A stretch of 64,000 bases of DNA from the NCBI RefSeq assembly GCF_003945325.1, contig NZ_AP019307.1, positions 1,922,001 to 1,986,000 on the forward strand. The letters run 5' to 3'. Numbering within the stretch: the first letter of the stretch is position 1; each line of letters opens with the position of its first letter. The stretch comes from Nocardioides baekrokdamisoli. Its GTDB lineage: Bacteria; Actinomycetota; Actinomycetes; Propionibacteriales; Nocardioidaceae. Positions 1-64,000 of this stretch are shown piece after piece. The notes beneath the pieces were generated by a model that saw only the letters and a list, made by a program, of their open reading frames with translations, had not been told where the DNA came from and ran no database searches. The position numbers were made by a program, and so were the translations under genes.

Positions 1-1
1 C

Positions 2-1849
2 GCCGCGCTGACGATCGCGCGCGAAGCGGCCGCGGAGTTGAAGTCCGTACGCCCGACCGACGCGATGGCGGTGCTGCGTCGGTGGGACGACGCCGAGCTG
101 GCGCTGCACGGCCTGAGCGGGATGGCGTCACTGCTCGCGAGCGTGCATCCGGTGGAGGCGGTGCGTACCGCCGCCGAGGACGCCGAGGCTGCTGCCGACA
201 AGCTCGACACCGAGCTTTCGCAGGACCCCGAGTTGTACGCAGTCTTCGCCGGGTTGAGGACCGACGGGCTTGACCCGCTCGCGGCGAGGTTCCTGGAGAA
301 GATCCTGACCGACTTCCGCCGTGCCGGAGTCGACCAGTCCGAGGAGGTACGCGCCGAGCTCACGGCATTGGAGGAGCGGCTCACTGAGCTGGATCAGGAG
401 TTCTCGCGCATCACCCGCGACGACGTTCGGTCCATCAAGGTGACCGCCGACCGGCTGGCCGGTCTGCCGCAGGACTGGCTGGAGGCGCACCCGGTCGGCG
501 CGGACGGTCTGGTCACCGTCACCACCGACTATCCCGACACCCTCCCGGTTTTCACCTACTGTCACGACGCCGAGGTGCGACGTGAGCTCCGGCTGGCTTT
601 CCTCAACCGGGGTTACCCGGCGGCGGACAAGGTCCTGCACGAACTCTTCGACGCTCGCCAGCGTCGCGCCGAACTCGTCGGCTACCCGGACTGGGCCTCG
701 TTCGACGCGGCGGTGAAGATGATCGGATCCGGCCCCGCCATCCCGGAGTTCGTCGACAAGATCGCAGCCGCGGCCGTCGACCCGGCCCAGCGCGACCTGG
801 CGATCCTCCTGAAGCGGTACCGGGAGGACAACCCGGAGGCGACCGAGGTGCAGTGGTCCGACAGTGCGTACTACGGCGAGATCATCCGCAAGGAGCAGTA
901 CGACGTCGACGCGCAGGTGGTGCGGACGTACTTCGACTTCACCAAGGTGCGCGGCGGTCTGCTGGAGGTCACCGGCCGACTCTTCGGCCTGCGGTACGAC
1001 GCGGTCGACGTCCCGACGTGGCATGAGGACGTGGCGTCGTACGACGTCGTCCGTCTGGAGGACGGAGCCAGCCTCGGCCGCATCCACCTCGACCTGCATC
1101 CGCGCGAGGGCAAGTACAAGCATGCTGCGCAGTTCGATCTCGCTCCCGGCGTCAACGGCAAGTCCGTGGCCGAGGGCGTCCTGGTCTGCAACTTCCCGCG
1201 CGGACTGATGGAGCACGACGACGTCGTCACGCTCTTCCACGAGTTCGGCCATCTCGTCCATCACATCCTCGGCGGGCAGCAGGACTGGTCACGCTTCTCC
1301 GGGGTGGCAACGGAGTGGGACTTCGTCGAGGCGCCGTCGCAGATGCTCGAGGAGTGGGCGTGGGACGCCGACATCCTGGCGTCGTTCGCCACGAATGCCG
1401 CAGGCGAGCCGATCCCAGCCGCCCTCGTGGCCAAGATGCGCGACGGCGAGGAGTTCGGGAAGGGCTACACGGTCCGGATCCAGTGCTTCTACGGGGCACT
1501 GTCGTACGCGTTCCACCAGGAGCGTCCGGCAGATCTCACGGAGCGACTCCGGGAACTGCAGGGCCAGTACGCGCCGTTCCCGTACCTGGACGGGACGCAT
1601 TTCTACGCAAACTTCGGCCACCTCGGTGGCTACTCGAGCGCCTACTACACGTATCAGTGGTCGCTGGTGATCGCGAAGGACTTGTTCAGCGCCTTCAAGC
1701 ACGACGACATGTTCAATGCCGAGATCGCGGGCCGCTACCGCGACAACATCCTGGCGCCCGGTGGGTCGAAGCCCGCCGCGGAGTTGGTGTCGGACTTCCT
1801 CGGCCGCCCGTTCAGCTTCGACGCGTACGCCGAATGGCTGGCTCGCTGA
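2..1849 (+). CDS. M3 family oligopeptidase (thimet/Dcp type), 5'-truncated by the window edge
   Basis: Zinc metallopeptidase of family M3, a cytosolic enzyme that degrades short peptides. The zinc motif HEFGH is encoded at 1238-1252, and the third-ligand region EAPSQ with the following MLEEW lies about 25 residues further on, as in this family. The C-terminal part has the family's GYSSAYYTYQW stretch. The reading frame is open to base 2 and the only early start is a TTG at 38. At about 603-615 residues it is shorter than the usual 640-680, so the true start is probably upstream of the window. The stop is TGA at 1847-1849. Confidence in the family is high; the substrate is unknown. Confidence 0.93.
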   Translation, partial: AALTIAREAAAELKSVRPTDAMAVLRRWDDAELALHGLSGMASLLASVHPVEAVRTAAEDAEAAADKLDTELSQDPELYAVFAGLRTDGLDPLAARFLEKILTDFRRAGVDQSEEVRAELTALEERLTELDQEFSRITRDDVRSIKVTADRLAGLPQDWLEAHPVGADGLVTVTTDYPDTLPVFTYCHDAEVRRELRLAFLNRGYPAADKVLHELFDARQRRAELVGYPDWASFDAAVKMIGSGPAIPEFVDKIAAAAVDPAQRDLAILLKRYREDNPEATEVQWSDSAYYGEIIRKEQYDVDAQVVRTYFDFTKVRGGLLEVTGRLFGLRYDAVDVPTWHEDVASYDVVRLEDGASLGRIHLDLHPREGKYKHAAQFDLAPGVNGKSVAEGVLVCNFPRGLMEHDDVVTLFHEFGHLVHHILGGQQDWSRFSGVATEWDFVEAPSQMLEEWAWDADILASFATNAAGEPIPAALVAKMRDGEEFGKGYTVRIQCFYGALSYAFHQERPADLTERLRELQGQYAPFPYLDGTHFYANFGHLGGYSSAYYTYQWSLVIAKDLFSAFKHDDMFNAEIAGRYRDNILAPGGSKPAAELVSDFLGRPFSFDAYAEWLAR

Positions 1850-1864
1850 GCCAGCCGGAGGGGT

Positions 1865-1981
1865 TCAGTCGCGCTGAGGCGTGGCGTACGGGGCTGGTGC
1901 GTCGGCGAGCGGGACGAGCTTGCCGAGCGCCGGCACCCAGTGCACGACCAGTTCGGTCTCGGTGGAGCGGGTCTCGTTCAT
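1865..1981 (-). CDS. small protein (38 aa) with HWVP motif
   Basis: Predicted 38-residue protein starting MNETRSTE and containing VVHWVPALGKLVPL. A weak AAAGG lies upstream of the ATG at 1981-1979. The next reverse-strand gene (2097-2231) encodes another very short protein with the same core (EMHWVPVLD), so the two look like diverged tandem copies, which supports both being real. No membrane segment or known domain is visible. I do not recognise a function. It is separated from the upstream copy by a GC-rich hairpin. Confidence 0.5.
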   Translation of the reverse strand: MNETRSTETELVVHWVPALGKLVPLADAPAPYATPQRD

Positions 1982-2008
1982 GTCTGTGCCTTTGATCGGG
2001 GAAGAAAT

Positions 2009-2050
2009 GCACCGCCCCCGCTGCGTTGAACACAACGGGGGCGGCGGTGC
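2009..2050 (-). terminator. GC-rich hairpin between the two small HWVP genes
   Basis: GCACCGCCCCCG at 2009-2020 can pair with CGGGGGCGGCGGTGC at 2036-2050 apart from a three-base bulge, with a 15-nt loop. On the reverse strand it follows the 44-aa gene and precedes the 38-aa gene, so it may terminate or attenuate read-through. No T-tract is present. Confidence 0.5.
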
Positions 2051-2096
2051 CGCGTCTGCGTGGGTGCAGTGCGGCGCTGGTCTGGGGAGCCTGGCG

Positions 2097-2231
2097 TCAG
2101 GCGACCGAGGCAGAGTGGTCAGCAACCTTCTCGCGGCTCCACGAGCCTTCGAGGTGGAACTCACCGTTTGCATCGAGAACCGGAACCCAGTGCATCTCGA
2201 GAACCTTGCGGGTCGTCTTCTGGACCTTCAT
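2097..2231 (-). CDS. small protein (44 aa) with HWVPVLD motif
   Basis: Predicted 44-residue protein beginning MKVQKTTRKVLEMHWVPVLD and ending in a charged tail. The ATG at 2231-2229 is preceded by a near-perfect Shine-Dalgarno (AGGAGGTG, 4 nt spacer), much stronger than most starts in this window, which argues for a translated gene. It shares the HWVP core with the 38-aa gene downstream. It is divergent from the DEAD-box helicase gene, with about 190 bp between. No recognised domain; function unknown. Confidence 0.65.
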   Translation of the reverse strand: MKVQKTTRKVLEMHWVPVLDANGEFHLEGSWSREKVADHSASVA

Positions 2232-2422
2232 CGGACACCTCCTGTTTACCGTCCGTTCACCAAATGTAGCGCCTCCCCACTTGAGATGCAAACAACGGGC
2301 GTGTCTGGTGGGTCACGCTCCACTTTCGGGATGCTTTTGGGGATCTTGCCCGGTGTGACCGCTCCCTCGTACGCGTGGAATGTCCGAACGCCCCACTCAG
2401 CCCGTACCGTTATCAAGTGACC

Positions 2423-4225
2423 ATGGACAACGCCCCTGCCGCCGATGCCCTGACCTTCGCGGAACTCGGCCTCGCGGATGGCGTACTTGCCGCGGTCACC
2501 GCCGCCGGGTACGAGACCCCCAGCGCCATCCAGGCGGCCACCATCCCGCTGCTTCTGCAGGGCCGCGACGTCGTCGGCCTCGCGCAGACGGGTACTGGCA
2601 AGACCGCCGCCTTCGCGCTCCCGATCCTCAGCCAGCTCGACCTCGCGGTGTCCGCGGGCGCCCCGCAGGCTCTCGTCCTCGCACCGACCCGCGAGCTCGC
2701 CCTCCAGGTCGCGGAGGCCTTCGAGGGATACGCGTCGCAGCTGCCGTCGCTCAAGGTGCTGCCGATCTACGGCGGCCAGGGCTATGGCCCGCAACTGACC
2801 GCGCTGCGTCGCGGCGTCCACGTGGTGGTCGGTACTCCGGGCCGGATCATGGATCACCTGGCCAAGGGCACCCTCGACCTGTCGGAGCTCCGGTTCCTGG
2901 TGCTCGACGAGGCTGACGAGATGCTCAACATGGGCTTCGCCGAGGACGTCGAGACGATCCTCGCCGACACCCCGGCGACCAAGCAGGTCGCGCTGTTCTC
3001 GGCGACCATGCCGCCGATGATCCGCAAGCTGTCGCAGAAGTACTTGAACGACCCCGAAGAGGTCCAGGTCAAGAGCGCCACCAAGACCAACGCGAACATC
3101 ACCCAGCGCTACCTGATGTGCTCGTACCCGCAGAAGGTCGACGCCCTCACCCGCATCCTCGAGGTCGAGAACTTCGAGGCGATGATCGTCTTCACGCGTA
3201 CGAAGTCGGAGACCGACTCGCTCGCGGAGAAGCTGCGCGCTCGTGGTTTCAGTGCGTCCGCGATCAACGGTGACGTCGCTCAGGTGCAGCGTGAGAAGAC
3301 TGTCAACCAGCTCAAGGACGGCTCGCTCGACATCCTCGTGGCGACCGACGTCGCCGCTCGCGGTCTCGATGTGGAGCGCATCTCGCACGTCATCAACTAC
3401 GACCTGCCGACCGACCTCGAGGCGTACGTCCACCGGATCGGCCGCACCGGGCGTGCCGGCCGCAAGGGCGACGCGATCTCGTTCGTCACTCCGCGCGAGC
3501 GCTACCTCCTCAAGGCGATCGAGAAGCACACCAAGGCCGCGCCGGTCGAGATGAAGTTGCCGAGCGCCGACGAGGTCAACGCGACCCGGCTCAGCCGGTT
3601 CGATGACGGCATCACCGCGGCGCTGAGCGACGAGAAGGTCGCCTTCTTCCGCGACGTCGTCTCGCACTACGTACGCGAGCACAACGTGCCCGAGTTGGAC
3701 GTGGCAGCAGCTCTGGCCGTGGTGCTGAACGGTGCCGCGCCGTTGCTCCTCGAGGACCAGCCGGAGCCCGTGCGCCGTGAGCGTCCGGTGCGCGACGACC
3801 GGGACGAGCGTCCGCAGCGTGGCGACCGATTCGACCGCGACCGTCCCGGTCGCGACGCCCGCCCGAACCGCGACAACGGCCAGCCGATGCAGCAGTACCG
3901 GATCGAGGTCGGCAAGCGCCACCGTGTCGAGCCGCGCCAGGTCGTCGGCGCCCTCGCCAACGAGGGTGGTCTGCGCCGCCAGGACTTCGGCAACATCACG
4001 ATCAAGGAGCACTTCTCGATCGTCGAGCTCCCGCAGGACCTGGACCCGGCGATCTGGGCTGCACTCGAGCAGACCCGGATCAGCGGCAAACTCATCGAGT
4101 TGAGCGTCGACAAGGGCCCGAACCTGAGTGCTGCTCGCGGCGGAGACCGTCGCCCGCGCCGCGACTTCGGCGACAAGCCGGCGTACGGCGGGGACAAGTC
4201 CCGGACTCGCAAGCCTCGTCACTGA
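2423..4225 (+). CDS. deaD: DEAD-box ATP-dependent RNA helicase (DeaD/CsdA type)
   Basis: About 600 residues with the full superfamily 2 helicase motif set: Q-motif region, Walker A AQTGTGKT (about 54-61), PTRELALQ, DEAD box in VLDEADEM (about 160), SAT, and HRIGRTGRAGRKG (about 337-349). A basic, Asp/Arg-rich linker follows, then a DbpA-type RNA-binding domain (about 490-565), which identifies the DeaD/CsdA/DbpA branch. It likely unwinds structured RNA in ribosome assembly or cold growth. The ATG at 2423 is preferred over an in-frame start at 2375 because the protein then begins at the conserved LTFAELGL region; its Shine-Dalgarno is weak. Confidence 0.95.
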   Translation: MDNAPAADALTFAELGLADGVLAAVTAAGYETPSAIQAATIPLLLQGRDVVGLAQTGTGKTAAFALPILSQLDLAVSAGAPQALVLAPTRELALQVAEAFEGYASQLPSLKVLPIYGGQGYGPQLTALRRGVHVVVGTPGRIMDHLAKGTLDLSELRFLVLDEADEMLNMGFAEDVETILADTPATKQVALFSATMPPMIRKLSQKYLNDPEEVQVKSATKTNANITQRYLMCSYPQKVDALTRILEVENFEAMIVFTRTKSETDSLAEKLRARGFSASAINGDVAQVQREKTVNQLKDGSLDILVATDVAARGLDVERISHVINYDLPTDLEAYVHRIGRTGRAGRKGDAISFVTPRERYLLKAIEKHTKAAPVEMKLPSADEVNATRLSRFDDGITAALSDEKVAFFRDVVSHYVREHNVPELDVAAALAVVLNGAAPLLLEDQPEPVRRERPVRDDRDERPQRGDRFDRDRPGRDARPNRDNGQPMQQYRIEVGKRHRVEPRQVVGALANEGGLRRQDFGNITIKEHFSIVELPQDLDPAIWAALEQTRISGKLIELSVDKGPNLSAARGGDRRPRRDFGDKPAYGGDKSRTRKPRH

Positions 4226-4295
4226 TCAGACCGTACGTCTGCCGCGTCAGGGCCGGATTCCGGAACTGTCAGGGGTGCCGGATAGTTTTGCCATC

Positions 4296-5798
4296 GTGCG
4301 CCGCCTACTGATCTCCGCTGCCCTGGTGGCTCCGCTCGCCCTCGCGGGTTGTGGTTCCGGTCCTCAGGCCGACTACAGCGCCGTGCAAGCCTTCGCCAGC
4401 GGCCTTGCCGGCGGCAAGGTCACCGTCGCGGGGGCTGGTGCGGCGAAGGAGTATCAGTCGATCCTCACCGCGATGGGGACGAAGCCGACGGTCACCGCCG
4501 GAGCAGTCGCCAGGGGCAGCGCCACGCTGCACTGGTCGTGGTCCCTGCCGGGCGGCACCTGGACGTACGACACCTCGGTGTCGGTGGTCGACAAGGGCAG
4601 CAACGTGTGGTCGCCGGTCTGGTCGCCGGCAGCCGTCATCCCCGGCATGAGCACCGGTGACAAACTCGCGGTCACCCATCCCCGTGGCGCTCGTGGCACG
4701 ATCCTCGCCGCAGACGGCCGTCCCGCTCCGGTCGGATCGCTCGCCGGCGTCCTGAGTGGCATCGAGAAGGACCAGGACGACAAGCTCAACGGGATGCCCG
4801 GCACGAAGGTGGAGTTGACCCACGCGGGGCACGCCACCGAGCTGGCCTCGTACGCGCCGACGAACGGGAGCAACCTCAAGATCACCGTTCGACGCGACTG
4901 GCAGCAGATCGCCGAGGGGATCCTCAACCAGTCCGGACCGCCGTCGGCGATGGTCGCGATCCAGGTGAGCACGGGCAAGATCCTCGTGGCTGCGAACAAC
5001 AACGCAGCCGGCGGATTCCCGTACGCGACGATGGCTCGGTCGCCCTCGGGTTCGACGTTCAAGACCGTCGACGCGCTGGCGCTGATCCGGCACCGTCATT
5101 TCACCGCGGACTCCACGGTCACCTGCCCGCTCCACTTCACGGTGCTGGGCTTCCAGTTCAAGAACGACAAGTGGTACCCGCCATCTTCCCTGGGCAACAT
5201 TCCGCTCAAGGAGGCGATCGCTCAGTCCTGCAACACCGCGCAGGTGAGCCAGCACGCCTTCGTGCCCTACGCCAGCCTCAAGGACGCCGCTCGGACGCTG
5301 GGCCTCTCGCAGGACTACGACCTCGGGTTCCCGGCCTTCCTTGGCCAGCTGCCGCCTCCGGGCAACGAGTTCGTCAAGGCTGAGGACATGATCGGTCAGG
5401 GCGATGTCCTCGTCTCGCCGCTGACGATGGCCACCGTCATCGCCTCGATCCAGGCCGGTCACACGGTGGTGCCGTGGATGATCGACGGGATCCGACCGAA
5501 GGTCGCAGCCGGTGTGACGCCGATGTCGGCTCATGAGGCTGCTGAGCTCAAGACGATCTTCCGGCAGGTCGTCCTGGACGGCACCGCCCTCGGCCTCAGC
5601 GGCATGTCCGGTGCACCGATCATCGCCAAGACCGGCACCGCCGAGTTCGTACGCGGCGGTCAGGTGCTGACCCACACGTGGCTGATCGCCGCACAGGGAG
5701 ACATCGCGGTCTGCGCGTACGTCGACGTGGGCCACACCGGCGCCGCGACGTCGCTGCCGCTGGTCCGCCAGTTCCTCAGCGCGATCGGTCCCCAGTAG
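4296..5798 (+). CDS. penicillin-binding transpeptidase lipoprotein with MecA-N-like domain
   Basis: 500-residue cell-wall transpeptidase. It starts with a short signal peptide and lipobox (LALAGC, Cys about residue 18), so it is anchored on the outer face of the membrane. An NTF2-like/MecA-N-like domain and a dimerisation segment follow, then the transpeptidase domain with the active-site STFK (about 253), SCN (about 311) and KTG (about 445). All three catalytic motifs are intact. A GTG start at 4296, seven bases after TAGTTT, fits a leaderless transcript and puts the signal peptide at the N terminus; the open frame extends further upstream inside the helicase gene but without signal-like sequence. 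Confidence 0.92.
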   Translation: MRRLLISAALVAPLALAGCGSGPQADYSAVQAFASGLAGGKVTVAGAGAAKEYQSILTAMGTKPTVTAGAVARGSATLHWSWSLPGGTWTYDTSVSVVDKGSNVWSPVWSPAAVIPGMSTGDKLAVTHPRGARGTILAADGRPAPVGSLAGVLSGIEKDQDDKLNGMPGTKVELTHAGHATELASYAPTNGSNLKITVRRDWQQIAEGILNQSGPPSAMVAIQVSTGKILVAANNNAAGGFPYATMARSPSGSTFKTVDALALIRHRHFTADSTVTCPLHFTVLGFQFKNDKWYPPSSLGNIPLKEAIAQSCNTAQVSQHAFVPYASLKDAARTLGLSQDYDLGFPAFLGQLPPPGNEFVKAEDMIGQGDVLVSPLTMATVIASIQAGHTVVPWMIDGIRPKVAAGVTPMSAHEAAELKTIFRQVVLDGTALGLSGMSGAPIIAKTGTAEFVRGGQVLTHTWLIAAQGDIAVCAYVDVGHTGAATSLPLVRQFLSAIGPQ

Positions 5799-5799
5799 C

Positions 5800-5843
5800 G
5801 CCGAAACCCGACATCCGTCAGGCCGAAACCCGACATCCGTCAG
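5800..5843 (+). repeat. two tandem 22-bp units, repeat family A
   Basis: Two identical 22-bp units (5800-5821 and 5822-5843), each beginning GCCGAAACCCGACATCC and ending GTCAG. The first begins one base after the penicillin-binding protein stop. The second contains the pirin gene's stop codon (5842-5840 on the reverse strand). Related units occur at 6929-6972 and 27055-27205. Confidence 0.9.
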
Positions 5844-6472
5844 GCGAGCGTCCAGACCAGCAGGATCACGTCGGTCGCTGCGGTGACCGTGACCGGGTCC
5901 TGATCATCGATCAGGTACGCGTCGCCCTGGCTCAGCGGCTCGGCGAGCGAGTTGCGCACCAGTGATCCGGACGCCATGAAGACGAACCGACGCGTGCCGC
6001 CGGCGATCTCGACGGCGTCGCCAGCGGCGAGCACGAGCCGCTCCAGACGATGCGGTCCGACCGCCAGACCCTCGCTGAGGTCGTCCACCGCGTACGCAGG
6101 CTCCTCGGCCTCCGAGGTGAGCCAGAACTGTACGAACCGCGTCGCGGAGGCGGCCGCGATCTCGCTGTGGGTGACGCCGCCCGCCGTCTCGAAGATGCCG
6201 ACCTGCCCGGGGGAGACGACACGCTCGTTGCCGAGTGAGTCGGTGTGGCGTACGGCTCCTGCCGTCGGAACTGTCACGATCGTCACCCCCTGATGCGGGT
6301 GTGTCGAGAATCCCTGACCGTCGCCGAGCAGGTGCTCGTCGCACAGCACCAACGGACCGAAGCTGACCCGGGCCGGATCGTAGAACGGCCCGAAAGAGAA
6401 CGCATGCCAAGTCATTCGGCCCTGCTCGCGTTCGGTGAAGCGGTCGCCTGAGCGCAGGATCGTGACGGTCAC
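5840..6472 (-). CDS. pirin family bicupin protein
   Basis: 210-residue pirin/YhaK-type cupin. The N-terminal cupin carries the metal-site signature HPHQG followed by VRHTDSLGN, as in bacterial pirins (some have quercetinase activity, others act as redox-responsive cofactors). The GTG start at 6472 overlaps the stop of the upstream HIT gene in a GTGA, so the two are probably translationally coupled. Longer in-frame starts up to 6532 would lie inside the HIT gene and add non-conserved sequence. The actual substrate cannot be read from sequence. Confidence 0.88.
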   Translation of the reverse strand: MTVTILRSGDRFTEREQGRMTWHAFSFGPFYDPARVSFGPLVLCDEHLLGDGQGFSTHPHQGVTIVTVPTAGAVRHTDSLGNERVVSPGQVGIFETAGGVTHSEIAAASATRFVQFWLTSEAEEPAYAVDDLSEGLAVGPHRLERLVLAAGDAVEIAGGTRRFVFMASGSLVRNSLAEPLSQGDAYLIDDQDPVTVTAATDVILLVWTLA

Positions 6473-6879
6473 AGCGCGAACTTCGCGCCGAGTGAGGCGA
6501 GTTCCTCGGCCGACGCGGGCTTCGGGATCCACGGGTGTCCCACGCGGTCCTTGTCCGAGCCCGTGTAACGCGGGATGACGTGCACGTGGGTGTGGAAGAC
6601 GGTCTGGCCCGCCGGTGCGCCGCAGTTGTTGATCACGTTGACGCCGTCGCAGTCGAGGACTTCGTACGCGCGCCGCGTGAGCAGCTGAGCCGCGGCGAAC
6701 ACCGCGCTCAGGTCGGCGGGCTCGACTTCGCGAATGTCGTGCGAATGCGCCCTCGGGATGACGACCATGTGGCCTTCGCTCCCAGGCGCGATGTCGAGGA
6801 ACGCGTACGTCCGCTCGTCCTCGTACACCTTCGTCGAAGGGATCTGACCTGCAGCGATGGCACAGAAGACGCAGTCCAT
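6469..6879 (-). CDS. HIT family nucleotide hydrolase/transferase
   Basis: About 136 residues starting MDCVFC. The histidine-triad motif HTHVHVIPR is complete, and the family's N-terminal Cys pair (CVFC) and GHMVVIPRAH segment are present. HIT proteins of this size hydrolyse nucleoside phosphoramidates or Ap4A-like dinucleotides in the cytosol. The ATG at 6879 is chosen over a GTG two codons earlier because MxCxFC is the usual N terminus. First gene of a two-gene unit with the pirin gene. Confidence 0.93.
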   Translation of the reverse strand: MDCVFCAIAAGQIPSTKVYEDERTYAFLDIAPGSEGHMVVIPRAHSHDIREVEPADLSAVFAAAQLLTRRAYEVLDCDGVNVINNCGAPAGQTVFHTHVHVIPRYTGSDKDRVGHPWIPKPASAEELASLGAKFAL

Positions 6880-6902
6880 GACCACGACCCTACCCAGACG
6901 AG

Positions 6903-6936
6903 AATGTCCGGCCGAGATGGTGCTCGGCCGGACATT
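6903..6936 (-). terminator. perfect 14-bp hairpin downstream of fadH
   Basis: AATGTCCGGCCGAG at 6903-6916 is the exact reverse complement of 6923-6936, with a 6-nt loop. It lies between the fadH stop and the HIT gene start, both on the reverse strand, so it probably separates the two transcripts. Its right arm runs into the family A repeat. Confidence 0.7.
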
Positions 6937-6972
6937 TGTCGGGTCTCGGCCTGACAGATGCCGGGTTTCGGC
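6929..6972 (-). repeat. two tandem 22-bp units, repeat family A (reverse orientation)
   Basis: On the reverse strand, 6972-6951 reads GCCGAAACCCGGCATC then TGTCAG, and 6950-6929 reads GCCGAGACCCGACAAATG then TCCG. Same 22-bp spacing and orientation rule as at 5800: the array starts a few bases after a gene's stop (fadH stop at 6978-6976). Confidence 0.88.
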
Positions 6973-6975
6973 GCG

Positions 6976-8994
6976 TCAGAGGCTGGCCGCGACCTCGGTC
7001 CCTTGCCGGATCGCGCGCTTGGCGTCGAGTTCGCCGGCGAGGTGAGCGCCGCCGATGAGGTGCCAGTTCGGGATTGAGTCCTCGGGAGAGCCCGACCAGA
7101 GGGATCGCACCGACTCCTGGCCAGCGCACAGGACGATCGTGTCGGCCTCGATCACTGAGGGCTGGCCGTCGACGGTGATGTGCAGGCCCTCGTCGTCGAT
7201 CCGGTCGTACGAGGCGCCGGTGATCATCTTCACGCCGTCCTGCTTCAGGTGCGCCATGTGTGCCCAGCCCGAGGTCTTGCCGAGGCCGAGGCCGATCCGG
7301 GTCTCCTTGCGCTGGATCAGCGTGATGTCGCGCACCGGCGTACGCGGCTCGCGCTCGGTCAGGCCACCACGGTGCTCGGCAGGGTCGCCGACGCCCCAGT
7401 GCGCCATCCAGTCGGCCAGCGATTCCTCCTCGTGCGCCAGCGCGACCGAGACGTCGACGCCGATGCCTCCGGCTCCGACGACGGCGACGCGCTTGCCGGG
7501 AACGACCCGACCCGAGAGCACCTCGGCGTACGTCGCGACGCTGCGGTGGTTGACTCCCGGGATCGACGGGATCCGCGGCTCGACACCGGTCGCGATGATC
7601 ACCTGGTCGAAGCCGTCGAGGTCATCGGAGTTGGCCTCGGTCTTGAGTCGTACGTCGACGCCGAGCACCTCGAGGCGCCGGGCGTAGTAGCGCAGCGTGT
7701 CCTGGAAGTCCTCCTTGCCGGGCACCATCATCGCCAGCCGGAACTGGCCGCCGAGCTCCTCGCTCTTCTCGAACAGGGTCACCGACAGGCCGCGCTCGGC
7801 GGCAGAAACTGCGGCGGACAGACCTGCGGGGCCGGCACCGACGACGGCCACGGACTTCTTCGACCGCGTGGGCGCCAGTACGAGCGTGGTCTCGTTGCAG
7901 GCACGCGGGTTCACCAGGCAGGAGGACTTCTTGTTCGCGAAGACGTGGTCCAGGCAGGCCTGGTTGCAGGCGATGCAGGTGTTGATCTCGTCGGCGCGGC
8001 CGGCCGCGGTCTTGTTGACGAAGTCCGGGTCGGCGAGCAGCGGGCGCGCCATCGACACCAGGTCGGCCTGACCGTTCGCGATGATCGACTCGGCAAGCTC
8101 GGGGGTGTTGATCCGGTTGGAGGCACAGACCGGCACGGTCACCTCAGCCTTCAGCCTGGCCGTGTAGTCCACCCACGCGCCGCGCGGCACCTGGGTGATG
8201 ATGGTCGGGACGCGGGCCTCGTGCCAGCCGATGCCGGTGTTGAGGATGGAGACGCCCGCCTCCTGGAGGCCGTACGCGAGCTCGACGGTCTCCTCCCAGG
8301 TCTGGCCGCCCTCGACGAGGTCGACCAGCGAGATCCGGAACATGATCGGGAAGCCCTCGCCGACCAGTTCACGCGAGCGTCGCACGATCTCGATCGGGAA
8401 ACGCATCCGGTTGACCGCCGAGCCGCCGTACTTGTCGGTGCGCTGGTTGACCCGCTCGGCGATGAACTGGTTGATCAGGTAGCCCTCGGAGCCCATGATC
8501 TCGACGGCGTCGTACCCGGCCTTCTTCGCCAGCGCGACCGACTTGGCGAAGTCATTGATGGTGTCCTCGACACCCTTGGTCGAGAGAGCCGACGGCTTGA
8601 AGGGGTTGATCGGCGACTTGACCGCCGACGCCGAGACAGACAGCGGGCTGTAGCCGTACCGGCCGGCGTGCAGGACCTGGAGCGCGATCGCGCCGCCCTC
8701 CTCGTGCACCTCCCCGGTGATCTCGCGGTGGCGCATGGCCTGGACGCGGGAGGTCATTTCCGAGGCGAAAGGCTTCAGCCAGCCGCGCTTGTTCGGTGCG
8801 TACCCACCGGTGACGATGAGGCCGGTGCCGCCGGCGGCGCGCTCGCGGAAGTACGCGGCGAGCTTCGGGATGTCACCGCGACGGTCTTCCAGGCCCGTGT
8901 GCATGGAGCCCATCACGATGCGGTTGCGCAGCGTCAGGTCGCCGACGGTCAGCGGCGAGAGCATGTGTGTGAACTGACCAGTCTCGTATGTCAT
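6976..8994 (-). CDS. fadH: 2,4-dienoyl-CoA reductase-like FMN/FAD/4Fe-4S oxidoreductase
   Basis: 672 residues. The N-terminal half is an old-yellow-enzyme TIM barrel (FMN). A 4Fe-4S cluster motif follows with cysteines spaced C-x2-C-x3-C-x11-C (CIACNQAC... then SSCLVNP, about residues 337-357). The C-terminal half is an FAD/NADPH-binding module with VAVVGAGPAGLSAA and a second VAVVGAGGIG. This order is diagnostic of the FadH family, which reduces 2,4-dienoyl-CoA in degradation of unsaturated fatty acids; related enzymes act on other enoates. The ATG at 8994 overlaps the PadR gene stop (ATGA), so it is co-translated with its likely regulator. Confidence 0.9.
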   Translation of the reverse strand: MTYETGQFTHMLSPLTVGDLTLRNRIVMGSMHTGLEDRRGDIPKLAAYFRERAAGGTGLIVTGGYAPNKRGWLKPFASEMTSRVQAMRHREITGEVHEEGGAIALQVLHAGRYGYSPLSVSASAVKSPINPFKPSALSTKGVEDTINDFAKSVALAKKAGYDAVEIMGSEGYLINQFIAERVNQRTDKYGGSAVNRMRFPIEIVRRSRELVGEGFPIMFRISLVDLVEGGQTWEETVELAYGLQEAGVSILNTGIGWHEARVPTIITQVPRGAWVDYTARLKAEVTVPVCASNRINTPELAESIIANGQADLVSMARPLLADPDFVNKTAAGRADEINTCIACNQACLDHVFANKKSSCLVNPRACNETTLVLAPTRSKKSVAVVGAGPAGLSAAVSAAERGLSVTLFEKSEELGGQFRLAMMVPGKEDFQDTLRYYARRLEVLGVDVRLKTEANSDDLDGFDQVIIATGVEPRIPSIPGVNHRSVATYAEVLSGRVVPGKRVAVVGAGGIGVDVSVALAHEEESLADWMAHWGVGDPAEHRGGLTEREPRTPVRDITLIQRKETRIGLGLGKTSGWAHMAHLKQDGVKMITGASYDRIDDEGLHITVDGQPSVIEADTIVLCAGQESVRSLWSGSPEDSIPNWHLIGGAHLAGELDAKRAIRQGTEVAASL

Positions 8995-9524
8995 GAGTGT
9001 GCCTCCAGATATTCGGTGAGCCAGCTGATCCAGTACTCCTCCATGCGGATGCCTCCGCGCAGGACGAGGTACTGGTCGAGTTCGTGGTCGATCAGGGTGG
9101 ACGGGTCCGGGTAGTCGCGACGTTGCATCGCTTCGTAGTGCGCCAGTCGGATGCGGTGTTCGGCCACGAGTTCGGCGAGCTCGGACAGCAGGTGCGTCCG
9201 GTCGCCGAAGGAGGCGGCGCGCATCTTGACCGCAAGATCGTTGCGCGTCTTCTCGGGCGGCGTGGGTGAGCTGATCCAGTCGGCGAGGACCTGATCACCC
9301 AGCGGAGTGAGCGTGTACGTGGTCCGCGCCTGATCGGCGTCGCCCTCGATCCAACCGTCCGCAGCCATCCGGTGCAGGACCTTGTAGATCTGCTGATGGG
9401 TGGCGCTCCAGAAGAAGCCGATCGACTTCGCGAAGCGTCGCGCCAACTCACTGCCGCTGGCGGGGTGCTCCCGCAGCGAGACGAGGAGGGCGTGTTCGAG
9501 GGCCACGACGCAAGTGTGCGACAT
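8991..9524 (-). CDS. PadR family transcriptional regulator
   Basis: 177 residues with an N-terminal winged-helix domain (EHALLVSLREHPASGSELARRF, then THQQIYKVLHRMAADGWI) and a C-terminal helical domain ending in a Trp-rich segment, typical of PadR subfamily 2. The start is the ATG at 9524 (MSHTCVVALEHALL); in-frame sequence upstream runs into repeat DNA and is not conserved-looking. Its 3' end overlaps fadH by 4 nt. A perfect 14-bp palindrome 12 bp upstream of the start is a good autoregulatory operator, so it probably represses its own operon including fadH. Confidence 0.9.
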   Translation of the reverse strand: MSHTCVVALEHALLVSLREHPASGSELARRFAKSIGFFWSATHQQIYKVLHRMAADGWIEGDADQARTTYTLTPLGDQVLADWISSPTPPEKTRNDLAVKMRAASFGDRTHLLSELAELVAEHRIRLAHYEAMQRRDYPDPSTLIDHELDQYLVLRGGIRMEEYWISWLTEYLEAHS

Positions 9525-9536
9525 TGCAACTCGATG

Positions 9537-9550
9537 TGCAACTAGTTGCA
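9537..9550. promoter_or_regulatory. candidate PadR operator
   Basis: TGCAACTAGTTGCA is a perfect 14-bp palindrome 12 bp upstream of the padR start codon. A third half-site TTGCAAC overlaps the start region at 9524-9530. The placement fits autorepression of the padR-fadH operon. Confidence 0.65.
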
Positions 9551-9552
9551 TC

Positions 9553-9646
9553 GTCGAAGGTGAGGATTTCCCCGCCGAAAGGTGAGGTTGTCTGTCGACC
9601 TTGCGTAGAACGTCACCTTTCGGCGGGGAAATCCTCACCTCTCGGC
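9553..9646. repeat. 22-bp repeat units, family B, arranged as a large inverted repeat
   Basis: Forward units at 9553-9573 and 9574-9594 and reverse units at 9646-9625 and 9624-9611 share the form GCCGA(A/G)AGGTGAGGATTT then CCCC. The two pairs form a perfect 28-bp inverted repeat (9558-9585 against 9613-9640) with a 27-nt spacer. The right arm encodes the last residues (GEDFPAER) and the stop codon of the HTH gene. On the reverse strand the structure could terminate that gene ahead of padR. Confidence 0.88.
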
Positions 9647-10122
9647 GAGGCCAGGTCACGCAGCCAGCCCAGTGTCCTGTCGAGTGTGCAGTGGTCGGCG
9701 CTGACGACGAGCTTCTTGAGGATGTCGTGGCGCAACTCCGGGAACTCGCGGAGCCGGGACTCGGCCAGCGCAGCAACTGCCTCGATCGCAATCCGTTGGG
9801 ACTCCAGAGCACCCGGATCATTGGCTTCGGTTGCCTCTCGGGCGACCGCATCGCGCGCGCGTTGGAGGCCAGCCTCGTGGATCCGCTGGCGCGCAAGGTC
9901 GATGTCGCTGGACAGGTCGAGGGCCTGCTGGAGTGCGGCCAGTGTCCGCTTCTGCGGCATCCCGCCCTTGCGCAGATTGGTCAGCGTCTGAGGGGAGACG
10001 CCGGCGCGTACGGCCAGGGCCTCAAGGCTGAGACCGAACTGGTTCCGGCGCAACTCGATGAGGTTCAGCCACTGCGCCGCGACGACCACGCGCGGGTCGA
10101 GCGGGGCGAGTGCGGTCGGCAT
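9613..10122 (-). CDS. XRE-like helix-turn-helix DNA-binding protein
   Basis: 169 residues starting MPTALAPLDPRVVVAAQW. A helix-turn-helix is visible at about residues 28-60 (GLSLEALAVRAGVSPQTLTNLRKG), followed by a helical region of unknown role. This looks like a stand-alone regulator. The last eight residues and the stop are provided by a family B repeat, so the native C terminus may have been replaced or extended by the repeat. The ATG at 10122 is the first plausible start; upstream in-frame sequence reads through promoter-like DNA. Target genes are unknown. Confidence 0.75.
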   Translation of the reverse strand: MPTALAPLDPRVVVAAQWLNLIELRRNQFGLSLEALAVRAGVSPQTLTNLRKGGMPQKRTLAALQQALDLSSDIDLARQRIHEAGLQRARDAVAREATEANDPGALESQRIAIEAVAALAESRLREFPELRHDILKKLVVSADHCTLDRTLGWLRDLASPRGEDFPAER

Positions 10123-10348
10123 GGATCGATTCTTCCACGAGAGGGCAGAATTGCTGGGGGTTGGGGCAACATTTCTGGGGTTTTCTGACGCAATGTGATT
10201 CGTTGTACCCCAGAATTGAGCCGCTGACGGTCGAAAAGCCCGCCTGAAGAGCGTGTGAGAGATTGTGTGGCGGCTCCGCCGCGGGGCTTGTGTACCCCAA
10301 GAAACGCGTGTTAACGTCTCCATGTCGCACATTGTGCGCCACGAAAGT

Positions 10349-10387
10349 CCCTGGGGTACCCGAGAGCCTCAGGGGCTTTCATTTTTT
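10349..10387 (+). terminator. intrinsic terminator with overlapping alternative hairpin (attenuator-like)
   Basis: GAGAGCC at 10362-10368 pairs with GGCTTTC at 10374-10380 and is followed by ATTTTTT, a classical intrinsic terminator that is rare in such GC-rich DNA. CCCTGGGG at 10349-10356 can instead pair with CCTCAGGG at 10367-10374, which would break the terminator. The two structures are mutually exclusive. It ends about 57 nt before the CaiB start. Confidence 0.55.
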
Positions 10388-10420
10388 CCGAGCCGATCGA
10401 GGGCACGCAGACCCGCGGGT

Positions 10421-10435
10421 GGTACACGCTGTACC
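10421..10435. promoter_or_regulatory. GGTACA-N3-TGTACC operator at the CaiB promoter
   Basis: GGTACACGCTGTACC is a perfect 6-3-6 palindrome. Its right half overlaps TACCCT (10432-10437), the probable -10 box, with the ATG 7 nt later. The same palindrome occurs twice in the TetR/acyl-CoA dehydrogenase divergent region (13753-13767, 13786-13800), so that TetR is the likely binder. Confidence 0.7.
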
Positions 10436-10444
10436 CTCGCCGCC

Positions 10445-11575
10445 ATGGGACCACTTCACGGCATCAAGGTTGTCGAGCTCGCTGGTATCGGCCCTGGACC
10501 GCACGCGTGCGCGATCCTTGCTGATCTGGGTGCGGACGTCATTCGGATCGACCGACCCGGCGGCCAGATGATGATGACCGGCCCGCACGACCTGCTGACC
10601 CGCAACCGGCCGAGCGTCGCCCTCAACCTCAAGGACCCGGCGGCCGTCGAGACCGTGCTCCAGTTGATCGAGTCCGCCGACGTACTCATCGAAGGCCTCC
10701 GGCCCGGAGTGACCGAACGCCTCGGCCTCGGACCCGACGCCGTGCACGCCCGCAACCCCCGGATCGTGTACGGCCGGATGACCGGCTGGGGCCAGGACGG
10801 CCCGCTGGCCCAGGCGGCCGGCCACGACATCACCTACATCGCGACCACCGGCGTCCTGAGCCAGCTGGGCCAGGCCGAGAAGCCGCAGTTCCCGATCAAC
10901 CTTCTCGGCGATTTCGGCGGGGGCTCGACCTATCTGGTGATCGGCATCCTGAGCGCCCTGCTGCACGCTCGCGCGACCGGCGAGGGCCAGGTCGTGGACG
11001 CGGCGATCGTCGACGGCACCGCACACCTCGACCTGATGGCGAGCGGGCTGCGCGCCATGGGCCTCGCGAGCCAGCCGCGTGGCGCCAACATGCTCGACGG
11101 CGGCGCGCCGTACTACGCGATCTACCCGACCGCCGATGGTCGCCACGTCGCCGTCGGTGCTCTGGAACCGCAGTTCTTCGCCGTGCTGGTCGAGACGCTC
11201 GGGGTGAAGGACACCTGCCCGGGTCAGTACGAGTTCACTCGGTACGCCGAGATGCGCGAACTCTTTGCCGCGACGTTCGCCAGCAGGTCGATGGCGGAAT
11301 GGGCCGAGATCTTCGAGGGCACCGACGCGTGCGTTGCCCCCGTCCTCACCCCCGCCGAGGCCGCTGAGCACCCGCACATGAAGTCCCGGGCTGCGTACAT
11401 CGAGGTGAACGGCGTGATCCAGCCGGCGCCTGCGCCGCGCTTCAGTCGTACAGTCCCAACGACTCCGGTTCCGCCCGCCACTGTCGCTGGTGCCGACACC
11501 ACGACGGCGCTCACGGCGTGGGGCATCGACCCGGCCCCGCTGTTGGCCACTGGCGCGGCGGTCCAACCGGAGTAA
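10445..11575 (+). CDS. CaiB/BaiF-type CoA transferase, alpha-methylacyl-CoA racemase-like
   Basis: 376 residues. The N terminus (GIKVVELAGIGPGPHACAILADLGADVIRIDRPGG) and the HDITYIATTGVL region match the alpha-methylacyl-CoA racemase branch of family III CoA transferases, which interconverts R and S 2-methylacyl-CoA so that branched side chains can enter beta-oxidation. The ATG at 10445 begins at the conserved domain; an in-frame extension upstream is not family-like. The monooxygenase gene follows 10 bp later. Probably repressed through the operator at 10421. Confidence 0.9.
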   Translation: MGPLHGIKVVELAGIGPGPHACAILADLGADVIRIDRPGGQMMMTGPHDLLTRNRPSVALNLKDPAAVETVLQLIESADVLIEGLRPGVTERLGLGPDAVHARNPRIVYGRMTGWGQDGPLAQAAGHDITYIATTGVLSQLGQAEKPQFPINLLGDFGGGSTYLVIGILSALLHARATGEGQVVDAAIVDGTAHLDLMASGLRAMGLASQPRGANMLDGGAPYYAIYPTADGRHVAVGALEPQFFAVLVETLGVKDTCPGQYEFTRYAEMRELFAATFASRSMAEWAEIFEGTDACVAPVLTPAEAAEHPHMKSRAAYIEVNGVIQPAPAPRFSRTVPTTPVPPATVAGADTTTALTAWGIDPAPLLATGAAVQPE

Positions 11576-11585
11576 GTTCACGCCC

Positions 11586-13100
11586 ATGACGACTCCAGTT
11601 GAGCAGGTCGACGTACTCATCGTCGGAGCCGGGTTGTCCGGCATCGGCGCCGCCGCCCAGCTGGGGGCGAACTTCCCGGACAGGAAGATCGTCGTGCTGG
11701 AGTCGCGTCAGACCAACGGCGGGACATGGGATCTGTTCAAGTACCCCGGCATCCGCTCGGACTCGGACATGTTCACGTTCGGCTACAAGTGGGACCCGTG
11801 GCCCGGTGAGCAGGCGCTGGCCGACGGTCGCCACATCCTGTCCTACCTCCGCAAGGTCGCCGACAAGTGGAACGTCGACGAGAAGATCCGGTACGGCCAC
11901 AAGGTGGTCTCGGCCGACTGGTCGAGCGCCGACAAGCGCTGGACCGTCACGGCGGAGACCGCCGACGGACTGACGACGATCGCGACCCGATTCCTCTGGT
12001 CCTGCGCCGGCTACTACGACTACGACCACGGTCACGAGCCCGAGTTCCCGGGGCGCGCGAAGTTCAAGGGCGAGTTCGTGTTCCCGCAGTTCTGGCCCGA
12101 GGACCTCGACTACGCCGGCAAGAACGTGGTCGTCATCGGGTCCGGCGCCACGGCCGTCACCCTGATCCCGAACATGGCCGACGAGGTCGGTCACATCACG
12201 ATGCTCCAGCGCACGCCGACGTACATCCTGAGTCGCCCAGGCAAGGACCTCGTCGCGGTCGGCATCGGCTCCACGGTCGGCAAGCTGCCCAAGATGGTGC
12301 CGTTCCGCAACCTCCGCGAGCGGGCCGGTTTCGAGGCGGTCCGCTGGGCCAACGTGATGCTGCAGATCTCGACCTTCAGCCTCGCGCGTACGCAGCCGGA
12401 CACGGTCAAGAAGATCATCCGCGAGGGCATCATCCGCAGTCTCACGGGTCTGCGCGAGAAGTACATGACGCGAGACGAGGCGATCGAGATCGTCGAGGCG
12501 CACTTCACCCCGCCGTACCAGCCGTGGGACCAGCGCCTCTGCTTCGTCCCCGACGGCGATCTCTTCAAGGCGATCCGCACCGGCAAGGCCTCGGTGGTCA
12601 CGGATCGGATCAGGACCTTCGTCGCGGACGGCATCGAGTTGGAGTCCGGGGACAAGCTGCCGGCCGACATCGTGATCGCCGCGACCGGATTGAAGATCAA
12701 GCTGTTCGGCGGTGTCCAGCTGCACATCGACGGCAAGCCTGTGGCGGCGAGTGACACCCTTGCGTACAAGGGCCTGGCGCTCTCCGGGATCCCCAACCTG
12801 CTCTTCACGATCGGCTACACGAACGCCTCCTGGACGCTCAAAGCCGATCTGGTCATCGACTACGCGGTGAAGCTCCTCAAGCACATGGACAAAAAGGGGT
12901 ACGAGCAGTTCCTTGTCGAGCGCGACTACGACGGGGAGGTCCGGCCTCTGATGGACATGCAGTCGGGCTACCTCCAGCGTGCTGCTGCCGAGATGCCACG
13001 GGCTGGTGACCGGGCCCCGTGGGGGCTGAAGCAGAACTATCTCGTCGACGTGAAGACGATCACCGGGTCGGTCGTGGACCGACCGCTCACGTTCGCCTAG
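11586..13100 (+). CDS. FAD-dependent monooxygenase, EtaA/Baeyer-Villiger-like with altered fingerprint
   Basis: 504 residues with an N-terminal FAD-binding motif (GAGLSGIGAAAQL, about 14-26), an NADPH-binding motif (VVVIGSGATAVTLIP, about 180-194) and overall similarity to EtaA-type Baeyer-Villiger monooxygenases (GGTWDLFKYPGIRSDSDM, LLFTIGYTNASWTLK). The class fingerprint FxGxxxHxxxWP reads FKGEFVFPQFWP here, so the central His is Phe. The enzyme may therefore have unusual chemistry or be a different flavin oxidase. It is 10 bp after the racemase gene and has its own TAAGTT box overlapping that gene's stop, so it may also be transcribed separately. Confidence 0.88.
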   Translation: MTTPVEQVDVLIVGAGLSGIGAAAQLGANFPDRKIVVLESRQTNGGTWDLFKYPGIRSDSDMFTFGYKWDPWPGEQALADGRHILSYLRKVADKWNVDEKIRYGHKVVSADWSSADKRWTVTAETADGLTTIATRFLWSCAGYYDYDHGHEPEFPGRAKFKGEFVFPQFWPEDLDYAGKNVVVIGSGATAVTLIPNMADEVGHITMLQRTPTYILSRPGKDLVAVGIGSTVGKLPKMVPFRNLRERAGFEAVRWANVMLQISTFSLARTQPDTVKKIIREGIIRSLTGLREKYMTRDEAIEIVEAHFTPPYQPWDQRLCFVPDGDLFKAIRTGKASVVTDRIRTFVADGIELESGDKLPADIVIAATGLKIKLFGGVQLHIDGKPVAASDTLAYKGLALSGIPNLLFTIGYTNASWTLKADLVIDYAVKLLKHMDKKGYEQFLVERDYDGEVRPLMDMQSGYLQRAAAEMPRAGDRAPWGLKQNYLVDVKTITGSVVDRPLTFA

Positions 13101-13121
13101 CCAAACCTCACGGTTCGGCTA
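13098..13121. terminator. short convergent hairpin holding both stop codons
   Basis: TAGCCAAACC (13098-13107) pairs with GGTTCGGCTA (13112-13121) with one mismatch and a 4-nt loop. The monooxygenase stop TAG is the first arm's first three bases and the TetR stop is the other arm's end, so one stem could serve both converging genes. Confidence 0.55.
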
Positions 13122-13736
13122 CGCCTGGGGGTCGAGTCTCAGGTCCTCGGGGACCTGGATGCCCACCGAGTTCAGGGCGTCGCGTACGACCGCCTCCGTC
13201 TGTCGGGTCAGTCGATTCACCATGGCGTCCTGACGTTCGTCCTGGTGGTCGAGCCACCAGACAATGGTGCCGTCGGCCATGCCGATCAGCCCGGCGAGCA
13301 ACCCCTCGGGCACGGAGACCGTGATGTCGGTCCCGCGGAGGTAGGCGCCGATCGAACTTGCGACCACGTCGAGGAACCGGGTCCTTCCGAAGCGTGCGCT
13401 GTGCTCGCCCGGGGTCTGCGGCCGCTGAGCCATGAAGCGGTAGAGGTTCGGGTGCGCGGCAGCCCACTCGACGGTCGAGGTCAGGATGCCGTGGACGATC
13501 TCGTGGCCCGTTCCCGGTGTCAGGAATGCCGGACGGACGTGATCAAGCAGCAACGTGGCGGCCTGTCGGGCCACCAGCGCGTCGAGGTGTTCGCGACTCT
13601 CGACGTACCGGTAGACGTGTGGCCGGGGGATCCCGGCCCGCTCGGCGATCTGCGCGGTGCCGACGGAGACGCCGAGCTCGTCGACCGCCGCGGTCGCTGC
13701 TTCGACCACCTGCGTGCGGCGCGCGTCATCTGCCAT
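13119..13736 (-). CDS. TetR family transcriptional regulator
   Basis: 205 residues. N-terminal HTH with ELGVSVGTAQIAERAGIPRPHVYRYVESREHLDALV (about 22-57), the TetR signature, then a helical ligand-binding domain with two Trp at about 154-155 (GTIVWWLDHQ). The ATG at 13736 lies 8 nt after TAGGTT, suggesting a leaderless mRNA. It is divergent from an acyl-CoA dehydrogenase gene, and two GGTACA-N3-TGTACC palindromes lie between them. A third copy sits at the CaiB promoter. It most likely represses all three promoters in response to an acyl-CoA or related ligand. Confidence 0.92.
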   Translation of the reverse strand: MADDARRTQVVEAATAAVDELGVSVGTAQIAERAGIPRPHVYRYVESREHLDALVARQAATLLLDHVRPAFLTPGTGHEIVHGILTSTVEWAAAHPNLYRFMAQRPQTPGEHSARFGRTRFLDVVASSIGAYLRGTDITVSVPEGLLAGLIGMADGTIVWWLDHQDERQDAMVNRLTRQTEAVVRDALNSVGIQVPEDLRLDPQA

Positions 13737-13752
13737 GGTCGGACAACCTACA

Positions 13753-13800
13753 GGTACACCCTGTACCATCGGCCGCATCACCAGTGGTACACCGTGTACC
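13753..13800. promoter_or_regulatory. paired TetR operators in the divergent promoter
   Basis: GGTACACCCTGTACC at 13753-13767 and GGTACACCGTGTACC at 13786-13800, with centres 33 bp (about three helical turns) apart. The first lies next to the TetR gene's -10-like box (13750-13745); the second lies 23 bp before the acyl-CoA dehydrogenase start. The same motif recurs at 10421-10435. Confidence 0.75.
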
Positions 13801-13823
13801 ACTCCTGCCCGAGAGGACTCCCG

Positions 13824-14987
13824 ATGGCTGGAGCATCCCGACGCTCACCCTGGATGGACACCGAGCTCGACGACCTGCGCGACATGGCGAAGACCTTCTT
13901 CGAGAAGGAGGTGACGCCCAACGTCATGCGCTACATCGAGAACAAGCAGGTCGATCGTGACCTGTGGAACAAGGCCGGCGACCAGGGCCTCCTCTGCATC
14001 GATGTCCCCGAGGAGTACGGCGGCGGTGGTGGCAACTTCGCCCATGAGGCTGTCCTGATCGAGGAGCAGGCGTACGCCGGCGACAGCTCGTGGGGCGCCT
14101 CGCTGCACACGGGCATCGTGGCCCACTACCTCCTCGCGTACGGCACCGAGGAGCAGAAGACGTACTGGCTGCCGAAGATGGCGTCGGGCGAGGTCGTCGG
14201 CGCGATCGCGATGACGGAGCCGGGCACCGGTTCGGACCTGCAGAGCGTCAAGGCACGGGCGATCCGTGACGGCGACGAGTACGTCATCAACGGGTCGAAG
14301 ATCTTCATCACCAACGGTGGCCAGGCTGACATGGTCCTCACGGTCGTGAAGACGAACCCCGAGGAGGCGGCCGCCGGCATCTCGCTGGTCATCGTCCCGA
14401 CCGACACCCCGGGCTTCGCGCGCGGCAAGAACCTCAACAAGATCGGGATGAAGGGCCAGGACACCTCCGAGCTCTTCTACGACAACGTCCGGGTCCCGGT
14501 GAGCAACCTGCTCGGCGCCGAAGAGGGTCAGGGCTTCGTTCAACTGATGCACCAGCTCCCGCAGGAGCGCCTCATCGTCGCAGTGTCCAACGTCGCCGCG
14601 ATGGAGGCGATCTTCGAGGAGACGATGCGGTACGTCCACGGTCGGCAGGCGTTCGGCCGCTCGATCTGGGGCTTCCAGAACACCAAGCACCGGATGGCCG
14701 AGGTCGCCACCGACATGCGGGTCGCGCGCTCGTTCCTCGATGAGTGCATCGGGCTCCACCTCAAGGGCGAGCTCGACATCCCGACCGCCGCGATGGTCAA
14801 GCTGCACTGCTCTGAGAAGGCCCAGCAGATCGCGGACAAGTGCCTGCAGTTGCACGGCGGTTACGGCTACATGGAGGAGTACCCGGTCGCCCGTGCTTGG
14901 GCCGACCTTCGCGTCTCGCAGATCTATGCGGGTACGAGCGAGATCATGAAGGAGATCATCAGCCGCACACTGCCTGCGCCGAGCTGA
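13824..14987 (+). CDS. acyl-CoA dehydrogenase
   Basis: 387 residues with the standard acyl-CoA dehydrogenase order: helical N-terminal domain (DVPEEYGGGGG), beta domain with the FAD-contacting AIAMTEPGTGSDLQ and FITNGGQADM segments, and C-terminal helical bundle with LHGGYGYMEEYPVARAWADLRVSQIYAGTSEIMKEI. The C-terminal position used as catalytic Glu in MCAD-type enzymes is Ala here (YAGT), so the base is probably the alternative helix-G Glu, as in isovaleryl- or long-chain types. The ATG at 13824 has GAGAGGA upstream. Divergent from and probably controlled by the TetR gene. Confidence 0.92.
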   Translation: MAGASRRSPWMDTELDDLRDMAKTFFEKEVTPNVMRYIENKQVDRDLWNKAGDQGLLCIDVPEEYGGGGGNFAHEAVLIEEQAYAGDSSWGASLHTGIVAHYLLAYGTEEQKTYWLPKMASGEVVGAIAMTEPGTGSDLQSVKARAIRDGDEYVINGSKIFITNGGQADMVLTVVKTNPEEAAAGISLVIVPTDTPGFARGKNLNKIGMKGQDTSELFYDNVRVPVSNLLGAEEGQGFVQLMHQLPQERLIVAVSNVAAMEAIFEETMRYVHGRQAFGRSIWGFQNTKHRMAEVATDMRVARSFLDECIGLHLKGELDIPTAAMVKLHCSEKAQQIADKCLQLHGGYGYMEEYPVARAWADLRVSQIYAGTSEIMKEIISRTLPAPS

Positions 14988-15053
14988 CGCCTCGGACGTT
15001 TGCCCCAAACCTCTTTACTGTGACGCTGCGTCGCATATAGTTCCATGAAACGT

Positions 15054-15068
15054 GGGACGCCGTGTCAC
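15054..15068. promoter_or_regulatory. candidate operator of the first diiron gene
   Basis: GGGACGCCGTGTCAC is an imperfect palindrome around a central C. The related GCGACACCGTGTCTC occurs upstream of the next paralogue (16163-16177). Together they give GNGACRCCGTGTCNC, suggesting one regulator for both copies. A TATAGT box lies upstream at about 15036-15041. Confidence 0.5.
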
Positions 15069-15097
15069 GGATAAAGATCAGCAAGGGGAGTGGGCCG

Positions 15098-16141
15098 ATG
15101 GGTGCAGTGGGCGGAACGGTGACGTTGGCCAGGAAAGCGGTCGGCACGGGCGTACGCGCGGTGGCGACGCCGTCGAAGCGGCCCAGTGACCAGGAGTACT
15201 TCGAAACCCTGCAGACGCTGTCCCAGGCATCCGTCGACCAGTTCTTCCTGGCGTTCAAGGACGTCGACTGGGACAACCCGGACTACTCGGTCGAGAGTGC
15301 GGCGCACGACCCGCGCCTGATCCTCACCGATGCGGACGTCATCGGGGCCCACCCCTGGTACAAATCGCTCCCGCGCGAGGAGCAGATCCGCATCGGCGCG
15401 TACCGCTTCGCCCAGGTGGCGAAGGTGGGTCGACAGTTCGAGCAGATCCTGATCGCCGGTGTCATGCACAACCTGATCGGCATGGGGAACCAGAACCCTG
15501 AGTTCCGGTACGCGATGCATGAGGTCACCGAAGAGACCCACCACATCCAGATGTTCCAGGAGGCGGTCAACCGCTTCGGGGAGCCGGTCCAGGGGGCGTC
15601 GTCGATCTGGGTCAAGCTGACCCCGTTGGTCACCGCGTTCGGCCAGTGGGTGCCCGAGCTGTTCTTCATCGGGATCCTCGGTGGCGAGGAGCCGATCGAC
15701 CACATGCAGAAGGCGATCATGCGAGCCGGCGGCGGACACCCGCTCATCGACAGGATCATGCAGATCCACATCGCCGAGGAGGCTCGGCACATCGGTTTCG
15801 CCCACCAGTACTTGTTGCACCACTGGCCGCAGATGGGCTTCGTACGTCGCCAGGTCCTGACCTACATGTTCCCGGTCGTGATGCGAGTGCTGTGCGACGT
15901 GATCATGATCCCGAGCCGGGCCGACATGGAGGCCATGGGGATCCCGAAGGATGTCGCCAAGGAGATCTGGTGGGACTCCGAGGAGTCGCAGAAGCGAATG
16001 CGCGACATGTTCGGCGACGTACGCATGCTGGCCGACGACCTCGGCATCCGCCGTGGGCCGGCGCGTGTGCTCTGGAGAGCGATGGGCATCGACGGTCGCC
16101 GGAGCCGATTTCGCAGCGAGCCCGCCGTGGCCAAGGCCTGA
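15098..16141 (+). CDS. AurF-like diiron oxygenase family protein, copy 1
   Basis: 347 residues. The helical core has the Glu/His ligand pattern of the AurF (p-aminobenzoate N-oxygenase)-like diiron family: FEQ, then EVTEETHHIQMFQE, then HIAEEARHIGFAH, all iron ligand motifs apparently intact. The start is the ATG at 15098 (MGAVGG) after GGGGAG, because the following paralogue starts with the same MGAVGG(T/S)xxLARKxVGTGVR; a GTG at 15062 in frame falls inside the candidate operator. The substrate is unknown; position in an acyl-CoA catabolism block suggests a lipid-like or CoA-linked substrate. Confidence 0.85.
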   Translation: MGAVGGTVTLARKAVGTGVRAVATPSKRPSDQEYFETLQTLSQASVDQFFLAFKDVDWDNPDYSVESAAHDPRLILTDADVIGAHPWYKSLPREEQIRIGAYRFAQVAKVGRQFEQILIAGVMHNLIGMGNQNPEFRYAMHEVTEETHHIQMFQEAVNRFGEPVQGASSIWVKLTPLVTAFGQWVPELFFIGILGGEEPIDHMQKAIMRAGGGHPLIDRIMQIHIAEEARHIGFAHQYLLHHWPQMGFVRRQVLTYMFPVVMRVLCDVIMIPSRADMEAMGIPKDVAKEIWWDSEESQKRMRDMFGDVRMLADDLGIRRGPARVLWRAMGIDGRRSRFRSEPAVAKA

Positions 16142-16162
16142 CGACTCGCCGAATTGATATGC

Positions 16163-16210
16163 GCGACACCGTGTCTCGTGTACCTTGGTGAGTGGGACAT
16201 GACGTCCCAC
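16163..16210. promoter_or_regulatory. two palindromes upstream of the second diiron gene
   Basis: GCGACACCGTGTCTC (16163-16177) matches the motif in front of copy 1. A second, perfect inverted repeat GTGGGAC-N5-GTCCCAC lies at 16192-16210, 23 bp before the ATG. The 92-bp gap between the two genes is therefore rich in regulator sites, so copy 2 probably has its own promoter. Confidence 0.55.
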
Positions 16211-16233
16211 CTATTTCGGTGAAGGGCGTGAAC

Positions 16234-17307
16234 ATGGGTGCTGTCGGCGGTTCCATTGGTCTGGCCAGAAAAGTCGTGGGCACGGGCGTACGCGTGGCTG
16301 CGGCACCGCTGGCGGTCGTCCCACTTCCGTCGCTGTCACGCATCGGTGGCGGCAAGCAGGATTACTTCGACACGCTCCGCACGTTGTCCCAGGCTTCGAC
16401 GACCGGCCCACACTTCGAGGCGTTCATCGACGTCCCGTGGGATCAGCCCGGGTTCGGCCTCGACAAGAACGATGAGCGCTGGCAGCTGCCTGGCATCGAC
16501 CCGCTGGCTCACACGGACTGGTACCAGTCGCTGAGCAAGGAACGCCAGATCGAGGTCGCCCGTCAGCGGATGACGGCGATGACCAAGACCGGGTCACAGT
16601 TTGAGCAACTCCTCCTGCTCGGAGGCACCCAGTTCCTGATGGGTCTGCAGAACGAGAACCCGGAGTTCCGGTACTTCATGCACGAACTCACCGAGGAGTG
16701 CCACCACATCCAGATGTTCCAGGAGTTCACCAACCGGTCGGCTCCCGAGATCACCGGCGCGCCGGCGTGGCTGCTCAAGACGATCCCGGTGATCGCGTTG
16801 CTCGGATCCGTCTGGCCGACACTCTTCTTCCAGATCATCCTGGCTGGGGAGGAGCCGATCGATCACGTACAGAAGAACGCTCTCCGCGCTGGGGGTAGCC
16901 ATCCGTTGCTCGATCGAATCATGGCGATCCATGCCGCCGAGGAAGCGCGGCACATCGGCTTCGCACACGCTTGGTTGGAGCACCACACTCCGGAGATGGG
17001 CGCGGTGAACCGGTTCGCCGTGGGCCTGCTGACGCCCCTGATCATGCGGATCGCGATCCAGATCATCATGGTGCCGAGCAGGGCTGACGCCGAGTTGATG
17101 GGCATCCCCGAGGATGTCATGCGGGACACCTTCTCCCGACGCAACGAAGCCTTCCGCCGGATGATCTCGGACGTCTCCGCGGACGTACGCGCCGGATGTG
17201 AGGACGCCGGCATGCTGACGGCGCGTACGCGCTGGGCGTGGCGGAAGTGGGGCGTCGACGGACGCCCCTCCCGCTTCCGCGGCGAGCCGGTCTCGTCGGC
17301 AGCCTGA
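16234..17307 (+). CDS. AurF-like diiron oxygenase family protein, copy 2
   Basis: 357 residues, clearly paralogous to the preceding gene: same N terminus, same FEQ, ELTEECHHIQMFQE and HAAEEARHIGFAH ligand segments, same EEPIDHxQK turn. It has an extra short insert (AAPLAVVPLPSL) near the N terminus and Cys for Thr beside the second ligand set. The ATG at 16234 follows GAAGGG. The hydrolase gene starts one base after its stop, so copy 2, the hydrolase and the acyl-CoA synthetase form an operon. Confidence 0.85.
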   Translation: MGAVGGSIGLARKVVGTGVRVAAAPLAVVPLPSLSRIGGGKQDYFDTLRTLSQASTTGPHFEAFIDVPWDQPGFGLDKNDERWQLPGIDPLAHTDWYQSLSKERQIEVARQRMTAMTKTGSQFEQLLLLGGTQFLMGLQNENPEFRYFMHELTEECHHIQMFQEFTNRSAPEITGAPAWLLKTIPVIALLGSVWPTLFFQIILAGEEPIDHVQKNALRAGGSHPLLDRIMAIHAAEEARHIGFAHAWLEHHTPEMGAVNRFAVGLLTPLIMRIAIQIIMVPSRADAELMGIPEDVMRDTFSRRNEAFRRMISDVSADVRAGCEDAGMLTARTRWAWRKWGVDGRPSRFRGEPVSSAA

Positions 17308-17308
17308 G

Positions 17309-18109
17309 GTGCTCGCACACGAGATCCACGGCTCCGGTGATCCGCTCGTACTCATCCATGGCCTGACCCACCGTCGGCAGGCCTGGTATCCGGTGCTGGA
17401 GCATCTGACCGACCACCGCGAGGTGGTCCTGTTCGATCTGCCGGGGCACGGCGAATCGCCCGACCTCGTCGTACGCGACGGCGACGTCCAGGCCACCCTG
17501 CGCGACGATCTGGTGGCGGCTATGGACGCCCTCGGCCTGGATCGTCCGCACATCGCCGGCAACTCCCTCGGCGGCCGGATCTCGCTCGAGGCGGCTGCGG
17601 ACGGGCTCGTACGCAGCGCCACCACCCTGTCTCCGGCGGCCTTCTGGTGGGGTCCGCTGGATTTCGTCTACATCCGGTCGTTGTTCGCCTGGCTGACGGC
17701 GAGCGCGCGGCTCGTGTCCCCGGCGGTTCCGGTCCTCGCGCAGTCCGCGACGGCGCGCCGGGTGATGGGTGCGATGGTGTCGGCGCATCCGGAGAACGTG
17801 CCCCCGGAGGCGTTCGTCGGCGACCTGCGGGCGATGAAACGGGCCATACCGGCGATGCGTCGGATCTTCCCGGCGGCGGAGATCTTCGACCGGCCCATCT
17901 CAAATGACATCCCGGTGACCATTGCGTGGGGTGAACACGACATGATCCTGTTGCCATACCAGGCCCGCATCGCTGCGCGCCGTATGCCGCACGCTCACCA
18001 TGTGACGCTGCCCGGCTGCGGTCACGTACCGATGTCGGACAACCCGGAGCTGGTCGCGAGCGTGCTGCTCGAGGGCAGCTCCGTTGGGACACCGATTGGA
18101 GCAGCATGA
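17309..18109 (+). CDS. alpha/beta hydrolase
   Basis: 266 residues with the canonical alpha/beta hydrolase features: oxyanion segment LIHGLTH, nucleophile elbow GNSLGG (about 89-94), acid Asp in WGEHDM, and His in GCGHVPMSD. All triad members are present. No signal peptide, so it is cytosolic. The GTG start at 17309 is one base after the diiron gene stop, and its own stop overlaps the acyl-CoA synthetase start (ATGA). It may cleave an ester or thioester whose acid product is then activated by the synthetase; this is inference. Confidence 0.9.
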   Translation: MLAHEIHGSGDPLVLIHGLTHRRQAWYPVLEHLTDHREVVLFDLPGHGESPDLVVRDGDVQATLRDDLVAAMDALGLDRPHIAGNSLGGRISLEAAADGLVRSATTLSPAAFWWGPLDFVYIRSLFAWLTASARLVSPAVPVLAQSATARRVMGAMVSAHPENVPPEAFVGDLRAMKRAIPAMRRIFPAAEIFDRPISNDIPVTIAWGEHDMILLPYQARIAARRMPHAHHVTLPGCGHVPMSDNPELVASVLLEGSSVGTPIGAA

Positions 18110-19713
18110 TTCCGTCTCGCATCAACGAACTCGCGCACCGCGCAGGCCTCGAGGCCCGGTCCCTGAGCGTGATGGCTCGCGCCGGCCTGATGCCGGTCAA
18201 GGCGCCGCACAAGCTGCCGCAACTCGCGTTCCAGATGAAGAAGTACGGCCCCTTCGGTGGTGCCGTCGCGGCTGCCGCAGTGCAGCACGCCGCTTACCCG
18301 GCGATCGCCGACGAGCGTGGCGAGATCACCTACGGCGAATTCGACACCCAGATCAACCAGCTGGCCAACGTCTTCCGGGAGAAGTACCAGCCGGGCAAGA
18401 CGGTCGGTCTGCTCTGTCGCAACCACCGGACTCCGCTGCTGGCGGCGTTCGCGGCCTCGCGCGCCGGCCTCAACACGGTCTGGCTCAACACGGCGTTCTC
18501 GGCGAAGCAGGCGGCTGAGGTCGCCACCCGCGAGGGCGTCGACATCCTGATCTGCGACGCCGACCTCGCTGCCGCCGCCGAGGACCTCGACATCCCGGTG
18601 ATCATCGCGGACATCACCAAGCCCGAGGACGAGCTCACGGCGATGGTCGCCGCCGGTTCTCCCACGCCGCCGCCGTCGCCGGCCAAGCCGGGCCGGATCA
18701 TCATCCTGACCAGCGGCACGACCGGTACGCCCAAGGGCGCTCCGCGTACCGAGCCGAAGGGCTACACGCTGCCGGGAGCGCTCCTGGACCGGATGCCGAT
18801 GCGCTCCCGTGAAGCGACCGTGATCGGTCCGCCGCTCTTCCACGGCACCGGGCTGATCATGACGATGATCACCTTCGGCCTGGGTTCCAAGGTCGTACTG
18901 CGCCGCCAGTTCGACGCCGAAACGTTCGTTGCCGACATCGCCCAGCACAAGGCGACCGCGCTGTGCATGGTCCCGGTGCTGATCCAGCGCATCATCGCGC
19001 TCCCGACCGAGGTGACCAGCGCGTACGACACCTCGAGCCTGAAGGCTGTCTTCTGCTCCGGCTCTGCCCTCCAGGCGGCCGTGTCGAAGGAGTTCCAGGA
19101 CCGCTTCGGTGACGTCGTCTACAACCTGTACGGCTCCACCGAGGTCTCGCTCGCCACGATGGCGAACCCCGACGTCGTCCGCGCGCACCCCACCTCGGTG
19201 GGTACGCCGATGCTCGGTGCACGCGTCGCGATCCTGGATGACAAGGACCGGCCGGTCACGCCGGGCGACAAGGGCCGGGTCTTCGTCGGCACCGTGACCC
19301 CGTTCGAGGGCTACACCGGCGGCGGCCACAAGCAGATCGTCGACGGCATGCTCGCCACCGGCGACGTCGGCCACTTCGAGGGCCCGCTGCTCTACATCGA
19401 CGGGCGTGACGACGACATGATCGTGTCCGGCGGCGAGAACGTCTTCCCGGCCGAGGTCGAGGAACTGCTGATCTCGCACCCGGCCGTCCGTGAGGTCGCG
19501 GTCGTCGGCGTCGAGGACAGCAACTTCGGTCAGCGTCTGCGTGCCTTCATCGCGCTGAACGAGGGCGCCTCGCTCAGCGAGGACGAGGTGCGCGACCTGG
19601 TCAAGGAGAACCTGGCCCGTTACAAGGTCCCGCGCGACGTCTTCTTCCTCGACAACCTGCCGCGGAACCCCACCGGCAAGGTGCTCAAGCGCGAACTCGT
19701 GACCTGGGAGTAG
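18106..19713 (+). CDS. AMP-dependent acyl-CoA synthetase/ligase
   Basis: 535 residues of the ANL superfamily. It has the P-loop-like ILTSGTTGTPKGAPR (about 203-217), NLYGSTEVS, the hinge Asp region (YIDGRDDDMIVSGGENVFPAEVEELL) and the C-terminal catalytic Lys in NPTGKVLKREL. Motifs are complete. It forms acyl-CoA from a carboxylic acid, ATP and CoA. The start overlaps the hydrolase stop by 4 nt (ATGA), and it is the last gene of the diiron-hydrolase-ligase operon. FadD-type naming is reasonable but chain length cannot be deduced. Confidence 0.93.
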   Translation: MIPSRINELAHRAGLEARSLSVMARAGLMPVKAPHKLPQLAFQMKKYGPFGGAVAAAAVQHAAYPAIADERGEITYGEFDTQINQLANVFREKYQPGKTVGLLCRNHRTPLLAAFAASRAGLNTVWLNTAFSAKQAAEVATREGVDILICDADLAAAAEDLDIPVIIADITKPEDELTAMVAAGSPTPPPSPAKPGRIIILTSGTTGTPKGAPRTEPKGYTLPGALLDRMPMRSREATVIGPPLFHGTGLIMTMITFGLGSKVVLRRQFDAETFVADIAQHKATALCMVPVLIQRIIALPTEVTSAYDTSSLKAVFCSGSALQAAVSKEFQDRFGDVVYNLYGSTEVSLATMANPDVVRAHPTSVGTPMLGARVAILDDKDRPVTPGDKGRVFVGTVTPFEGYTGGGHKQIVDGMLATGDVGHFEGPLLYIDGRDDDMIVSGGENVFPAEVEELLISHPAVREVAVVGVEDSNFGQRLRAFIALNEGASLSEDEVRDLVKENLARYKVPRDVFFLDNLPRNPTGKVLKRELVTWE

Positions 19714-19760
19714 CACGAACTTCACCGGAGCGGGCGACTGCGACCTCTAGGGTTGGCGGC

Positions 19761-20432
19761 ATGGACGGTCGCTCGGTGCGTTGGGAGGCCCACAACGCTG
19801 CCCAACGTACGCGCGTCGTCGAATCGGCCATTGCCCTGATCGAGCTGACCGGAGACCTTCCGCCGTTGCTGGAAGTCGGTACGCACGCGGGCGTCAGTCG
19901 GTCAGTGCTCTATCGACAGTTCGCCGACCGCAACGATCTCGAGCACGCCGTGCGTATCCGCGGCATGGAGATGTTCTGGGAGGCCTTCGAACCGGTCCTG
20001 ACGCTGCAGGGAACCGTCCGTGAGTCGCTGAAGCGGGGCGCAGCGGTGTACGTGACGTGGGCGATGGAGCACCGTCATCTGCACCAGCGGGCCGACCAGA
20101 ACCCGACCGAGGGTTCGGAACTGGCGCGCAGCATCGACCTGGTCACCGACCAGATCGCGGCGCTGCTCGTGATGTCCTTCAGGTCAGCTGGCGCGGATGT
20201 CTCGGATGCCGATGTCGAGGCCACCGACCCGCTGACGCACGGCCTGGTCAACGGCATCTATGCGACCGTGCGCCGCTGGCTCGCCCGAGGTGGACGAGTG
20301 CCGGACGCGGAGCACCTCATCGATCTGGTGGTCGAGGCCATCGAGGCACTGATCGGCTCGCGCGCCACCGCCTTCGGGATCCCGGTGAACTTCGATGCGC
20401 CGGTCTCCTCGATCATCCCTTCCGTGCAGTGA
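19761..20432 (+). CDS. TetR family transcriptional regulator
   Basis: 223 residues with an N-terminal TetR HTH (LEVGTHAGVSRSVLYRQFADRNDLEHAV, about 36-63) and a helical C-terminal domain. The ATG at 19761 is 7 nt after TAGGGT, a leaderless arrangement. Its 3' end overlaps the convergent methyltransferase gene by 20 bp. No clear palindrome is visible in its short upstream gap; it may regulate the preceding acyl-CoA synthetase operon. Confidence 0.88.
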   Translation: MDGRSVRWEAHNAAQRTRVVESAIALIELTGDLPPLLEVGTHAGVSRSVLYRQFADRNDLEHAVRIRGMEMFWEAFEPVLTLQGTVRESLKRGAAVYVTWAMEHRHLHQRADQNPTEGSELARSIDLVTDQIAALLVMSFRSAGADVSDADVEATDPLTHGLVNGIYATVRRWLARGGRVPDAEHLIDLVVEAIEALIGSRATAFGIPVNFDAPVSSIIPSVQ

Positions 20433-21078
20433 GGTAGGCCAGGGCGCCCGACGGTTGCAGGTCGATGTCGGTGATGCCGAGCTCCGCCAGCCAGCCGACG
20501 ACTTCGGTGGTCGAGGCACTGCGGCCGACGAGCCCGCCGCGACGGCCGACGAAGAACATCGGGTAGGTCCGCAGCGGTGCATCGGTACGCATCCAGCTGA
20601 GGATCAGCGTGCCGCCCGGCTTGAGGACGCGGACGATCTCGCGGAGCGCGAGGTGCGGATCAGGGAAGCAGTGCAGCCCGGTCAGACTCATCGCCACGTC
20701 GAAGGTGGCGTCGATGAACGGCAGGTTCTCGACATCGGCCTCGCGCAGTTCGACCTGGTCGGCGATGCCGCGCTCCTGCGCCGCCCGGCCGGTGTGCTCG
20801 AGCATCGCGGTCGAGATGTCGGCGGCGATGTAGTGCAGGCCCTGACCGGGGCGTACACCTCTGAGTGCAACGCCTCCGCCGCAGGGCACGTCCAGCACGA
20901 GGCTGCCCTTCGGCAGGGCACCGAGAGCGGCCGTGGCGCTGTAGAGCAGACGCAAGTCGGTGGCCAGCAGGGCGTACGCGCCGGGGACACCGACCCACGA
21001 GTGGTCGATCGCGTAGGGATAGAAGAAGGACCACGGGTGGCCCACCTTCCAGACGTCACTCACGGTTCGGCGTGCCAT
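20413..21078 (-). CDS. class I SAM-dependent methyltransferase
   Basis: 221 residues. Motif I is VLDVPCGGGVALRG (about 60-73), followed by an acidic ADIS loop and motif LREADVENLPFIDATFDVAMSLTGLHCFPDPHLALREIVRVLKPGG, typical of Methyltransf_11/25 enzymes. The first glycine of motif I is Pro-Cys-Gly-Gly-Gly, still standard. Acceptor unknown. It is convergent with the TetR gene and starts 57 bp from the divergent SRPBCC gene. Confidence 0.88.
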   Translation of the reverse strand: MARRTVSDVWKVGHPWSFFYPYAIDHSWVGVPGAYALLATDLRLLYSATAALGALPKGSLVLDVPCGGGVALRGVRPGQGLHYIAADISTAMLEHTGRAAQERGIADQVELREADVENLPFIDATFDVAMSLTGLHCFPDPHLALREIVRVLKPGGTLILSWMRTDAPLRTYPMFFVGRRGGLVGRSASTTEVVGWLAELGITDIDLQPSGALAYLTARKG

Positions 21079-21135
21079 GACGACAGCCTCCCAGATCGGC
21101 CTCTCAGTTCAAGCGGCCCGGGCTAGGGTGCGGTC

Positions 21136-21600
21136 ATGCGCAGTGTTCCCACCCTCGAAGCCAGCATCGAGATCGCGGCCCCGGTCGCGAAGGTCTGGGC
21201 GATGGTCTCCGACGTACGCCGGATGCCGGAATGGAGCCCCCAGGTGCAGTCCACCCGACTGCGTACGGGCTTCGACGAGGTCGGGCTGGGCGCCCAGTTC
21301 ACCAATCGGAACGTCAATGGCGAGGCCGTGTGGACCACGCATGCGGAGATCGTCCGCTTCGAGGTCGAGCGTGAGATGGCGTTCCGGGTCGAGGAGAACT
21401 GGCTGATCTGGTCGTTCGTGCTCGAGCAGACTGCCGCCGGCACTCGACTCACCCAGCGTCGCGAACAGCCCGAGGGCATCTCGGAGTTGTCGCACGAGCT
21501 GACGGTCGGCTTCTTCGGCGGGCACGACGCCTTCACCGAGGTGATGCGCGCCAGCACCGCGGACACGCTGACGGCACTGAAGGCGGCCGCGGAGGCCTGA
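21136..21600 (+). CDS. SRPBCC family protein (polyketide cyclase/dehydrase-like)
   Basis: 154 residues with the START/Bet-v1-like pattern: EASIEIAAPVAKVWAMVSDVRRMPEWSPQ at the N terminus, central beta strands and a C-terminal amphipathic helix. These proteins bind hydrophobic ligands; no catalytic residues can be assigned. The ATG at 21136 is 6 nt after TAGGGT. It is convergent with the acyl-CoA dehydrogenase that ends 5 bp later. Confidence 0.85.
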   Translation: MRSVPTLEASIEIAAPVAKVWAMVSDVRRMPEWSPQVQSTRLRTGFDEVGLGAQFTNRNVNGEAVWTTHAEIVRFEVEREMAFRVEENWLIWSFVLEQTAAGTRLTQRREQPEGISELSHELTVGFFGGHDAFTEVMRASTADTLTALKAAAEA

Positions 21601-21605
21601 GCTGG

Positions 21606-22751
21606 TCAGCCGAGGTTGAGGCTCCGGCCGATGATCTCCTTCATGATCTCGGACGTGCCGCCGTAGATCCGCTGGATCCGGTTGTCGACGTACGCCCGGG
21701 CGATCGGGTATTCGAGCATGTAGCCGTACCCACCGTGCAGCTGGACGCACGCGTCGACGACGCGGCCCTGCAGCTCGGTCGTCCACAACTTCGCCTTGGC
21801 GGCATCGGCCACCGTCAGCTTGCCCTCGAGCAGCGCCTCGACGCATCGGTCGACGTACGTCTGGGTGATCTCGACCTCGGTGACGAGCTCGGCGAGGCGG
21901 TGGCGGATGGTCTGCAGCGAGCCGATCGGGCTGTTGAAGGCCTTGCGGTCCCGGACGTACTGCATGGTGTCCTCGAGCGCCTGCTGGGCGCCGGCGATGG
22001 AGGCGACCGCGATCGAGAGGCGCTCCTGGGGCAGGTTGTTGGTGAGACCGAAGAAGCCTTCGCCCTCGTTGCCGATCAGGTTGGCGGCGGGGACGCGGCA
22101 GTTCTCGAAGATGAGTTCGGCGGTGTCCTGGGCATGCATGCCGACCTTCTCCAGGTTGCGGCCGCGGGTGAAGCCCGGCGTCCCGTCCTCGATCACCAGC
22201 AGTGACAGTCCCTTGTGCGGGTGCTCGCCCGTACGGACGACGGTGATCACGATGTCGGCGTTGATGCCGTTCGTGATGAAGGTCTTGGCGCCGTTGACGA
22301 TGAAGTCGTCGCCGTCCCGGACCGCCTTCGTACGGATCCCGGAGAGGTCGGAACCGGCGCCCGGTTCGGTCATCGCGATCGCGACCACGGACTCACCCGT
22401 CGCCACCTTGGGCAGCCAGCGTGCCTTCTGCTCCTCAGTGGTGAGGTCGAGCAGGTACGGCATGCAGATGTCGGCCTGAAGGGTCGGCCCGAGGAGGGCG
22501 GGGCCGACACCGTACGCCGCCGCCTCCTCGCTGATGATGGCGTTGTAGCGGAAGTCGTCGATGCCGACGCCGCCGTACTCCTCGGGGACCGCGGCGAAGA
22601 CGCCGAGCTCGCCGAGGCCGGCGAACAGCGACTTCGGCACGATGCCGGCGCTCTCCCAGTCGGCGTAGTGAGGCACCACCTCGCGCTCGATGAACGCCTT
22701 GACGCTGCGGCGGTAGTCCTCGTGCTCGGCCTCGTACAGGGTGCGGTCCAT
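21606..22751 (-). CDS. acyl-CoA dehydrogenase
   Basis: 381 residues with standard domain order: VPEEYGGVGIDDF, AIAMTEPGAGSDLSG, FITNGINADI, LHGGYGYMLEYPIARAYVDNRIQRIYGGTSEIMKEI. As in several neighbours, the MCAD-type C-terminal catalytic Glu is replaced (YGGT), so the base is expected on helix G. The start is the ATG at 22751 (MDRTLYEAEHEDYR), 96 bp from the divergent MerR gene; longer in-frame starts would cross the shared promoter. Probably a short- or branched-chain acyl-CoA substrate. Confidence 0.92.
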   Translation of the reverse strand: MDRTLYEAEHEDYRRSVKAFIEREVVPHYADWESAGIVPKSLFAGLGELGVFAAVPEEYGGVGIDDFRYNAIISEEAAAYGVGPALLGPTLQADICMPYLLDLTTEEQKARWLPKVATGESVVAIAMTEPGAGSDLSGIRTKAVRDGDDFIVNGAKTFITNGINADIVITVVRTGEHPHKGLSLLVIEDGTPGFTRGRNLEKVGMHAQDTAELIFENCRVPAANLIGNEGEGFFGLTNNLPQERLSIAVASIAGAQQALEDTMQYVRDRKAFNSPIGSLQTIRHRLAELVTEVEITQTYVDRCVEALLEGKLTVADAAKAKLWTTELQGRVVDACVQLHGGYGYMLEYPIARAYVDNRIQRIYGGTSEIMKEIIGRSLNLG

Positions 22752-22847
22752 GACCGAGAGATTACGCGACCAAGGATCGTCCGCACCAAAGCCCGGATGA
22801 CAGTGGGACTGGCACAGTTGCGGGCGCATCTGGCTAGAGTGTGGGTC

Positions 22848-23468
22848 ATGAGTGCGGAGCCGGTCGAGCGGGACGTGTCGTTGCAGACCGTCGACGAGTT
22901 GGCGGCGGCGACCGGCTTCACGGTGCGTACGACCCGGTACTACGCCAGCCTCGGGCTCATCCCCCCACCGATCCGCAAGGGCCGTGTCGGCTACTACGGT
23001 CCCGACCACCGGGCGCGCCTCGAGTTGATCCGGGCGCTCCAGGATCACGGCTTCACCCTGCAGGGAGTCGAACGGTTCCTCGACGGTCTGCCCAAGGACG
23101 TCACTGCCGAGGATCTGGCGATCCAGCGTGCGCTGATCACGTCCTGGACCTCGGACTCAGCAGACGAGATTTTCGTCCGGATTGCGCGGGAACTGCGGCG
23201 GATGGGGCTGCCCAAAGATGCCCTGGCCCAGGCGCAGGAGATCTCCACCCGCTACATGGAAGGCCTGGTCCACGAGCTCAGCCGGGTGTTCCGCGATCAG
23301 GTGATCGAGCCGTTCCGGCAGACGCACCATTCGGCCGCTGAGGTGGAGCGGTTCGAGCAAACCCTGCCGCGGTTGCGTGACCTCACCGTGGAGGCGATCG
23401 TCGCGGCCTTCCAGGAGGCGGCCAACCGCACCATCAGTCGGAGTCTGGAGATCGGCATCAAGCCGTAG
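22848..23468 (+). CDS. MerR family transcriptional regulator
   Basis: 206 residues. N-terminal MerR winged helix (LQTVDELAAATGFTVRTTRYYASLGLIPPPIRKGRVGYYGPDHRARLELIRALQDHGFTL), then a coiled helix and a C-terminal domain of about 110 residues without conserved metal-binding cysteines, so a metal role is unlikely. TAGAGT lies 7 nt before the ATG. Divergent from the acyl-CoA dehydrogenase and immediately upstream of fadA/fadB-type genes, so it may control either fatty acid oxidation unit. Confidence 0.9.
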   Translation: MSAEPVERDVSLQTVDELAAATGFTVRTTRYYASLGLIPPPIRKGRVGYYGPDHRARLELIRALQDHGFTLQGVERFLDGLPKDVTAEDLAIQRALITSWTSDSADEIFVRIARELRRMGLPKDALAQAQEISTRYMEGLVHELSRVFRDQVIEPFRQTHHSAAEVERFEQTLPRLRDLTVEAIVAAFQEAANRTISRSLEIGIKP

Positions 23469-23479
23469 GTCACCGCTTC

Positions 23480-23531
23480 GTGTGACTCCGTTCACACCCC
23501 AGTCTCTTGATCGTGACAGTAGAAGTGTCAC
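23480..23531. promoter_or_regulatory. two inverted repeats in the fadA promoter
   Basis: GTGTGA-N6-TCACAC (23480-23497) and GTGACA-N7-TGTCAC (23513-23531) lie in the 72-bp gap before the thiolase gene; the second ends 9 bp from the ATG. Both are good repressor-site candidates for the fadAB-type operon. Confidence 0.6.
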
Positions 23532-23540
23532 AATGGCGGC

Positions 23541-24752
23541 ATGGCTGAAGCATTCATTTACGACCACGTGCGTACGCCCCGTGGTCGCGGTAAGAAGACC
23601 GGCGCCCTCCACGAGGTGAAGCCGATCGACCTCGTCGTCACCCTGATGAACGCGATCGAGGACCGCAACACGACCCTCGACACCGCCGGCATCGACGACG
23701 TGATCCTGGGCTGTGTCACCCCGATCGGCGACCAGGGCTCCGACATCGCCCGAGTGGCCGCGCTCAAGGCCGGTCTCGCCGAGACCGTCGCCGGCGTTCA
23801 GCTGGACCGGTTCTGCGCGTCGGGCCTCGAGGCCGTCAACCAGGCAGCTGCACGCGTCCGCTCCGGCTGGGAGGACCTGATCCTCGCCGGCGGCGTCGAG
23901 GCGATGAGCCGCATCCCGCTCGGCTCCAACGGCGGAGCCTGGGCGAGCGACCCGAAGACGAGCCTCGACACCGACTTCGTCCCGCAGGGCATCGGTGCCG
24001 ACCTGATCGCCACGATCGAGGGCTTCACCCGTACCGACGTCGACGCGCTCGCCGCGCAGTCGCACGCCCGTGCCGCGAAGGCGTGGGCCAACGGCTACTA
24101 CGACGACTGCGTCATCCCGGTCAAGGACCCCAACGGTCTGACCATTCTCGACAAGGACGAGCTCGTACGTCCCGACACGACGGTCGAGTCGCTCTCCGGC
24201 CTCAAGCCGTCCTTCGTCCAGCAGGGCCAGGACGCCGGCTTCGACGACGTCGCGCTCGCGAAGTACACCGAGGTCGAGGCGATCAACCACGTCCACCACG
24301 CCGGCAACAGTTCGGGCATCGTGGACGGCGCCTCGCTCATGCTCATCGGCAGCGAGGAGGCCGGCAAGAAGCACGGCCTGACTCCCAAGGCGAAGATCGT
24401 CGCCGGCGCGGTCATCGGCTCGGAGCCGACGATCATGCTCACCGGCCCGGCACCGGCTGCCCGCAAGGCGCTGGCCAAGGCCGGACTGACTGCCGACGAC
24501 ATCGACCTGTGGGAGATCAACGAGGCGTTCGCCTCGGTTGCCCTCCGGTTCATGAAGGACATGGGCATCAGCCAGGACGTCGTGAACGTCAACGGTGGCG
24601 CGATGGCGCTCGGTCACCCTCTGGGTGCGACCGGCGCGATCATCCTCGGCACTCTCGTTGACGAGCTCATCCGCCAGGGCAAGAAGCGCGGTCTGGCCAC
24701 GCTCTGCGTCGGCGCGGGCATGGGTATCGCCACGATCGTCGAGATCGTCTGA
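23541..24752 (+). CDS. fadA: acetyl-CoA acyltransferase (thiolase), FadA type
   Basis: 403 residues. Thiolase superfamily with nucleophilic Cys in [12 protein letters not shown] (about 92), His in [18 protein letters not shown] (about 359) and second Cys in LCVGAGMG (about 389), all present. It catalyses the last, cleaving step of beta-oxidation. The FadB-type gene follows 29 bp later, giving the two parts of the multienzyme complex. Promoter palindromes lie just upstream. Confidence 0.93.
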
Positions 24753-24781
24753 GCCGGACAGAAAGACAGAGAGATACAGAC

Positions 24782-26953
24782 ATGACTGAGACTGCAGTCC
24801 GTTACGACATCGATGCCGACGGCATCGTCACCCTGACCCTGGACGACCCGAACCAGTCGGCCAACACCATGAATGCGCTCTACCAGAGCTCGATGAAGGC
24901 CGCCGTCGAGCGCCTCTACGCCGAGCAGGAGAGCGTCACCGGTGTCGTCGTCGCATCCGCGAAGAAGACCTTCTTCGCCGGCGGTGACCTGAACCTGTTG
25001 ATGCAGGCGCGTCGCGAGAACGCCGCGGAGGTGTTCGAGGAGGTCGAGAACCTCAAGGACGTCCTGCGCAAGCTCGAGACCTTCCCGAAGCCGGTCGTGG
25101 CGGCCATCAACGGCGCTGCCCTGGGCGGTGGCCTGGAGATCGCGCTCGCGACCAACCACCGCATCGCTGTCGACGGCTCGTACCCGATCGGTCTGCCCGA
25201 GGTGAAGCTCGGCCTGCTGCCGGGCGGCGGCGGGGTCACCCGTATCGGCCGGATGTTCGGCCTGATGGCATCGATGACCGAGATCGTCGCCACTGGCGCC
25301 GAGTTCAAGCCCGCCGCTGCCCAGGCCAAGGGCCTGGTCAACGACCTCGTCGCCACCCAGGACGAGTTGATCCCGGCCGCGAAGGCGTGGATCAAGGCCA
25401 ACCCCGACGCGATCGCGCAGCCGTGGGACCTGCCCGGCTACAAGATCCCGGGCGGTGCGCCGTCGAGCCCGGCTCTCGCCGCGTTCCTCCCGGCCTTCCC
25501 GCCGATGCTGCGCAAGCAGCTCAAGCAGGCCGACATGCGCGCGCCGAAGGCGATCCTGGCCGCGACGGTCGAGGGCCTTCAGGTGGACTTCGACACCGCG
25601 TCGCGGATCGAGTCGCGCTACTTCACGACGCTGGTCACCAGCCAGCAGTCGAAGAACATGATCCAGGCGTTCTTCTTCGACCTGGGCTCGATCAACTCCG
25701 GCGCCCTGCGTCCGAAGGGTGTGGAGAAGTACACGCCTCAGAAGGCGGTCGTACTCGGCGCCGGGATGATGGGCGCGGGCATCGCGTACGTGCTGGCGCG
25801 TGCCGGTGTCGAGGTCGTCCTCAAGGACGTCGCGATCGAGGCTGCGGAGAAGGGCAAGGCGTACACCGCTGCTCTGAACGAGAAGGCCGTCTCCCGGGGC
25901 AAGCTGTCCCAGGAGAAGTCCGACGAGATCCTGGCCCGGATCACCCCGACCGTCGATCCGGCGGCTGCGGCTGGGTGCGACCTGGTCGTGGAGGCGGTCT
26001 TCGAGAACGTCGAGCTGAAGCAGAAGGTCTTCAACGAGGTCATCCCGTTCCTGGCCGAGGGTGCGCTGCTGTGCTCCAACACCTCGACGCTGCCGATCAC
26101 CGAACTGGCCAAGGGCATCGACGGCACTGACGCTGCTGCCCGGTTCATCGGTCTGCACTTCTTCTCACCGGTCGACAAGATGCCGCTCGTCGAAATCATC
26201 AACGGTGCTGAGACCTCGGACGAGTCGCTGGCCAAGGCGTACGACATCACCCTGCTGATCAAGAAGACCCCGATGATCGCCCACGACTCACGCGGTTTCT
26301 ACACCTCGCGTGTGATCGGGACGATGATGGACGAGGGAGTCTCGATGCTCCTCGAGGGTGTCCACCCGATGACGCTCGACCGCGCGACCACGCAGGCTGG
26401 CTACCCGACTGGCGTGCTGCAGTTGGCCGACGAGCTCAACCTTGAGCTCATGAAGAAGATCGCCGTCGAGACTCGTGCTGCCGAAGGTGGCGAGCCGAAC
26501 AGCATCGAGATCGTCGCGACGAAGATGATCGACCTCGGACGGGCGGGCCGCCTCCGCGGCGCCGGCTTCTTCAACTACGCGGAGGGCAAGCGCGCCAACC
26601 TGTGGGAGGGCCTGACCGAGCAGTTCCCGGTCGCCGACACGCAGATTCCGCTGGCTGACATCAAGGAACGGATGCTGTTCCGTCAGGCGGTCGAGACTGC
26701 GAAGACGTTCGAGGAGGGGGTCGTCACCTCGGCCGCCCACGCGAACATCGGCTCGGTCTTCGGCATCGGCTTCCCGTCGATGACCGGTGGCGCGGCGCAG
26801 TTCATCACGGGTTACGACGCCGCTGACGGCACGTACGGCATCGAGGCGTTCATCAAGCGCGCCGACGAGCTGGCCGACACGTACGGCGAGCAGCTGCGCC
26901 CGACGCAGTACCTGCGTGACATGGCGGCGAAGGGCGAGTCCTTCCCCGCCTGA
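24782..26953 (+). CDS. fadB: 3-hydroxyacyl-CoA dehydrogenase/enoyl-CoA hydratase fusion, FadB type
   Basis: 723 residues. The N-terminal crotonase domain (about 1-190) keeps both catalytic Glu positions (GGGLEIALATNH and GLPEVKLGLLPG). The C-terminal part is an NAD-binding domain (VLGAGMMGAGIAYVLARAGVEV, about 322-343) and hydroxyacyl dehydrogenase domains with the catalytic His in FIGLHFFSPVDKMPLVEII. It performs hydration and oxidation in beta-oxidation and works with the upstream thiolase. The Shine-Dalgarno is weak (GAGAG). Downstream lies a composite repeat and terminator. Confidence 0.94.
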   Translation: MTETAVRYDIDADGIVTLTLDDPNQSANTMNALYQSSMKAAVERLYAEQESVTGVVVASAKKTFFAGGDLNLLMQARRENAAEVFEEVENLKDVLRKLETFPKPVVAAINGAALGGGLEIALATNHRIAVDGSYPIGLPEVKLGLLPGGGGVTRIGRMFGLMASMTEIVATGAEFKPAAAQAKGLVNDLVATQDELIPAAKAWIKANPDAIAQPWDLPGYKIPGGAPSSPALAAFLPAFPPMLRKQLKQADMRAPKAILAATVEGLQVDFDTASRIESRYFTTLVTSQQSKNMIQAFFFDLGSINSGALRPKGVEKYTPQKAVVLGAGMMGAGIAYVLARAGVEVVLKDVAIEAAEKGKAYTAALNEKAVSRGKLSQEKSDEILARITPTVDPAAAAGCDLVVEAVFENVELKQKVFNEVIPFLAEGALLCSNTSTLPITELAKGIDGTDAAARFIGLHFFSPVDKMPLVEIINGAETSDESLAKAYDITLLIKKTPMIAHDSRGFYTSRVIGTMMDEGVSMLLEGVHPMTLDRATTQAGYPTGVLQLADELNLELMKKIAVETRAAEGGEPNSIEIVATKMIDLGRAGRLRGAGFFNYAEGKRANLWEGLTEQFPVADTQIPLADIKERMLFRQAVETAKTFEEGVVTSAAHANIGSVFGIGFPSMTGGAAQFITGYDAADGTYGIEAFIKRADELADTYGEQLRPTQYLRDMAAKGESFPA

Positions 26954-26959
26954 TTCGCT

Positions 26960-27005
26960 GTCGAAAGGTGAGGATTTCCGTGCCGAGAGGTGACGGAATC
27001 CCGCC
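26960..27005 (+). repeat. two 22-bp units, repeat family B
   Basis: Units at 26960-26981 (GTCGAAAGGTGAGGATTTCC then GT) and 26982-27005 (GCCGAGAGGTGACGG then AATC). They begin 7 bp after the fadB-type stop, matching the rule seen at 9553-9646. Confidence 0.85.
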
Positions 27006-27007
27006 AG

Positions 27008-27049
27008 ATGATTGTGGCCCCCGAGGTTCGGCTCGGGGGCCACAATCAT
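27008..27049. terminator. perfect 18-bp hairpin terminator after the fadAB-type operon
   Basis: Bases 27008-27025 (ATGATTGTGGCCCCCGAG) are exactly complementary to 27032-27049, with loop GTTCGG. It is the longest perfect stem with a short loop seen in the window. It lies between the fadB-type gene and the next operon and is flanked by both repeat families. It could stop transcription in either direction. Confidence 0.8.
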
Positions 27050-27054
27050 GTCTT

Positions 27055-27205
27055 GCCGAGACCCGACATCTGGCACGCCGAGACCCGACATCTGGCGGCG
27101 TACGGCTCGCCGGCACGGACGGGCTCGTCGCTCGCCCGGGCAGCCAGAATTCGGGTTTCGACTGACAAACGCCGGGTTTCGGCGTGACCGATGCCGGGTC
27201 TCGGC
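27055..27205. repeat. bidirectional array of 22-bp units, repeat family A
   Basis: Forward units at 27055-27076 and 27077-27098 (GCCGAGACCCGACATCTGGC then AC or GG). After a 41-bp gap come reverse units read on the minus strand at 27205-27184, 27183-27162 and a degenerate 27161-27140. The array is an inverted arrangement of head-to-tail repeats between two forward operons. It contains no gene. Confidence 0.88.
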
Positions 27206-27215
27206 AGTAACTAAA

Positions 27216-27229
27216 AGTCAGGCTTGACT
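27216..27229. promoter_or_regulatory. candidate TetR autoregulatory operator overlapping TTGACT
   Basis: AGTCA-GGCT-TGACT is a perfect palindrome 11 bp before the ATG at 27241. Its right half contains TTGACT, which resembles a -35 hexamer. The position fits autorepression of the eight-gene operon by its first gene. Confidence 0.5.
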
Positions 27230-27240
27230 GTTTGTATGTC

Positions 27241-27855
27241 ATGGGACAGGCTGTACCCGTGACCCAGGCCGTCGTACGCGTTCCGCAGGAGGAGCGGACT
27301 CGTGTGATGCGCCAGCGGCTGCTCGACGCGACCGCGGACCTGCTGGCCACTGAGGGTTTCGCCGCGACGACCACCATGTCGGTCGCCGAGCGAGCAGGAG
27401 TGTCACGCGGTGCGCTGCTGCACCACTTTCCGTCGAAGAATGACCTCGTCGTCGCTGCCGTTGCCCACGTGATGAGCAGCCGTGACGACGACCTTCGTGC
27501 CAAGGCGGACCGGATCACCGGCGCGCGTACGCGTCCCGTGCTGGAGATGCTGGCTGATCACTTCACCTCGCCGGTGTTCATGGCCGCACTCGAACTTTGG
27601 GTCGCGGCCCGGACGGACGAGGCGTTGCGGGCTGAGGTGTTCCGGCTCGAGCGGGAGGTCGGTCGGCAGACCCATGCCTTGACCGTCGAATTGCTCCACG
27701 CGGACGAGTCCCGCTCAGGAGTACGTGAACTCATTCAGGCCACTCTCGATCTGGTCCGCGGACTCGGTCTGGCCAGCGCACTGAGCGACGACGCTGCGCG
27801 TCGCAACCACATCCTCGACCAGTGGGCACTGACCCTCGAGAAGGAGTTGGCATGA
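27241..27855 (+). CDS. TetR family transcriptional regulator (first gene of atu/liu-like operon)
   Basis: About 204 residues with a TetR HTH (LATEGFAATTTMSVAERAGVSRGALLHHFPSKNDLVVAAV, about 35-74). The C-terminal domain is helical. The start is uncertain: ATG 27241 is given, a GTG at 27259 (MTQAVVRVPQEE) is equally possible. Its stop overlaps the next gene's start (ATGA), so it belongs to the downstream operon, and a palindrome lies just upstream. It likely represses this acyl-CoA catabolic operon in response to an intermediate. Confidence 0.9.
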   Translation: MGQAVPVTQAVVRVPQEERTRVMRQRLLDATADLLATEGFAATTTMSVAERAGVSRGALLHHFPSKNDLVVAAVAHVMSSRDDDLRAKADRITGARTRPVLEMLADHFTSPVFMAALELWVAARTDEALRAEVFRLEREVGRQTHALTVELLHADESRSGVRELIQATLDLVRGLGLASALSDDAARRNHILDQWALTLEKELA

Positions 27856-28691
27856 ATGCGAGCGAGCAGCGACGCGGAGCGTCGCCCATCGTTGATGAGG
27901 TCCTCGCTGACCTCGCGGCTGAGGGGGCGGCCGTCGAGTCGCTCGTCTCGGGCCTGACCGAAGAGGGCTGGCGCACCATGACCCCGGCGGATGGCTGGGA
28001 CATCGCCACCACGATCGCCCACCTCCTGTGGACCGACGAGAATTCGGTGCACGCCATCACCGGCACCTTCGGCGACAAGGACGCCTGGGACGCGGTCGTG
28101 ATGAAGGCGATCGCCGACCCGACGGGCTTCGTCGATGCCGAGGCGTACGCGCTCGCGAAGGAACTCACGGGCACTGAGTTGCTGGCCCGGTGGCAGGCCT
28201 CGCGCGCGGACCTGGACGCCAAGCTGCGGACGGTCCCCGACGGCCAGAAGATCATGTGGTTCGGCCCCCCCATGTCCGCGGCCAGCATGGCGACGGCCCG
28301 CCTGATGGAGACCTGGGCGCACGGGCTCGACATCGCCGATGCTGTCGGCGTCACGGTCGCGCCGACCGATCGGCTCCGCCACATCGCCAGCATCGGCGTA
28401 CGTACCCGCAATTTCGCGTTCGCCAACAACGGTCTCGAGGCGCCCGCCGACGAGTTCCGGGTTGACCTGGTCGGGCCGCACGAGGACGTGTGGTCGTGGG
28501 GTCCGGAGGACGCGAAGCAGACGGTCACCGGCAGTGCGTACGACTTTGCACGCCTGGTCACCCAGCGCGTGAACCGCGCCGACACCGATCTGGTGGCGAG
28601 CGGCGCGGACGCCGAGCAGTGGCTCGGCATCGCCCAGTGCTTCGCCGGCCCTGCCGGCGGTGGCAGGCCCGTACAAGGAGGCAACGCATGA
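27852..28691 (+). CDS. DinB-fold protein, mycothiol-dependent maleylpyruvate isomerase-like (TIGR03084 type)
   Basis: 279 residues. N-terminal four-helix DinB-like domain with candidate metal ligands His in TIAHLLWTDE (about 54) and Glu/His in METWAHGLDI (about 155-159), as in mycothiol-dependent enzymes. A C-terminal domain with WSWGPEDA follows. Proteins of this subfamily commonly accompany AtuA genes, but the reaction is not established. The ATG at 27852 overlaps the TetR stop and has AAGGAG upstream. Cytosolic. Confidence 0.78.
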   Translation: MNASEQRRGASPIVDEVLADLAAEGAAVESLVSGLTEEGWRTMTPADGWDIATTIAHLLWTDENSVHAITGTFGDKDAWDAVVMKAIADPTGFVDAEAYALAKELTGTELLARWQASRADLDAKLRTVPDGQKIMWFGPPMSAASMATARLMETWAHGLDIADAVGVTVAPTDRLRHIASIGVRTRNFAFANNGLEAPADEFRVDLVGPHEDVWSWGPEDAKQTVTGSAYDFARLVTQRVNRADTDLVASGADAEQWLGIAQCFAGPAGGGRPVQGGNA

Positions 28692-29932
28692 TCCGCGTCG
28701 GCAACTGTTCCGGCTTCTACGGCGATCGCCTCAGCGCGATGCGCGAAATGCTCGAGGACGGCGAACTCGACTACCTGACCGGCGACTGGCTCGCCGAGCT
28801 CACCATGCTGATCCTCGGCAAGGACACCTTCCGGGATCCGAGCCTGGGTCATGCGCGTACGTTCCTCACGCAGATCAACGACTGCCTCGAGCTCGCGATG
28901 AGCAAGGGCGTGAAGATCGTCTCCAACGCCGGCGGGCTCAACCCCAAGGGACTTGCCGAGCAGATCGAGGCGCTGGGCACCAGCGCCAGGGTTGCCTACA
29001 TCGACGGTGACGACCTGCGCGGCACGGAACACTTCCCTGGAGCGCTTACAGCCAACGCCTACCTCGGGGCCTTCGGCATCGCCGAAGCGCTCAGGGCCGG
29101 CGCCGATGTCGTCGTCACCGGCCGCGTCACTGATGCCGCCGTGGTGATGGGCCCGGCGATCGCCGCCTTCGACTGGAAGAAGGATGACTACGACCAGCTC
29201 GCGGGCGCGGTCATCGCCGGCCATGTCATCGAGTGCGGTACGCAGGTGACCGGCGGCAACTTCAGTGGGTTCCTCGACATCGACTTCTCCAAGCCGCTCG
29301 GCTTCCCGATCGCCGAGATGGCCGCGGACGGCTCCTGCATCATCACCAAGCACGCCGGCACCGGCGGCAACGTCACCGTCGACACCGTCACGGCGCAGTT
29401 GATGTACGAGATCCAGGGCTCGGCGTACCTCAACCCCGACGTCACCACGGACCTCACCACGATCCGGCTGGAGCAGGTCGGCGAGGACCGTGTCGAGATC
29501 ACCGGCACGAAGGGCTCCGCCGCCCCAGACAAGACGAAGGTCGCGGTCAACAACGTCGGCGGCTATCGCAACACGGTCGAGTTCGTCCTCACCGGCCTCG
29601 ACATCGAGGCCAAGGGCGCGCTGATCAAGCGCCAGGTCGAGGACGTGCTGCCCGACGGGCTGCGCCATACCTGGACGAGCTTCCGCGTACCCGCCCCGGA
29701 CTCACCCACCGAGGAGGGCGCGGCCACGCTGCTGCGCCTGATCGCCTGGTCGACTGATGAGTCAGCGGTGGGCAAAGCCTTCACGGGTCCGGTCTTCGAG
29801 CAGGTCCTGGCCAGCTACCCGGGCTTCCACGTCACGGCGCCTCCGGGCAAGCCGTCCGTCTACGGCGTCTACACCCCCGGCTACATCCCTGCCGGGACCG
29901 TCACGGAAGAGGTGCATCTCCTGTGGGCATGA
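28688..29932 (+). CDS. AtuA-type acyclic terpene utilisation protein (N-terminal DUF1446 domain)
   Basis: 414 residues matching the AtuA family main domain: IRVGNCSGFYGDRLSAM at the start, VSNAGGLNPKGLAEQIEALG, VVTGRVTDAAVVMGPAI and HAGTGGNVTVDTVTAQLMYEIQG. AtuA is needed for growth on acyclic terpenes in Pseudomonas, but its chemistry is not known to me. Strong AAGGAGG Shine-Dalgarno; ATGA overlap with the preceding gene. In Pseudomonas AtuA is a longer protein; here the C-terminal part is the separate next gene. Confidence 0.85.
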   Translation: MIRVGNCSGFYGDRLSAMREMLEDGELDYLTGDWLAELTMLILGKDTFRDPSLGHARTFLTQINDCLELAMSKGVKIVSNAGGLNPKGLAEQIEALGTSARVAYIDGDDLRGTEHFPGALTANAYLGAFGIAEALRAGADVVVTGRVTDAAVVMGPAIAAFDWKKDDYDQLAGAVIAGHVIECGTQVTGGNFSGFLDIDFSKPLGFPIAEMAADGSCIITKHAGTGGNVTVDTVTAQLMYEIQGSAYLNPDVTTDLTTIRLEQVGEDRVEITGTKGSAAPDKTKVAVNNVGGYRNTVEFVLTGLDIEAKGALIKRQVEDVLPDGLRHTWTSFRVPAPDSPTEEGAATLLRLIAWSTDESAVGKAFTGPVFEQVLASYPGFHVTAPPGKPSVYGVYTPGYIPAGTVTEEVHLLWA

Positions 29933-30282
29933 TTCGAAGCGAACTCGGCCAGCTCGCGTACGCGCGCTCCGGCGACAAGGGCGGCAACGCGAACGTCGGC
30001 CTCTGGATCCCCCAGGGCAAGCCCGACGCGGCGGTCGACTGGCTGCTGGCCACCGTGACCGAGGAGTGGGTGAAGACCCTGATCCCGGAGGCCGCCGACA
30101 TGCCCGTCGACATCGTGCCGCTGCCGAACCTTCGCGGGGTCAACGTCGTCATCCACGGCTGGCTCGGCGCCGGTGTCGCCGAGGGCGTCCGCTTCGACCC
30201 CCAGGCCAAGGGCCTCGGCGAGTGGCTGCGAGCCCGCATCATCGACATTCCCGAAGACCTTCTTGGAAAGGACGCCCTGTGA
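29929..30282 (+). CDS. AtuA C-terminal ferredoxin-fold domain protein (separate gene)
   Basis: 117 residues beginning MIRSELGQLAYARSGDKGGNANVGLW, the pattern of the domain that follows DUF1446 in fused AtuA proteins. The ATG at 29929 overlaps the AtuA stop (ATGA), and its GTGA end overlaps the acyl-CoA dehydrogenase start. Tight coupling suggests a two-subunit AtuA. A GTG at 29923 is an alternative start. Confidence 0.8.
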   Translation: MIRSELGQLAYARSGDKGGNANVGLWIPQGKPDAAVDWLLATVTEEWVKTLIPEAADMPVDIVPLPNLRGVNVVIHGWLGAGVAEGVRFDPQAKGLGEWLRARIIDIPEDLLGKDAL

Positions 30283-31472
30283 CCGACTACGCCAAGGCTT
30301 TCGACTACGGCCTCACCGAGGAGCAGCTTGCGCTGAAGCACTCGGCCATTGAGTTCACCAAGCGGGAGGTGTCGCCGCACATCGAGCAGTGGGAACGCGA
30401 CGGCGAGATCCCGCGTGAGTTCCAGAAGAAGCTCGCCGCGGCAGGTCTGATCGCGGTCGGTCTCCCCGAGGAGGCCGGTGGCGACGGCGGCACCCTGACG
30501 GACCTGTGTGTGATGCAGGAGGGCTTCATGTCGGCCGGGTGGTCCGGCGGGCTGATGGCCTCGGCCTTCACCCACGGCATCGCCCTGCCGCACCTGATCC
30601 AGCACGGCTCGCCCGAGCTGATCGACCGCTACGTACGCCCCACGCTGGCCGGCGACATGATCGGCTCGCTCGGCGTGACCGAACCCGGCACCGGATCCGA
30701 CGTCGCGGGTCTCACCACCCGCGCCGTGCGCGACGGCGACGAGTGGGTGATCAACGGCGCGAAGATGTTCATCACCTCCAGCGTCCGTGGTGACTTCGTC
30801 ACCACTGCGGTGCGTACGGCCGACACCGGCGCGCACGGCATCTCGATGATCGTCGTCCCCGCCTACGGCCCGGATGGTCAGCGGACGCCCGGCTTCTCGG
30901 TCTCCCGCAAGCTCGACAAGATGGGCTGGCTGGCCTCTGACACCGGCGAGCTCACGTACGACAACGTGCGAGTGCCGTACTCGAACCTCATCGGCGAGGA
31001 GAACCACGGCTTCTACTACATCGCCGAGAACTTCGTCGTCGAGCGGATCTGGCTCGCCACGATGGGCTACGGCCACGCGATGCGCTGCCTGCAGCTCGCG
31101 GCGCAGTACTGCCAGGACCGGGTCGCGTTCGGCAAGCCGCTGGCCGCCAACCAGGTCGTACGCCAGAAGCTGACCGAAATGCACCGGCAGGTCGCGGTGG
31201 CGCGGTCGTACACGCTTGAAGTTGCGCGCCGGCACGACGCCGGTGAGGTTGTCGTCGCGGAGGCCTGTCTGGCCAAGGAGACGGCCGTTGACACCGCGGT
31301 GGCGGTCGCCGACATGGCGGTTCAGTTGCACGGCGGGATGGGGTACATGCGGGAGACCGAGGTCGAGCGGCACTTCCGCGACGCGCGTCTGCTCCCGATC
31401 GGTGGCGGCTCGACCGAGGTGCTGGCTGATCTGGCCGCACGCCACCTCGGTTACGCGGCGGCACAGGGATGA
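30279..31472 (+). CDS. acyl-CoA dehydrogenase (AtuD/LiuA-like position)
   Basis: 397 residues with LPEEAGGDGG, LGVTEPGTGSDVAG, FITSSVRGDF and a C-terminal LHGGMGYMRETEVERHFRDARLLPIGGGSTEV. The last motif differs from the usual YxGTxEI. The GTG start at 30279 overlaps the preceding stop (GTGA). Position between AtuA and a carboxylase beta subunit suggests oxidation of a branched acyl-CoA (citronellyl- or isovaleryl-like) before carboxylation; this is inference from order. Confidence 0.9.
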   Translation: MTDYAKAFDYGLTEEQLALKHSAIEFTKREVSPHIEQWERDGEIPREFQKKLAAAGLIAVGLPEEAGGDGGTLTDLCVMQEGFMSAGWSGGLMASAFTHGIALPHLIQHGSPELIDRYVRPTLAGDMIGSLGVTEPGTGSDVAGLTTRAVRDGDEWVINGAKMFITSSVRGDFVTTAVRTADTGAHGISMIVVPAYGPDGQRTPGFSVSRKLDKMGWLASDTGELTYDNVRVPYSNLIGEENHGFYYIAENFVVERIWLATMGYGHAMRCLQLAAQYCQDRVAFGKPLAANQVVRQKLTEMHRQVAVARSYTLEVARRHDAGEVVVAEACLAKETAVDTAVAVADMAVQLHGGMGYMRETEVERHFRDARLLPIGGGSTEVLADLAARHLGYAAAQG

Positions 31473-31483
31473 CGGAGGCAGTG

Positions 31484-33082
31484 ATGACAGCAGAACTGAC
31501 GGTCGAGGAGCAGCGTCGCGAGGCGATCACGGCCAAGATCGCCCACATAGATGACCTGCACCAGCAGAGCATTCATGCCGGCGGCGACAAATACATGGTC
31601 CGCCACCACGAGCGCGGCAAGTTCTGGGCGCGCGAGCGCATCGAACTGCTGATCGACGAGGGTTCGGCGTTCCTCGAACTGATGCCGCTGGCCGGTTTCG
31701 GACAGAACCAGTCGCTCGGCGGCGGTGTCGTCACCGGCATCGGTGTCGTCGAGGGCGTCGAGTGCATGATCATCGCCAGCGACCCGACCGTGAAGGGCGG
31801 CACGCTCACCGCGATCGGCCTGAAGAAAGGCTTTCGCGCGAGTCAGATCGCCAAGGAGAACCAGCTCCCGGTGATCAACCTGGTCGAGTCCGGCGGCGCC
31901 GACCTGCCGCACCAGAAGGACATCTTCATCCCGGGCGGCATGGCGTTCCGCAACATCACCAACGCGAGCGCGAACCGGCAGCCGACCATCGCGGTCGTCT
32001 TCGGGAACTGCACTGCCGGCGGCGCGTACATCCCCGGCATGAGCGACTACGTCGTCATGGTCAAGGAGGGCGCCAAGGTGTTCCTCGCCGGCCCGCCGCT
32101 GGTCAAGATGGCGACCGGTGAGGTCTCCGACGATGAGACGCTCGGTGGTGCCGAGATGCACTCGCGCGTCTCCGGTTCCAGTGACTACCTGGCCGAGGAC
32201 GAGAACGATGCGATCCGGATCGCGCGTCGAATCGTCTCCCGCCTCAACTGGCGGAAGAAGGGCTTCGTCCCGCCGGCGACGTTCGCTGACCCGGACCTCG
32301 ACGTCGAGGGCCTGCTCGACGTCATCCCGACCGACCTCAAGGAGCCGTTCGACCCGCGCGAGGTGATCCTGCGGATCGTCGACGGCACCAGTCCCGACAA
32401 CGAGCAGCCGTACGACGAGTTCAAGCCCCTGTACGGCTCCTCGCTCTCCACCGGATGGGCGCGTCTGCACGGTCACCAGATCGGCATCATCGCCAACGCG
32501 CGCGGTGTGCTCTTCTCCCAGGAGGCCCAGAAGGCGGCGCAGTTCATCCAGCTGTGCAACCAGAAGGACACCCCGATCCTGTTCCTGGTCAACACCACCG
32601 GCTACATGGTCGGAGCGGAGTACGAGCAGGGCGGCATCATCAAGCACGGCGCGATGATGGTGAACGCGGTGGCCAACTCGAAGGTCCCGCACCTGACCAT
32701 CAACATCGGTGGCTCGTTCGGCGCCGGCAACTACGGCATGTCGGGCCGTGCGTACGACCCGCGCTTCCTGTTCGCGTGGCCGAACTCGAAGTCGTCCGTG
32801 ATGGGCTCGGAGCAGCTCGCTGGCGTCATGGAGATCGTGTCCCGCGAGGCTGCCGAGAAGAAGGGCGTGCCCTTCAACGAGGAGGAGTTCGCCGGGATCA
32901 AGGCGTTCGTGACCGCCTCCATCGACGAGCAGGCGGTCCCGGAATTCATGTCCGGGATGGTCTACGACGACGGCGTCATCGATCCGCGCGACACCCGTAC
33001 CGTCCTGGCGATCTGCCTGTCGGTCATTGCCAACCTCCCGATCAAGGGCGTCGAAGGCGGCTTCGGCGTCTTCCGAATGTGA
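31484..33082 (+). CDS. acyl-CoA carboxylase beta (carboxyltransferase) subunit, MCC/GCC-like
   Basis: About 532 residues with both carboxyltransferase halves: ESGGADLPHQKDIF and FGNCTAGGAYIPGMSDY (N-half), GSFGAGNYGMSGRAYDPRFLFAWPNSKSSVMG (C-half). These sequences resemble the methylcrotonyl-/geranyl-CoA carboxylase beta type more than propionyl-CoA carboxylase. The ATG at 31484 has GGAGG at 5 nt spacing. An ATG at 31469 overlapping the preceding stop is the alternative. Partner of the biotin-carrying alpha subunit that follows. Confidence 0.9.
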   Translation: MTAELTVEEQRREAITAKIAHIDDLHQQSIHAGGDKYMVRHHERGKFWARERIELLIDEGSAFLELMPLAGFGQNQSLGGGVVTGIGVVEGVECMIIASDPTVKGGTLTAIGLKKGFRASQIAKENQLPVINLVESGGADLPHQKDIFIPGGMAFRNITNASANRQPTIAVVFGNCTAGGAYIPGMSDYVVMVKEGAKVFLAGPPLVKMATGEVSDDETLGGAEMHSRVSGSSDYLAEDENDAIRIARRIVSRLNWRKKGFVPPATFADPDLDVEGLLDVIPTDLKEPFDPREVILRIVDGTSPDNEQPYDEFKPLYGSSLSTGWARLHGHQIGIIANARGVLFSQEAQKAAQFIQLCNQKDTPILFLVNTTGYMVGAEYEQGGIIKHGAMMVNAVANSKVPHLTINIGGSFGAGNYGMSGRAYDPRFLFAWPNSKSSVMGSEQLAGVMEIVSREAAEKKGVPFNEEEFAGIKAFVTASIDEQAVPEFMSGMVYDDGVIDPRDTRTVLAICLSVIANLPIKGVEGGFGVFRM

Positions 33083-33091
33083 AGGACGATC

Positions 33092-35128
33092 ATGACCACC
33101 CTTGTACGTAGTCAAGACTCTGCGCGCCAGATCGGCACCCTCCTGGTGGCGAACCGTGGCGAGATTGCCCGGCGCGTCTTCCGTACGTGTCGCGAACTCG
33201 GCATCCAGACCGTGGCGATCCACTCCGACGCCGACGCCAACATGCCGTTCGTACGCGATGCGGACGTGGCCATCCACCTCCCCGGCAACACTCCTGCCGA
33301 GACCTACCTGCGGGCCGACCTCGTCATCGAGGCCGCCAAGCGGGCAGGCGCCGACGCGATCCACCCGGGCTACGGCTTCCTGTCGGAGAACGCCGCCTTC
33401 GCCCAGGCTGTACGCGATGCGGGCATCGCCTGGATCGGACCGGACCCGTCCTCGATCGAGAGGATGGGCTCGAAGATCGAGTCCAAGAAGCTGATGGAAG
33501 CCGCCGGCGTGCCCGTCCTCGGCAACTTCGTCGCCTCTGGCGACGAAGCAAGCGGGCACGGCGGCGTCGACACGGCGACCGTCGAGGACCTGCCCCTACT
33601 CGTGAAGGCCAGCGCCGGTGGTGGCGGTCGCGGCATGCGGATCGTGCGCGACCTCGACAAGCTCGCCGACGAGATCGCGATCGCCCAGTCCGAGGCCGCG
33701 TCGGCCTTCGGCGACGGCACGGTCTTCGTCGAGCCGTACATCCAGTCCGGTCGCCACATCGAGGTCCAGGTCATGGGCACCGTGGACGGCGCCATCGTCT
33801 TCGGTGAGCGCGACTGCTCGGTCCAGCGTCGTCACCAGAAGGTCATCGAGGAGGCGCCGGCGCCGGCTCTGCCGCAGGCGACCCGTGAGGCGCTGCACGA
33901 AGCTGCCCGCAAGGCCGCCGAGGCCATCGACTACCGCGGCGCCGGGACCGTCGAGTTCCTGTACGACGTCCAGAAGGACCGCTTCTACTTCCTGGAGATG
34001 AACACCCGCCTCCAGGTGGAGCACCCAGTCACCGAGGCCATTTTCGGTGTCGACCTGGTGGCGATGCAGATCGCCGTGGCCGAGGGCCGCTCGCTTGCCA
34101 ACGTCCAAGTCGGTGAGCCCCGCGGCCACGCGATCGAGGTACGCCTCTACGCCGAGGACCCGTCGCACAACTACCAACCCCAGTCGGGCCGGATCACCCG
34201 GTTCGAGGTGCCCGGCATCGTCAGCGAGTTCGAGACGCTGCGCCACGGCGTACGCCTCGACTCCGGGGTCGACAGCGGCGACGAGATCGGTACGTTCTAC
34301 GACGCGATGATCGCCAAGGTCATTGTCTGGGCCGACAACCGCGACGAGGCGCTGCGCCGACTTGCCGCCGCGTTGGCGAATGCCGAGATCCACGGTCTCA
34401 AGACCAACCGCGACCTGCTCGTCAACCTGCTCCGCGACCCGGTCGTCACCGGTGCCACGATGGAGACGACCTGGCTCGACGGCGCGGATCTCGCTCAGCT
34501 CGGCGCCAGCCCCGTCGATGCCGACGCGCTTGCACTGTCCGGCTTGGCCGCATCGGTGGCACTCGCCGAGTACGCCCGCGCCCACTCGACGTACCAGTCG
34601 AGGATCCCGGCCGGCTTCCGCAACGTGCCCTCGCAGCCGCAGACCACCGGGTTCCTGGTGGGGGATGAGGACTTCGACGTCCGCTGGTACGGCGGGCGCG
34701 CGTACACCTCGCCGGACCTCACGACCACCAAGGTGATCTCGGCCGCTGCGGATGCGGTCGTCCTGGAGACCGACGGCGTACGCCGGGCGTTCGTGGTCCA
34801 TCTCGACGGCGCCCATGTCGACGTCGAATCGGCGCTCGGACACGTGGCGCTCAAGCGTCGGCCGCGGTTCATCGACCCCGCCACCCAGGTGGCGGTCGGA
34901 TCGTTGCTCGCTCCGATGCCTGGCAGCGTCATCTCGATCCGCGCCGCGGTCGGCGACCGGGTCGAGGAAGGTCAGCCCCTCGTGGTCATGGAAGCCATGA
35001 AGATGCAGCACACCATCGCCGCGCCGTACGCCGGCACGGTCACCGAACTGGACGTCCGCGAGGGCAGCCAGGTGGACGCCGGCGCGGTGCTGGCCGTCGT
35101 CACGCCCGATGAGGAGTCAGCCGAATGA
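33092..35128 (+). CDS. acyl-CoA carboxylase alpha subunit (biotin carboxylase + biotin carrier)
   Basis: 678 residues. Biotin carboxylase domain at about 15-460 (VANRGEIARRVFRTCRELG, KASAGGGGRGM ATP-grasp loop, EMNTRLQVEHPVTE), a linker/BT domain, and a C-terminal biotinyl domain with VVMEAMKMQHTI near residue 632-643 carrying the biotinylated Lys. It follows the beta subunit by 9 bp after GAAGGA and forms the holoenzyme with it. Stop overlaps the next start (ATGA). Confidence 0.94.
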   Translation: MTTLVRSQDSARQIGTLLVANRGEIARRVFRTCRELGIQTVAIHSDADANMPFVRDADVAIHLPGNTPAETYLRADLVIEAAKRAGADAIHPGYGFLSENAAFAQAVRDAGIAWIGPDPSSIERMGSKIESKKLMEAAGVPVLGNFVASGDEASGHGGVDTATVEDLPLLVKASAGGGGRGMRIVRDLDKLADEIAIAQSEAASAFGDGTVFVEPYIQSGRHIEVQVMGTVDGAIVFGERDCSVQRRHQKVIEEAPAPALPQATREALHEAARKAAEAIDYRGAGTVEFLYDVQKDRFYFLEMNTRLQVEHPVTEAIFGVDLVAMQIAVAEGRSLANVQVGEPRGHAIEVRLYAEDPSHNYQPQSGRITRFEVPGIVSEFETLRHGVRLDSGVDSGDEIGTFYDAMIAKVIVWADNRDEALRRLAAALANAEIHGLKTNRDLLVNLLRDPVVTGATMETTWLDGADLAQLGASPVDADALALSGLAASVALAEYARAHSTYQSRIPAGFRNVPSQPQTTGFLVGDEDFDVRWYGGRAYTSPDLTTTKVISAAADAVVLETDGVRRAFVVHLDGAHVDVESALGHVALKRRPRFIDPATQVAVGSLLAPMPGSVISIRAAVGDRVEEGQPLVVMEAMKMQHTIAAPYAGTVTELDVREGSQVDAGAVLAVVTPDEESAE

Positions 35129-36288
35129 CCAGCTTTAGTGAGACCGACGAGCGCCTCGCGCTGCGGGAGTCCGTCAAGGGCATCGCCGGCAAGTACGGCC
35201 ACGCGTACATCGAGAAGCAGGCCAAGGAAGGTGGCAAGACCACTGACCTGTGGCTCGACATGGGACGCAACGGCTTCCTCGGGGTGAACATCCCCGAGGA
35301 GTACGGCGGCGGTGGCGGCGGGATGGCCGACCTAGCCGCAGTCCTCGAGGAGACGTCGGCCGCTGGCGCCCCGCTGCTGATGATGGTGGTCTCGCCTGCC
35401 ATCTGCGGCTCGATCATCAACCGCTGCGGCACCGAGGAGCAGAAGAAGCGCTGGCTGCCGGCCATCGCCGACGGCTCGCTGCTGATGGCCTTCGGCATCA
35501 CCGAGGCCGACGCCGGCTCGAACGCCCACAACATCACCACCACCGCGACGCGTGACGGCGACGGCTGGGTTCTCAACGGGCAGAAGACCTTCATCTCGGG
35601 TGTGGACGAGGCCCAGTCGATCCTCATCGTGTCGCGTACCGCCGATGCCAGGACCGGCAAACTCAAGCCGGCGCTTTTCGTCGTCCCGACGGATTCGGAG
35701 GGCTTCAGCAAGCAGGTCATCCCGATGGGCTGGTCCGCTCCGGAGAAGCAGTTCACGCTGTTCCTGGACAGCGTACGCGTCCCCCACGACGCGCTCGTCG
35801 GTGACGAGGACGGCGGCATCTGGCAGCTCTTCGCGGGACTCAACCCCGAGCGCATCATGGGCGCCGCGCTGTCGTGCGGCATGGCACGGTACGCACTGGA
35901 CAAGGCCGTGACGTACGCCAAGATCCGCTCGGTCTGGAAGGACCAGCCGATCGGTGCTCACCAGGGCATCCAGCACCCGCTGGCGAAGGTCAAGATCGAA
36001 CTCGAGCAGGCACGTCTGTTGTGGCAGAAAGCCGCGGCGCTCTACGACGCCGGCGACGACTTCGGAGCCGGCGAGTACGCCAACATGGCCAAGTACGCCG
36101 GCGGCGAGATCGCCTGCAATGCGGCCGATGTCGCGGTGCACACCCATGGCGGGAACGGCCTCACGGTCGAGTACGGCCTGGCGAACATGCTGGTCGCAGC
36201 TCGACTCGGCCGGATCGCTCCGGTCAGTCGGGAGATGATCCTCAACTTCATCGCCATGCACTCGTTGGGCTTGCCGAAGTCGTACTGA
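35125..36288 (+). CDS. acyl-CoA dehydrogenase family protein, last gene of the operon
   Basis: 387 residues with IPEEYGGGGGGM, FGITEADAGSNAHN and FISGVDEAQS segments. The end reads THGGNGLTVEYGLANMLVAARLGRIAPVSREM, so the usual YxGTxEI motif is APVSREM. The FAD fold looks intact but the active site differs, and it may act on an unusual substrate. ATGA overlap with the carboxylase gene. A strong hairpin 8 bp downstream ends the operon. Confidence 0.88.
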   Translation: MTSFSETDERLALRESVKGIAGKYGHAYIEKQAKEGGKTTDLWLDMGRNGFLGVNIPEEYGGGGGGMADLAAVLEETSAAGAPLLMMVVSPAICGSIINRCGTEEQKKRWLPAIADGSLLMAFGITEADAGSNAHNITTTATRDGDGWVLNGQKTFISGVDEAQSILIVSRTADARTGKLKPALFVVPTDSEGFSKQVIPMGWSAPEKQFTLFLDSVRVPHDALVGDEDGGIWQLFAGLNPERIMGAALSCGMARYALDKAVTYAKIRSVWKDQPIGAHQGIQHPLAKVKIELEQARLLWQKAAALYDAGDDFGAGEYANMAKYAGGEIACNAADVAVHTHGGNGLTVEYGLANMLVAARLGRIAPVSREMILNFIAMHSLGLPKSY

Positions 36289-36296
36289 TCAGCTCG

Positions 36297-36338
36297 TGTG
36301 CGCACCAGCGCGCGCCATGGCACCGGCTGGTGCGCACA
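36297..36338. terminator. 13-bp perfect inverted repeat after the operon
   Basis: TGTGCGCACCAGC (36297-36309) pairs exactly with GCTGGTGCGCACA (36326-36338), loop 16 nt. It lies between the forward operon and the reverse-strand RDD gene and can terminate both. Confidence 0.75.
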
Positions 36339-36358
36339 AGGCGCTGCAACGGGGTCGG

Positions 36359-36905
36359 TCAGACCTTCTGGGCCTCGATCACGACCGTGCCGACGATCAT
36401 GTCCGCGAAGGTCTGGTGCTTCTTGTCCCACAGCGGCCAGAAGTAGCCGATGTAGCACGGGAGCGCGTCGAGGATGTGAAGGAGCGCGCGACCCAGGGCA
36501 AGCCAGGCTCCGATCGGCTGACCGTTGTCCTCGCGGATCAGTTTGATGCCGACGATCCCCTTGCCGAGGGAGTAGCCGGTGCGGCCCTGTCTGATCATCA
36601 GGTTCCAGATGCCGAAGGCGAGACCAGCGACGACACCGATGATGATCAGGACGATCGCAAGGCCGAGCATGCCACCGGACAGGTCGAACTTCATGGTCGG
36701 CTCGGTGTAGGCGTAGCCGTCCGAATACCGAGTCACCGTCTGATCGGTGTGCAGGTGGCTGAAGATCATGATGTAGCCCACCCACAGCGGCGCGACGGCG
36801 AGCGAGCTGAACAGCCCGTCCAGCAAGTGCGCCGAGGCGCAGGCCCCAGTGCGCGTACGTCGTGGACAGCGGCGGTGGGGGTGGCGGAACGGCGAAGTCG
36901 GTCAT
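36359..36905 (-). pseudogene. RDD family membrane protein with an apparent frameshift
   Basis: The ATG at 36905 encodes MTDFAVPPPPPPLSTTYAHWGLRLGA, the usual Pro-rich start and WGxRxGA entry of an RDD domain. The continuation LLDGLFSSLAVAPLWVGYIMIF through GRTGYSLGKGIVGIKLIRED and HQTFADMIVGTVVIEA is in another frame beginning at 36826. Removing one C (or adding two bases) near 36827 joins them into a normal protein of about 180 residues with three to four membrane segments. It is either a real mutation, programmed slippage, or a sequencing error. Confidence 0.7.
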
Positions 36906-36965
36906 GCGGGTCATTGTGTCCGACCACGCGGCGGCGTGGGACCCAGATACGCTGCACCGGTGGGG

Positions 36966-38090
36966 ATGTCCGAGCGATGGGATCGCTATCAGCGCACCCA
37001 TCCGTGGATCGGATTCCCGCTGAGCGTGGTCTACAAGTTCTTCGATGACTCGGGGAACTACTTGGCCGCGATCGTCACCTACTACGCCTTCATCGCGATC
37101 TTCCCGTTGTTGCTGTTGGGGGCGTCGATCCTGGGCTTCTTCCTGCGTGGCAACGAGGACCTCCAGAACCAGTTGCTGAACTCCGCCCTGAGCCAGTTCC
37201 CGATCATCGGCAACGATCTCAAGGCTCAGAGGTTGCATGGCTCCACGGTCGGTGTGATCGTCGGCGCGGTGGCCGCCACGTACGGTGCGCTCGGCCTCGG
37301 GCAGGCGATCCAGAACACCGTGAACATCGCGTGGTCGGTGCCGAAGAACAGCCGCTTCAACCCGATCGTCACCCGCCTGCGGAGCCTGGTGATGCTGGCC
37401 ACTGCTGGGCTTGCGCTGCTGATCGGATCGATCCTCGCCACGCTCGCGACGGACACGAAGGTCTGGGGAACTTCCCTGTCCGCGCCGATCAGTTGGGCCT
37501 TGTCGTTCGTCTCGCTGCTGCTGACCGGGTGCGTGCTGACGCTGCTCTTCCGGATGGCGACCACGCGTGAACATCCGCTGCGCAACGCGGCCCCCGGTGC
37601 CTTCTTCTTCGCACTGTCCTGGTTGGGCCTGCAGTGGATCGGCGCGTTCTACGTCGAACACGTCATCCGGGGCGCGTCCGGAATGAACAAGGACTTCGGC
37701 TTCGTCCTCGGGTTGATGGTCTTCATCTATCTGGCGGCGATCTTCAGCGTGATCGGCGTCGAGATCAACGTGGTCCTCGCACGGCGACTCTGGCCGCGGG
37801 CCCTGCTGACACCGTTCACCGACAAGGTGGACCTCACCGACGCCGACCGCCGGGCGTACGCCTCCTATGTGCTGATGCAGCGACACAAGGGGTTCCAGAC
37901 CATCGCGGTCTCGTTCGACGGCCGCGACGGCACCACGTACGACGTCGTCATGGACCCCACCTGGATGCAGAAGGTGGGGCGCACCGTACGCCGCCGCACC
38001 GGAGCAGGATTCAAACGCAGCCGCATTCCCGACGACCATTTCGGGCCGCACGAATCGTTCGGCCCCAGTGAAGGAGACCCCCGTGAGTGA
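36966..38090 (+). CDS. YihY/BrkB family inner-membrane protein
   Basis: 374 residues with about six membrane segments (around residues 35-60, 88-120, 140-170, 180-210, 220-245 and 255-285) and the family pattern LAAIVTYYAFIAIFPLLLL near the N terminus and GFVLGLMVFIYLAAIFSVIGVEIN near the last helix. A charged cytoplasmic tail follows. Function of the family is not settled (earlier called ribonuclease BN in error). The ATG at 36966 is chosen; a GTG two codons upstream is possible. It overlaps the next gene by 8 bp. Confidence 0.85.
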   Translation: MSERWDRYQRTHPWIGFPLSVVYKFFDDSGNYLAAIVTYYAFIAIFPLLLLGASILGFFLRGNEDLQNQLLNSALSQFPIIGNDLKAQRLHGSTVGVIVGAVAATYGALGLGQAIQNTVNIAWSVPKNSRFNPIVTRLRSLVMLATAGLALLIGSILATLATDTKVWGTSLSAPISWALSFVSLLLTGCVLTLLFRMATTREHPLRNAAPGAFFFALSWLGLQWIGAFYVEHVIRGASGMNKDFGFVLGLMVFIYLAAIFSVIGVEINVVLARRLWPRALLTPFTDKVDLTDADRRAYASYVLMQRHKGFQTIAVSFDGRDGTTYDVVMDPTWMQKVGRTVRRRTGAGFKRSRIPDDHFGPHESFGPSEGDPRE

Positions 38091-38826
38091 ACTCGTCCAC
38101 CTGAGCGTTGCCGACGGCATCGGCACGATCACTCTCGACTCCCAACACAACCGCAACGCGTTGTCGCGCCAGCTCGTGACCGAGCTGTTCGACGCGCTCG
38201 CGGCCGCCGAGGCCGATGAACATGTCACCGTGATCGTCCTCGCCGCCGAGGGCAAGGTCTTCTGCTCCGGCGCGGATCTGTCCGAAGCCGGGTCCGGTGA
38301 CATGACCGAGGGCCTGCGCGCCATCAACCTCCTCCAGCGCACGATCGCGACGTCGGCCAAGCCGGTGGTGGCCCGGATCCAGGGCCCGGTACGCGCCGGC
38401 GGCCTCGGCATCGTGGCCGCGACCGACATCGCCATTGCCTCGTCGGCGGTGACTTTCGCGTTGACTGAGGTCCGGCTGGGGCTGGCTGCGTACTCGATCT
38501 CGTTGTCGATCCTCCCGAAGATGGCACCTCGTGCCGCGTCCTACACCTTCCTCTCGGGTGCGACGTTCACCGCGGCTGAGGCAGCCGAATGGGGCCTCAT
38601 CACGACAGCGGCCGATGATCTGGACGCCGAGGTCGGCCGCGTGGTCGGCGAACTCTCGCAGGGTGCGCCGTCCGGACTGCGCGAGACGAAGAAGCTGCTC
38701 AACGCCGACCTGGTCGCGCGGATCGATGCGCTGGGTGAGGAGATGGCGACGTCGTCGGCCGCACTGTTCGCCTCGGATGAGGCTCGGGCCGCGATGACGG
38801 CCTTCTTCAGCCGGCCCAAGGGCTGA
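38083..38826 (+). CDS. enoyl-CoA hydratase/isomerase family protein
   Basis: 247-residue crotonase. Oxyanion-hole segments are present (VFCSGADLSEAG and GPVRAGGLGIVAATDI). At the first catalytic Glu position (GGGxE in hydratases) there is Gly (GGLGI). The second Glu is kept (FALTEVRLGL). So it may be an isomerase or a hydratase with altered activity. The GTG start at 38083 has AAGGAG 7 nt upstream inside the end of the yihY gene. It could supply the hydratase step missing from the 27-36 kb operon. Confidence 0.85.
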   Translation: MSELVHLSVADGIGTITLDSQHNRNALSRQLVTELFDALAAAEADEHVTVIVLAAEGKVFCSGADLSEAGSGDMTEGLRAINLLQRTIATSAKPVVARIQGPVRAGGLGIVAATDIAIASSAVTFALTEVRLGLAAYSISLSILPKMAPRAASYTFLSGATFTAAEAAEWGLITTAADDLDAEVGRVVGELSQGAPSGLRETKKLLNADLVARIDALGEEMATSSAALFASDEARAAMTAFFSRPKG

Positions 38827-38910
38827 CGAGCGAGGCTGAATGCCGCGCTCGCGCGGGCAATCGTGCCGAGCGAGGAGGTCCCGCCGCGGAAGGCGGCAGT
38901 CGTAGTCGAC

Positions 38911-40353
38911 TCAGGCGACCAACGTCCGTCTAGGTGTCGTGAGACCCTTCGGGAGATCCAGCGTCTCGCGCCACGCGGCGGCGATCCGGGTCACGGCCTC
39001 GGTCATCGTCTCCGGCGGCAGTGCGTACGGCACTCGCAGGTAACGGTCCATGCCGCCCTCGGGCGCGAAGGCTGGTCCGGGCGTCAGCAGTACGCCGTGT
39101 CGGGTCGCCTCGCGGGCCAAGGCCGACGCCCCTGACTCCGGCAGCTCGCACCACAGGCTCAGGCCGCCGCGTGGCCGGGCCACCCGCCAGTCGGGCAGGT
39201 GGGTGGCGAGCGCGGAGAGCGCAGCGTCGCGGGAGGCGCGCAAGGTCGTACGCCGGTGGGCCAGGGTCTCCTCGCGGCTCTGCAACAGCTCGATGGCCAC
39301 CAGTTGCTCGAACACGGGCGTCCCGAGATCGAGGCTCAGACGCGCGCCGATGAGGGCGTCCATCCGGTCTCGGGGAGCGCGGATCCACCCGACCCTGAGG
39401 CCACCCCAGTAGCCCTTGCTCATGCTGCCGAGCGTGATCGTGTCGGCGGCGTACGCGGCGAATGGCCGCGGCAACGGGCCACCGTCGAGATCGACGTCGA
39501 GCATTGATTCGTCGACCACGGCGGTGGTGCGGCCGCGTACGAGCTCGCGGGCGACGATGTCGCGGGCCTCGTCACCGATCAGTGCTCCGGTCGGGTTGTG
39601 GAAGTCCGGCACGAGGTAGGCGAGTCGAGGGCTGACCTGCCGGATCGTCGCGGCCATCGTCGTGGGATCCCAGCCGCGGTCGGAGGTGTCCACGCCGACG
39701 ACGCGTGCGCCCGCCTCGGTGAGAGCCGCGATCGCGTTCGGATAGGTCGGGCTCTCGACCACGACCCGGTCGCCTGCGGACAGCAGGGCCCGAGCGGCGA
39801 CCGCGAGTCCGGCCAGTGCGCCCGGGACGACCAGGATCTGATCGGCGGACGTCGGCACGCCACGATCGGTGAAGGTCGCCGCCACCAGTTCGCGCAGACT
39901 CGGCAGCCCACTGGGGTAGTAGCCCGTCCCGCCGAGGTACGGAGCGAGCTCGGCCGTGGCGCGCTCGTACGCCCGCATCAGCCCGGGGCCGGGTGAGGGC
40001 GCGGCGCAGGTGAGGTCGATGACGTCGCCCGCGACGACTCCGCCGTCGGTGGGCCGCAACAAGTGGTCGCCGCGGTGGGTGTCGGACTGCGGGAGGACCG
40101 CGACGGACCCGGAGCCCTGACGTGATTCCAGGAAGCCGAGCTCGCGCAGCAGTGCGTACGCGCGGGCGACGGTCGTGCGGCTGACGCCGAGGGCTTCGGT
40201 CAGCTCGCGCTCGCTCGGGAGGCGGATGCCCGTGGGGATGCGGCCGGCGATGATCAGGTCGCGCAGTCCATGGGCGACGCCCTCGTACGCCGGCGATCGG
40301 TCGAAGTCGCCGATCAAGGCGGCCACCCGAGTGGCATTGAGCACACGCTTCAT
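38911..40353 (-). CDS. MocR/PdxR-type regulator (GntR HTH + aminotransferase domain)
   Basis: 480 residues. N-terminal GntR winged helix (about 15-80: IIAGRIPTGIRLPSERELTEALGVSRTTVARAYALLRELGFLE) joined to a fold-type I aminotransferase-like domain with SMSKGYWGGLRVGW, where Lys would bind PLP, and LVPDFHNPTG. Such regulators sense PLP, amino acids or related amines and commonly control an adjacent divergent gene. Here the divergent gene is a YczE-type membrane protein, as for MocR/yczE pairs elsewhere. The ATG at 40353 is given; another in-frame start lies at 40371 within an operator. Confidence 0.9.
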   Translation of the reverse strand: MKRVLNATRVAALIGDFDRSPAYEGVAHGLRDLIIAGRIPTGIRLPSERELTEALGVSRTTVARAYALLRELGFLESRQGSGSVAVLPQSDTHRGDHLLRPTDGGVVAGDVIDLTCAAPSPGPGLMRAYERATAELAPYLGGTGYYPSGLPSLRELVAATFTDRGVPTSADQILVVPGALAGLAVAARALLSAGDRVVVESPTYPNAIAALTEAGARVVGVDTSDRGWDPTTMAATIRQVSPRLAYLVPDFHNPTGALIGDEARDIVARELVRGRTTAVVDESMLDVDLDGGPLPRPFAAYAADTITLGSMSKGYWGGLRVGWIRAPRDRMDALIGARLSLDLGTPVFEQLVAIELLQSREETLAHRRTTLRASRDAALSALATHLPDWRVARPRGGLSLWCELPESGASALAREATRHGVLLTPGPAFAPEGGMDRYLRVPYALPPETMTEAVTRIAAAWRETLDLPKGLTTPRRTLVA

Positions 40354-40396
40354 GAGGCCAGTATGCCTCAAGTGGCTATTTCAAGAAAGGCCACTT
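40354..40396. promoter_or_regulatory. two inverted repeats between the MocR and yczE-type genes
   Basis: GAGGC-N6-GCCTC (40354-40369) and AAGTGGC-N13-GCCACTT (40370-40396) abut each other in the 52-bp divergent gap. They fill almost the whole intergenic region, as expected for a MocR operator covering both promoters. Confidence 0.65.
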
Positions 40397-40405
40397 CGAG
40401 ATTTC

Positions 40406-41152
40406 ATGGACCGTATGAAGTCCACATCAGCACCCGTCCTGGGTCGCCTCAGCCCCCGTGAGCAGCTGACCGCGGGCCGCCTGCCGCGGCGGCTGGTCCA
40501 GCTCGTCGTCGGGCTGGTCGTCTATGGGTTCACGATGGCGTTGATGGTCCGCGCGAAGCTCGGCAACGACCCCTGGGACGTGTTCCACCAGGGCCTCTCG
40601 GTCCGCATCGGGCTGAGCTTCGGAACCGTGGTCATCCTGGTCGGAGTCCTCGTCCTGCTGCTGTGGATCCCCCTGCGGGAGATGCCGGGGCTCGGAACGG
40701 TGCTCAACACGATCCTGATCGGCGCCGCTGCGGATGTGGCACTCCACCTGATCAGTACGCCGCACGCGATGTCCGGGCGAATCACCTTCGCGGCTGCGGG
40801 CATCGTCGGCAACGGAGTCGCCACCGCGATGTACATCGGTGCCCAACTCGGTCCCGGTCCGCGCGACGGCCTGATGACCAGCCTGCACCGTCGTACCGGA
40901 TGGCCGATCGGCGTGGTGCGTACAGGCCTGGAGATCACGGTCGTGGTCGTCGGGCTGCTGCTCGGGGGTGTGTTCGGCGTGGCCACGCTGGCGTACGCGC
41001 TCCTCATCGGTCCGCTTGTCCAGCTGATGTTGCCGCGATTCATCGTCGACCTCGCTCCCGCCGCATTGCGCCAACCAAGGGTCCGACGCGACCCCGACCC
41101 GTACGGCAGTTGGCTGTGGTCGGGTCGGCAGTTCAGCGAGGGTTGGCACTGA
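40406..41152 (+). CDS. YczE/YyaS-type integral membrane protein
   Basis: 248 residues with about five membrane segments (LVVGLVVYGFTMALMV, GTVVILVGVLVLLLWI, TILIGAAADVALHLI, ITFAAAGIVGNGVATAMYIGA, TGLEITVVVVGLLLGGVFGVATLAYALLIGPLV). AKLGNDPWDVFHQGLS and QLGPGPRDGLMT are signature segments of the YczE family. Role unknown; family members often lie next to MocR regulators. The ATG at 40406 is used; a second ATG is at 40415. Confidence 0.82.
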   Translation: MDRMKSTSAPVLGRLSPREQLTAGRLPRRLVQLVVGLVVYGFTMALMVRAKLGNDPWDVFHQGLSVRIGLSFGTVVILVGVLVLLLWIPLREMPGLGTVLNTILIGAAADVALHLISTPHAMSGRITFAAAGIVGNGVATAMYIGAQLGPGPRDGLMTSLHRRTGWPIGVVRTGLEITVVVVGLLLGGVFGVATLAYALLIGPLVQLMLPRFIVDLAPAALRQPRVRRDPDPYGSWLWSGRQFSEGWH

Positions 41153-41252
41153 GTCCCAGCGGGATGTGACGCACGGCTCCCGCTCGCGAGGCGACGCAGA
41201 ACCGTGTCGGTTGCTAGTCTGGATCGCTCGATTTTCAAGCGTAGGGACTGCC

Positions 41253-43424
41253 TTGACCACAGCTTCACAGGACGACGTCGCACAGCGCGAGATCGCGCAG
41301 GAGCAGGCGTTCGTCGACCGCGTCTACGTGCAGTTGGAAGCCTCGGCTGAGGCCGCTGCGGACCTGGCCAAGGAAGGCATCGCCCGCGGCAAGTTGGGCC
41401 ACGAGGGTGGCCTGGTCGAACGTGACGCCATGGTCTTCCAGGCGGCCAAGCGCATCGCCCAGCTCGATGCTGCTCACGAGGGTCTGGTGTTCGGCCGGCT
41501 CGATCTCCGCGCGGAGCTCGATCCCGCTCCGCGCTACATCGGCCGCATCGGGCTCCGCGACGACAGCCGCGACTCGCTGCTGATCGACTGGCGTGCGCCA
41601 GCGGCAGCGGTCTTCTACCAGGCGACCGCCGCCGAGCCGCAGAGTGTCGTACGCCGCCGCGTCCTGCGTTCCGCGGGCAAGCAGGTCGTCGCGGTGGAGG
41701 ACGAGTTGCTCGACGACACTGTCGGGACCAACCTCCCGATCGTGGGCGAGGGTGCACTGCTGGCTCAGCTGAGCCGCGCTCGCGACCGCACCATGCACTC
41801 GATCGTCGCGACCATCCAGGCTGAACAGGACAAGGCGATCCGGGCGCCGGCCAAGGGTGTCACCTCGATCTCGGGCGGACCTGGTGTGGGCAAGACCGTG
41901 GTCGCGCTGCACCGGGCTGCGTACCTGCTCTACACCGACCGCCGGAAGTACGAGGCCGGAGGCGTCCTGGTCGTCGGGCCGTCCGGGGTCTTCATGCGCT
42001 ACATCGAGCGGGTGCTGCCCTCGCTCGGCGAGACTGCGGTCGCGCTTCGCAGCCTCGGTGAGGTTGTCGACGGCGTACGCACCGTCCGTCAGGACGACCC
42101 GTACGTGGCCGAGGTCAAGGGCTCCGGCCGGATGGCAGAGGTGATGCGGCGTACCGCGCGCCAGGGCGTCCCCGGTGCGCCGGAGAGCTTCCGTCTCTTC
42201 TACCGCGATGACGTGCTGCAACTCGACCGGGGCCGGCTCAACGATCTGCGCCGCACGATCATGTCCAAGGGCCGTCGCAACCAGCAGATCCGCAGCGTCC
42301 CGCAGACCCTTCTGGACACCCTGTGGCGTCAGGTCAAGAGCGAGCGTGGACGGGAGCGCGGCAAGGAGGCGTTCGAGGACACGCTGCTCGACGATCCGCG
42401 CTTCCTCGACTTCGTGGCCGCGTGGTGGCCGCCACTGGATGCGCGTCAGGTGCTCGGGTGGCTGGCAGATGAGGCCTTCCTGGTGCGAGTGAGCGATCGC
42501 ATCCTCAGCCACGACGAGCGAGCGCTGCTGGTGAAGTCCTGGGCCGGGGCGACCGACCTGTCCGTCCAGGACATCCCGCTGTTGGACGAGTTGCGGTACG
42601 CCCTGGGGGACCTCCCCGAGGTGGTCGACGAACGCGACGAGGAACTCGGCATCAACGTGTCCGAGCTGCTCACCGCCGCCGACCGCGAGTACGCGACCGG
42701 CCCCGGCTGGAAGGCGCCGACCTTCCGGATCGACGACGACGGGTACGCCCACGTCCTGATCGACGAGGCGCAGGACTTGTCACCGATGCAGTGGCGGATG
42801 GTCGGGCGGCGCGGGCGTACGGCGACCTGGACGATCGTCGGAGACCCGGCGCAGTCCTCGTGGCCGATTGCCGCCGAGGCGGCCGAGGCTCGGGCCACGG
42901 CGCTCGAGGGCAAGCCGGTCCACTCGTTCCACCTGTCCACGAACTACCGCAACAGCTCAGAGATCTACGCCTTCGCTGCCGCGTACGCCGAACGGGTCGG
43001 GCTCAATGCCGACCTGCCGACGGCGGTCCGGCGTACAGGTGTCGAACCGACCGTGACCGGCCCGGTCCACGACCTCGAAGCCGCCACCCGGGCGGCGGTC
43101 GCCGAGGTCGCTGGCCAGGTCAGTGGCACGGTCGGCATCGTTGTCCCGGCCGCACGGCGGAGCGAGGTCAACGGGTGGCTCTCCTCGTGGGACGACCTCG
43201 CGCCGGACGCGCCCTCAGCGGCCGCGGCAGCCGCAAACCGCTCGCTCGCGCCGTCCGGGTCCGACCGGATCGTCGTCCTGACCGGTCTCGACACCAAGGG
43301 TCTGGAGTTCGACGCCATCGTCGTCGTACGCCCTCAGGAGATCGAGGACGAGGCGCCGACCGGTCGATCGACGCTCTACGTCGTCCTGACCCGCGCGACC
43401 CAGTTCCTCACGACCGTCAGCTGA
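41253..43424 (+). CDS. helR: HelR/HelD-like SF1 helicase, RNA polymerase recycling motor
   Basis: About 723 residues. The N-terminal coiled coil (DVAQREIAQEQAFVDRVYVQLEA) is of the kind that inserts into RNA polymerase in HelD proteins. It is followed by YIGRIGLRD and LLIDWRAPAAAVFYQAT, characteristic of the HelD family. Walker A is GGPGVGKT (about 206-213), Walker B VLIDEAQDLSP, then GDPAQSS, STNYRNS and a C-terminal SF1 motif LYVVLTRAT. Actinobacterial HelR removes stalled or rifampicin-bound polymerase and can give rifampicin tolerance. TTG start at 41253 after TAGGGA; no rifampicin-associated element recognised upstream. Confidence 0.88.
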   Translation: MTTASQDDVAQREIAQEQAFVDRVYVQLEASAEAAADLAKEGIARGKLGHEGGLVERDAMVFQAAKRIAQLDAAHEGLVFGRLDLRAELDPAPRYIGRIGLRDDSRDSLLIDWRAPAAAVFYQATAAEPQSVVRRRVLRSAGKQVVAVEDELLDDTVGTNLPIVGEGALLAQLSRARDRTMHSIVATIQAEQDKAIRAPAKGVTSISGGPGVGKTVVALHRAAYLLYTDRRKYEAGGVLVVGPSGVFMRYIERVLPSLGETAVALRSLGEVVDGVRTVRQDDPYVAEVKGSGRMAEVMRRTARQGVPGAPESFRLFYRDDVLQLDRGRLNDLRRTIMSKGRRNQQIRSVPQTLLDTLWRQVKSERGRERGKEAFEDTLLDDPRFLDFVAAWWPPLDARQVLGWLADEAFLVRVSDRILSHDERALLVKSWAGATDLSVQDIPLLDELRYALGDLPEVVDERDEELGINVSELLTAADREYATGPGWKAPTFRIDDDGYAHVLIDEAQDLSPMQWRMVGRRGRTATWTIVGDPAQSSWPIAAEAAEARATALEGKPVHSFHLSTNYRNSSEIYAFAAAYAERVGLNADLPTAVRRTGVEPTVTGPVHDLEAATRAAVAEVAGQVSGTVGIVVPAARRSEVNGWLSSWDDLAPDAPSAAAAAANRSLAPSGSDRIVVLTGLDTKGLEFDAIVVVRPQEIEDEAPTGRSTLYVVLTRATQFLTTVS

Positions 43425-43427
43425 GGG

Positions 43428-43530
43428 CCTGGGGGAGGTACGCGCGCGGCCGCAAGGAGCGCGAGCGAAGGCGGCCTTGAGGGCCGTCGAGCGAGCGGCG
43501 ACGCCGCGGACGGGCCGTACGTCCCTCAGG
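43428..43530. terminator. long-loop inverted repeat between convergent helR and GH6-like gene
   Basis: CCTGGGGGAGGTACG (43428-43442) matches the reverse complement of 43516-43530 at 13 of 15 positions. The intervening 73 nt is very GC-rich (CGAGCG-type words) and contains no gene. The right arm includes the GH6 stop codon. Confidence 0.4.
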
Positions 43531-44608
43531 CGTACGGACTCGAGGCGGCGAGCTGCTTGGCGCGCGCTGGCAGGAACGGCCACGCCTGGTCCTGGTTCCA
43601 CGGGCGACCGATCCACAGGTCGGCGTCCTGGAGTCGCAACGCGTAGTACGCCTGCGTCGACGTCAGACCGATCCGCGGATCGGTCACCTGCCACGTCGGC
43701 GGTACGCCCAGCGTCACGCACGGCGCACGCGAGGACTTCGAGGCACACACCGCTCGGCTCGGGTCCTGACTGAAACCGAAGCCGCGCCCGTTGTCGGAGG
43801 TGTCGACCACGAAGTGCCGGCCGGGGTAGCCGAGCGATCCGAGCGCCTTCACGATCGCCGTGCCCTGCATGACGTCGGACCCGACCGTCGAGTAGTGGGT
43901 GTCGCCCAGCGCGAAGCCCCGCGCGTACTGGATGCCGGACGCCTTGAGCAGGTTGGCTGCCTGGGTCGGGGTGAGCCAGTCGGCGTCACCTGCAGAGAGG
44001 TACACCGTGGCCCTCGGGTTGTGGCTCTTGAACCAGTACGCAGCCCAGTTCGTCATCTGCTGGCGGGTCGCGGCGTTGGTCGTACGCGGGTTGGTGGTGA
44101 TCGCGAGGTCGGGCTCAAGGACGATGGCCACCCGGGTCTGACCCAACGTCTGGGCGACCGCGGTGATCCAGGTGTGGTAGTTCGCGACCTCGGCGCTGGT
44201 CATCGGGGTGTGGATGTAGCCCTCGCCACCCTGGACGGAGAAGATCCCGAAGATCGCCAGTTGGGTCAACGCCTGCGGGTTGCCGTTCTGGCTCGCGGCG
44301 ATGTACTTGCGCAGCATGTCCATCTGGGTCGAGATCTGCGAGGAGATCGGCGTACGCGACTTGTCGCTGGGACCCGGCAGCCAGGTCACCCGCGGCCGGT
44401 TCTGGATCGCCGCCGGGGCGTACACGGTGCCGTTCTGGCTCACCCACGCCGGTCCGTCCCATTTGTACTGGTACGGGCCGTTCGGGGGGTTCCACGGGCC
44501 GCCAGCCAGAGGATTGGCTGGAGCCGGAGGTGTCGACGCGGAGCTCGGGGCCGAGGGCAGCCCCATCAGAAGACTCACCACGGCAGCAGCGATCGTGATT
44601 CTGCGCAT
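43526..44608 (-). CDS. secreted GH6-like glycoside hydrolase family protein
   Basis: 360 residues with a signal peptide (about 1-27, ending PSSAS) and a GH6-like barrel. The second GH6 signature is recognisable as IVLEPDLA, and HFVVDTSDNGRGF is similar to the strand carrying the family's conserved Asp. The first signature with P-x-R-D-C, which carries the usual acid, is not present (GIFSVQGGEG in that region). It is thus either inactive on cellulose or a divergent subfamily. It lies 56 bp downstream of a larger paralogue; both end in QLAASSPYA. Exported. Confidence 0.82.
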   Translation of the reverse strand: MRRITIAAAVVSLLMGLPSAPSSASTPPAPANPLAGGPWNPPNGPYQYKWDGPAWVSQNGTVYAPAAIQNRPRVTWLPGPSDKSRTPISSQISTQMDMLRKYIAASQNGNPQALTQLAIFGIFSVQGGEGYIHTPMTSAEVANYHTWITAVAQTLGQTRVAIVLEPDLAITTNPRTTNAATRQQMTNWAAYWFKSHNPRATVYLSAGDADWLTPTQAANLLKASGIQYARGFALGDTHYSTVGSDVMQGTAIVKALGSLGYPGRHFVVDTSDNGRGFGFSQDPSRAVCASKSSRAPCVTLGVPPTWQVTDPRIGLTSTQAYYALRLQDADLWIGRPWNQDQAWPFLPARAKQLAASSPYA

Positions 44609-44664
44609 GGACTCAACTATGGCGGGAGTCGTGCTCGAGGTGGAGGACCGAATGGCTCGAGATC

Positions 44665-46593
44665 TCACGCGTACGGACTAGATGCCGCCAACTGCTGCCC
44701 GAGCGCCGGGGAGTACGCGCCGGATTGCCACGGGAGCCACGGTCGGCTGAACCAGAGATAGCCGTCGAGCTGACGGATCGCGTAGAACTTCTGCGAAGCG
44801 GTGAGCGGCAGGGCAGTGTCGGTCACCTGCCACGTCGGCGGAACGCCGAGGGACGCGCACGGTGCCGGCCCGGTCGTCGTACGGCAGGGAGCCGCGTTGT
44901 TGAACGAGCCGCCGCCGAACTTCGCCGCGTACTGGGCCCAGGTGAACCCCTGCCCGTTGTCGGCGGTGTCGATCACGTAGTGCGCGTTCTTCGCCGGTAC
45001 GCCCGCGTCCGTGAGTGCCTTCACCATGGCGGTGCCGTACGTGATGTCGTCGGTCGCCGTCGCGTAGTGCGTCGCGCCGAGGGCGAAGCCGCGGGCGTAC
45101 TGGATGCCCGCCAGCTTGAGCCACGGGACCATGGTCTTGACGCTCTGCCAGTCGCTGTCGCCGGAGTCGAGATAGATCGCGGCGTTGGCGTTGCGAGCCA
45201 GCAGTTGTGTCGCCCAGCCGACGAGTTTGGCGCGTACGACGGGGTCGGCAGTGTTGAGGCTGCCGGTCATCGCCTTCGGCAGCTCGGCCAGATCGGGCTC
45301 CATGATGATCGCGACCCGAGAGGTGCCGATCGCGCCGGCGACCGCGGTCATCCACTTCTTGTAGTCGGCCTGCTGGGTGGCTGTGAGCGGCTTGTTGCGG
45401 GTGTCCTCGCTGAGGCCGTCGATGGTCCAGATCGTGTGCAGCGTCAGCGTCACCAGCGACTTCGGATTGCCGTTCTGGACGGCCGCGATGTAGCCCTTGA
45501 CCAGCGACGCCGCCAGCGACGGTGAGTTCCAACCGCCGAACCAGGTCGCCCGCGGTCGGGTCGCGATCTTGGCCTGGAGGGTGTGTGCCGTCCCCGTCGA
45601 GTGCACGTAGTCCCAGACGAGGTCGTGGTCCCAGCCACCGGCGCTCATGTCGGCCGGCCACAGCTCGCCCGCGAGCGGGTTGGAGGGCTGCAGCCGCAGC
45701 GCTGGAACCGTCACGATCGTCGTCGTGTAGCCCGGCTGGTTGGACGGCGTGGCCGTCACCGTCAGTCCGACCATGGAGCCCAACTGATTGGGCACGAGGT
45801 ACGACGCGGTCGTGGCGATCGCTTGCCCGTCGAGGGTCCACTGGTAGGTGAGGGTGGTCCCGCTCGGCCATCCCGCGGTGCGGGCGTACCAGGTCTGTCC
45901 CGCGGTTGCGTTGCCGCCGATGTACGCGACGCCGGGCAGCGGTGCCGGGCTGATCGATCCGGTGCTGGCTCGTTGTTCGGCGGAGTCGATGTAGCCGGGG
46001 CCGGTGTTGTTGCTCACCCACATCGACACGGTCAGCTGCTGGCCGACCAGAGCCGGATCGGCGATCCGGAAATGCACGCCGGTCGCGTTGGCGATCGGCG
46101 TCCCCCCGGCCGACCACTGGAACCGGTAGATGGAGGTGCTGCCCCAGGCGTACGGGACTGCGGTCAGGGTCTGCAGGTACTGCTGCGTGCCGGAGATCGA
46201 CAGCGTGCCGTGGGTGGGCAACACGGTCTCCGTGGCGATCGTCGGGGCTGAGGACGCCCCGGGACCCGCGATGCCATTGCTGGCGATCACCGTGAACGTG
46301 TACTTGGTGCCCGGCGTCAGGCCGGTGAAGGTCCACGACGTTGCCGCGCCGGGCTGTGCGCTCGGACCTGCCGTCGAGGGTCCGTCCGGCGGGGTCATGG
46401 TCGACGTGATCGTGTAGGTCAACGACCCGCCACCAGTGCTTGCCGGTGCCGACCACCACACCGTGATCTCGTCGGCGGCCGTCGCATGGGCGACGACGTT
46501 CTGCGGAGCCGTGGGTGCCGTCGCGGCACTCGCGCCCGCACCGATCCCCAGCAGGAGGCCGATCGTCACGGCGACGACCATGATTCTGCGCAT
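44665..46593 (-). CDS. secreted multidomain GH6-like protein with fibronectin III and Ig-like domains
   Basis: 642 residues. Signal peptide (about 1-24), fibronectin type III domain (about 25-120: APTAPQNVVAHATAADEITVWWSAP), two Ig-like/cell-wall-type beta domains (about 128-300), then a GH6-like domain to the end. The GH6 part has IIMEPDLAEL and HYVIDTADNGQGF. The usual P-x-R-D-C acid motif is absent (LHTIWTIDGLSEDT). Probably binds or trims an extracellular polysaccharide. Tandem with the shorter copy and divergent from the PhzE-like gene. Confidence 0.82.
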   Translation of the reverse strand: MRRIMVVAVTIGLLLGIGAGASAATAPTAPQNVVAHATAADEITVWWSAPASTGGGSLTYTITSTMTPPDGPSTAGPSAQPGAATSWTFTGLTPGTKYTFTVIASNGIAGPGASSAPTIATETVLPTHGTLSISGTQQYLQTLTAVPYAWGSTSIYRFQWSAGGTPIANATGVHFRIADPALVGQQLTVSMWVSNNTGPGYIDSAEQRASTGSISPAPLPGVAYIGGNATAGQTWYARTAGWPSGTTLTYQWTLDGQAIATTASYLVPNQLGSMVGLTVTATPSNQPGYTTTIVTVPALRLQPSNPLAGELWPADMSAGGWDHDLVWDYVHSTGTAHTLQAKIATRPRATWFGGWNSPSLAASLVKGYIAAVQNGNPKSLVTLTLHTIWTIDGLSEDTRNKPLTATQQADYKKWMTAVAGAIGTSRVAIIMEPDLAELPKAMTGSLNTADPVVRAKLVGWATQLLARNANAAIYLDSGDSDWQSVKTMVPWLKLAGIQYARGFALGATHYATATDDITYGTAMVKALTDAGVPAKNAHYVIDTADNGQGFTWAQYAAKFGGGSFNNAAPCRTTTGPAPCASLGVPPTWQVTDTALPLTASQKFYAIRQLDGYLWFSRPWLPWQSGAYSPALGQQLAASSPYA

Positions 46594-46716
46594 CGGATCA
46601 GCATGCCGTCACACGCGTCCCGTGTCAGTCATACGAACGGTTCGACCTCGGTGGTCCCCGATCCACACGTCGATATCCACGCGAATCCGGGCGGGGCCAG
46701 CAACTACGCTCGGCGC

Positions 46717-48618
46717 ATGACTTCGACCACCTCCGCCAGGGACGCCATCGCTGCGATCCAGGGGCACGAGGCCTGGGCGATCATCCGCCGCTCGACCCGC
46801 GCCGGTGACATGCCGACCGTCGGCGTACTCGGTGGCGCCCGCCACGAACTCGCCTCCCTGATGGACATTCCGCTGGAAACGGGCGTACCCGCTCCGGGCC
46901 GTGTCGCCGACCGGTTGGTCGCCGTACCGTTCCGCCAGGTCGCCGAGCGCGGCTTCGAAGCGCACGACGACGGCACGCCGCTGGTGGTCGTCGACATCGA
47001 GACCGAACTCGAGTTCTCCGTCGAGGACGTGATCGCGGCAATCGACGAGGTGCCGATCACCTTCACCGACCGCGGCGGTTTCGACACCTCCGACGCGGGG
47101 TACGAGAAGGTCGTCGAGGCGATCATCCGCGAGGAGATCGGTCAGGGTGAGGGCGCCAACCTGGTGGTCGGCCGCCACTACCGAGCCCAGGTCGAGAACT
47201 TCGGAGCGCAGGTGGCGCTGTCCGTGTTCCGTCGCCTCCTCGAGCGCGAGCGTGGGACGTACTGGACCTATGTCTTCTTCACCGGTGACCGGTTCCTGAT
47301 CGGTGCCTCCCCGGAGCGTCACGTGTCGGTGCACGGTGGGGACGTACGGATGAACCCGATCTCGGGGACCTTCCGAGTGCCGCCGACCGACGTCAAGCCG
47401 GCGCTGATCAACTTCCTTCGCGACGAGAAGGAGATCTACGAGCTCTTCATGGTCGTCGACGAAGAGCTCAAGATGATGTGCGACATCTGCACTGAGGGCG
47501 GCACCGTGCTCGGGCCGTTCCTCAAGCCGATGTCACGTCTCGTGCACACCGAATACCTGCTCGCGGGGCGTACGACCAAGGACCCGCGCGAGGTCCTGCG
47601 CGACACCATGTTCGCAGCGACCGTGACCGGTTCACCGGTCGAGAACGCCTGCCGGCTGATCAAGCAGTACGAACCGGAGGGCCGCGGCTACTACGGTGCC
47701 GCGCTCGCGATCTTCGGGCGCGACGAGACCGGTGCGCCGATCGTCGACAGCCCGATCGTGATCCGTACCGCCGACGTCTCCCTCGACGGTGCCCTCAAGG
47801 TGACCGCTGGCGCCACGCTCGTACGCGACTCCGAACCGGCCTATGAGGTGGCGGAGACACACGCGAAGGCCGGTGGCATCCTGTCGGCCTTCGGCCTCGT
47901 CGAAGCCGCGCCCGCCTCGGCCTCGTCCCTGGCTGAACTCGTCGTCGACGAGGACGTCATCATCGAACTCGGCCAGCGCAACCGCCGGCTGTCGTCCTTC
48001 TGGCTGACCGACCAGTCGGGTGCCGCCGAGGATCCCGCGCTGGTGGGCAAGCATGTGGTGATCCTCGACGGCGAAGACCTGTTCATCAACATGCTGCGGC
48101 ACATCTTCGGCGTGATGGGGATGACCTCGTCGGTCGTGCGTGCGCGTGAGGACTACGACGAGTCGTCCTTCGCCGGCGCCGATCTCGTCGTCGTCGGCCC
48201 GGGCCCGGGTGACCCTCGGGATGCCTCCGACCAGAAGATCGCGAACATGCGTGCCGCGGTCGACAAGCTCCTCGGAGGGTCGACCCCGTTCCTCGCTGTG
48301 TGTCTGGGACACCAGACGCTCTGTGACCGCCTCGGCATCCCGCTGGCGTACAAGGACATCGTCTTCCAGGGCACCCAGTCGCCGGTGTCGATCTCCGGGA
48401 GAACCGAGCGGGTCGGCTTCTACAACACCTTTGTGGGCAAGCACGGTGTCGGTGGCCAGCTGCCGGCCGGGGTCACGGTCGAGGCGGATCCCGAGACCGG
48501 CGACATCCACCTCGTACGCGGAGACGGCTTCGTCGGCATCCAGTTCCATGCCGAATCGATCCTCACCGAGCGGGGCTTCGGCCTGCTGCACGACCTGGTC
48601 GGTGGCCTCCTCGGCTGA
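46717..48618 (+). CDS. PhzE-like chorismate-using synthase (fused TrpE-TrpG type)
   Basis: 633 residues. The N-terminal chorismate-binding domain has MNPISGTFR, EIYELFMVVDEELKMM and AATVTGSPVENACRLI; the C-terminal class I glutamine amidotransferase domain has CLGHQTLCDRLGIP and IQFHAESIL with Cys, His and Glu present. This arrangement and wording match PhzE (2-amino-2-desoxyisochorismate synthase) more than ordinary anthranilate synthase. No other phenazine gene is in the window. TACGCT lies 6 nt before the ATG (leaderless). Followed by amidotransferase and PabB genes. Confidence 0.82.
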   Translation: MTSTTSARDAIAAIQGHEAWAIIRRSTRAGDMPTVGVLGGARHELASLMDIPLETGVPAPGRVADRLVAVPFRQVAERGFEAHDDGTPLVVVDIETELEFSVEDVIAAIDEVPITFTDRGGFDTSDAGYEKVVEAIIREEIGQGEGANLVVGRHYRAQVENFGAQVALSVFRRLLERERGTYWTYVFFTGDRFLIGASPERHVSVHGGDVRMNPISGTFRVPPTDVKPALINFLRDEKEIYELFMVVDEELKMMCDICTEGGTVLGPFLKPMSRLVHTEYLLAGRTTKDPREVLRDTMFAATVTGSPVENACRLIKQYEPEGRGYYGAALAIFGRDETGAPIVDSPIVIRTADVSLDGALKVTAGATLVRDSEPAYEVAETHAKAGGILSAFGLVEAAPASASSLAELVVDEDVIIELGQRNRRLSSFWLTDQSGAAEDPALVGKHVVILDGEDLFINMLRHIFGVMGMTSSVVRAREDYDESSFAGADLVVVGPGPGDPRDASDQKIANMRAAVDKLLGGSTPFLAVCLGHQTLCDRLGIPLAYKDIVFQGTQSPVSISGRTERVGFYNTFVGKHGVGGQLPAGVTVEADPETGDIHLVRGDGFVGIQFHAESILTERGFGLLHDLVGGLLG

Positions 48619-49171
48619 TGTACGAGTCGTCGTGGTCGATCACCGCGACTCGTACACCTGGAACCTCGTGCACCTGATCGCCTCGGTCACGGGGTCCCTG
48701 CCCGACGTGGTGGAGCACGACGAGGTGTCTGCGCAGGAGTTGGCGGCGTACACCCACCTCGTCCTGTCGCCTGGCCCCGGCCATCCCGACGAGTACGACT
48801 GGTCGGTGCTCGATCTGGGTCGTCCGGTCCTCGGGGTGTGTCTGGGGATGCAGGGGATCGTCACGCACTTCGGCGGCGCGGTCGCTCGTGTGCGGCCGGC
48901 GCATGGAGAGGTGGCGTCGGTGACGCACTCACAGGTGTGTGAGTTCGACGGCATCCCGTCTCCCTTCGAGGCCGTGCGCTACCACTCACTCGCGGCGGTA
49001 AGGATCCCCGAGATCATCGAGGTCACCGCGACGTCAGGGGACGGCGTGGTGCAGGGCGTACGCCATCGGGAGCGGCCGATCAGCGGAGTCCAGTTCCACC
49101 CGGAGTCCATCCTCTCCACGCACGGCGCGCGCCTGATCGAGAACTTCCTCAACGCCCAGGCGCCGAGATGA
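48602..49171 (+). CDS. pabA: glutamine amidotransferase, PabA/TrpG type
   Basis: About 189 residues of class I amidotransferase: VVVVDHRDSYTWNLV, oxyanion LSPGPGHPDE, nucleophile GVCLGMQG, and VQFHPESIL with the His/Glu pair. It would supply ammonia to the PabB encoded directly after it. The start is uncertain. GTG 48602 keeps the whole first beta strand and overlaps the PhzE-like gene; GTG 48632 gives a short N terminus. The ATG at 48618 is out of frame. Stop overlaps pabB (ATGA). Confidence 0.85.
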   Translation: MASSADVRVVVVDHRDSYTWNLVHLIASVTGSLPDVVEHDEVSAQELAAYTHLVLSPGPGHPDEYDWSVLDLGRPVLGVCLGMQGIVTHFGGAVARVRPAHGEVASVTHSQVCEFDGIPSPFEAVRYHSLAAVRIPEIIEVTATSGDGVVQGVRHRERPISGVQFHPESILSTHGARLIENFLNAQAPR

Positions 49172-50463
49172 CTCGGCATTTCGCCCAGGTCGCCGCGCTC
49201 AAGTCGCGATGCTTCTGGCTCGACGGCGGTGGCGCCCAGGAATGGGCGGGCACGACCTCGCTGATCGGCTGGCTCGAAGACTCCGACCCCTCGCTCACCT
49301 ATTCGGCGGCTCGCCGTGAGGTGACCCTCCACCGCGATGGGCGCGCGGAGGTGATCGGCACCGACATCTTCGATGCTCTGGCGGCGTTCATGGGGGAGGG
49401 CGGCCAATGGTTCGGATATTTCGGGTACGCCTGCCGCACCGATCTTCCGGCTCGGCCCTCCGCCGACGTCCCGGACGCAGTCTGGATGCGGCCTTCGTAC
49501 GTGCGACGGTCGGAGGCCGGCGAGTTGCTCGTCCCCGGATCTTCCGAACGTTCGGACGGTGCGGCGGCGGCCTTCCGAACGTTCGGAAGATCGGGAGAGG
49601 TGCCAACTGAGTACGCGCAGGCCTTCCGACAGGTGCAGGACCAGTTGCTCGCCGGCAATTCGTACGAGACCAACCTGACGTACCGGATGACTCGGCACTC
49701 GACCGATGACCCCGCCGAGATCTACCTCCGGCTGCGTGGACTCAATCCGGCTCCGTACGGCGGCTACTTCCAGCACGACGTGCCGGGCGCCTCGGCCTGG
49801 CTGCTGTCGAGCAGCCCGGAGCGGTACGCGCTGATCACGGCACCCGACCGGACGGGCGACCGCTGGATCGAGACCCGGCCGATCAAGGGGACCGCGCCGC
49901 GCGGAGCGACCCCCGAGGAGGACGCGGACCTCGCTCATTGGCTGCAGACGGACCCCAAGACGCGTGCGGAGAACCTGATGGTCCTGGATCTGCTGCGCAA
50001 CGACGTCGGCATGGTCGCGGAGCCCGGAACCGTCAGCGTCCCGGACCTGATGAAGGTGGAGTCGTACGCCTCGGTGCATCAATTGGTGTCGACCGTACGA
50101 GGTCGCCTCCGCGACGGAGTCGACACGATGGCCGCGCTGCGGGCGCTGTTCCCGGCCGGGTCGATGACCGGCGCGCCGAAGGTGCGCACGATGGAGATCA
50201 TCGATGCGGTCGAGACCACCGCGCGAGGGGCGTACTCGGGCGCCTTCGGCTGGATCTCGTCCGACGGTCGCGCTGATCTCGGGGTCATCATCCGTACGCT
50301 GACCAGCGCCGATGCGCGAACGTGGTCGCTCGGTGTCGGCGGCGGGATCACGGTGCGCAGCACCGTGGATGAGGAGTACGCCGAGGCCGAACTCAAGGCG
50401 GTCCGTCTCCTGGCCGCCCTGGGAGAGAGTTGGCCCGAAGTTCGGGCACCCGGCGCTTTGTGA
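49168..50463 (+). CDS. pabB: aminodeoxychorismate synthase component I (PabB)
   Basis: 431 residues of the chorismate-utilising family. Core motifs: LLAGNSYETNLTYRM, SSSPERY, ETRPIKGTAPRG, LMVLDLLRNDVGMV, FPAGSMTGAPKVRTMEIID and GVGGGITVRST. The ETRPIKGT form is the PabB type. With the upstream amidotransferase it makes 4-amino-4-deoxychorismate for folate. No pabC is adjacent. A linker before the core (about residues 124-142) is encoded by a striking inverted repeat at 49538-49592. Confidence 0.88.
   Translation: MTRHFAQVAALKSRCFWLDGGGAQEWAGTTSLIGWLEDSDPSLTYSAARREVTLHRDGRAEVIGTDIFDALAAFMGEGGQWFGYFGYACRTDLPARPSADVPDAVWMRPSYVRRSEAGELLVPGSSERSDGAAAAFRTFGRSGEVPTEYAQAFRQVQDQLLAGNSYETNLTYRMTRHSTDDPAEIYLRLRGLNPAPYGGYFQHDVPGASAWLLSSSPERYALITAPDRTGDRWIETRPIKGTAPRGATPEEDADLAHWLQTDPKTRAENLMVLDLLRNDVGMVAEPGTVSVPDLMKVESYASVHQLVSTVRGRLRDGVDTMAALRALFPAGSMTGAPKVRTMEIIDAVETTARGAYSGAFGWISSDGRADLGVIIRTLTSADARTWSLGVGGGITVRSTVDEEYAEAELKAVRLLAALGESWPEVRAPGAL
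49538..49592. repeat. 19-bp inverted repeat inside pabB, each arm itself palindromic
   Basis: Arms 49538-49556 and 49574-49592 are exact reverse complements with a 17-nt spacer. Each contains TCCGAACGTTCGGA, itself palindromic; the right copy extends to a perfect 16-bp TTCCGAACGTTCGGAA (49573-49588). It encodes a low-complexity linker (GSSERSDGAAAAFRTFGRSGE) in PabB. No other copy seen in the window. Confidence 0.8.
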
Positions 50464-50482
50464 CATGGGATAGAAACGTCTT

Positions 50483-51946
50483 GTGGGTACAACGGACGAT
50501 GTGGTGCAACCTCAGGTAGTGGTGCTGTTCGGTGCGACGGGCGATCTCGCTCGGCGCAAGTTGCTTCCGGGCCTGTACCGGCTGATGTTGAAGGGTCTCG
50601 TGCCGCAGTTGCGCGTGGTCGGCACGTCGTTGGACCAGCTCGACGCCGACGGGTTCCGGGCCCTGGCGAAGAAGTCCTGTGCCGAATTCGCCAAGGGCGG
50701 CATCTCCGAGGAAGCGTGGGCGAGATTCGAGTCGTCGTTGACGTACGTGCCCACGGGGGCTGGCCCCGAGCAGTTGGCCGAGGTGGTTCACGCGGCACGG
50801 GCTGAGCTGGCCGGTCGGGGCGAGGTCGGCCTCCTGCACTACCTGTCAGTGCCGCCCAAGGCGGCGCTCAATGTGATCAGGCAACTCGAGGACGGTGGCC
50901 TGGTCGAGTCCTCCCGGGTGATCATGGAGAAGCCGTTCGGCACGGATCTGCGCAGCGCCAAGACGCTCAATGCCGCGATCCACGAGGTGTTCGACGAGAG
51001 CCAGATCTTCCGCATCGATCACTTCCTCGGCAAGGAGGCCGCGCAGAACATCCTGGCGTTCCGCTTCGCCAACGGTCTGTTCGAGCCGATCTGGAACCGC
51101 ACGTTCATCGATCACGTGCAGATCGATGTGCCCGAGACCTTGGGTCTCGACGGCCGCACGGACTTCTACGACGCGACCGGCGCGTACAAGGACATGGTGG
51201 TCACCCACCTGATGCAGGTGCTGGCGTTCCTGGCGATGGAGCCGCCGACGTCGCTGAAGTCCGGGGAGATCAGCGTCGAGAAGGACAAGGTCTTCCGTTC
51301 GATGAAGCCGCTCCTGCCAAGCGATGTCGTCCGCGGCCAGTACGACGCGTATCGCGGATACGAGGACGTCCCTGCGTACTCCGACACCGAGACGTTCATC
51401 GCCCTGAAGGTGGAGATCGACAACTGGCGGTGGGCCGGCGTGCCGTTCTTCCTGCGTACGGGCAAGCAGTTGGCCGAGGGGCGTCGGATCATCTCGATCG
51501 CGTTCAAGGAGCCGCCGCGGTCGATGTTCTCCGACTCCTCCAACGCGGGCGCCGCCGGCCCTGACCACCTCACCTTCGACCTGGCGGACCAGTCGAAGAT
51601 GTCGTTGTCGTTCTACGGCAAGCGGCCCGGTCCGGGGATGCGGTTGGAGAAGCTGTCGATGCAGTTCTCCACCAGCGAGACCACGTCCGCGCCCGATGTG
51701 ATGGAAGCGTATGAGCGGCTCATCCTGGATGCGATGAACGGTGATCGTTCTCTCTTCGCCAACGCCGAAGGCATTGAGTCGCTGTGGGAAGCCTCGCAGC
51801 CGCTGCTCGACAACCCGCCGCCGGTGCGCCTGTACTCGCCGGGCTCCTGGGGTCCGAATGCGATCCATCAACTGATCGCCCCGCGGACGTGGCGATTGCC
51901 GTTCGAACGCTCCTGGCGCGACACCCCTGACCCGAGGTCAGGCTGA
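50483..51946 (+). CDS. zwf: glucose-6-phosphate 1-dehydrogenase
   Basis: 487 residues. N-terminal NADP-binding motif [27 protein letters not shown], the active-site signature RIDHFLGKE (about 177-185) and a C-terminal domain with FLRTGKQL and DHLTFDL. It oxidises glucose 6-phosphate at the head of the pentose phosphate pathway and makes NADPH. The GTG at 50483 is 6 nt after TAGAAA. It is not next to tal/pgi/opcA as in many actinobacteria, so it may be a second, stand-alone copy. Overlaps the convergent kinase gene by 9 bp. Confidence 0.95.
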
Positions 51947-53311
51947 TGGCGGCGCCCCGCTGCCCGGGAGCCGGAGCACCAGGCGAGCGCCGCCGGCCGG
52001 TGATCGCTCGGCAGTGACCGAGCCGCCCTGGCGCTCGGCCACCTGGCGGACGATGGCGAGGCCGAGTCCTGAGCCCACCATGCTGCGGGCCTCGGAGGAG
52101 CGGTAGAACCGTTCGAAGATCTGGCCCAGCTCTGCCTCGGGGATGCCGGGGCCTTCGTCGTCGACGGTGAGCGTGCCGTGTGTGAGCCGGACTGACACGG
52201 TGCCGGTCGGCGGGCTCCACTTCGCGGCGTTGTCGAGCAGGTTGGTGATCGCCCGTTGGAGGCCCGACAAGTCGCCCATGACCCACCACGGCTCGGATTC
52301 GACGGCCCACGTCAGTCTCGGCGCTCGACGGCGTACGCGATCCAGCGCACCGTCGAGGAGGTCGGCAATGTCCACGGTGTCGATCACCGGCGTACGGGGC
52401 TCGTCCCGCGCGAGTTCGACGAGGTCGCCGATCAGGGCGGTCATCTCCTCGGCCTGTGCCCGGAGGTCGGCGAGCAGGTCGTCGCGTTGTGCGTCCGGCA
52501 ACGAGCCGCCTGCCTGAGCGAGGAGATCGACATTCGTACGCAGCGACGTCAGGGGCGTACGCAGTTCGTGGGAGGCGTCGGCGACCAGCTGTCGCTGGCG
52601 GTCTCGAGAGGCTGAGAGTGCGGCCAGCAATTGGTTGAACGACACCGAGAGCCGGGCGACTTCGTCCTCGCCCAGGACCGGGATGGGTGAGAGGTCCTCG
52701 GTCCGCGCGATGACCTCGAGGTCGGCCGACAGCCGTTTGATCGGCCGCAGACCGCTCGCCGAGGCGAGCCCGGCTGCCAGACCGACGAGCAGGATGCCGA
52801 CCGCGGCGAACCCGATGGTCACGACGAGGACCCGGTCGAGGATCGCGTCCTCGTCGTCGAGGGATTCGGCGAGGAGGAGGACGGTCTGGGTGCCGACGAC
52901 CTTCACGGCCGCGACGCGATAACTCGTCCCGTTCAGGTCGGCGGTACGCAGTGACGTCGTCTGCTCGTCGCGCAGGACGGCGAGCTCGGCCTTGCTGGGC
53001 TCGGGGAAGCCGCCGCCGATGGTGTCGGGCACCAGCACCCTGCCATCGGGTTGCAGGAATGCTGCCCGGAGGCCGGCGGCACCCAACGCCCAGGTCGGGA
53101 CCAATGTGCCGCCGCGCAGGTCGTTGAGGACGTCCTTGTCGATGGCGGCGGTGTGCGCGCGCGTGAGCAGCGACTTGTCGAGCGAGTGGCTGATCTGGCG
53201 GCTGACGACGAAGTAGAGCCCGATCGACAGCGCGATGATCGCAACGCCGACCGCACACGTGGTCAGGGCGGTGACTCTGGTGGCGAGTGACCGCCGGAAC
53301 GGCAGCCTCAT
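51938..53311 (-). CDS. two-component sensor histidine kinase, MprB-like
   Basis: 457 residues: a first membrane segment at about 12-36, an extracytoplasmic region of about 115 residues, a second segment at about 160-185, HAMP linker, dimerisation domain with phospho-acceptor [15 protein letters not shown] (His about 250) and an ATP-binding domain with N-box [17 protein letters not shown] and GSGLGLAIV. Complete kinase. The ATG at 53311 overlaps the response regulator stop (ATGA). Likely senses envelope conditions; the stimulus cannot be told. Confidence 0.93.
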
Positions 53312-54006
53312 GACTCCTTGAGCACGTACCCGATGCCGCGGACCGTCTGGATGAGGCGCGGCAGCCCGTTGACCTCCGTCTTGCGCCGGAGGTAGCCGAC
53401 GTAGACCTCCAGGGAGTTGGCACTGGTCGCGAACTCATAGCCCCAGACCTCGTCGAGGATGAACTGGCGATCCAGGACACGACGCGGACGACGCAGGAAC
53501 ATCTCGAGCAGCGTGAACTCGGTGCGCGTCAACGGGATCCGCTCACCGCCGCGCAGCACCTCGCGGCCACCGACGTTCATCGCGAGATCGGCGAACGTCA
53601 GCCACTCCTCGCCGTCGGTGCTGTTGGGCGTCGCGCGACGCAGGAGAGCGCGTACGCGGGCGAGCAACTCCTGCAGGTCGAACGGCTTCGGCAGGTAGTC
53701 ATCGGCCCCTGCGTCGAGGCCCTCGACACGGTCTCCGACGGAGTCGCGAGCCGTGAGGACGAGGATCGGGACGTCGTTGCCCGCCGAGCGCAGCGCACGG
53801 GTCATCTCGAGCCCGTCCAGGCGCGGCATCATGACGTCCGCGATCAACAGGTCAGGCGCGATCGAACTCAGGTTCGCGAGTGCTTCGGCCCCGTCGGAAG
53901 CCAGCGCCACGTCGAAGCCGTTGAACTCGAGCGATCGCCGCAGCGAGTCGCGTACGGCCTGGTCATCGTCGATCACCAGGATGCGCGGATTCGGAGCCGA
54001 AGTCAT
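53308..54006 (-). CDS. OmpR family response regulator, MprA-like
   Basis: 232 residues. Receiver domain with acidic pocket DDD (about 13-15), phospho-acceptor Asp in [13 protein letters not shown] (about 53), Thr in LTARD and Lys in LPKPFD; then an OmpR winged-helix domain ending [16 protein letters not shown]. The ATG at 54006 gives [16 protein letters not shown]. First gene of the operon with the kinase. Divergent from the MoxR gene, with 68 bp between. Confidence 0.94.
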
Positions 54007-54074
54007 GGGGACACTGTGCCATCCGTGCCCGAGCCCTGCCTGAGACTGCGCTGAGTACGCGTACGCTCCCGCAT

Positions 54075-54953
54075 GTGACGTGGTTCGAATCGCCCTCTGC
54101 TGCGCTGACCGCACTCGGCTCGTCCGGGTACCTCGCCGACCAGGCGACAGCGACCACTGCCTTCCTTGCGGGGGCTGTCGGGAAGCCGCTCCTGCTCGAG
54201 GGTCCGGCCGGTGTCGGCAAGACCGAGTTCGCCAAGGCGGTTGCTCGCGCGACGGGCGCGGAACTCATCCGTCTGCAGTGCTACGAGGGTCTGGACGAGG
54301 CTCGGGCACTGTACGAGTGGAACTACAAGAAGCAGTTGCTCCGGATCCAGGCCAGTGATGCGTCCTGGGACGACGCCCGCGACGACATCTTCAGCGACGA
54401 GTTCCTGCTCTCGCGCCCGTTGCTGACGGCGATCCGCCGACCTACGCCGACGGTGCTGTTGATCGACGAGGTCGACAAGACCGATGTCGAGGTGGAAGGC
54501 CTGTTGCTGGAGGTGCTCTCGGACTTCCAGGTGACCATCCCCGAACTCGGCACGATCGAGGCCGTCCATCGGCCGTACGTGGTGCTGACCTCGAACGCCG
54601 CCCGCGAGTTGTCGGAGGCGCTGAAGCGACGCTGCCTTTACCTGTACCTCGACTACCCGAGCGCCGAGCGTGAGCGGGAGATCATCACCAGCCAGGTGCC
54701 GGAACTCTCCGACAAGGTGGCTCGTCAGTTGGTCACCGTGGTGGCTCGACTGCGCGAACTCGAGCTCAAGAAGTCGCCGTCGATCGCGGAGTCCGTCGAC
54801 TGGGCGCGGACGCTGATCGCCCTTCAGATCCGGTCGCTCGACGACGAGGCGATCGACACGACCCTCGGCGTCGTCCTCAAGCACGCCTCGGACCAGGACC
54901 GCGCTGCTCGCGAGTTGCGACTGCCGAGTCACGACAGCCGCAAACGTCGATGA
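54075..54953 (+). CDS. MoxR family AAA+ ATPase
   Basis: 292 residues with Walker [16 protein letters not shown] (about 44-58), Walker [11 protein letters not shown] (about 132-141) and the sensor [16 protein letters not shown]. It is of the MoxR/CoxD type that acts with a VWA protein as a chaperone or cofactor-insertion machine. The GTG at 54075 is 7 nt after TACGCT. It overlaps the VWA gene by 4 nt (ATGA). The client protein is unknown; no CO dehydrogenase genes are nearby. Confidence 0.9.
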
Positions 54954-56320
54954 GCCTGCTCGACCGGCACGTCGCATTCCTGGAGGCGCTGCGCGCCGCC
55001 GGCCTGCCGGTCTCGCTCTCCGAGGACCTCGACGCGGTCTCGGCCCTCTCGGCGGTGGCTTGGTCATCCCGCGACACCGTGCGTGACGTATACGCCGCGA
55101 CGCTGGTGAAGCGCCAGTCGAACCGGGCCACCTTCGAGTCGCTCTTCGACCTCTACTTCCCGCGTCTCGTCGGGGACGGGACGCGGGCGCAGGACCCGAG
55201 CCTTGCCGATGAGGATGCGGCGGCAACCACCGCGGCGGTCGTTGGCGAACTGCGCGAAGCCCTGATGGAAGCTGCCGAGGCCGGGGACACCGACCGGATG
55301 CGCGAGCTCGCTGCACAGGCGATGGCGCAGTTGGGTGCGATGCCGGGTCGGGGTCCGGGTCTGTCCTCCTGGTCGTCGTACACGGCCCTGCGGCGGATCG
55401 ATGCCGATGAGTTGATCGGCCAACTCGTCGAGGGCCTGATGGCCGCCGGTTGGACGCGCGAGGAGGCGGAGCGTACGGCTTCGCGTCGTCTCGGACAGTT
55501 CACCGGTCTGGTCGAGGCTGATGCCCGGCGCCGGATCGCGGAGGAGAAGGGCCCCGATCACGTCGCCCGGATCACGGTCCGGCCGTCGATCGACAGGCTC
55601 GACTTCCTCTCGATGCGGCGCACCGACATCGAGGAACTTCGTGCCGAGGTCTACCCGCTCGCCCGTCGGCTCGCGACGCGTCTTGCGCGCGAGCAGCACG
55701 CCAGGCGACGGGGGCCGCTCGACTTCCGGCGCACCGTCCGGGCCTCGTTGGCGTACGGCGGGGTGCCGCTGGAGACCCACCACAAGCCCAAGCGCCCCCA
55801 TCGCAACGAACTCGTCGTGCTCTGTGACGTCTCCGGCTCGGTGGCGAACTTCGCGTCCTTCACGCTGCTGCTCGTGTTTGCGCTCCAGGAGGCGTTCACG
55901 CGGGTCCGCGCCTTCACGTTCGTCGACCGACTCCACGAGGTCACCGGAGAATTCAAGGCCGGCGGCGATGTGGTCGACACGATGGAGCGCCTGGTCGCCT
56001 CGTCCGAGCACGCGGCCCGCGTGGGCCGTACCAACTACGGTCGGGCCTTCGCTCAGTTCCGCAATGAGCACTTCGACGCGCTGACCCCGAAGACGGCGCT
56101 GCTCATCCTGGGCGATGCCCGCTCCAATTACTCCGACCTGGCTCTGAACGACCTCCGGGCGATGGTGGGCGCAACCCGCCACGCCTTCTGGCTCAACCCC
56201 GAGGTCCGGCGCCAGTGGGACACCGGTGACTCCGAGGCGACCGCGTACGGCAACATCGTCGACATGGTCGAGTGCAGGAATCTGACCCAGCTGCAGGAGT
56301 TCATCCACGATCTGGCGTAG
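54950..56320 (+). CDS. VWA domain protein, CoxE-like, partner of the MoxR ATPase
   Basis: 456 residues. N-terminal region RHVAFLEALRAAGLPVSLSEDLDAVSAL and YAATLVKRQSNRATFESLFDLYF are typical of CoxE-type proteins. The C-terminal VWA domain has the MIDAS start VLCDVSGSVANF (about 288-299), then TNYGRAF and LLILGDARSN. No signal peptide. Co-translated with the ATPase gene. Its end overlaps the convergent lipase-like gene by 20 bp. Confidence 0.9.
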   Translation: MSLLDRHVAFLEALRAAGLPVSLSEDLDAVSALSAVAWSSRDTVRDVYAATLVKRQSNRATFESLFDLYFPRLVGDGTRAQDPSLADEDAAATTAAVVGELREALMEAAEAGDTDRMRELAAQAMAQLGAMPGRGPGLSSWSSYTALRRIDADELIGQLVEGLMAAGWTREEAERTASRRLGQFTGLVEADARRRIAEEKGPDHVARITVRPSIDRLDFLSMRRTDIEELRAEVYPLARRLATRLAREQHARRRGPLDFRRTVRASLAYGGVPLETHHKPKRPHRNELVVLCDVSGSVANFASFTLLLVFALQEAFTRVRAFTFVDRLHEVTGEFKAGGDVVDTMERLVASSEHAARVGRTNYGRAFAQFRNEHFDALTPKTALLILGDARSNYSDLALNDLRAMVGATRHAFWLNPEVRRQWDTGDSEATAYGNIVDMVECRNLTQLQEFIHDLA

Positions 56321-57659
56321 CCGCTCGGGTCACCCTGAAGACGGAGTCGGACACGTCGCCACCCTGGGCGAAGAAGGGTGCGATTGCCTCGACGGCTGTG
56401 CGTACGGCCGCGTCGCGGCTGGCGTCCACCGCTGCGGCGCCCCGCTCGTACGTGCTCACCTGGTGGTTGCCGACGATCGTGTCCTCGCCACTGGCGAAGG
56501 TCACGGTCGTTTGTTGAGGGCTGACGCGGTTTCGCTGACCCTCGAGCTGCGGCACGATGTCTCCGCTGGATTCCAACGACAAGACGTGGCTCGTCGTCGG
56601 AAAGCCACGTTCGACCGCGGTCGGCGAACCCGCCGTGATCACGTTCGTCACGTTGAACGAGGTGCCTTCGCTGAGAGCTTTCGCAGCGACCATCCCGCCG
56701 AGGCTGTGTCCGGCGATCAGCACCGGATCGTGGGGAGAGATCCCAGCCTCGCGCATCGCCTTCTCAACACCCTCGAGGTACGCCGAGTGCTGGCCGCTGG
56801 CGACCCGGAGATCCTCCTGGACGTCGCGGATGTCGCTGTCGGATGAGAGCGGGTTCAGATCGTCGGTGCCCGGCAGATAGACCACGTGCCGCGTCTGCCC
56901 GTGCCCGTCTCGCCACGACTGGATCTCGATGAGGCCCGGGTCCGGAGCGTCGCTCAGTTCCCGGAGATGACGCACGACATCCGCGACGCAATGCGGTTGC
57001 CTGCGACTCTCGGCGATCGCAGTGGCATGGCGTTCGACCCGGGCGTCGCCCTCGTCGAGATAGATCCCCGCCGCGACGCCCGCAGCACCGCCACCGGGTC
57101 CTGTTCCCCAGCCGCCGAGAATGCCGTCGAGGGTCGCGGTGGTGTCCCGCACGAGCTCGGGGCGCTGTGCGAGCGTCCGCTCAAGACCTCGTCGGGCACG
57201 GGCTCGTTCCTCCGGGGTGGAGGACATCCACCAGACCGCGCCTCCTGCGGCAACTGGCAGTGAACCGAGGACCACCAGACCGGGAACGGTGCGGAGGCCG
57301 GCACCGATGACCCGGCCCAGCTCGGTTTCGAGAAGGCGCCGTACCTCGTCATCGCCTCCGCCGAACCATTGCCCGACCGTCTCCACCAAGCCGGCCAGGA
57401 CTCCCCACTCGAGCGCCGCCGTCCCGAGATGGCTGACGGCGGAAAGGACCGCACGTTCGGCGTCCACGTACGTGCTCGGGGAGAGTGGAGCGGACGCGAT
57501 CAATGCTGGTTCGACCATTCCGATCGCGTCCGATCCAGCCCACCGGGTCAGCTGCCAGGCCGCGTCGCCGAGCTCGCCGGCCAAGCGTTTGAGGTCATCG
57601 GTCTGCAAGGCCAGCACTCCACCGCGTACTCCTGTGATCTCGGCCGGTGTCTCGCTCAC
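56301..57659 (-). CDS. lipase-like alpha/beta hydrolase, candidate type VII secretion substrate
   Basis: 452 residues. The first 130 or so are helical, resembling the secretion-domain part of WXG-associated proteins (GELGDAAWQLTRWAGSDAIG near 30-50). A short hydrophobic patch at about 120-145 follows, then a lipase-like domain with nucleophile GHSLGG (about 319-324), candidate Asp in LESSGDIVPQ and His in IVGNHQVSTYE. No Sec signal. The ATG overlaps the stop of the WXG-like gene (ATGA), the usual pairing of a type VII effector with its small partner. Confidence 0.78.
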   Translation of the reverse strand: MSETPAEITGVRGGVLALQTDDLKRLAGELGDAAWQLTRWAGSDAIGMVEPALIASAPLSPSTYVDAERAVLSAVSHLGTAALEWGVLAGLVETVGQWFGGGDDEVRRLLETELGRVIGAGLRTVPGLVVLGSLPVAAGGAVWWMSSTPEERARARRGLERTLAQRPELVRDTTATLDGILGGWGTGPGGGAAGVAAGIYLDEGDARVERHATAIAESRRQPHCVADVVRHLRELSDAPDPGLIEIQSWRDGHGQTRHVVYLPGTDDLNPLSSDSDIRDVQEDLRVASGQHSAYLEGVEKAMREAGISPHDPVLIAGHSLGGMVAAKALSEGTSFNVTNVITAGSPTAVERGFPTTSHVLSLESSGDIVPQLEGQRNRVSPQQTTVTFASGEDTIVGNHQVSTYERGAAAVDASRDAAVRTAVEAIAPFFAQGGDVSDSVFRVTRAATPDRG

Positions 57660-57952
57660 AGGAGTCCTCCGACCAAGGACGCGAGGCCGTCGACGGCACC
57701 CACCGCTTCGTCGGCCATGTGCCCGACGGGGTTCATGAGCGCCGCCTGATGGTGCCGTTCCAGCACGGCTGCGGCATCGTCATGGAGACGGGCGCAGCGC
57801 CTGAGTTCGGCGATCGCGGTGCCGGCCCGTCGGCGCATGGCGTCGGCGGCGGTCCCTTGCCAGGCGATCGTGCCGACTCGATGGGCGAGTCGGTCCGCAG
57901 AGTCCTCGAGTGCTCGAGCGCGGTCTCTGAGGTCGGTGATGGTGGCGTACAC
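57656..57952 (-). CDS. WXG100-like small helical protein, partner of the lipase-like gene
   Basis: 98 residues, two predicted helices with a turn containing AWQG (W-x-G, about 30-33). GTG start at 57952; the stop overlaps the lipase-like start. Sequence is divergent from the two WXG proteins on the other strand, so it is probably the dedicated chaperone or co-secreted partner. The 119-bp gap upstream to 58072 would hold its promoter; no clear motif is visible there. Confidence 0.7.
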   Translation of the reverse strand: MYATITDLRDRARALEDSADRLAHRVGTIAWQGTAADAMRRRAGTAIAELRRCARLHDDAAAVLERHHQAALMNPVGHMADEAVGAVDGLASLVGGLL

Positions 57953-58071
57953 AAGGCTCCGTTCGTTGGTGAACGGGAGCGATCAAACGCCGTACCGCCG
58001 ACGGCAACCGGCCGCCCGCAGCGGGCCTGTGGACAATGGGCCGTGCAGAGGGCGCTGTGGAGACAGAGTGG

Positions 58072-58374
58072 CTAGCGCGGCTCCGCCAGCACGTGCACGC
58101 GAGCGTGTACGACGTGCCGCTGCTGCAGGGCAGCGCGCAGCGCCCGGTGCAGCCCGTCCTCGAGATACAGCTCGCCGCGCCATGACACGACGTGCGCGAA
58201 GAGATCCCCGTAGAACGTGGAGTCATCGTCCAGGAGCGAATTCAGCTGGAGCCATTCCTTGGTCGTGACGAGTTGATCCAGACGCACCTGCGTCGGCGGG
58301 ATCGTCGCCCACTGACCAGCCGAGAGGCCATGCTCGGGGTAGGGCTTCCCGTCGCCGACTCTCTTGAAGATCAC
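58072..58374 (-). CDS. conserved small protein, ParB-nuclease-like core
   Basis: 100 residues starting (GTG) MIFKRVGDGKPYPEHG and continuing PPTQVRLDQLVTTKEWLQLNSLL, with DGLHRALRAALQQRHVVHARV near the end. The DG-x-HR-x2-RA segment is reminiscent of the DGxHR box of ParB-like domains, but the protein is much shorter. I recall similar proteins in actinobacteria without a known role. The start overlaps the EccC-like stop (GTGA), so it is coupled to that gene. Longer in-frame starts up to 58698 lie inside the EccC gene and are not credible. Confidence 0.7.
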   Translation of the reverse strand: MIFKRVGDGKPYPEHGLSAGQWATIPPTQVRLDQLVTTKEWLQLNSLLDDDSTFYGDLFAHVVSWRGELYLEDGLHRALRAALQQRHVVHARVHVLAEPR

Positions 58375-60659
58375 ACGCCCGAATCTAGCGCGAGCTGGAT
58401 GGCGAAGCCGGGAGCGATCAATCCGTGCCCGGGTTTGCGGGGCACACCCGCTGCGAGGTGTCGGTTGACCTCGCTCTCGAGCGGGTCGCCGAGACGGAGC
58501 TCGATCCGGCTTCCGAAAAGATCGCGTACGGCCGGGCGCAGATCGGACCAGCGGTGGGTCGCGACCGCGAGGTGGATGTCCGCGGCAAGCCCCCGCTCGG
58601 CAATCTGGTGCAGCGAATCCATCCAGCGGTAGTTGTCGCGGATCGCGCTCCACGAGTCGATCAGCAGCACGATCGGCGGCGACGCGCCCGTCTCGCACCT
58701 CCTGCGCAGATGGCGTAACAGTCGATCCACACGCTCGGGCGTCTGCGCGGTGGCGATGCGCTCAGCCGGCAGTGCTCCAGCCAGGCCGCCCGTGAGGTCA
58801 AGAGCCAGCAGACGTACGTCAGGTGTGCTCCGGCGAAGGGCGGCCGCGAGCGTTCGCAGTGCTGTCGACTTGCCGGTCCGGGGTCCACCGACGACGGCGA
58901 CGTGACCTCCGGCTCCGGTCAGGTCGAGGTTGAGTGCGTCGATCCGCTGGTCGCGGGGTCGGTCGACGATGCCGATGGTGGCATGCATCCGGCCGCCGAC
59001 CGGGAGGTCCGCGAGTACGGGCGGGGCATTCAGCGGTGGCAACCACAGGTGGGGCGCGGGCGCTCCCGCGGCACTGCGTACGCGGGCCTCCAGGACGGTG
59101 AGGTCCTCGGTCGCTGATGTGCAGAGCGAGACGACCTCAACCCTCGGTGCCGATGGGACCTTCGTCGCCGGATCCGGTGCCTGGAAGGGTTGCAGCGCGC
59201 CACTGGCGGCCAGCAGCCCCGAACCGGGACGCCGCGGCAGCTCCGCAGCGAGAGGGGATCCGATCGCCAATCGGGACTCGGTCGCGCTGAACGTACGCAG
59301 CGCGATCCGATAGGACAGGTGCGCCTCGAGCCCGTGGAGGCGGCCTTCCTCCAGGCGCTGCGTACTCAGCAGGAGATGGATGCCGAGCGAGCGGCCGAGC
59401 CGACCGACGCGACTGAACAACTCGCTCATCGCCGGATCCGTGGCCAGCAGTTCGGTGAACTCGTCGATCACGATCAGGAGGCGAGGCAGCGGGTGCTCGC
59501 GGACCGAGGAAGCACCGGCAGCGGCCAGGCTGCTCTGACGGCGGACGAGCTCGCCCTCCAACGCTTCGCGGAGCCGGCGGGTCGCCCATGACTCGGCCAG
59601 ATTGGTCACGTACGCCGCGACGTGAGGGAGGCCCTCGAACATTGCGAAGGCGGCACCTCCCTTGAAGTCGATCAGCGCCAGATGGAGTTCCTCAGCCGGA
59701 TGCGTGGCGATGAGTTCGCTGAGGACCTGCCGAAGGAGTTCTGACTTGCCGGATCCGGTGGCACCGACCAGCAGTCCGTGCGGGCCGACGCCGCCGTCCG
59801 CCGCCTCGCGAAGGTCCAGGTGGACGGGACCCTCCTCGCCCATCCCGAGCGTGACGGTCCAGGCCGCGCTCGCGCTGGCTGTCCGGAGCGGTGCGGCAGC
59901 GAGTTGTCGGGCTCGAACAGCCGCCTCAGCAGGACCGCAGCGGAGCGGCTCGTACGCGGCCGTTGTCGCCGGTACGACCTCAACGACGGTCGTCGGCGGC
60001 TGCACGTTGGGGGCTGGGTGCCCGTCGACCACCAGGAGTCGGTGCGTGCCGGCGGCGTCGTGATGAGGAAGGAGCGCGATCCATTGCCAGGCCGCGTGGT
60101 CGTCGGTGTGAATCCGGATCCCGAGTACGTCGGGCGGAAGGCTCTCGGCGGCCTCGAGGATGATCGCCCGTGCGTGTGCCCGGTCGGCCCGGATGCTGCG
60201 GGTCGTCGCCAGATCCAGGAGGTGACGTGCGTCCGGGAGTGTGGCGTACGTCTGCAGGAAGCGGTCACGAGCCGCCACGCACACGGCGTCGGCGCGCGGG
60301 TCGTCGTCGTACGTCGTGAACTCCGGCTCGTGGACGGCAGTGCCCACGACGATGTTCAATCCGTGGTTCGTCGAATCGACCGCGACGAGGTCATTGCGGA
60401 CGCGATCCAACTCGCGTCGGTAGTTCTCGCGGCTGGCCCGCAACTGCCGGCGCCGCGTCGTGCTGGCTGCCCCCGTCTGCAGGGCCATCGCCCCCAGCGT
60501 GGCGATCATCAGGACGAGCCCGATCAGCATCTGCCGGCGTCCCCCGCTGATCACCAGCGCCACGGTGCCGAGGCTGCCGACGACAGGGATCGCCGCCGTT
60601 GCCCACATCGGTGGAGCGTCGGGGCGCAACGGTGGTGAGGGGACTTCGAATGGCGGCAT
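58371..60659 (-). CDS. eccC: EccC/FtsK-like type VII secretion ATPase with two ATPase domains
   Basis: 762 residues. Two N-terminal membrane segments (about 20-62), a connector domain, then FtsK/SpoIIIE ATPase 1 with Walker A GATGSGKSE (about 298) and Walker B LLIVIDEFTEL, and ATPase 2 with GGPRTGKST (about 591) and LLIDSWSA. Full EccC of ESX systems has three ATPase domains in about 1,300 residues, so this is a shortened form. It powers export of WXG proteins. Divergent from the WXG/EccD-type operon with 124 bp between. Confidence 0.88.
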   Translation of the reverse strand: MPPFEVPSPPLRPDAPPMWATAAIPVVGSLGTVALVISGGRRQMLIGLVLMIATLGAMALQTGAASTTRRRQLRASRENYRRELDRVRNDLVAVDSTNHGLNIVVGTAVHEPEFTTYDDDPRADAVCVAARDRFLQTYATLPDARHLLDLATTRSIRADRAHARAIILEAAESLPPDVLGIRIHTDDHAAWQWIALLPHHDAAGTHRLLVVDGHPAPNVQPPTTVVEVVPATTAAYEPLRCGPAEAAVRARQLAAAPLRTASASAAWTVTLGMGEEGPVHLDLREAADGGVGPHGLLVGATGSGKSELLRQVLSELIATHPAEELHLALIDFKGGAAFAMFEGLPHVAAYVTNLAESWATRRLREALEGELVRRQSSLAAAGASSVREHPLPRLLIVIDEFTELLATDPAMSELFSRVGRLGRSLGIHLLLSTQRLEEGRLHGLEAHLSYRIALRTFSATESRLAIGSPLAAELPRRPGSGLLAASGALQPFQAPDPATKVPSAPRVEVVSLCTSATEDLTVLEARVRSAAGAPAPHLWLPPLNAPPVLADLPVGGRMHATIGIVDRPRDQRIDALNLDLTGAGGHVAVVGGPRTGKSTALRTLAAALRRSTPDVRLLALDLTGGLAGALPAERIATAQTPERVDRLLRHLRRRCETGASPPIVLLIDSWSAIRDNYRWMDSLHQIAERGLAADIHLAVATHRWSDLRPAVRDLFGSRIELRLGDPLESEVNRHLAAGVPRKPGHGLIAPGFAIQLALDSGV

Positions 60660-60783
60660 CGGCTGACGGTACGGGCCCGAGCCGACCGATCACGAGAGGG
60701 GAGAAGACGCCTGTGGATAACCCGGACCGGCTGAATCACCGTGGGTACTTCCATTCCTGACAACGTCTTCGAAAGGAACGGAC

Positions 60784-61095
60784 ATGGCAGACACGATTGG
60801 CTTGACCACAGGGGCGCTCGACCGGGCGGCCGCTCTCGTCGGTGCGGCACGGGCGGACCTTCTCGGTCTCGGCGGGCGGCTGACGGCGCGCCTTGCGGAG
60901 AGCCAGACGGGGTGGCGTGGAGATGGTGCACGCTCGTTCTCGTCGTTCCAGATCACGTGGAGTGAGCGACACCGGGAGATCGTGGGAGCCCTTGACGGAT
61001 TCGAAGCCGCGCTGCGTTCGTCGGAGGCCATCACTCAGCGCACGGATGTCGAGCAGGCACAGACCTACGCCGGCGCCGCGGCTGGGTTGGCGTGA
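60784..61095 (+). CDS. WXG100 family protein 1
   Basis: 103 residues, helical hairpin with GWRGDGARSF (W-x-G at about 43-45) and a helical tail, no signal peptide. AAAGGA lies 8 nt before the ATG. It overlaps the second WXG gene by 4 nt (GTGA). The pair likely forms the secreted heterodimer of the system. Confidence 0.85.
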   Translation: MADTIGLTTGALDRAAALVGAARADLLGLGGRLTARLAESQTGWRGDGARSFSSFQITWSERHREIVGALDGFEAALRSSEAITQRTDVEQAQTYAGAAAGLA

Positions 61096-61388
61096 TTGCG
61101 ATGGATCTCGTCGTGTCCCAGGCAGCACTGGCTCAGACCGCTGACGATCTTGGCGCCACCGTCACGGCCATGGCAGCTCGGCTTGCCCAACTCGATCAGG
61201 AGCTGTCACCGCTGAGGACTGAGTGGATCGGCAGTGCGCAGGAGGCGTACGTGGTGGCTCGGGCGCGTTGGAATGCAGAGATCGAGCGACTCTCGGGCGT
61301 ACTCGCTTCTGCCAGGTTGTCGGTGATGCAGTCCGCGGCGGCGTACGCGGAGGCCGATCGCCGCGGTGCGGCCATGTTCGGTCGATGA
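61092..61388 (+). CDS. WXG100 family protein 2
   Basis: 98 residues from the coupled GTG at 61092 (or 95 from the ATG at 61101). Helical hairpin with TEWIGSAQEAY (W-x-G at about 45-47). Partner of WXG protein 1; the stop overlaps the EccD-like start (ATGA). Confidence 0.85.
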   Translation: MIAMDLVVSQAALAQTADDLGATVTAMAARLAQLDQELSPLRTEWIGSAQEAYVVARARWNAEIERLSGVLASARLSVMQSAAAYAEADRRGAAMFGR

Positions 61389-62107
61389 GGCTGCTGGTCG
61401 GCGTCGCGGTCGAGGACCGCGTCATTGAGATGGCCCTTCCAGCCGACGTGCCTTTGGCGCATCTCCTGGCCGACGTTCGTGCCGCTGTCGCCGAGGAGCT
61501 CAGGCAGAAGGAGACGGTCCGATTGATGCCGCGGCTGGTGGACGGGACGTGGCTCGATCTCGAGCGTTCGCTGAGCCAGCAAGCGGGTGCGGTCGGAGGC
61601 CTGATCTGCCTCGAGCGGCGTGAGACCCGCGGTCTGGTGCGCCATCACGACCCCGTCACTGAGATCGCCGACCGTGGGCCTCCGGTGGAACTACTGCCCG
61701 ACACTGCCGCGACGGTTGCGGTCGGCGCGCTCGGCGGCGTTCTGCTGGCCGTATACGGGGGCAGCACGGCAGCAGTCGCCGTCCTTGCCGGCGCACCAGC
61801 CTTCTGGGCCCTGCTGCCAATGCTGGGAGGCATCGCAAACGTCGCGTCAGCCGCCTTGGTTCGCCGGCTGCTGTCGATGGTCTCGGTGGCTGTCGGAGCC
61901 GCCGCGGTGGCCGTGTCGGGGATCGTTGCGTGGACCGGACGTGCCGGGTCTGGCCTGGCTGCCTGCCTCGGCGTGGTGGTGCTGGTTCATGTCAGCCGCA
62001 GGAGCCTCAGGAACGCACTCCTACGGGTCACCCTCACCGCTCTGGAATGGTTGTCGCTCGCAGCGGTCCTGCCGCTGGCTGCCTTGTCGGCGGGTTGGAG
62101 CGGATGA
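61385..62107 (+). CDS. EccD-like type VII secretion membrane protein, short form
   Basis: 240 residues. The N-terminal 80 residues look like the ubiquitin-like YukD domain (MRLLVGVAVEDRVIEMALPADVPLAHLLADV, LVDGTWLDLERSL). Then about six hydrophobic segments between 105 and 238. EccD normally has eleven membrane segments and about 450-500 residues, so this is roughly half. ATGA overlaps at both ends place it in one operon with the WXG genes and the 52-aa gene. Confidence 0.78.
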   Translation: MRLLVGVAVEDRVIEMALPADVPLAHLLADVRAAVAEELRQKETVRLMPRLVDGTWLDLERSLSQQAGAVGGLICLERRETRGLVRHHDPVTEIADRGPPVELLPDTAATVAVGALGGVLLAVYGGSTAAVAVLAGAPAFWALLPMLGGIANVASAALVRRLLSMVSVAVGAAAVAVSGIVAWTGRAGSGLAACLGVVVLVHVSRRSLRNALLRVTLTALEWLSLAAVLPLAALSAGWSG

Positions 62108-62262
62108 TGACCGATCTCGAGCGACTGGCTGTGGCCTGGGAGTCCTGGTCCAGGAAGCGTGCAGCAGTGGTGCACGGACTGCGCCTCGGGCCGCTGATCG
62201 CGGGAGCCGTTGTCACGAGCGCGATGGTCGGTGGGGCGGTGGTGAAACCGATGTTCGGGTGA
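62104..62262 (+). CDS. 52-aa single-span membrane protein, last gene of the secretion operon
   Basis: 52 residues: MMTDLERLAVAWESW, a basic stretch, then a hydrophobic segment GPLIAGAVVTSAMVGGAVV. The ATG at 62104 overlaps the EccD-like stop (ATGA; a second ATG at 62107). Coupling to the operon and a clear membrane span support a real gene, perhaps a small component of the secretion channel. No known family recognised. Confidence 0.6.
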   Translation: MMTDLERLAVAWESWSRKRAAVVHGLRLGPLIAGAVVTSAMVGGAVVKPMFG

Positions 62263-62358
62263 GCATCCGGCTCACGTCACTGACGCCGGCTGGGTGATTT
62301 CAGCCCATGGCGGCCGCGTACGTCCGGTACGTGAATCGGCGCTCTAGCTGCAATGAGG

Positions 62359-62398
62359 AACGGCCTCCAATCCACGTTTCCGCAGGTCAGAGGCCGTT
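62359..62398 (-). terminator. hairpin downstream of tRNA-Ser
   Basis: AACGGCCTC (62359-62367) pairs exactly with GAGGCCGTT (62390-62398), with a 22-nt loop. On the reverse strand it begins 10 nt after the tRNA 3' end. The 96 bp between it and the 52-aa gene shows nothing notable. Confidence 0.65.
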
Positions 62399-62407
62399 TT
62401 CCATCGG

Positions 62408-62492
62408 CGGATCTGGGGGGATTCGAACCCCCGAGGGCGTTAACCCAACACGGATTCCAGCCGTGCGCCATAGGCCACTAGGCGACAGATCC
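62408..62492 (-). tRNA. tRNA-Ser (anticodon GGA)
   Basis: An 85-nt type II tRNA. Acceptor stem GGATCTG/CAGATCC is perfectly paired with discriminator G. The anticodon stem-loop is CACGG-CTGGAAT-CCGTG, anticodon GGA. A long variable arm and the T-loop TTCGAAT are present. CCA is not encoded. It reads UCC/UCU serine codons. Confidence 0.95.
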
Positions 62493-62499
62493 GTGAGCG

Positions 62500-62529
62500 A
62501 GGCTACAAGTGCCGCCCGTCGCCGACCAA
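62500..62529 (-). promoter_or_regulatory. tRNA-Ser promoter
   Basis: On the reverse strand TTGGTC (62529-62524) and TAGCCT (62505-62500) are separated by 18 bp, and the tRNA begins 7 nt after the -10 box, a good housekeeping sigma factor promoter. Confidence 0.7.
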
Positions 62530-62537
62530 AACGCAGG

Positions 62538-63284
62538 TCAGGTGGTGGTCGGCCGATAGCAGGTCAGGTAGTGGTCGCCGGCGCTCCAGCGAACGCTGCT
62601 CACCCCAGTGAGGTACCACCGAGAGGTCCGCACGATGGGTGGGCAGTGCGCCTGTGCCACAGCCAGCCAGGTCGAGCGGGAGGGGTACGCGGAGCCTGGG
62701 ACCCAGACAACTCCGGCTGCGCGGTAGGAGTGCGGCGCCGCACAGGCAACGGGCAAGCCGCCCTGACTGGTCAGGTGGATGCAGCGCGACTGGCCCGGCG
62801 ACAACGGGGATGCCAGCGGGTGCTGGTTCGGAATCGGGTAGAGGTGGCCTGCGCCGGGGAGGCTGACATCGCAGCGGAACCAGCGCGCGCCGGCGCCGTA
62901 CTCGGCCGACGTCGGCACGAAGAAGGAACCGTCGTACCCGGCGACTGCGACGGTCTTCCAGGGGCCGATGGCCTGCTGGGTCGGGACCAGGCACTGCTTC
63001 ACCATGTACTGGATGATCTTGGGGTCGTTGAGCATCGACGAGTACGCCTCGTCCGTCCACAGCCGTCCGACGAAGACGGTACGAGCGACGTGCGGCCCAC
63101 TGCACGACACCGGGGCAGAGGAGTCGCTCACTCCGAGGAACGTGTTCCAGTCGTAGGTGTGGCAGGAACCGACGGCCGGTGCCGGCGGCGCTGAGGCTTC
63201 GGCGGCGAGCGGCGTGAGCAGCGGCGCCATCAGCGCAAGAACGGCGACGATCACGAATCGCAGGGTGCGGGTCCTACCAGGCAT
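62538..63284 (-). CDS. secreted septum-formation-domain family protein
   Basis: 248 residues with a signal peptide (about 1-32, MPGRTRTLRFVIVAVLALMA then a cleavage region at AEASA). Two repeats of the Cys-rich septum_form type follow (VGSCHTYDWNTF...VSCSGPHVARTVFVG and the SRCIH...VACAAPHSYRAAGVVWV half), with paired cysteines suggesting disulfides. Role outside the cell is unknown; the name comes from domain association, not proof. The ATG at 63284 has GGAGA at 8 nt, better than the start at 63314. Confidence 0.78.
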   Translation of the reverse strand: MPGRTRTLRFVIVAVLALMAPLLTPLAAEASAPPAPAVGSCHTYDWNTFLGVSDSSAPVSCSGPHVARTVFVGRLWTDEAYSSMLNDPKIIQYMVKQCLVPTQQAIGPWKTVAVAGYDGSFFVPTSAEYGAGARWFRCDVSLPGAGHLYPIPNQHPLASPLSPGQSRCIHLTSQGGLPVACAAPHSYRAAGVVWVPGSAYPSRSTWLAVAQAHCPPIVRTSRWYLTGVSSVRWSAGDHYLTCYRPTTT

Positions 63285-63369
63285 CGGGTTTCTCCATTTT
63301 CGGAACGGCGGCACCAGGATCGTACGACCGGGTCAGGTGGCCCCGCAGGTGATCAGGACCGATCCGGCT

Positions 63370-63398
63370 TTGGAGCCGGAAGTAGTGCCACCTAGACT
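63370..63398 (+). promoter_or_regulatory. SRP RNA promoter
   Basis: TTGGAG (63370-63375) and TAGACT (63393-63398) with a 17-bp spacer; the SRP RNA starts a few bases later. Typical primary sigma factor promoter. Confidence 0.7.
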
Positions 63399-63400
63399 CG

Positions 63401-63493
63401 GGGCAACCCCCCACGTGGCGCCATCTCGCCGAACCTCCCCAGGGCCGGAAGGCAGCAAGGATAAGCGAGCTCTGTCGGGTACGTGGGGGGCCT
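63401..63493 (+). ncRNA. ffs: signal recognition particle 4.5S-type RNA
   Basis: Contains the conserved SRP domain IV core (CCCAGGGCCGGAAGGCAGC at about 63438-63456, with GGAA tetraloop and the asymmetric internal loop) closed by a long stem whose ends are CCCCCCACGT and ACGTGGGGGG. Size near 95 nt is the small bacterial type. It binds Ffh for membrane protein targeting. Ends are estimated from pairing. Confidence 0.93.
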
Positions 63494-63559
63494 TTGCGTC
63501 CCCCACGATTCTCAGCGGCCCTTCAGCCAAACCTGCCGGTGGGACGACAGAATGCGGGG

Positions 63560-64000
63560 ATGACGTTCGCGCAGCTCTCGGTGATCTGCCTCGTCGCGAT
63601 CCTCGGCCCGTTGCTTGCCTTCCCTCGCGCTTGGCACCTCCCAGTCGTCCTTGGCGAGTTGCTCGCCGGGATCGCGCTGGGGCGTACCGGAGTCCACTAT
63701 CTGCATTCGGACAACGCCACCTTCGCGTTCCTGGCCGACATCGGGTTCGCGCTCGTGATGTTCGTGGCCGGCACGCACGTGCCGGTACGCGATCCCGCGA
63801 TCCGACCGGCCCTGAAGTCGGGCATCGTCCGGGCGGTCGTGGTCGCCGTGATCGCAGGCATTCTCGGGACAGCCATCGCGTACGCCACTGGTGTGCACCA
63901 CGCGCCCCTGTTTGCGGTGCTGATCGCCTCGTCGAGTGCGGCCCTGATCCTGCCGATCGTCGATTCGTTGGGTCTCAAGGGCGGCGGGGTCGTCGGGCTG
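63560..64000 (+). CDS. monovalent cation:proton antiporter (CPA2/KefB type), 3'-truncated by window edge
   Basis: Open frame from the ATG at 63560 to the window end (147 codons). The translation starts MTFAQLSVICLVAILGPLLA and contains HLPVVLGELLAGIALGRTGV and IGFALVMFVAGTHV, the first transmembrane segments and conserved GELLAGxxLG turn of the Na+/H+ exchanger family. Several hydrophobic helices are visible. The rest lies outside the window. Confidence 0.9.
   Translation, partial: MTFAQLSVICLVAILGPLLAFPRAWHLPVVLGELLAGIALGRTGVHYLHSDNATFAFLADIGFALVMFVAGTHVPVRDPAIRPALKSGIVRAVVVAVIAGILGTAIAYATGVHHAPLFAVLIASSSAALILPIVDSLGLKGGGVVGL

Follow-up and report, generated by a model that had tools for sequence, protein, structure and literature searches.

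Repeat arrays in the window

The window (the whole 64,000-nt stretch of Nocardioides baekrokdamisoli DNA that was analyzed, contig NZ_AP019307.1, positions 1,922,001 to 1,986,000) contains four arrays of 22-bp units, which are listed in Table 1 with the genes and inverted repeats beside them. Genes were called with a custom codon-usage script rather than an annotation pipeline. The TGA of the convergent pirin-domain gene (5840-5842) falls inside the last unit of the first array. We found nine matches to the 15-base core GCCGARACCCGRCAT in the window (at most two mismatches), compared with a mean of 0.97 in shuffled sequences (none of 100 shuffles reached nine); the ninth, an isolated match with two mismatches at 40682-40696, is probably a chance occurrence. 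A terminator scan gave no match at the window arrays, including the inverted repeat at 6903-6936 and the hairpin at 27010-27047, and the arrays do not have the G+C-rich hairpin plus T-run of an intrinsic terminator. At gathering score the Rfam families matched in the window were the small SRP RNA and tRNA, with no match for the arrays.

Table 1. Repeat arrays and neighboring features in the window (positions are those of the window)
Feature	Positions	Strand	Remarks
Penicillin-binding transpeptidase domain gene	4296-5798	+	TAG, then array; start called by script, longest ORF from 4128
Array, two identical (perfect) 22-bp units	5800-5843	+	1 nt after TAG of + gene
Pirin-domain gene	5840-6472	-	Start called by script; longest ORF ends at 6532
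14-bp inverted repeat	6903-6936	-	Overlaps last unit of array 6929-6972; no T-run; found by eye
Array, two 22-bp units	6929-6972	-	3 nt after stop of - gene 6976-8994
FMN/NADH oxidoreductase gene	6976-8994	-	3' end at array 6929-6972
16-bp hairpin	27010-27047	+	Between stop at 26953 and array at 27055; no T-run; found by eye
Array, two 22-bp units	27055-27098	+	Directly past hairpin; 101 nt after stop at 26953
Array, three units	27141-27205	-	Faces + array 27055-27098; upstream of TetR-type gene, behind no gene end
TetR-type gene	27232-27855		Downstream of array 27141-27205

A first-pass annotation of this DNA had noticed tandem 22-bp units at 5800-5843 (forward) and 6929-6972 (reverse), with more at 27055-27205, and all of these were borne out. 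Its further claim that each array starts 1 to 8 bp past a stop codon or contains one holds for the arrays starting at 5800 (1 nt) and 6972 (3 nt) but not for those starting at 27055 (101 nt) and 27205, and its claim that the arrays always point away from a gene end is true of two of the four, the array ending at 27205 following no gene end.

A genome-wide family of ordered arrays

The genome is a single contig of 2,965,302 bases, in which the core has 98 + 89 matches with at most two mismatches (13 + 11 for a reversed-pattern control) and 40 + 30 exact matches (none for the control). A 22-column profile run over 410 kb around matches (the window plus 40 stretches picked for this purpose, which together hold 149 of the 187 two-mismatch matches) delineated 164 units in 60 arrays, with the consensus GCCGARACCCGRCATCYGTCAS; six of these 60 'arrays' are single units, one of which (at 731626, score 17.3) probably arose by chance. 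The family is therefore not confined to the loci of the window. Neighboring units are spaced 22 bp apart in 93 of 104 pairs, 21 bp in ten and 23 bp in one, and unit variation consists mostly of transitions at positions 2, 6, 12, 14 and 17. Read as codons, the consensus unit is free of stops in all sense frames, and on the antisense strand each unit has one TGA. We considered and rejected a hairpin between neighboring units, since the base at position 17 shows no dependence on that at position 14 of the following unit (35 CA, 23 TA, 21 CG and 14 TG).

The arrays have an internal order, in that the first (gene-proximal) unit is near-invariant and the last is loose (mean scores of 32.3 and 24.7 over 54 arrays, the first unit scoring higher in 43 and the last in nine). 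The number of differences per 22 positions is 3.32 for first units across loci, 4.12 for neighbors within an array and 5.14 for permuted neighbors, and none of 2,000 permutations gave a value as low as 4.12. Because first units are alike across loci and neighbors are alike within arrays, the arrays suggest a spread of ordered blocks followed by local extension; selection on the first unit would give a similar picture of near-invariance.

Placement relative to stop codons and gene orientation

The first-pass annotation had proposed an interspersed element with its address at gene ends, and the genome-wide set agrees with this proposal: 39 of the 60 arrays begin 0 to 12 nt past a stop codon on the same strand (for 26 the distance is 1 or 2 nt), whereas 0.8% would be expected to lie within 12 nt under random placement and 3.5% under random intergenic placement, indicating that array positions are not random. 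Twelve of the 60 finish on or beside the stop codon of a gene on the opposite strand, in ten cases at exactly -4, since the GTCA of the unit reads TGAC in reverse. We also tried the stop codon itself as a part of the element and rejected it, because the stop types of array genes (29 TGA, 8 TAG and 2 TAA) match genome usage (286, 59 and 9 among all called genes).

Convergent gene pairs flank 35 of the arrays and co-directional pairs 17 (14 of which are oriented in the gene direction), with three arrays in divergent regions and five within called genes; the 330 intergenic regions of the stretches comprise 58 convergent, 218 co-directional and 54 divergent ones. Of the 27 convergent gaps that bear arrays, 12 measure no more than 5 nt after subtraction of the arrays themselves, where insertion per base would lead to an expectation of 0.5% (P = 8 × 10^-21; the test counts junctions of array-rich stretches only); among all 61 convergent gaps, 43% are of this size. 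The placement of arrays is chosen per gene end or junction, not per base, and the short gaps of a dense genome are insufficient, given these 12 gaps, as an explanation.

Arrays within reading frames and a second repeat

In a ChsH2-like protein, the linker that joins the OB-fold to the dehydratase part contains an array, in which two units 21 bp apart translate as AETRQMS-AETRQLS. The linkers of 29 aligned homologs (of 119 listed) are unrelated and variable, and a few have repeats of their own: those of P0017, P0027, P0016 and P0022 carry short peptide repeats between the domains (for example, AEIPAESAGIPAESA), which are perhaps other repeat families inserted in frame. Another array is situated at the C-terminus of an acyl-CoA dehydrogenase, immediately ahead of ATGA, and a frame for an FMN oxidoreductase has one in its tail.

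Two arrays, one of them antisense, lie in a single long frame of 846 aa with CobB-like and aminotransferase domains (L065:3577-6117, minus strand; genome positions 533176-535716), and the two domains are bridged by a translated array together with a second repeat, GAGACGACCGGAGTGAGG. At genome positions 534312, 2490157, 2772721, 2831202 and 2926568 (stretches L065, L083, L089, L091 and L094), this second repeat (GAGACGACCGGAGTGAGG...) comes immediately after a 22-bp unit; seven copies are present genome-wide (at most one mismatch).

Folding, base composition and search for a RAYT

Taken alone, the arrays fold barely better than shuffled sequences (mean z of -1.1, n = 54), and those of the window form short stems only (z of -0.66, -1.75 and -1.11). 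A terminator, one of the roles that the first-pass annotation had offered, is thus not supported for the direct array as its own hairpin, and the simple array fares no better in that role at qcrB (where, in N. baekrokdamisoli and in the comparison genomes G067, G022 and G102, it lies past a terminator-like hairpin). Folded together, the facing pair at 27055-27204 reaches a z of -6.55. The tails of array genes have weaker folding energies than other convergent tails (-46 versus -54 kcal/mol per 120 nt) but fold like them relative to shuffles (mean z of -1.7 versus -1.5). The excess of C over G in the 80 nt past array-gene stops is 0.159, compared with -0.024 at other convergent ends (p = 9 × 10^-12), and is largely the composition of the array itself. 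The suggestion that 22 bp corresponds to two helical turns survives as a hint: of 13 array periods, 8 come close to a multiple of 10.5 (P = 0.015, from a list drawn up by hand and examined post hoc). Searching for a Y1 transposase (RAYT, PF01797) gave no match in four genomes (N. baekrokdamisoli, G067, G012 and G129), with the control positive in 5 of 14.

Other repeat families in related genomes

The 22-bp tandem pattern had no match in other genomes among the 84,980 species scanned (a set from which N. baekrokdamisoli or very near records are possibly absent) and none in viral contigs, on which ground we rejected a phage source. Its exact 15-mer is present in one copy each in three other genomes among 59 of the genus, and the 220 bases inspected contain no second unit. 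The motif YCGARACC is not enriched behind stop codons in 40-kb samples of ten relatives, a sample size too small for a feature of about 2% of gene ends.

Tandem-repeat finding in the ten relatives revealed facing arrays of GTGGCGGCACACGACATC... with a period of 30/31 bp in G012 (G-numbers are labels of the comparison genomes), and tandem units of 30/31 bp occur in G067, G012 and G129. The GTGGCGGCACACGACATC core (at most one mismatch) is found in 66 of 215 genus genomes, once or twice in 51 of these, with counts of 31 + 26 in G067, 21 + 17 in G012, 8 + 17 in G129 and 0 in N. baekrokdamisoli; a longer form occurs in 12 of 149 genomes of a family-wide sample, and six of the 12 belong to other genera, where it is matched once or twice per genome. 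On the fetched stretches of nine genomes, 31 of 78 arrays of this family begin within 40 nt past a stop codon on the same strand (2.0% at random), and for 74 an inverted unit is no more than 60 nt away. These arrays are hairpin-like. Most N. baekrokdamisoli arrays are not, a facing partner being present within 400 nt for 20 of 60. On the same strand, this sister family has G-rich units, and a variant in G022, GGCGGCACCCGACATC, has ACCCGACATC in common with the N. baekrokdamisoli unit.

Tandem units of 32 bp are found in G137, G024 and G191. Among 15 genomes examined, the genome-wide counts of the GCCGAGTCGGCRCA repeat are 36 + 25 in G137, 33 + 29 in G198, 29 + 29 in G024, 20 + 18 in G191, 12 + 10 in G001 and 8 + 8 in G129, with fewer in five others and none in N. 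baekrokdamisoli, G012, G110 and G192. The distance to a gene 3' end is at most 150 nt for 22 of 30 fetched loci, a count that includes several loci from one array and is without a random control. Judged by eye, the unit cores of the different species are alike (GCCGA..CCCG).

A hairpin repeat behind stop codons in G099, ACCGAGCAGTAAGCACC, was set aside as a different family (10 core matches in that genome). It is an inverted repeat, ACCGAGCAGTAAGCACC...GGTGCTTACTGCTCGGT, situated directly past stop codons (L161 positions 2327 and 3495, and other loci), with 4 + 6 core matches in G099 and one or two in three other genomes among the 215 scanned.

The same gene ends with different repeats

Three gene ends, those of qcrB, panB and an IclR-type regulator gene, carry arrays both here and in relatives, with different sequences. 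Of 46 genes of relatives that end at arrays of the 30/31-bp family, five match three of the 47 N. baekrokdamisoli array genes and one matches the 331 other N. baekrokdamisoli genes; the corresponding numbers for 398 other genes of the relatives are 5 and 32. Fisher's test gives 0.0014 counted on relative genes and 0.023 on distinct N. baekrokdamisoli genes, values to be read with the facts that the sharing was noticed before testing, that the 46 ends come from array loci in nine genomes and that qcrB accounts for three of the five relative genes.

In the 450 nt past qcrB, a tandem repeat with a period of 20 to 45 is present in 13 of 89 genomes, compared with 13 of 328 other gene ends (p = 0.0008), both counts including coding-sequence repeats (that of G195, at 351-395, may be one). 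The set started from 90 ends, of which that of G159 (at a contig end) was dropped; it contains N. baekrokdamisoli, whose array the repeat finder missed, and G067, G022 and G102 are not among the 89. The qcrB-end arrays vary by species: GCCGAGTCGGCRCA with differing tails is found in G024, G137 and G191, GCCGACCCGKC in G116 and G089, and GGTTGACCCGGCAGAAGATCG with a period of 21 in G192, with further types elsewhere. At the qcrB 3' end of G138 and G038 there are other repeat types, GGTTGAGGTG...GGTTTCGAGGCTCG and GGTGGTCGAG...GTGTCGAGACC; words like these are also known from other actinobacteria.

Interpretation

We put at about an even chance the reading that the arrays are a fast-turnover interspersed family of gene-end repeats, similar in kind to REP, BOX and MIRU elements and copied by a putative enzyme. 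A short ordered block, head unit first, would be copied to a site just past a stop codon or a terminator-like hairpin, and the array would then lengthen or shorten through local duplication of units and may sometimes pair with an oppositely oriented array into a larger stem. Placement would be one per junction, set by gene ends rather than by bases, and the unit sequence would be swapped between species even as an array persists at some gene ends. This reading ranks first, ahead of a trans-acting factor, a termination signal and, last, chance plus tolerance, because of the weak folding of the arrays, the G-rich sister units and the arrays that lie past hairpins; the negative RAYT search in four genomes counts against it.

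From these patterns we infer that the family spread through copying of whole blocks and that the genome for the most part tolerates the arrays as passengers, any part that they play in 3'-end formation being secondary at most. The conserved addresses and the conserved first unit would also be expected under selection for a function. The search for a close relative, which would offer empty sites for comparison, gave none: within the genus, the 672-aa gene has its best match at 77% identity. The families of different species may be homologous, as suggested by the ACCCGACATC shared with the G022 variant, the cores compared by eye and the three gene ends (p = 0.023).

The second reading takes the unit as a site for a putative trans-acting DNA- or RNA-binding factor that would mark gene ends (as a boundary, a roadblock or a protection of 3' ends), which we regard as possible but doubtful; the same doubt applies to the idea that the specificity of such a factor drifts between species and pulls all of its sites along, giving rise to dialects. 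The near-invariant first unit beside the gene, the uniformity of units inside each genome together with their difference between genomes, the shared qcrB, panB and IclR gene ends and the post hoc excess of periods near a multiple of 10.5 would be expected of such a factor, but arrays are present at a small fraction of gene ends, some are within coding sequence, and transitions at five positions do not require recognition. A broader proposal, to which we give some tentative credence, is that of a genus-wide gene-end mark, a tandem word in species dialects of which orthologous ends would keep an array while its sequence changes. Either a trans-acting factor that evolves along with the word would read it, or an enzyme that targets gene 3' ends would copy it.

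It is unlikely that the arrays are transcription-termination signals, acting either as a C-rich and little-folded RNA at which Rho enters or, where two arrays face each other, as two-way hairpins. Their position and orientation, the excess of C over G, the weaker absolute folding energy of array tails and the fold of the facing window pair are in line with such signals; against them, array tails fold like others relative to shuffles, the G-rich sister units do not suit Rho, the arrays at qcrB in four genomes sit past a terminator-like hairpin, two-thirds of the arrays have no facing partner within 400 nt, and some are found in coding sequence. Random insertion with survival where genes are unharmed, with stop proximity a by-product of genome density, is highly improbable: convergent gaps are indeed short everywhere (a median of 31 nt without arrays here and 15 nt in the samples of ten relatives), and the scarcity of arrays in divergent regions suits a loss of harmful insertions, yet gaps of at most 5 nt would almost never be struck per base, the share of arrays near stops far exceeds the intergenic expectation, and co-directional arrays mostly follow the orientation of the gene.

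Comparison with known systems

Interspersed bacterial repeats are usually either attributed to RAYT transposases or given no explanation. For the present family no RAYT was found, placement is per gene end, and the sequence varies between species while some ends keep an array; it opens the questions of what copies short repeats to gene ends and of whether the arrays contribute to 3'-end formation between tightly packed convergent genes.

REP/REPIN elements of the GTAG and CGTC families, as described in the accessible part of a paper (PMC3733652), are short and numerous and are found mostly behind genes, in the spaces that separate convergent or co-directional pairs; they are partly arranged as inverted pairs, some lie inside genes, and the families vary by species. 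They are palindromes (the CGTC stems are 8 to 9 bp) and mostly head-to-head dimers, and no dedicated transposase was found for the CGTC families either; in that same part the paper names neither Nocardioides nor actinobacteria (PMC3733652). Our arrays are likewise numerous and mostly behind genes but differ in that the 22-bp unit is not a palindrome, having no 8-9-bp stem, and is stacked head to tail, and they differ from the RAYT-linked GTAG REPs in that the four genomes searched yielded no RAYT.

The BOX elements of pneumococcus, according to the sections of PMC3049150 available, have a first module, a variable number of tandem middle modules and a last module, change locally in copy number, and consist of modules that are larger than a 22-mer and fold. 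A first and a last part around a tandem middle and local change in copy number may be points of likeness, going by that description; here the first and last units differ in strictness, the first being strict and the last loose, and all are versions of one 22-mer. The MIRUs of mycobacteria, as portrayed in the portion of PMC12548453 consulted, are interspersed, apparently mobile, open in the reading direction and fitted to gene borders, with insertion at the start codon of the next operon gene at -4 spacing. Compared on that partial description, our arrays resemble them in being interspersed, open in the sense frames and fitted to gene borders (one N. baekrokdamisoli array lies ahead of ATGA) but lie mostly past stop codons rather than at start codons, 35 of 60 being between convergent genes.

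DNA uptake sequences are far commoner single 10-12-mers and are not known to be tandem. In the Neisseriaceae they form species dialects of one short word, with inverted pairs linked with terminators, as set out in the part of PMC3630211 at hand. The dialects and the inverted pairs are the points of likeness, a likeness of sequence pattern. Among the literature matches listed (most subscription journals lying outside the search), none stood out as describing such arrays in Nocardioides. The arrays behave like REP, BOX and MIRU elements; what sets them apart is the combination of a non-palindromic unit for which no RAYT was found, modules that are all made of one word, and an address at the stop rather than the start of genes.
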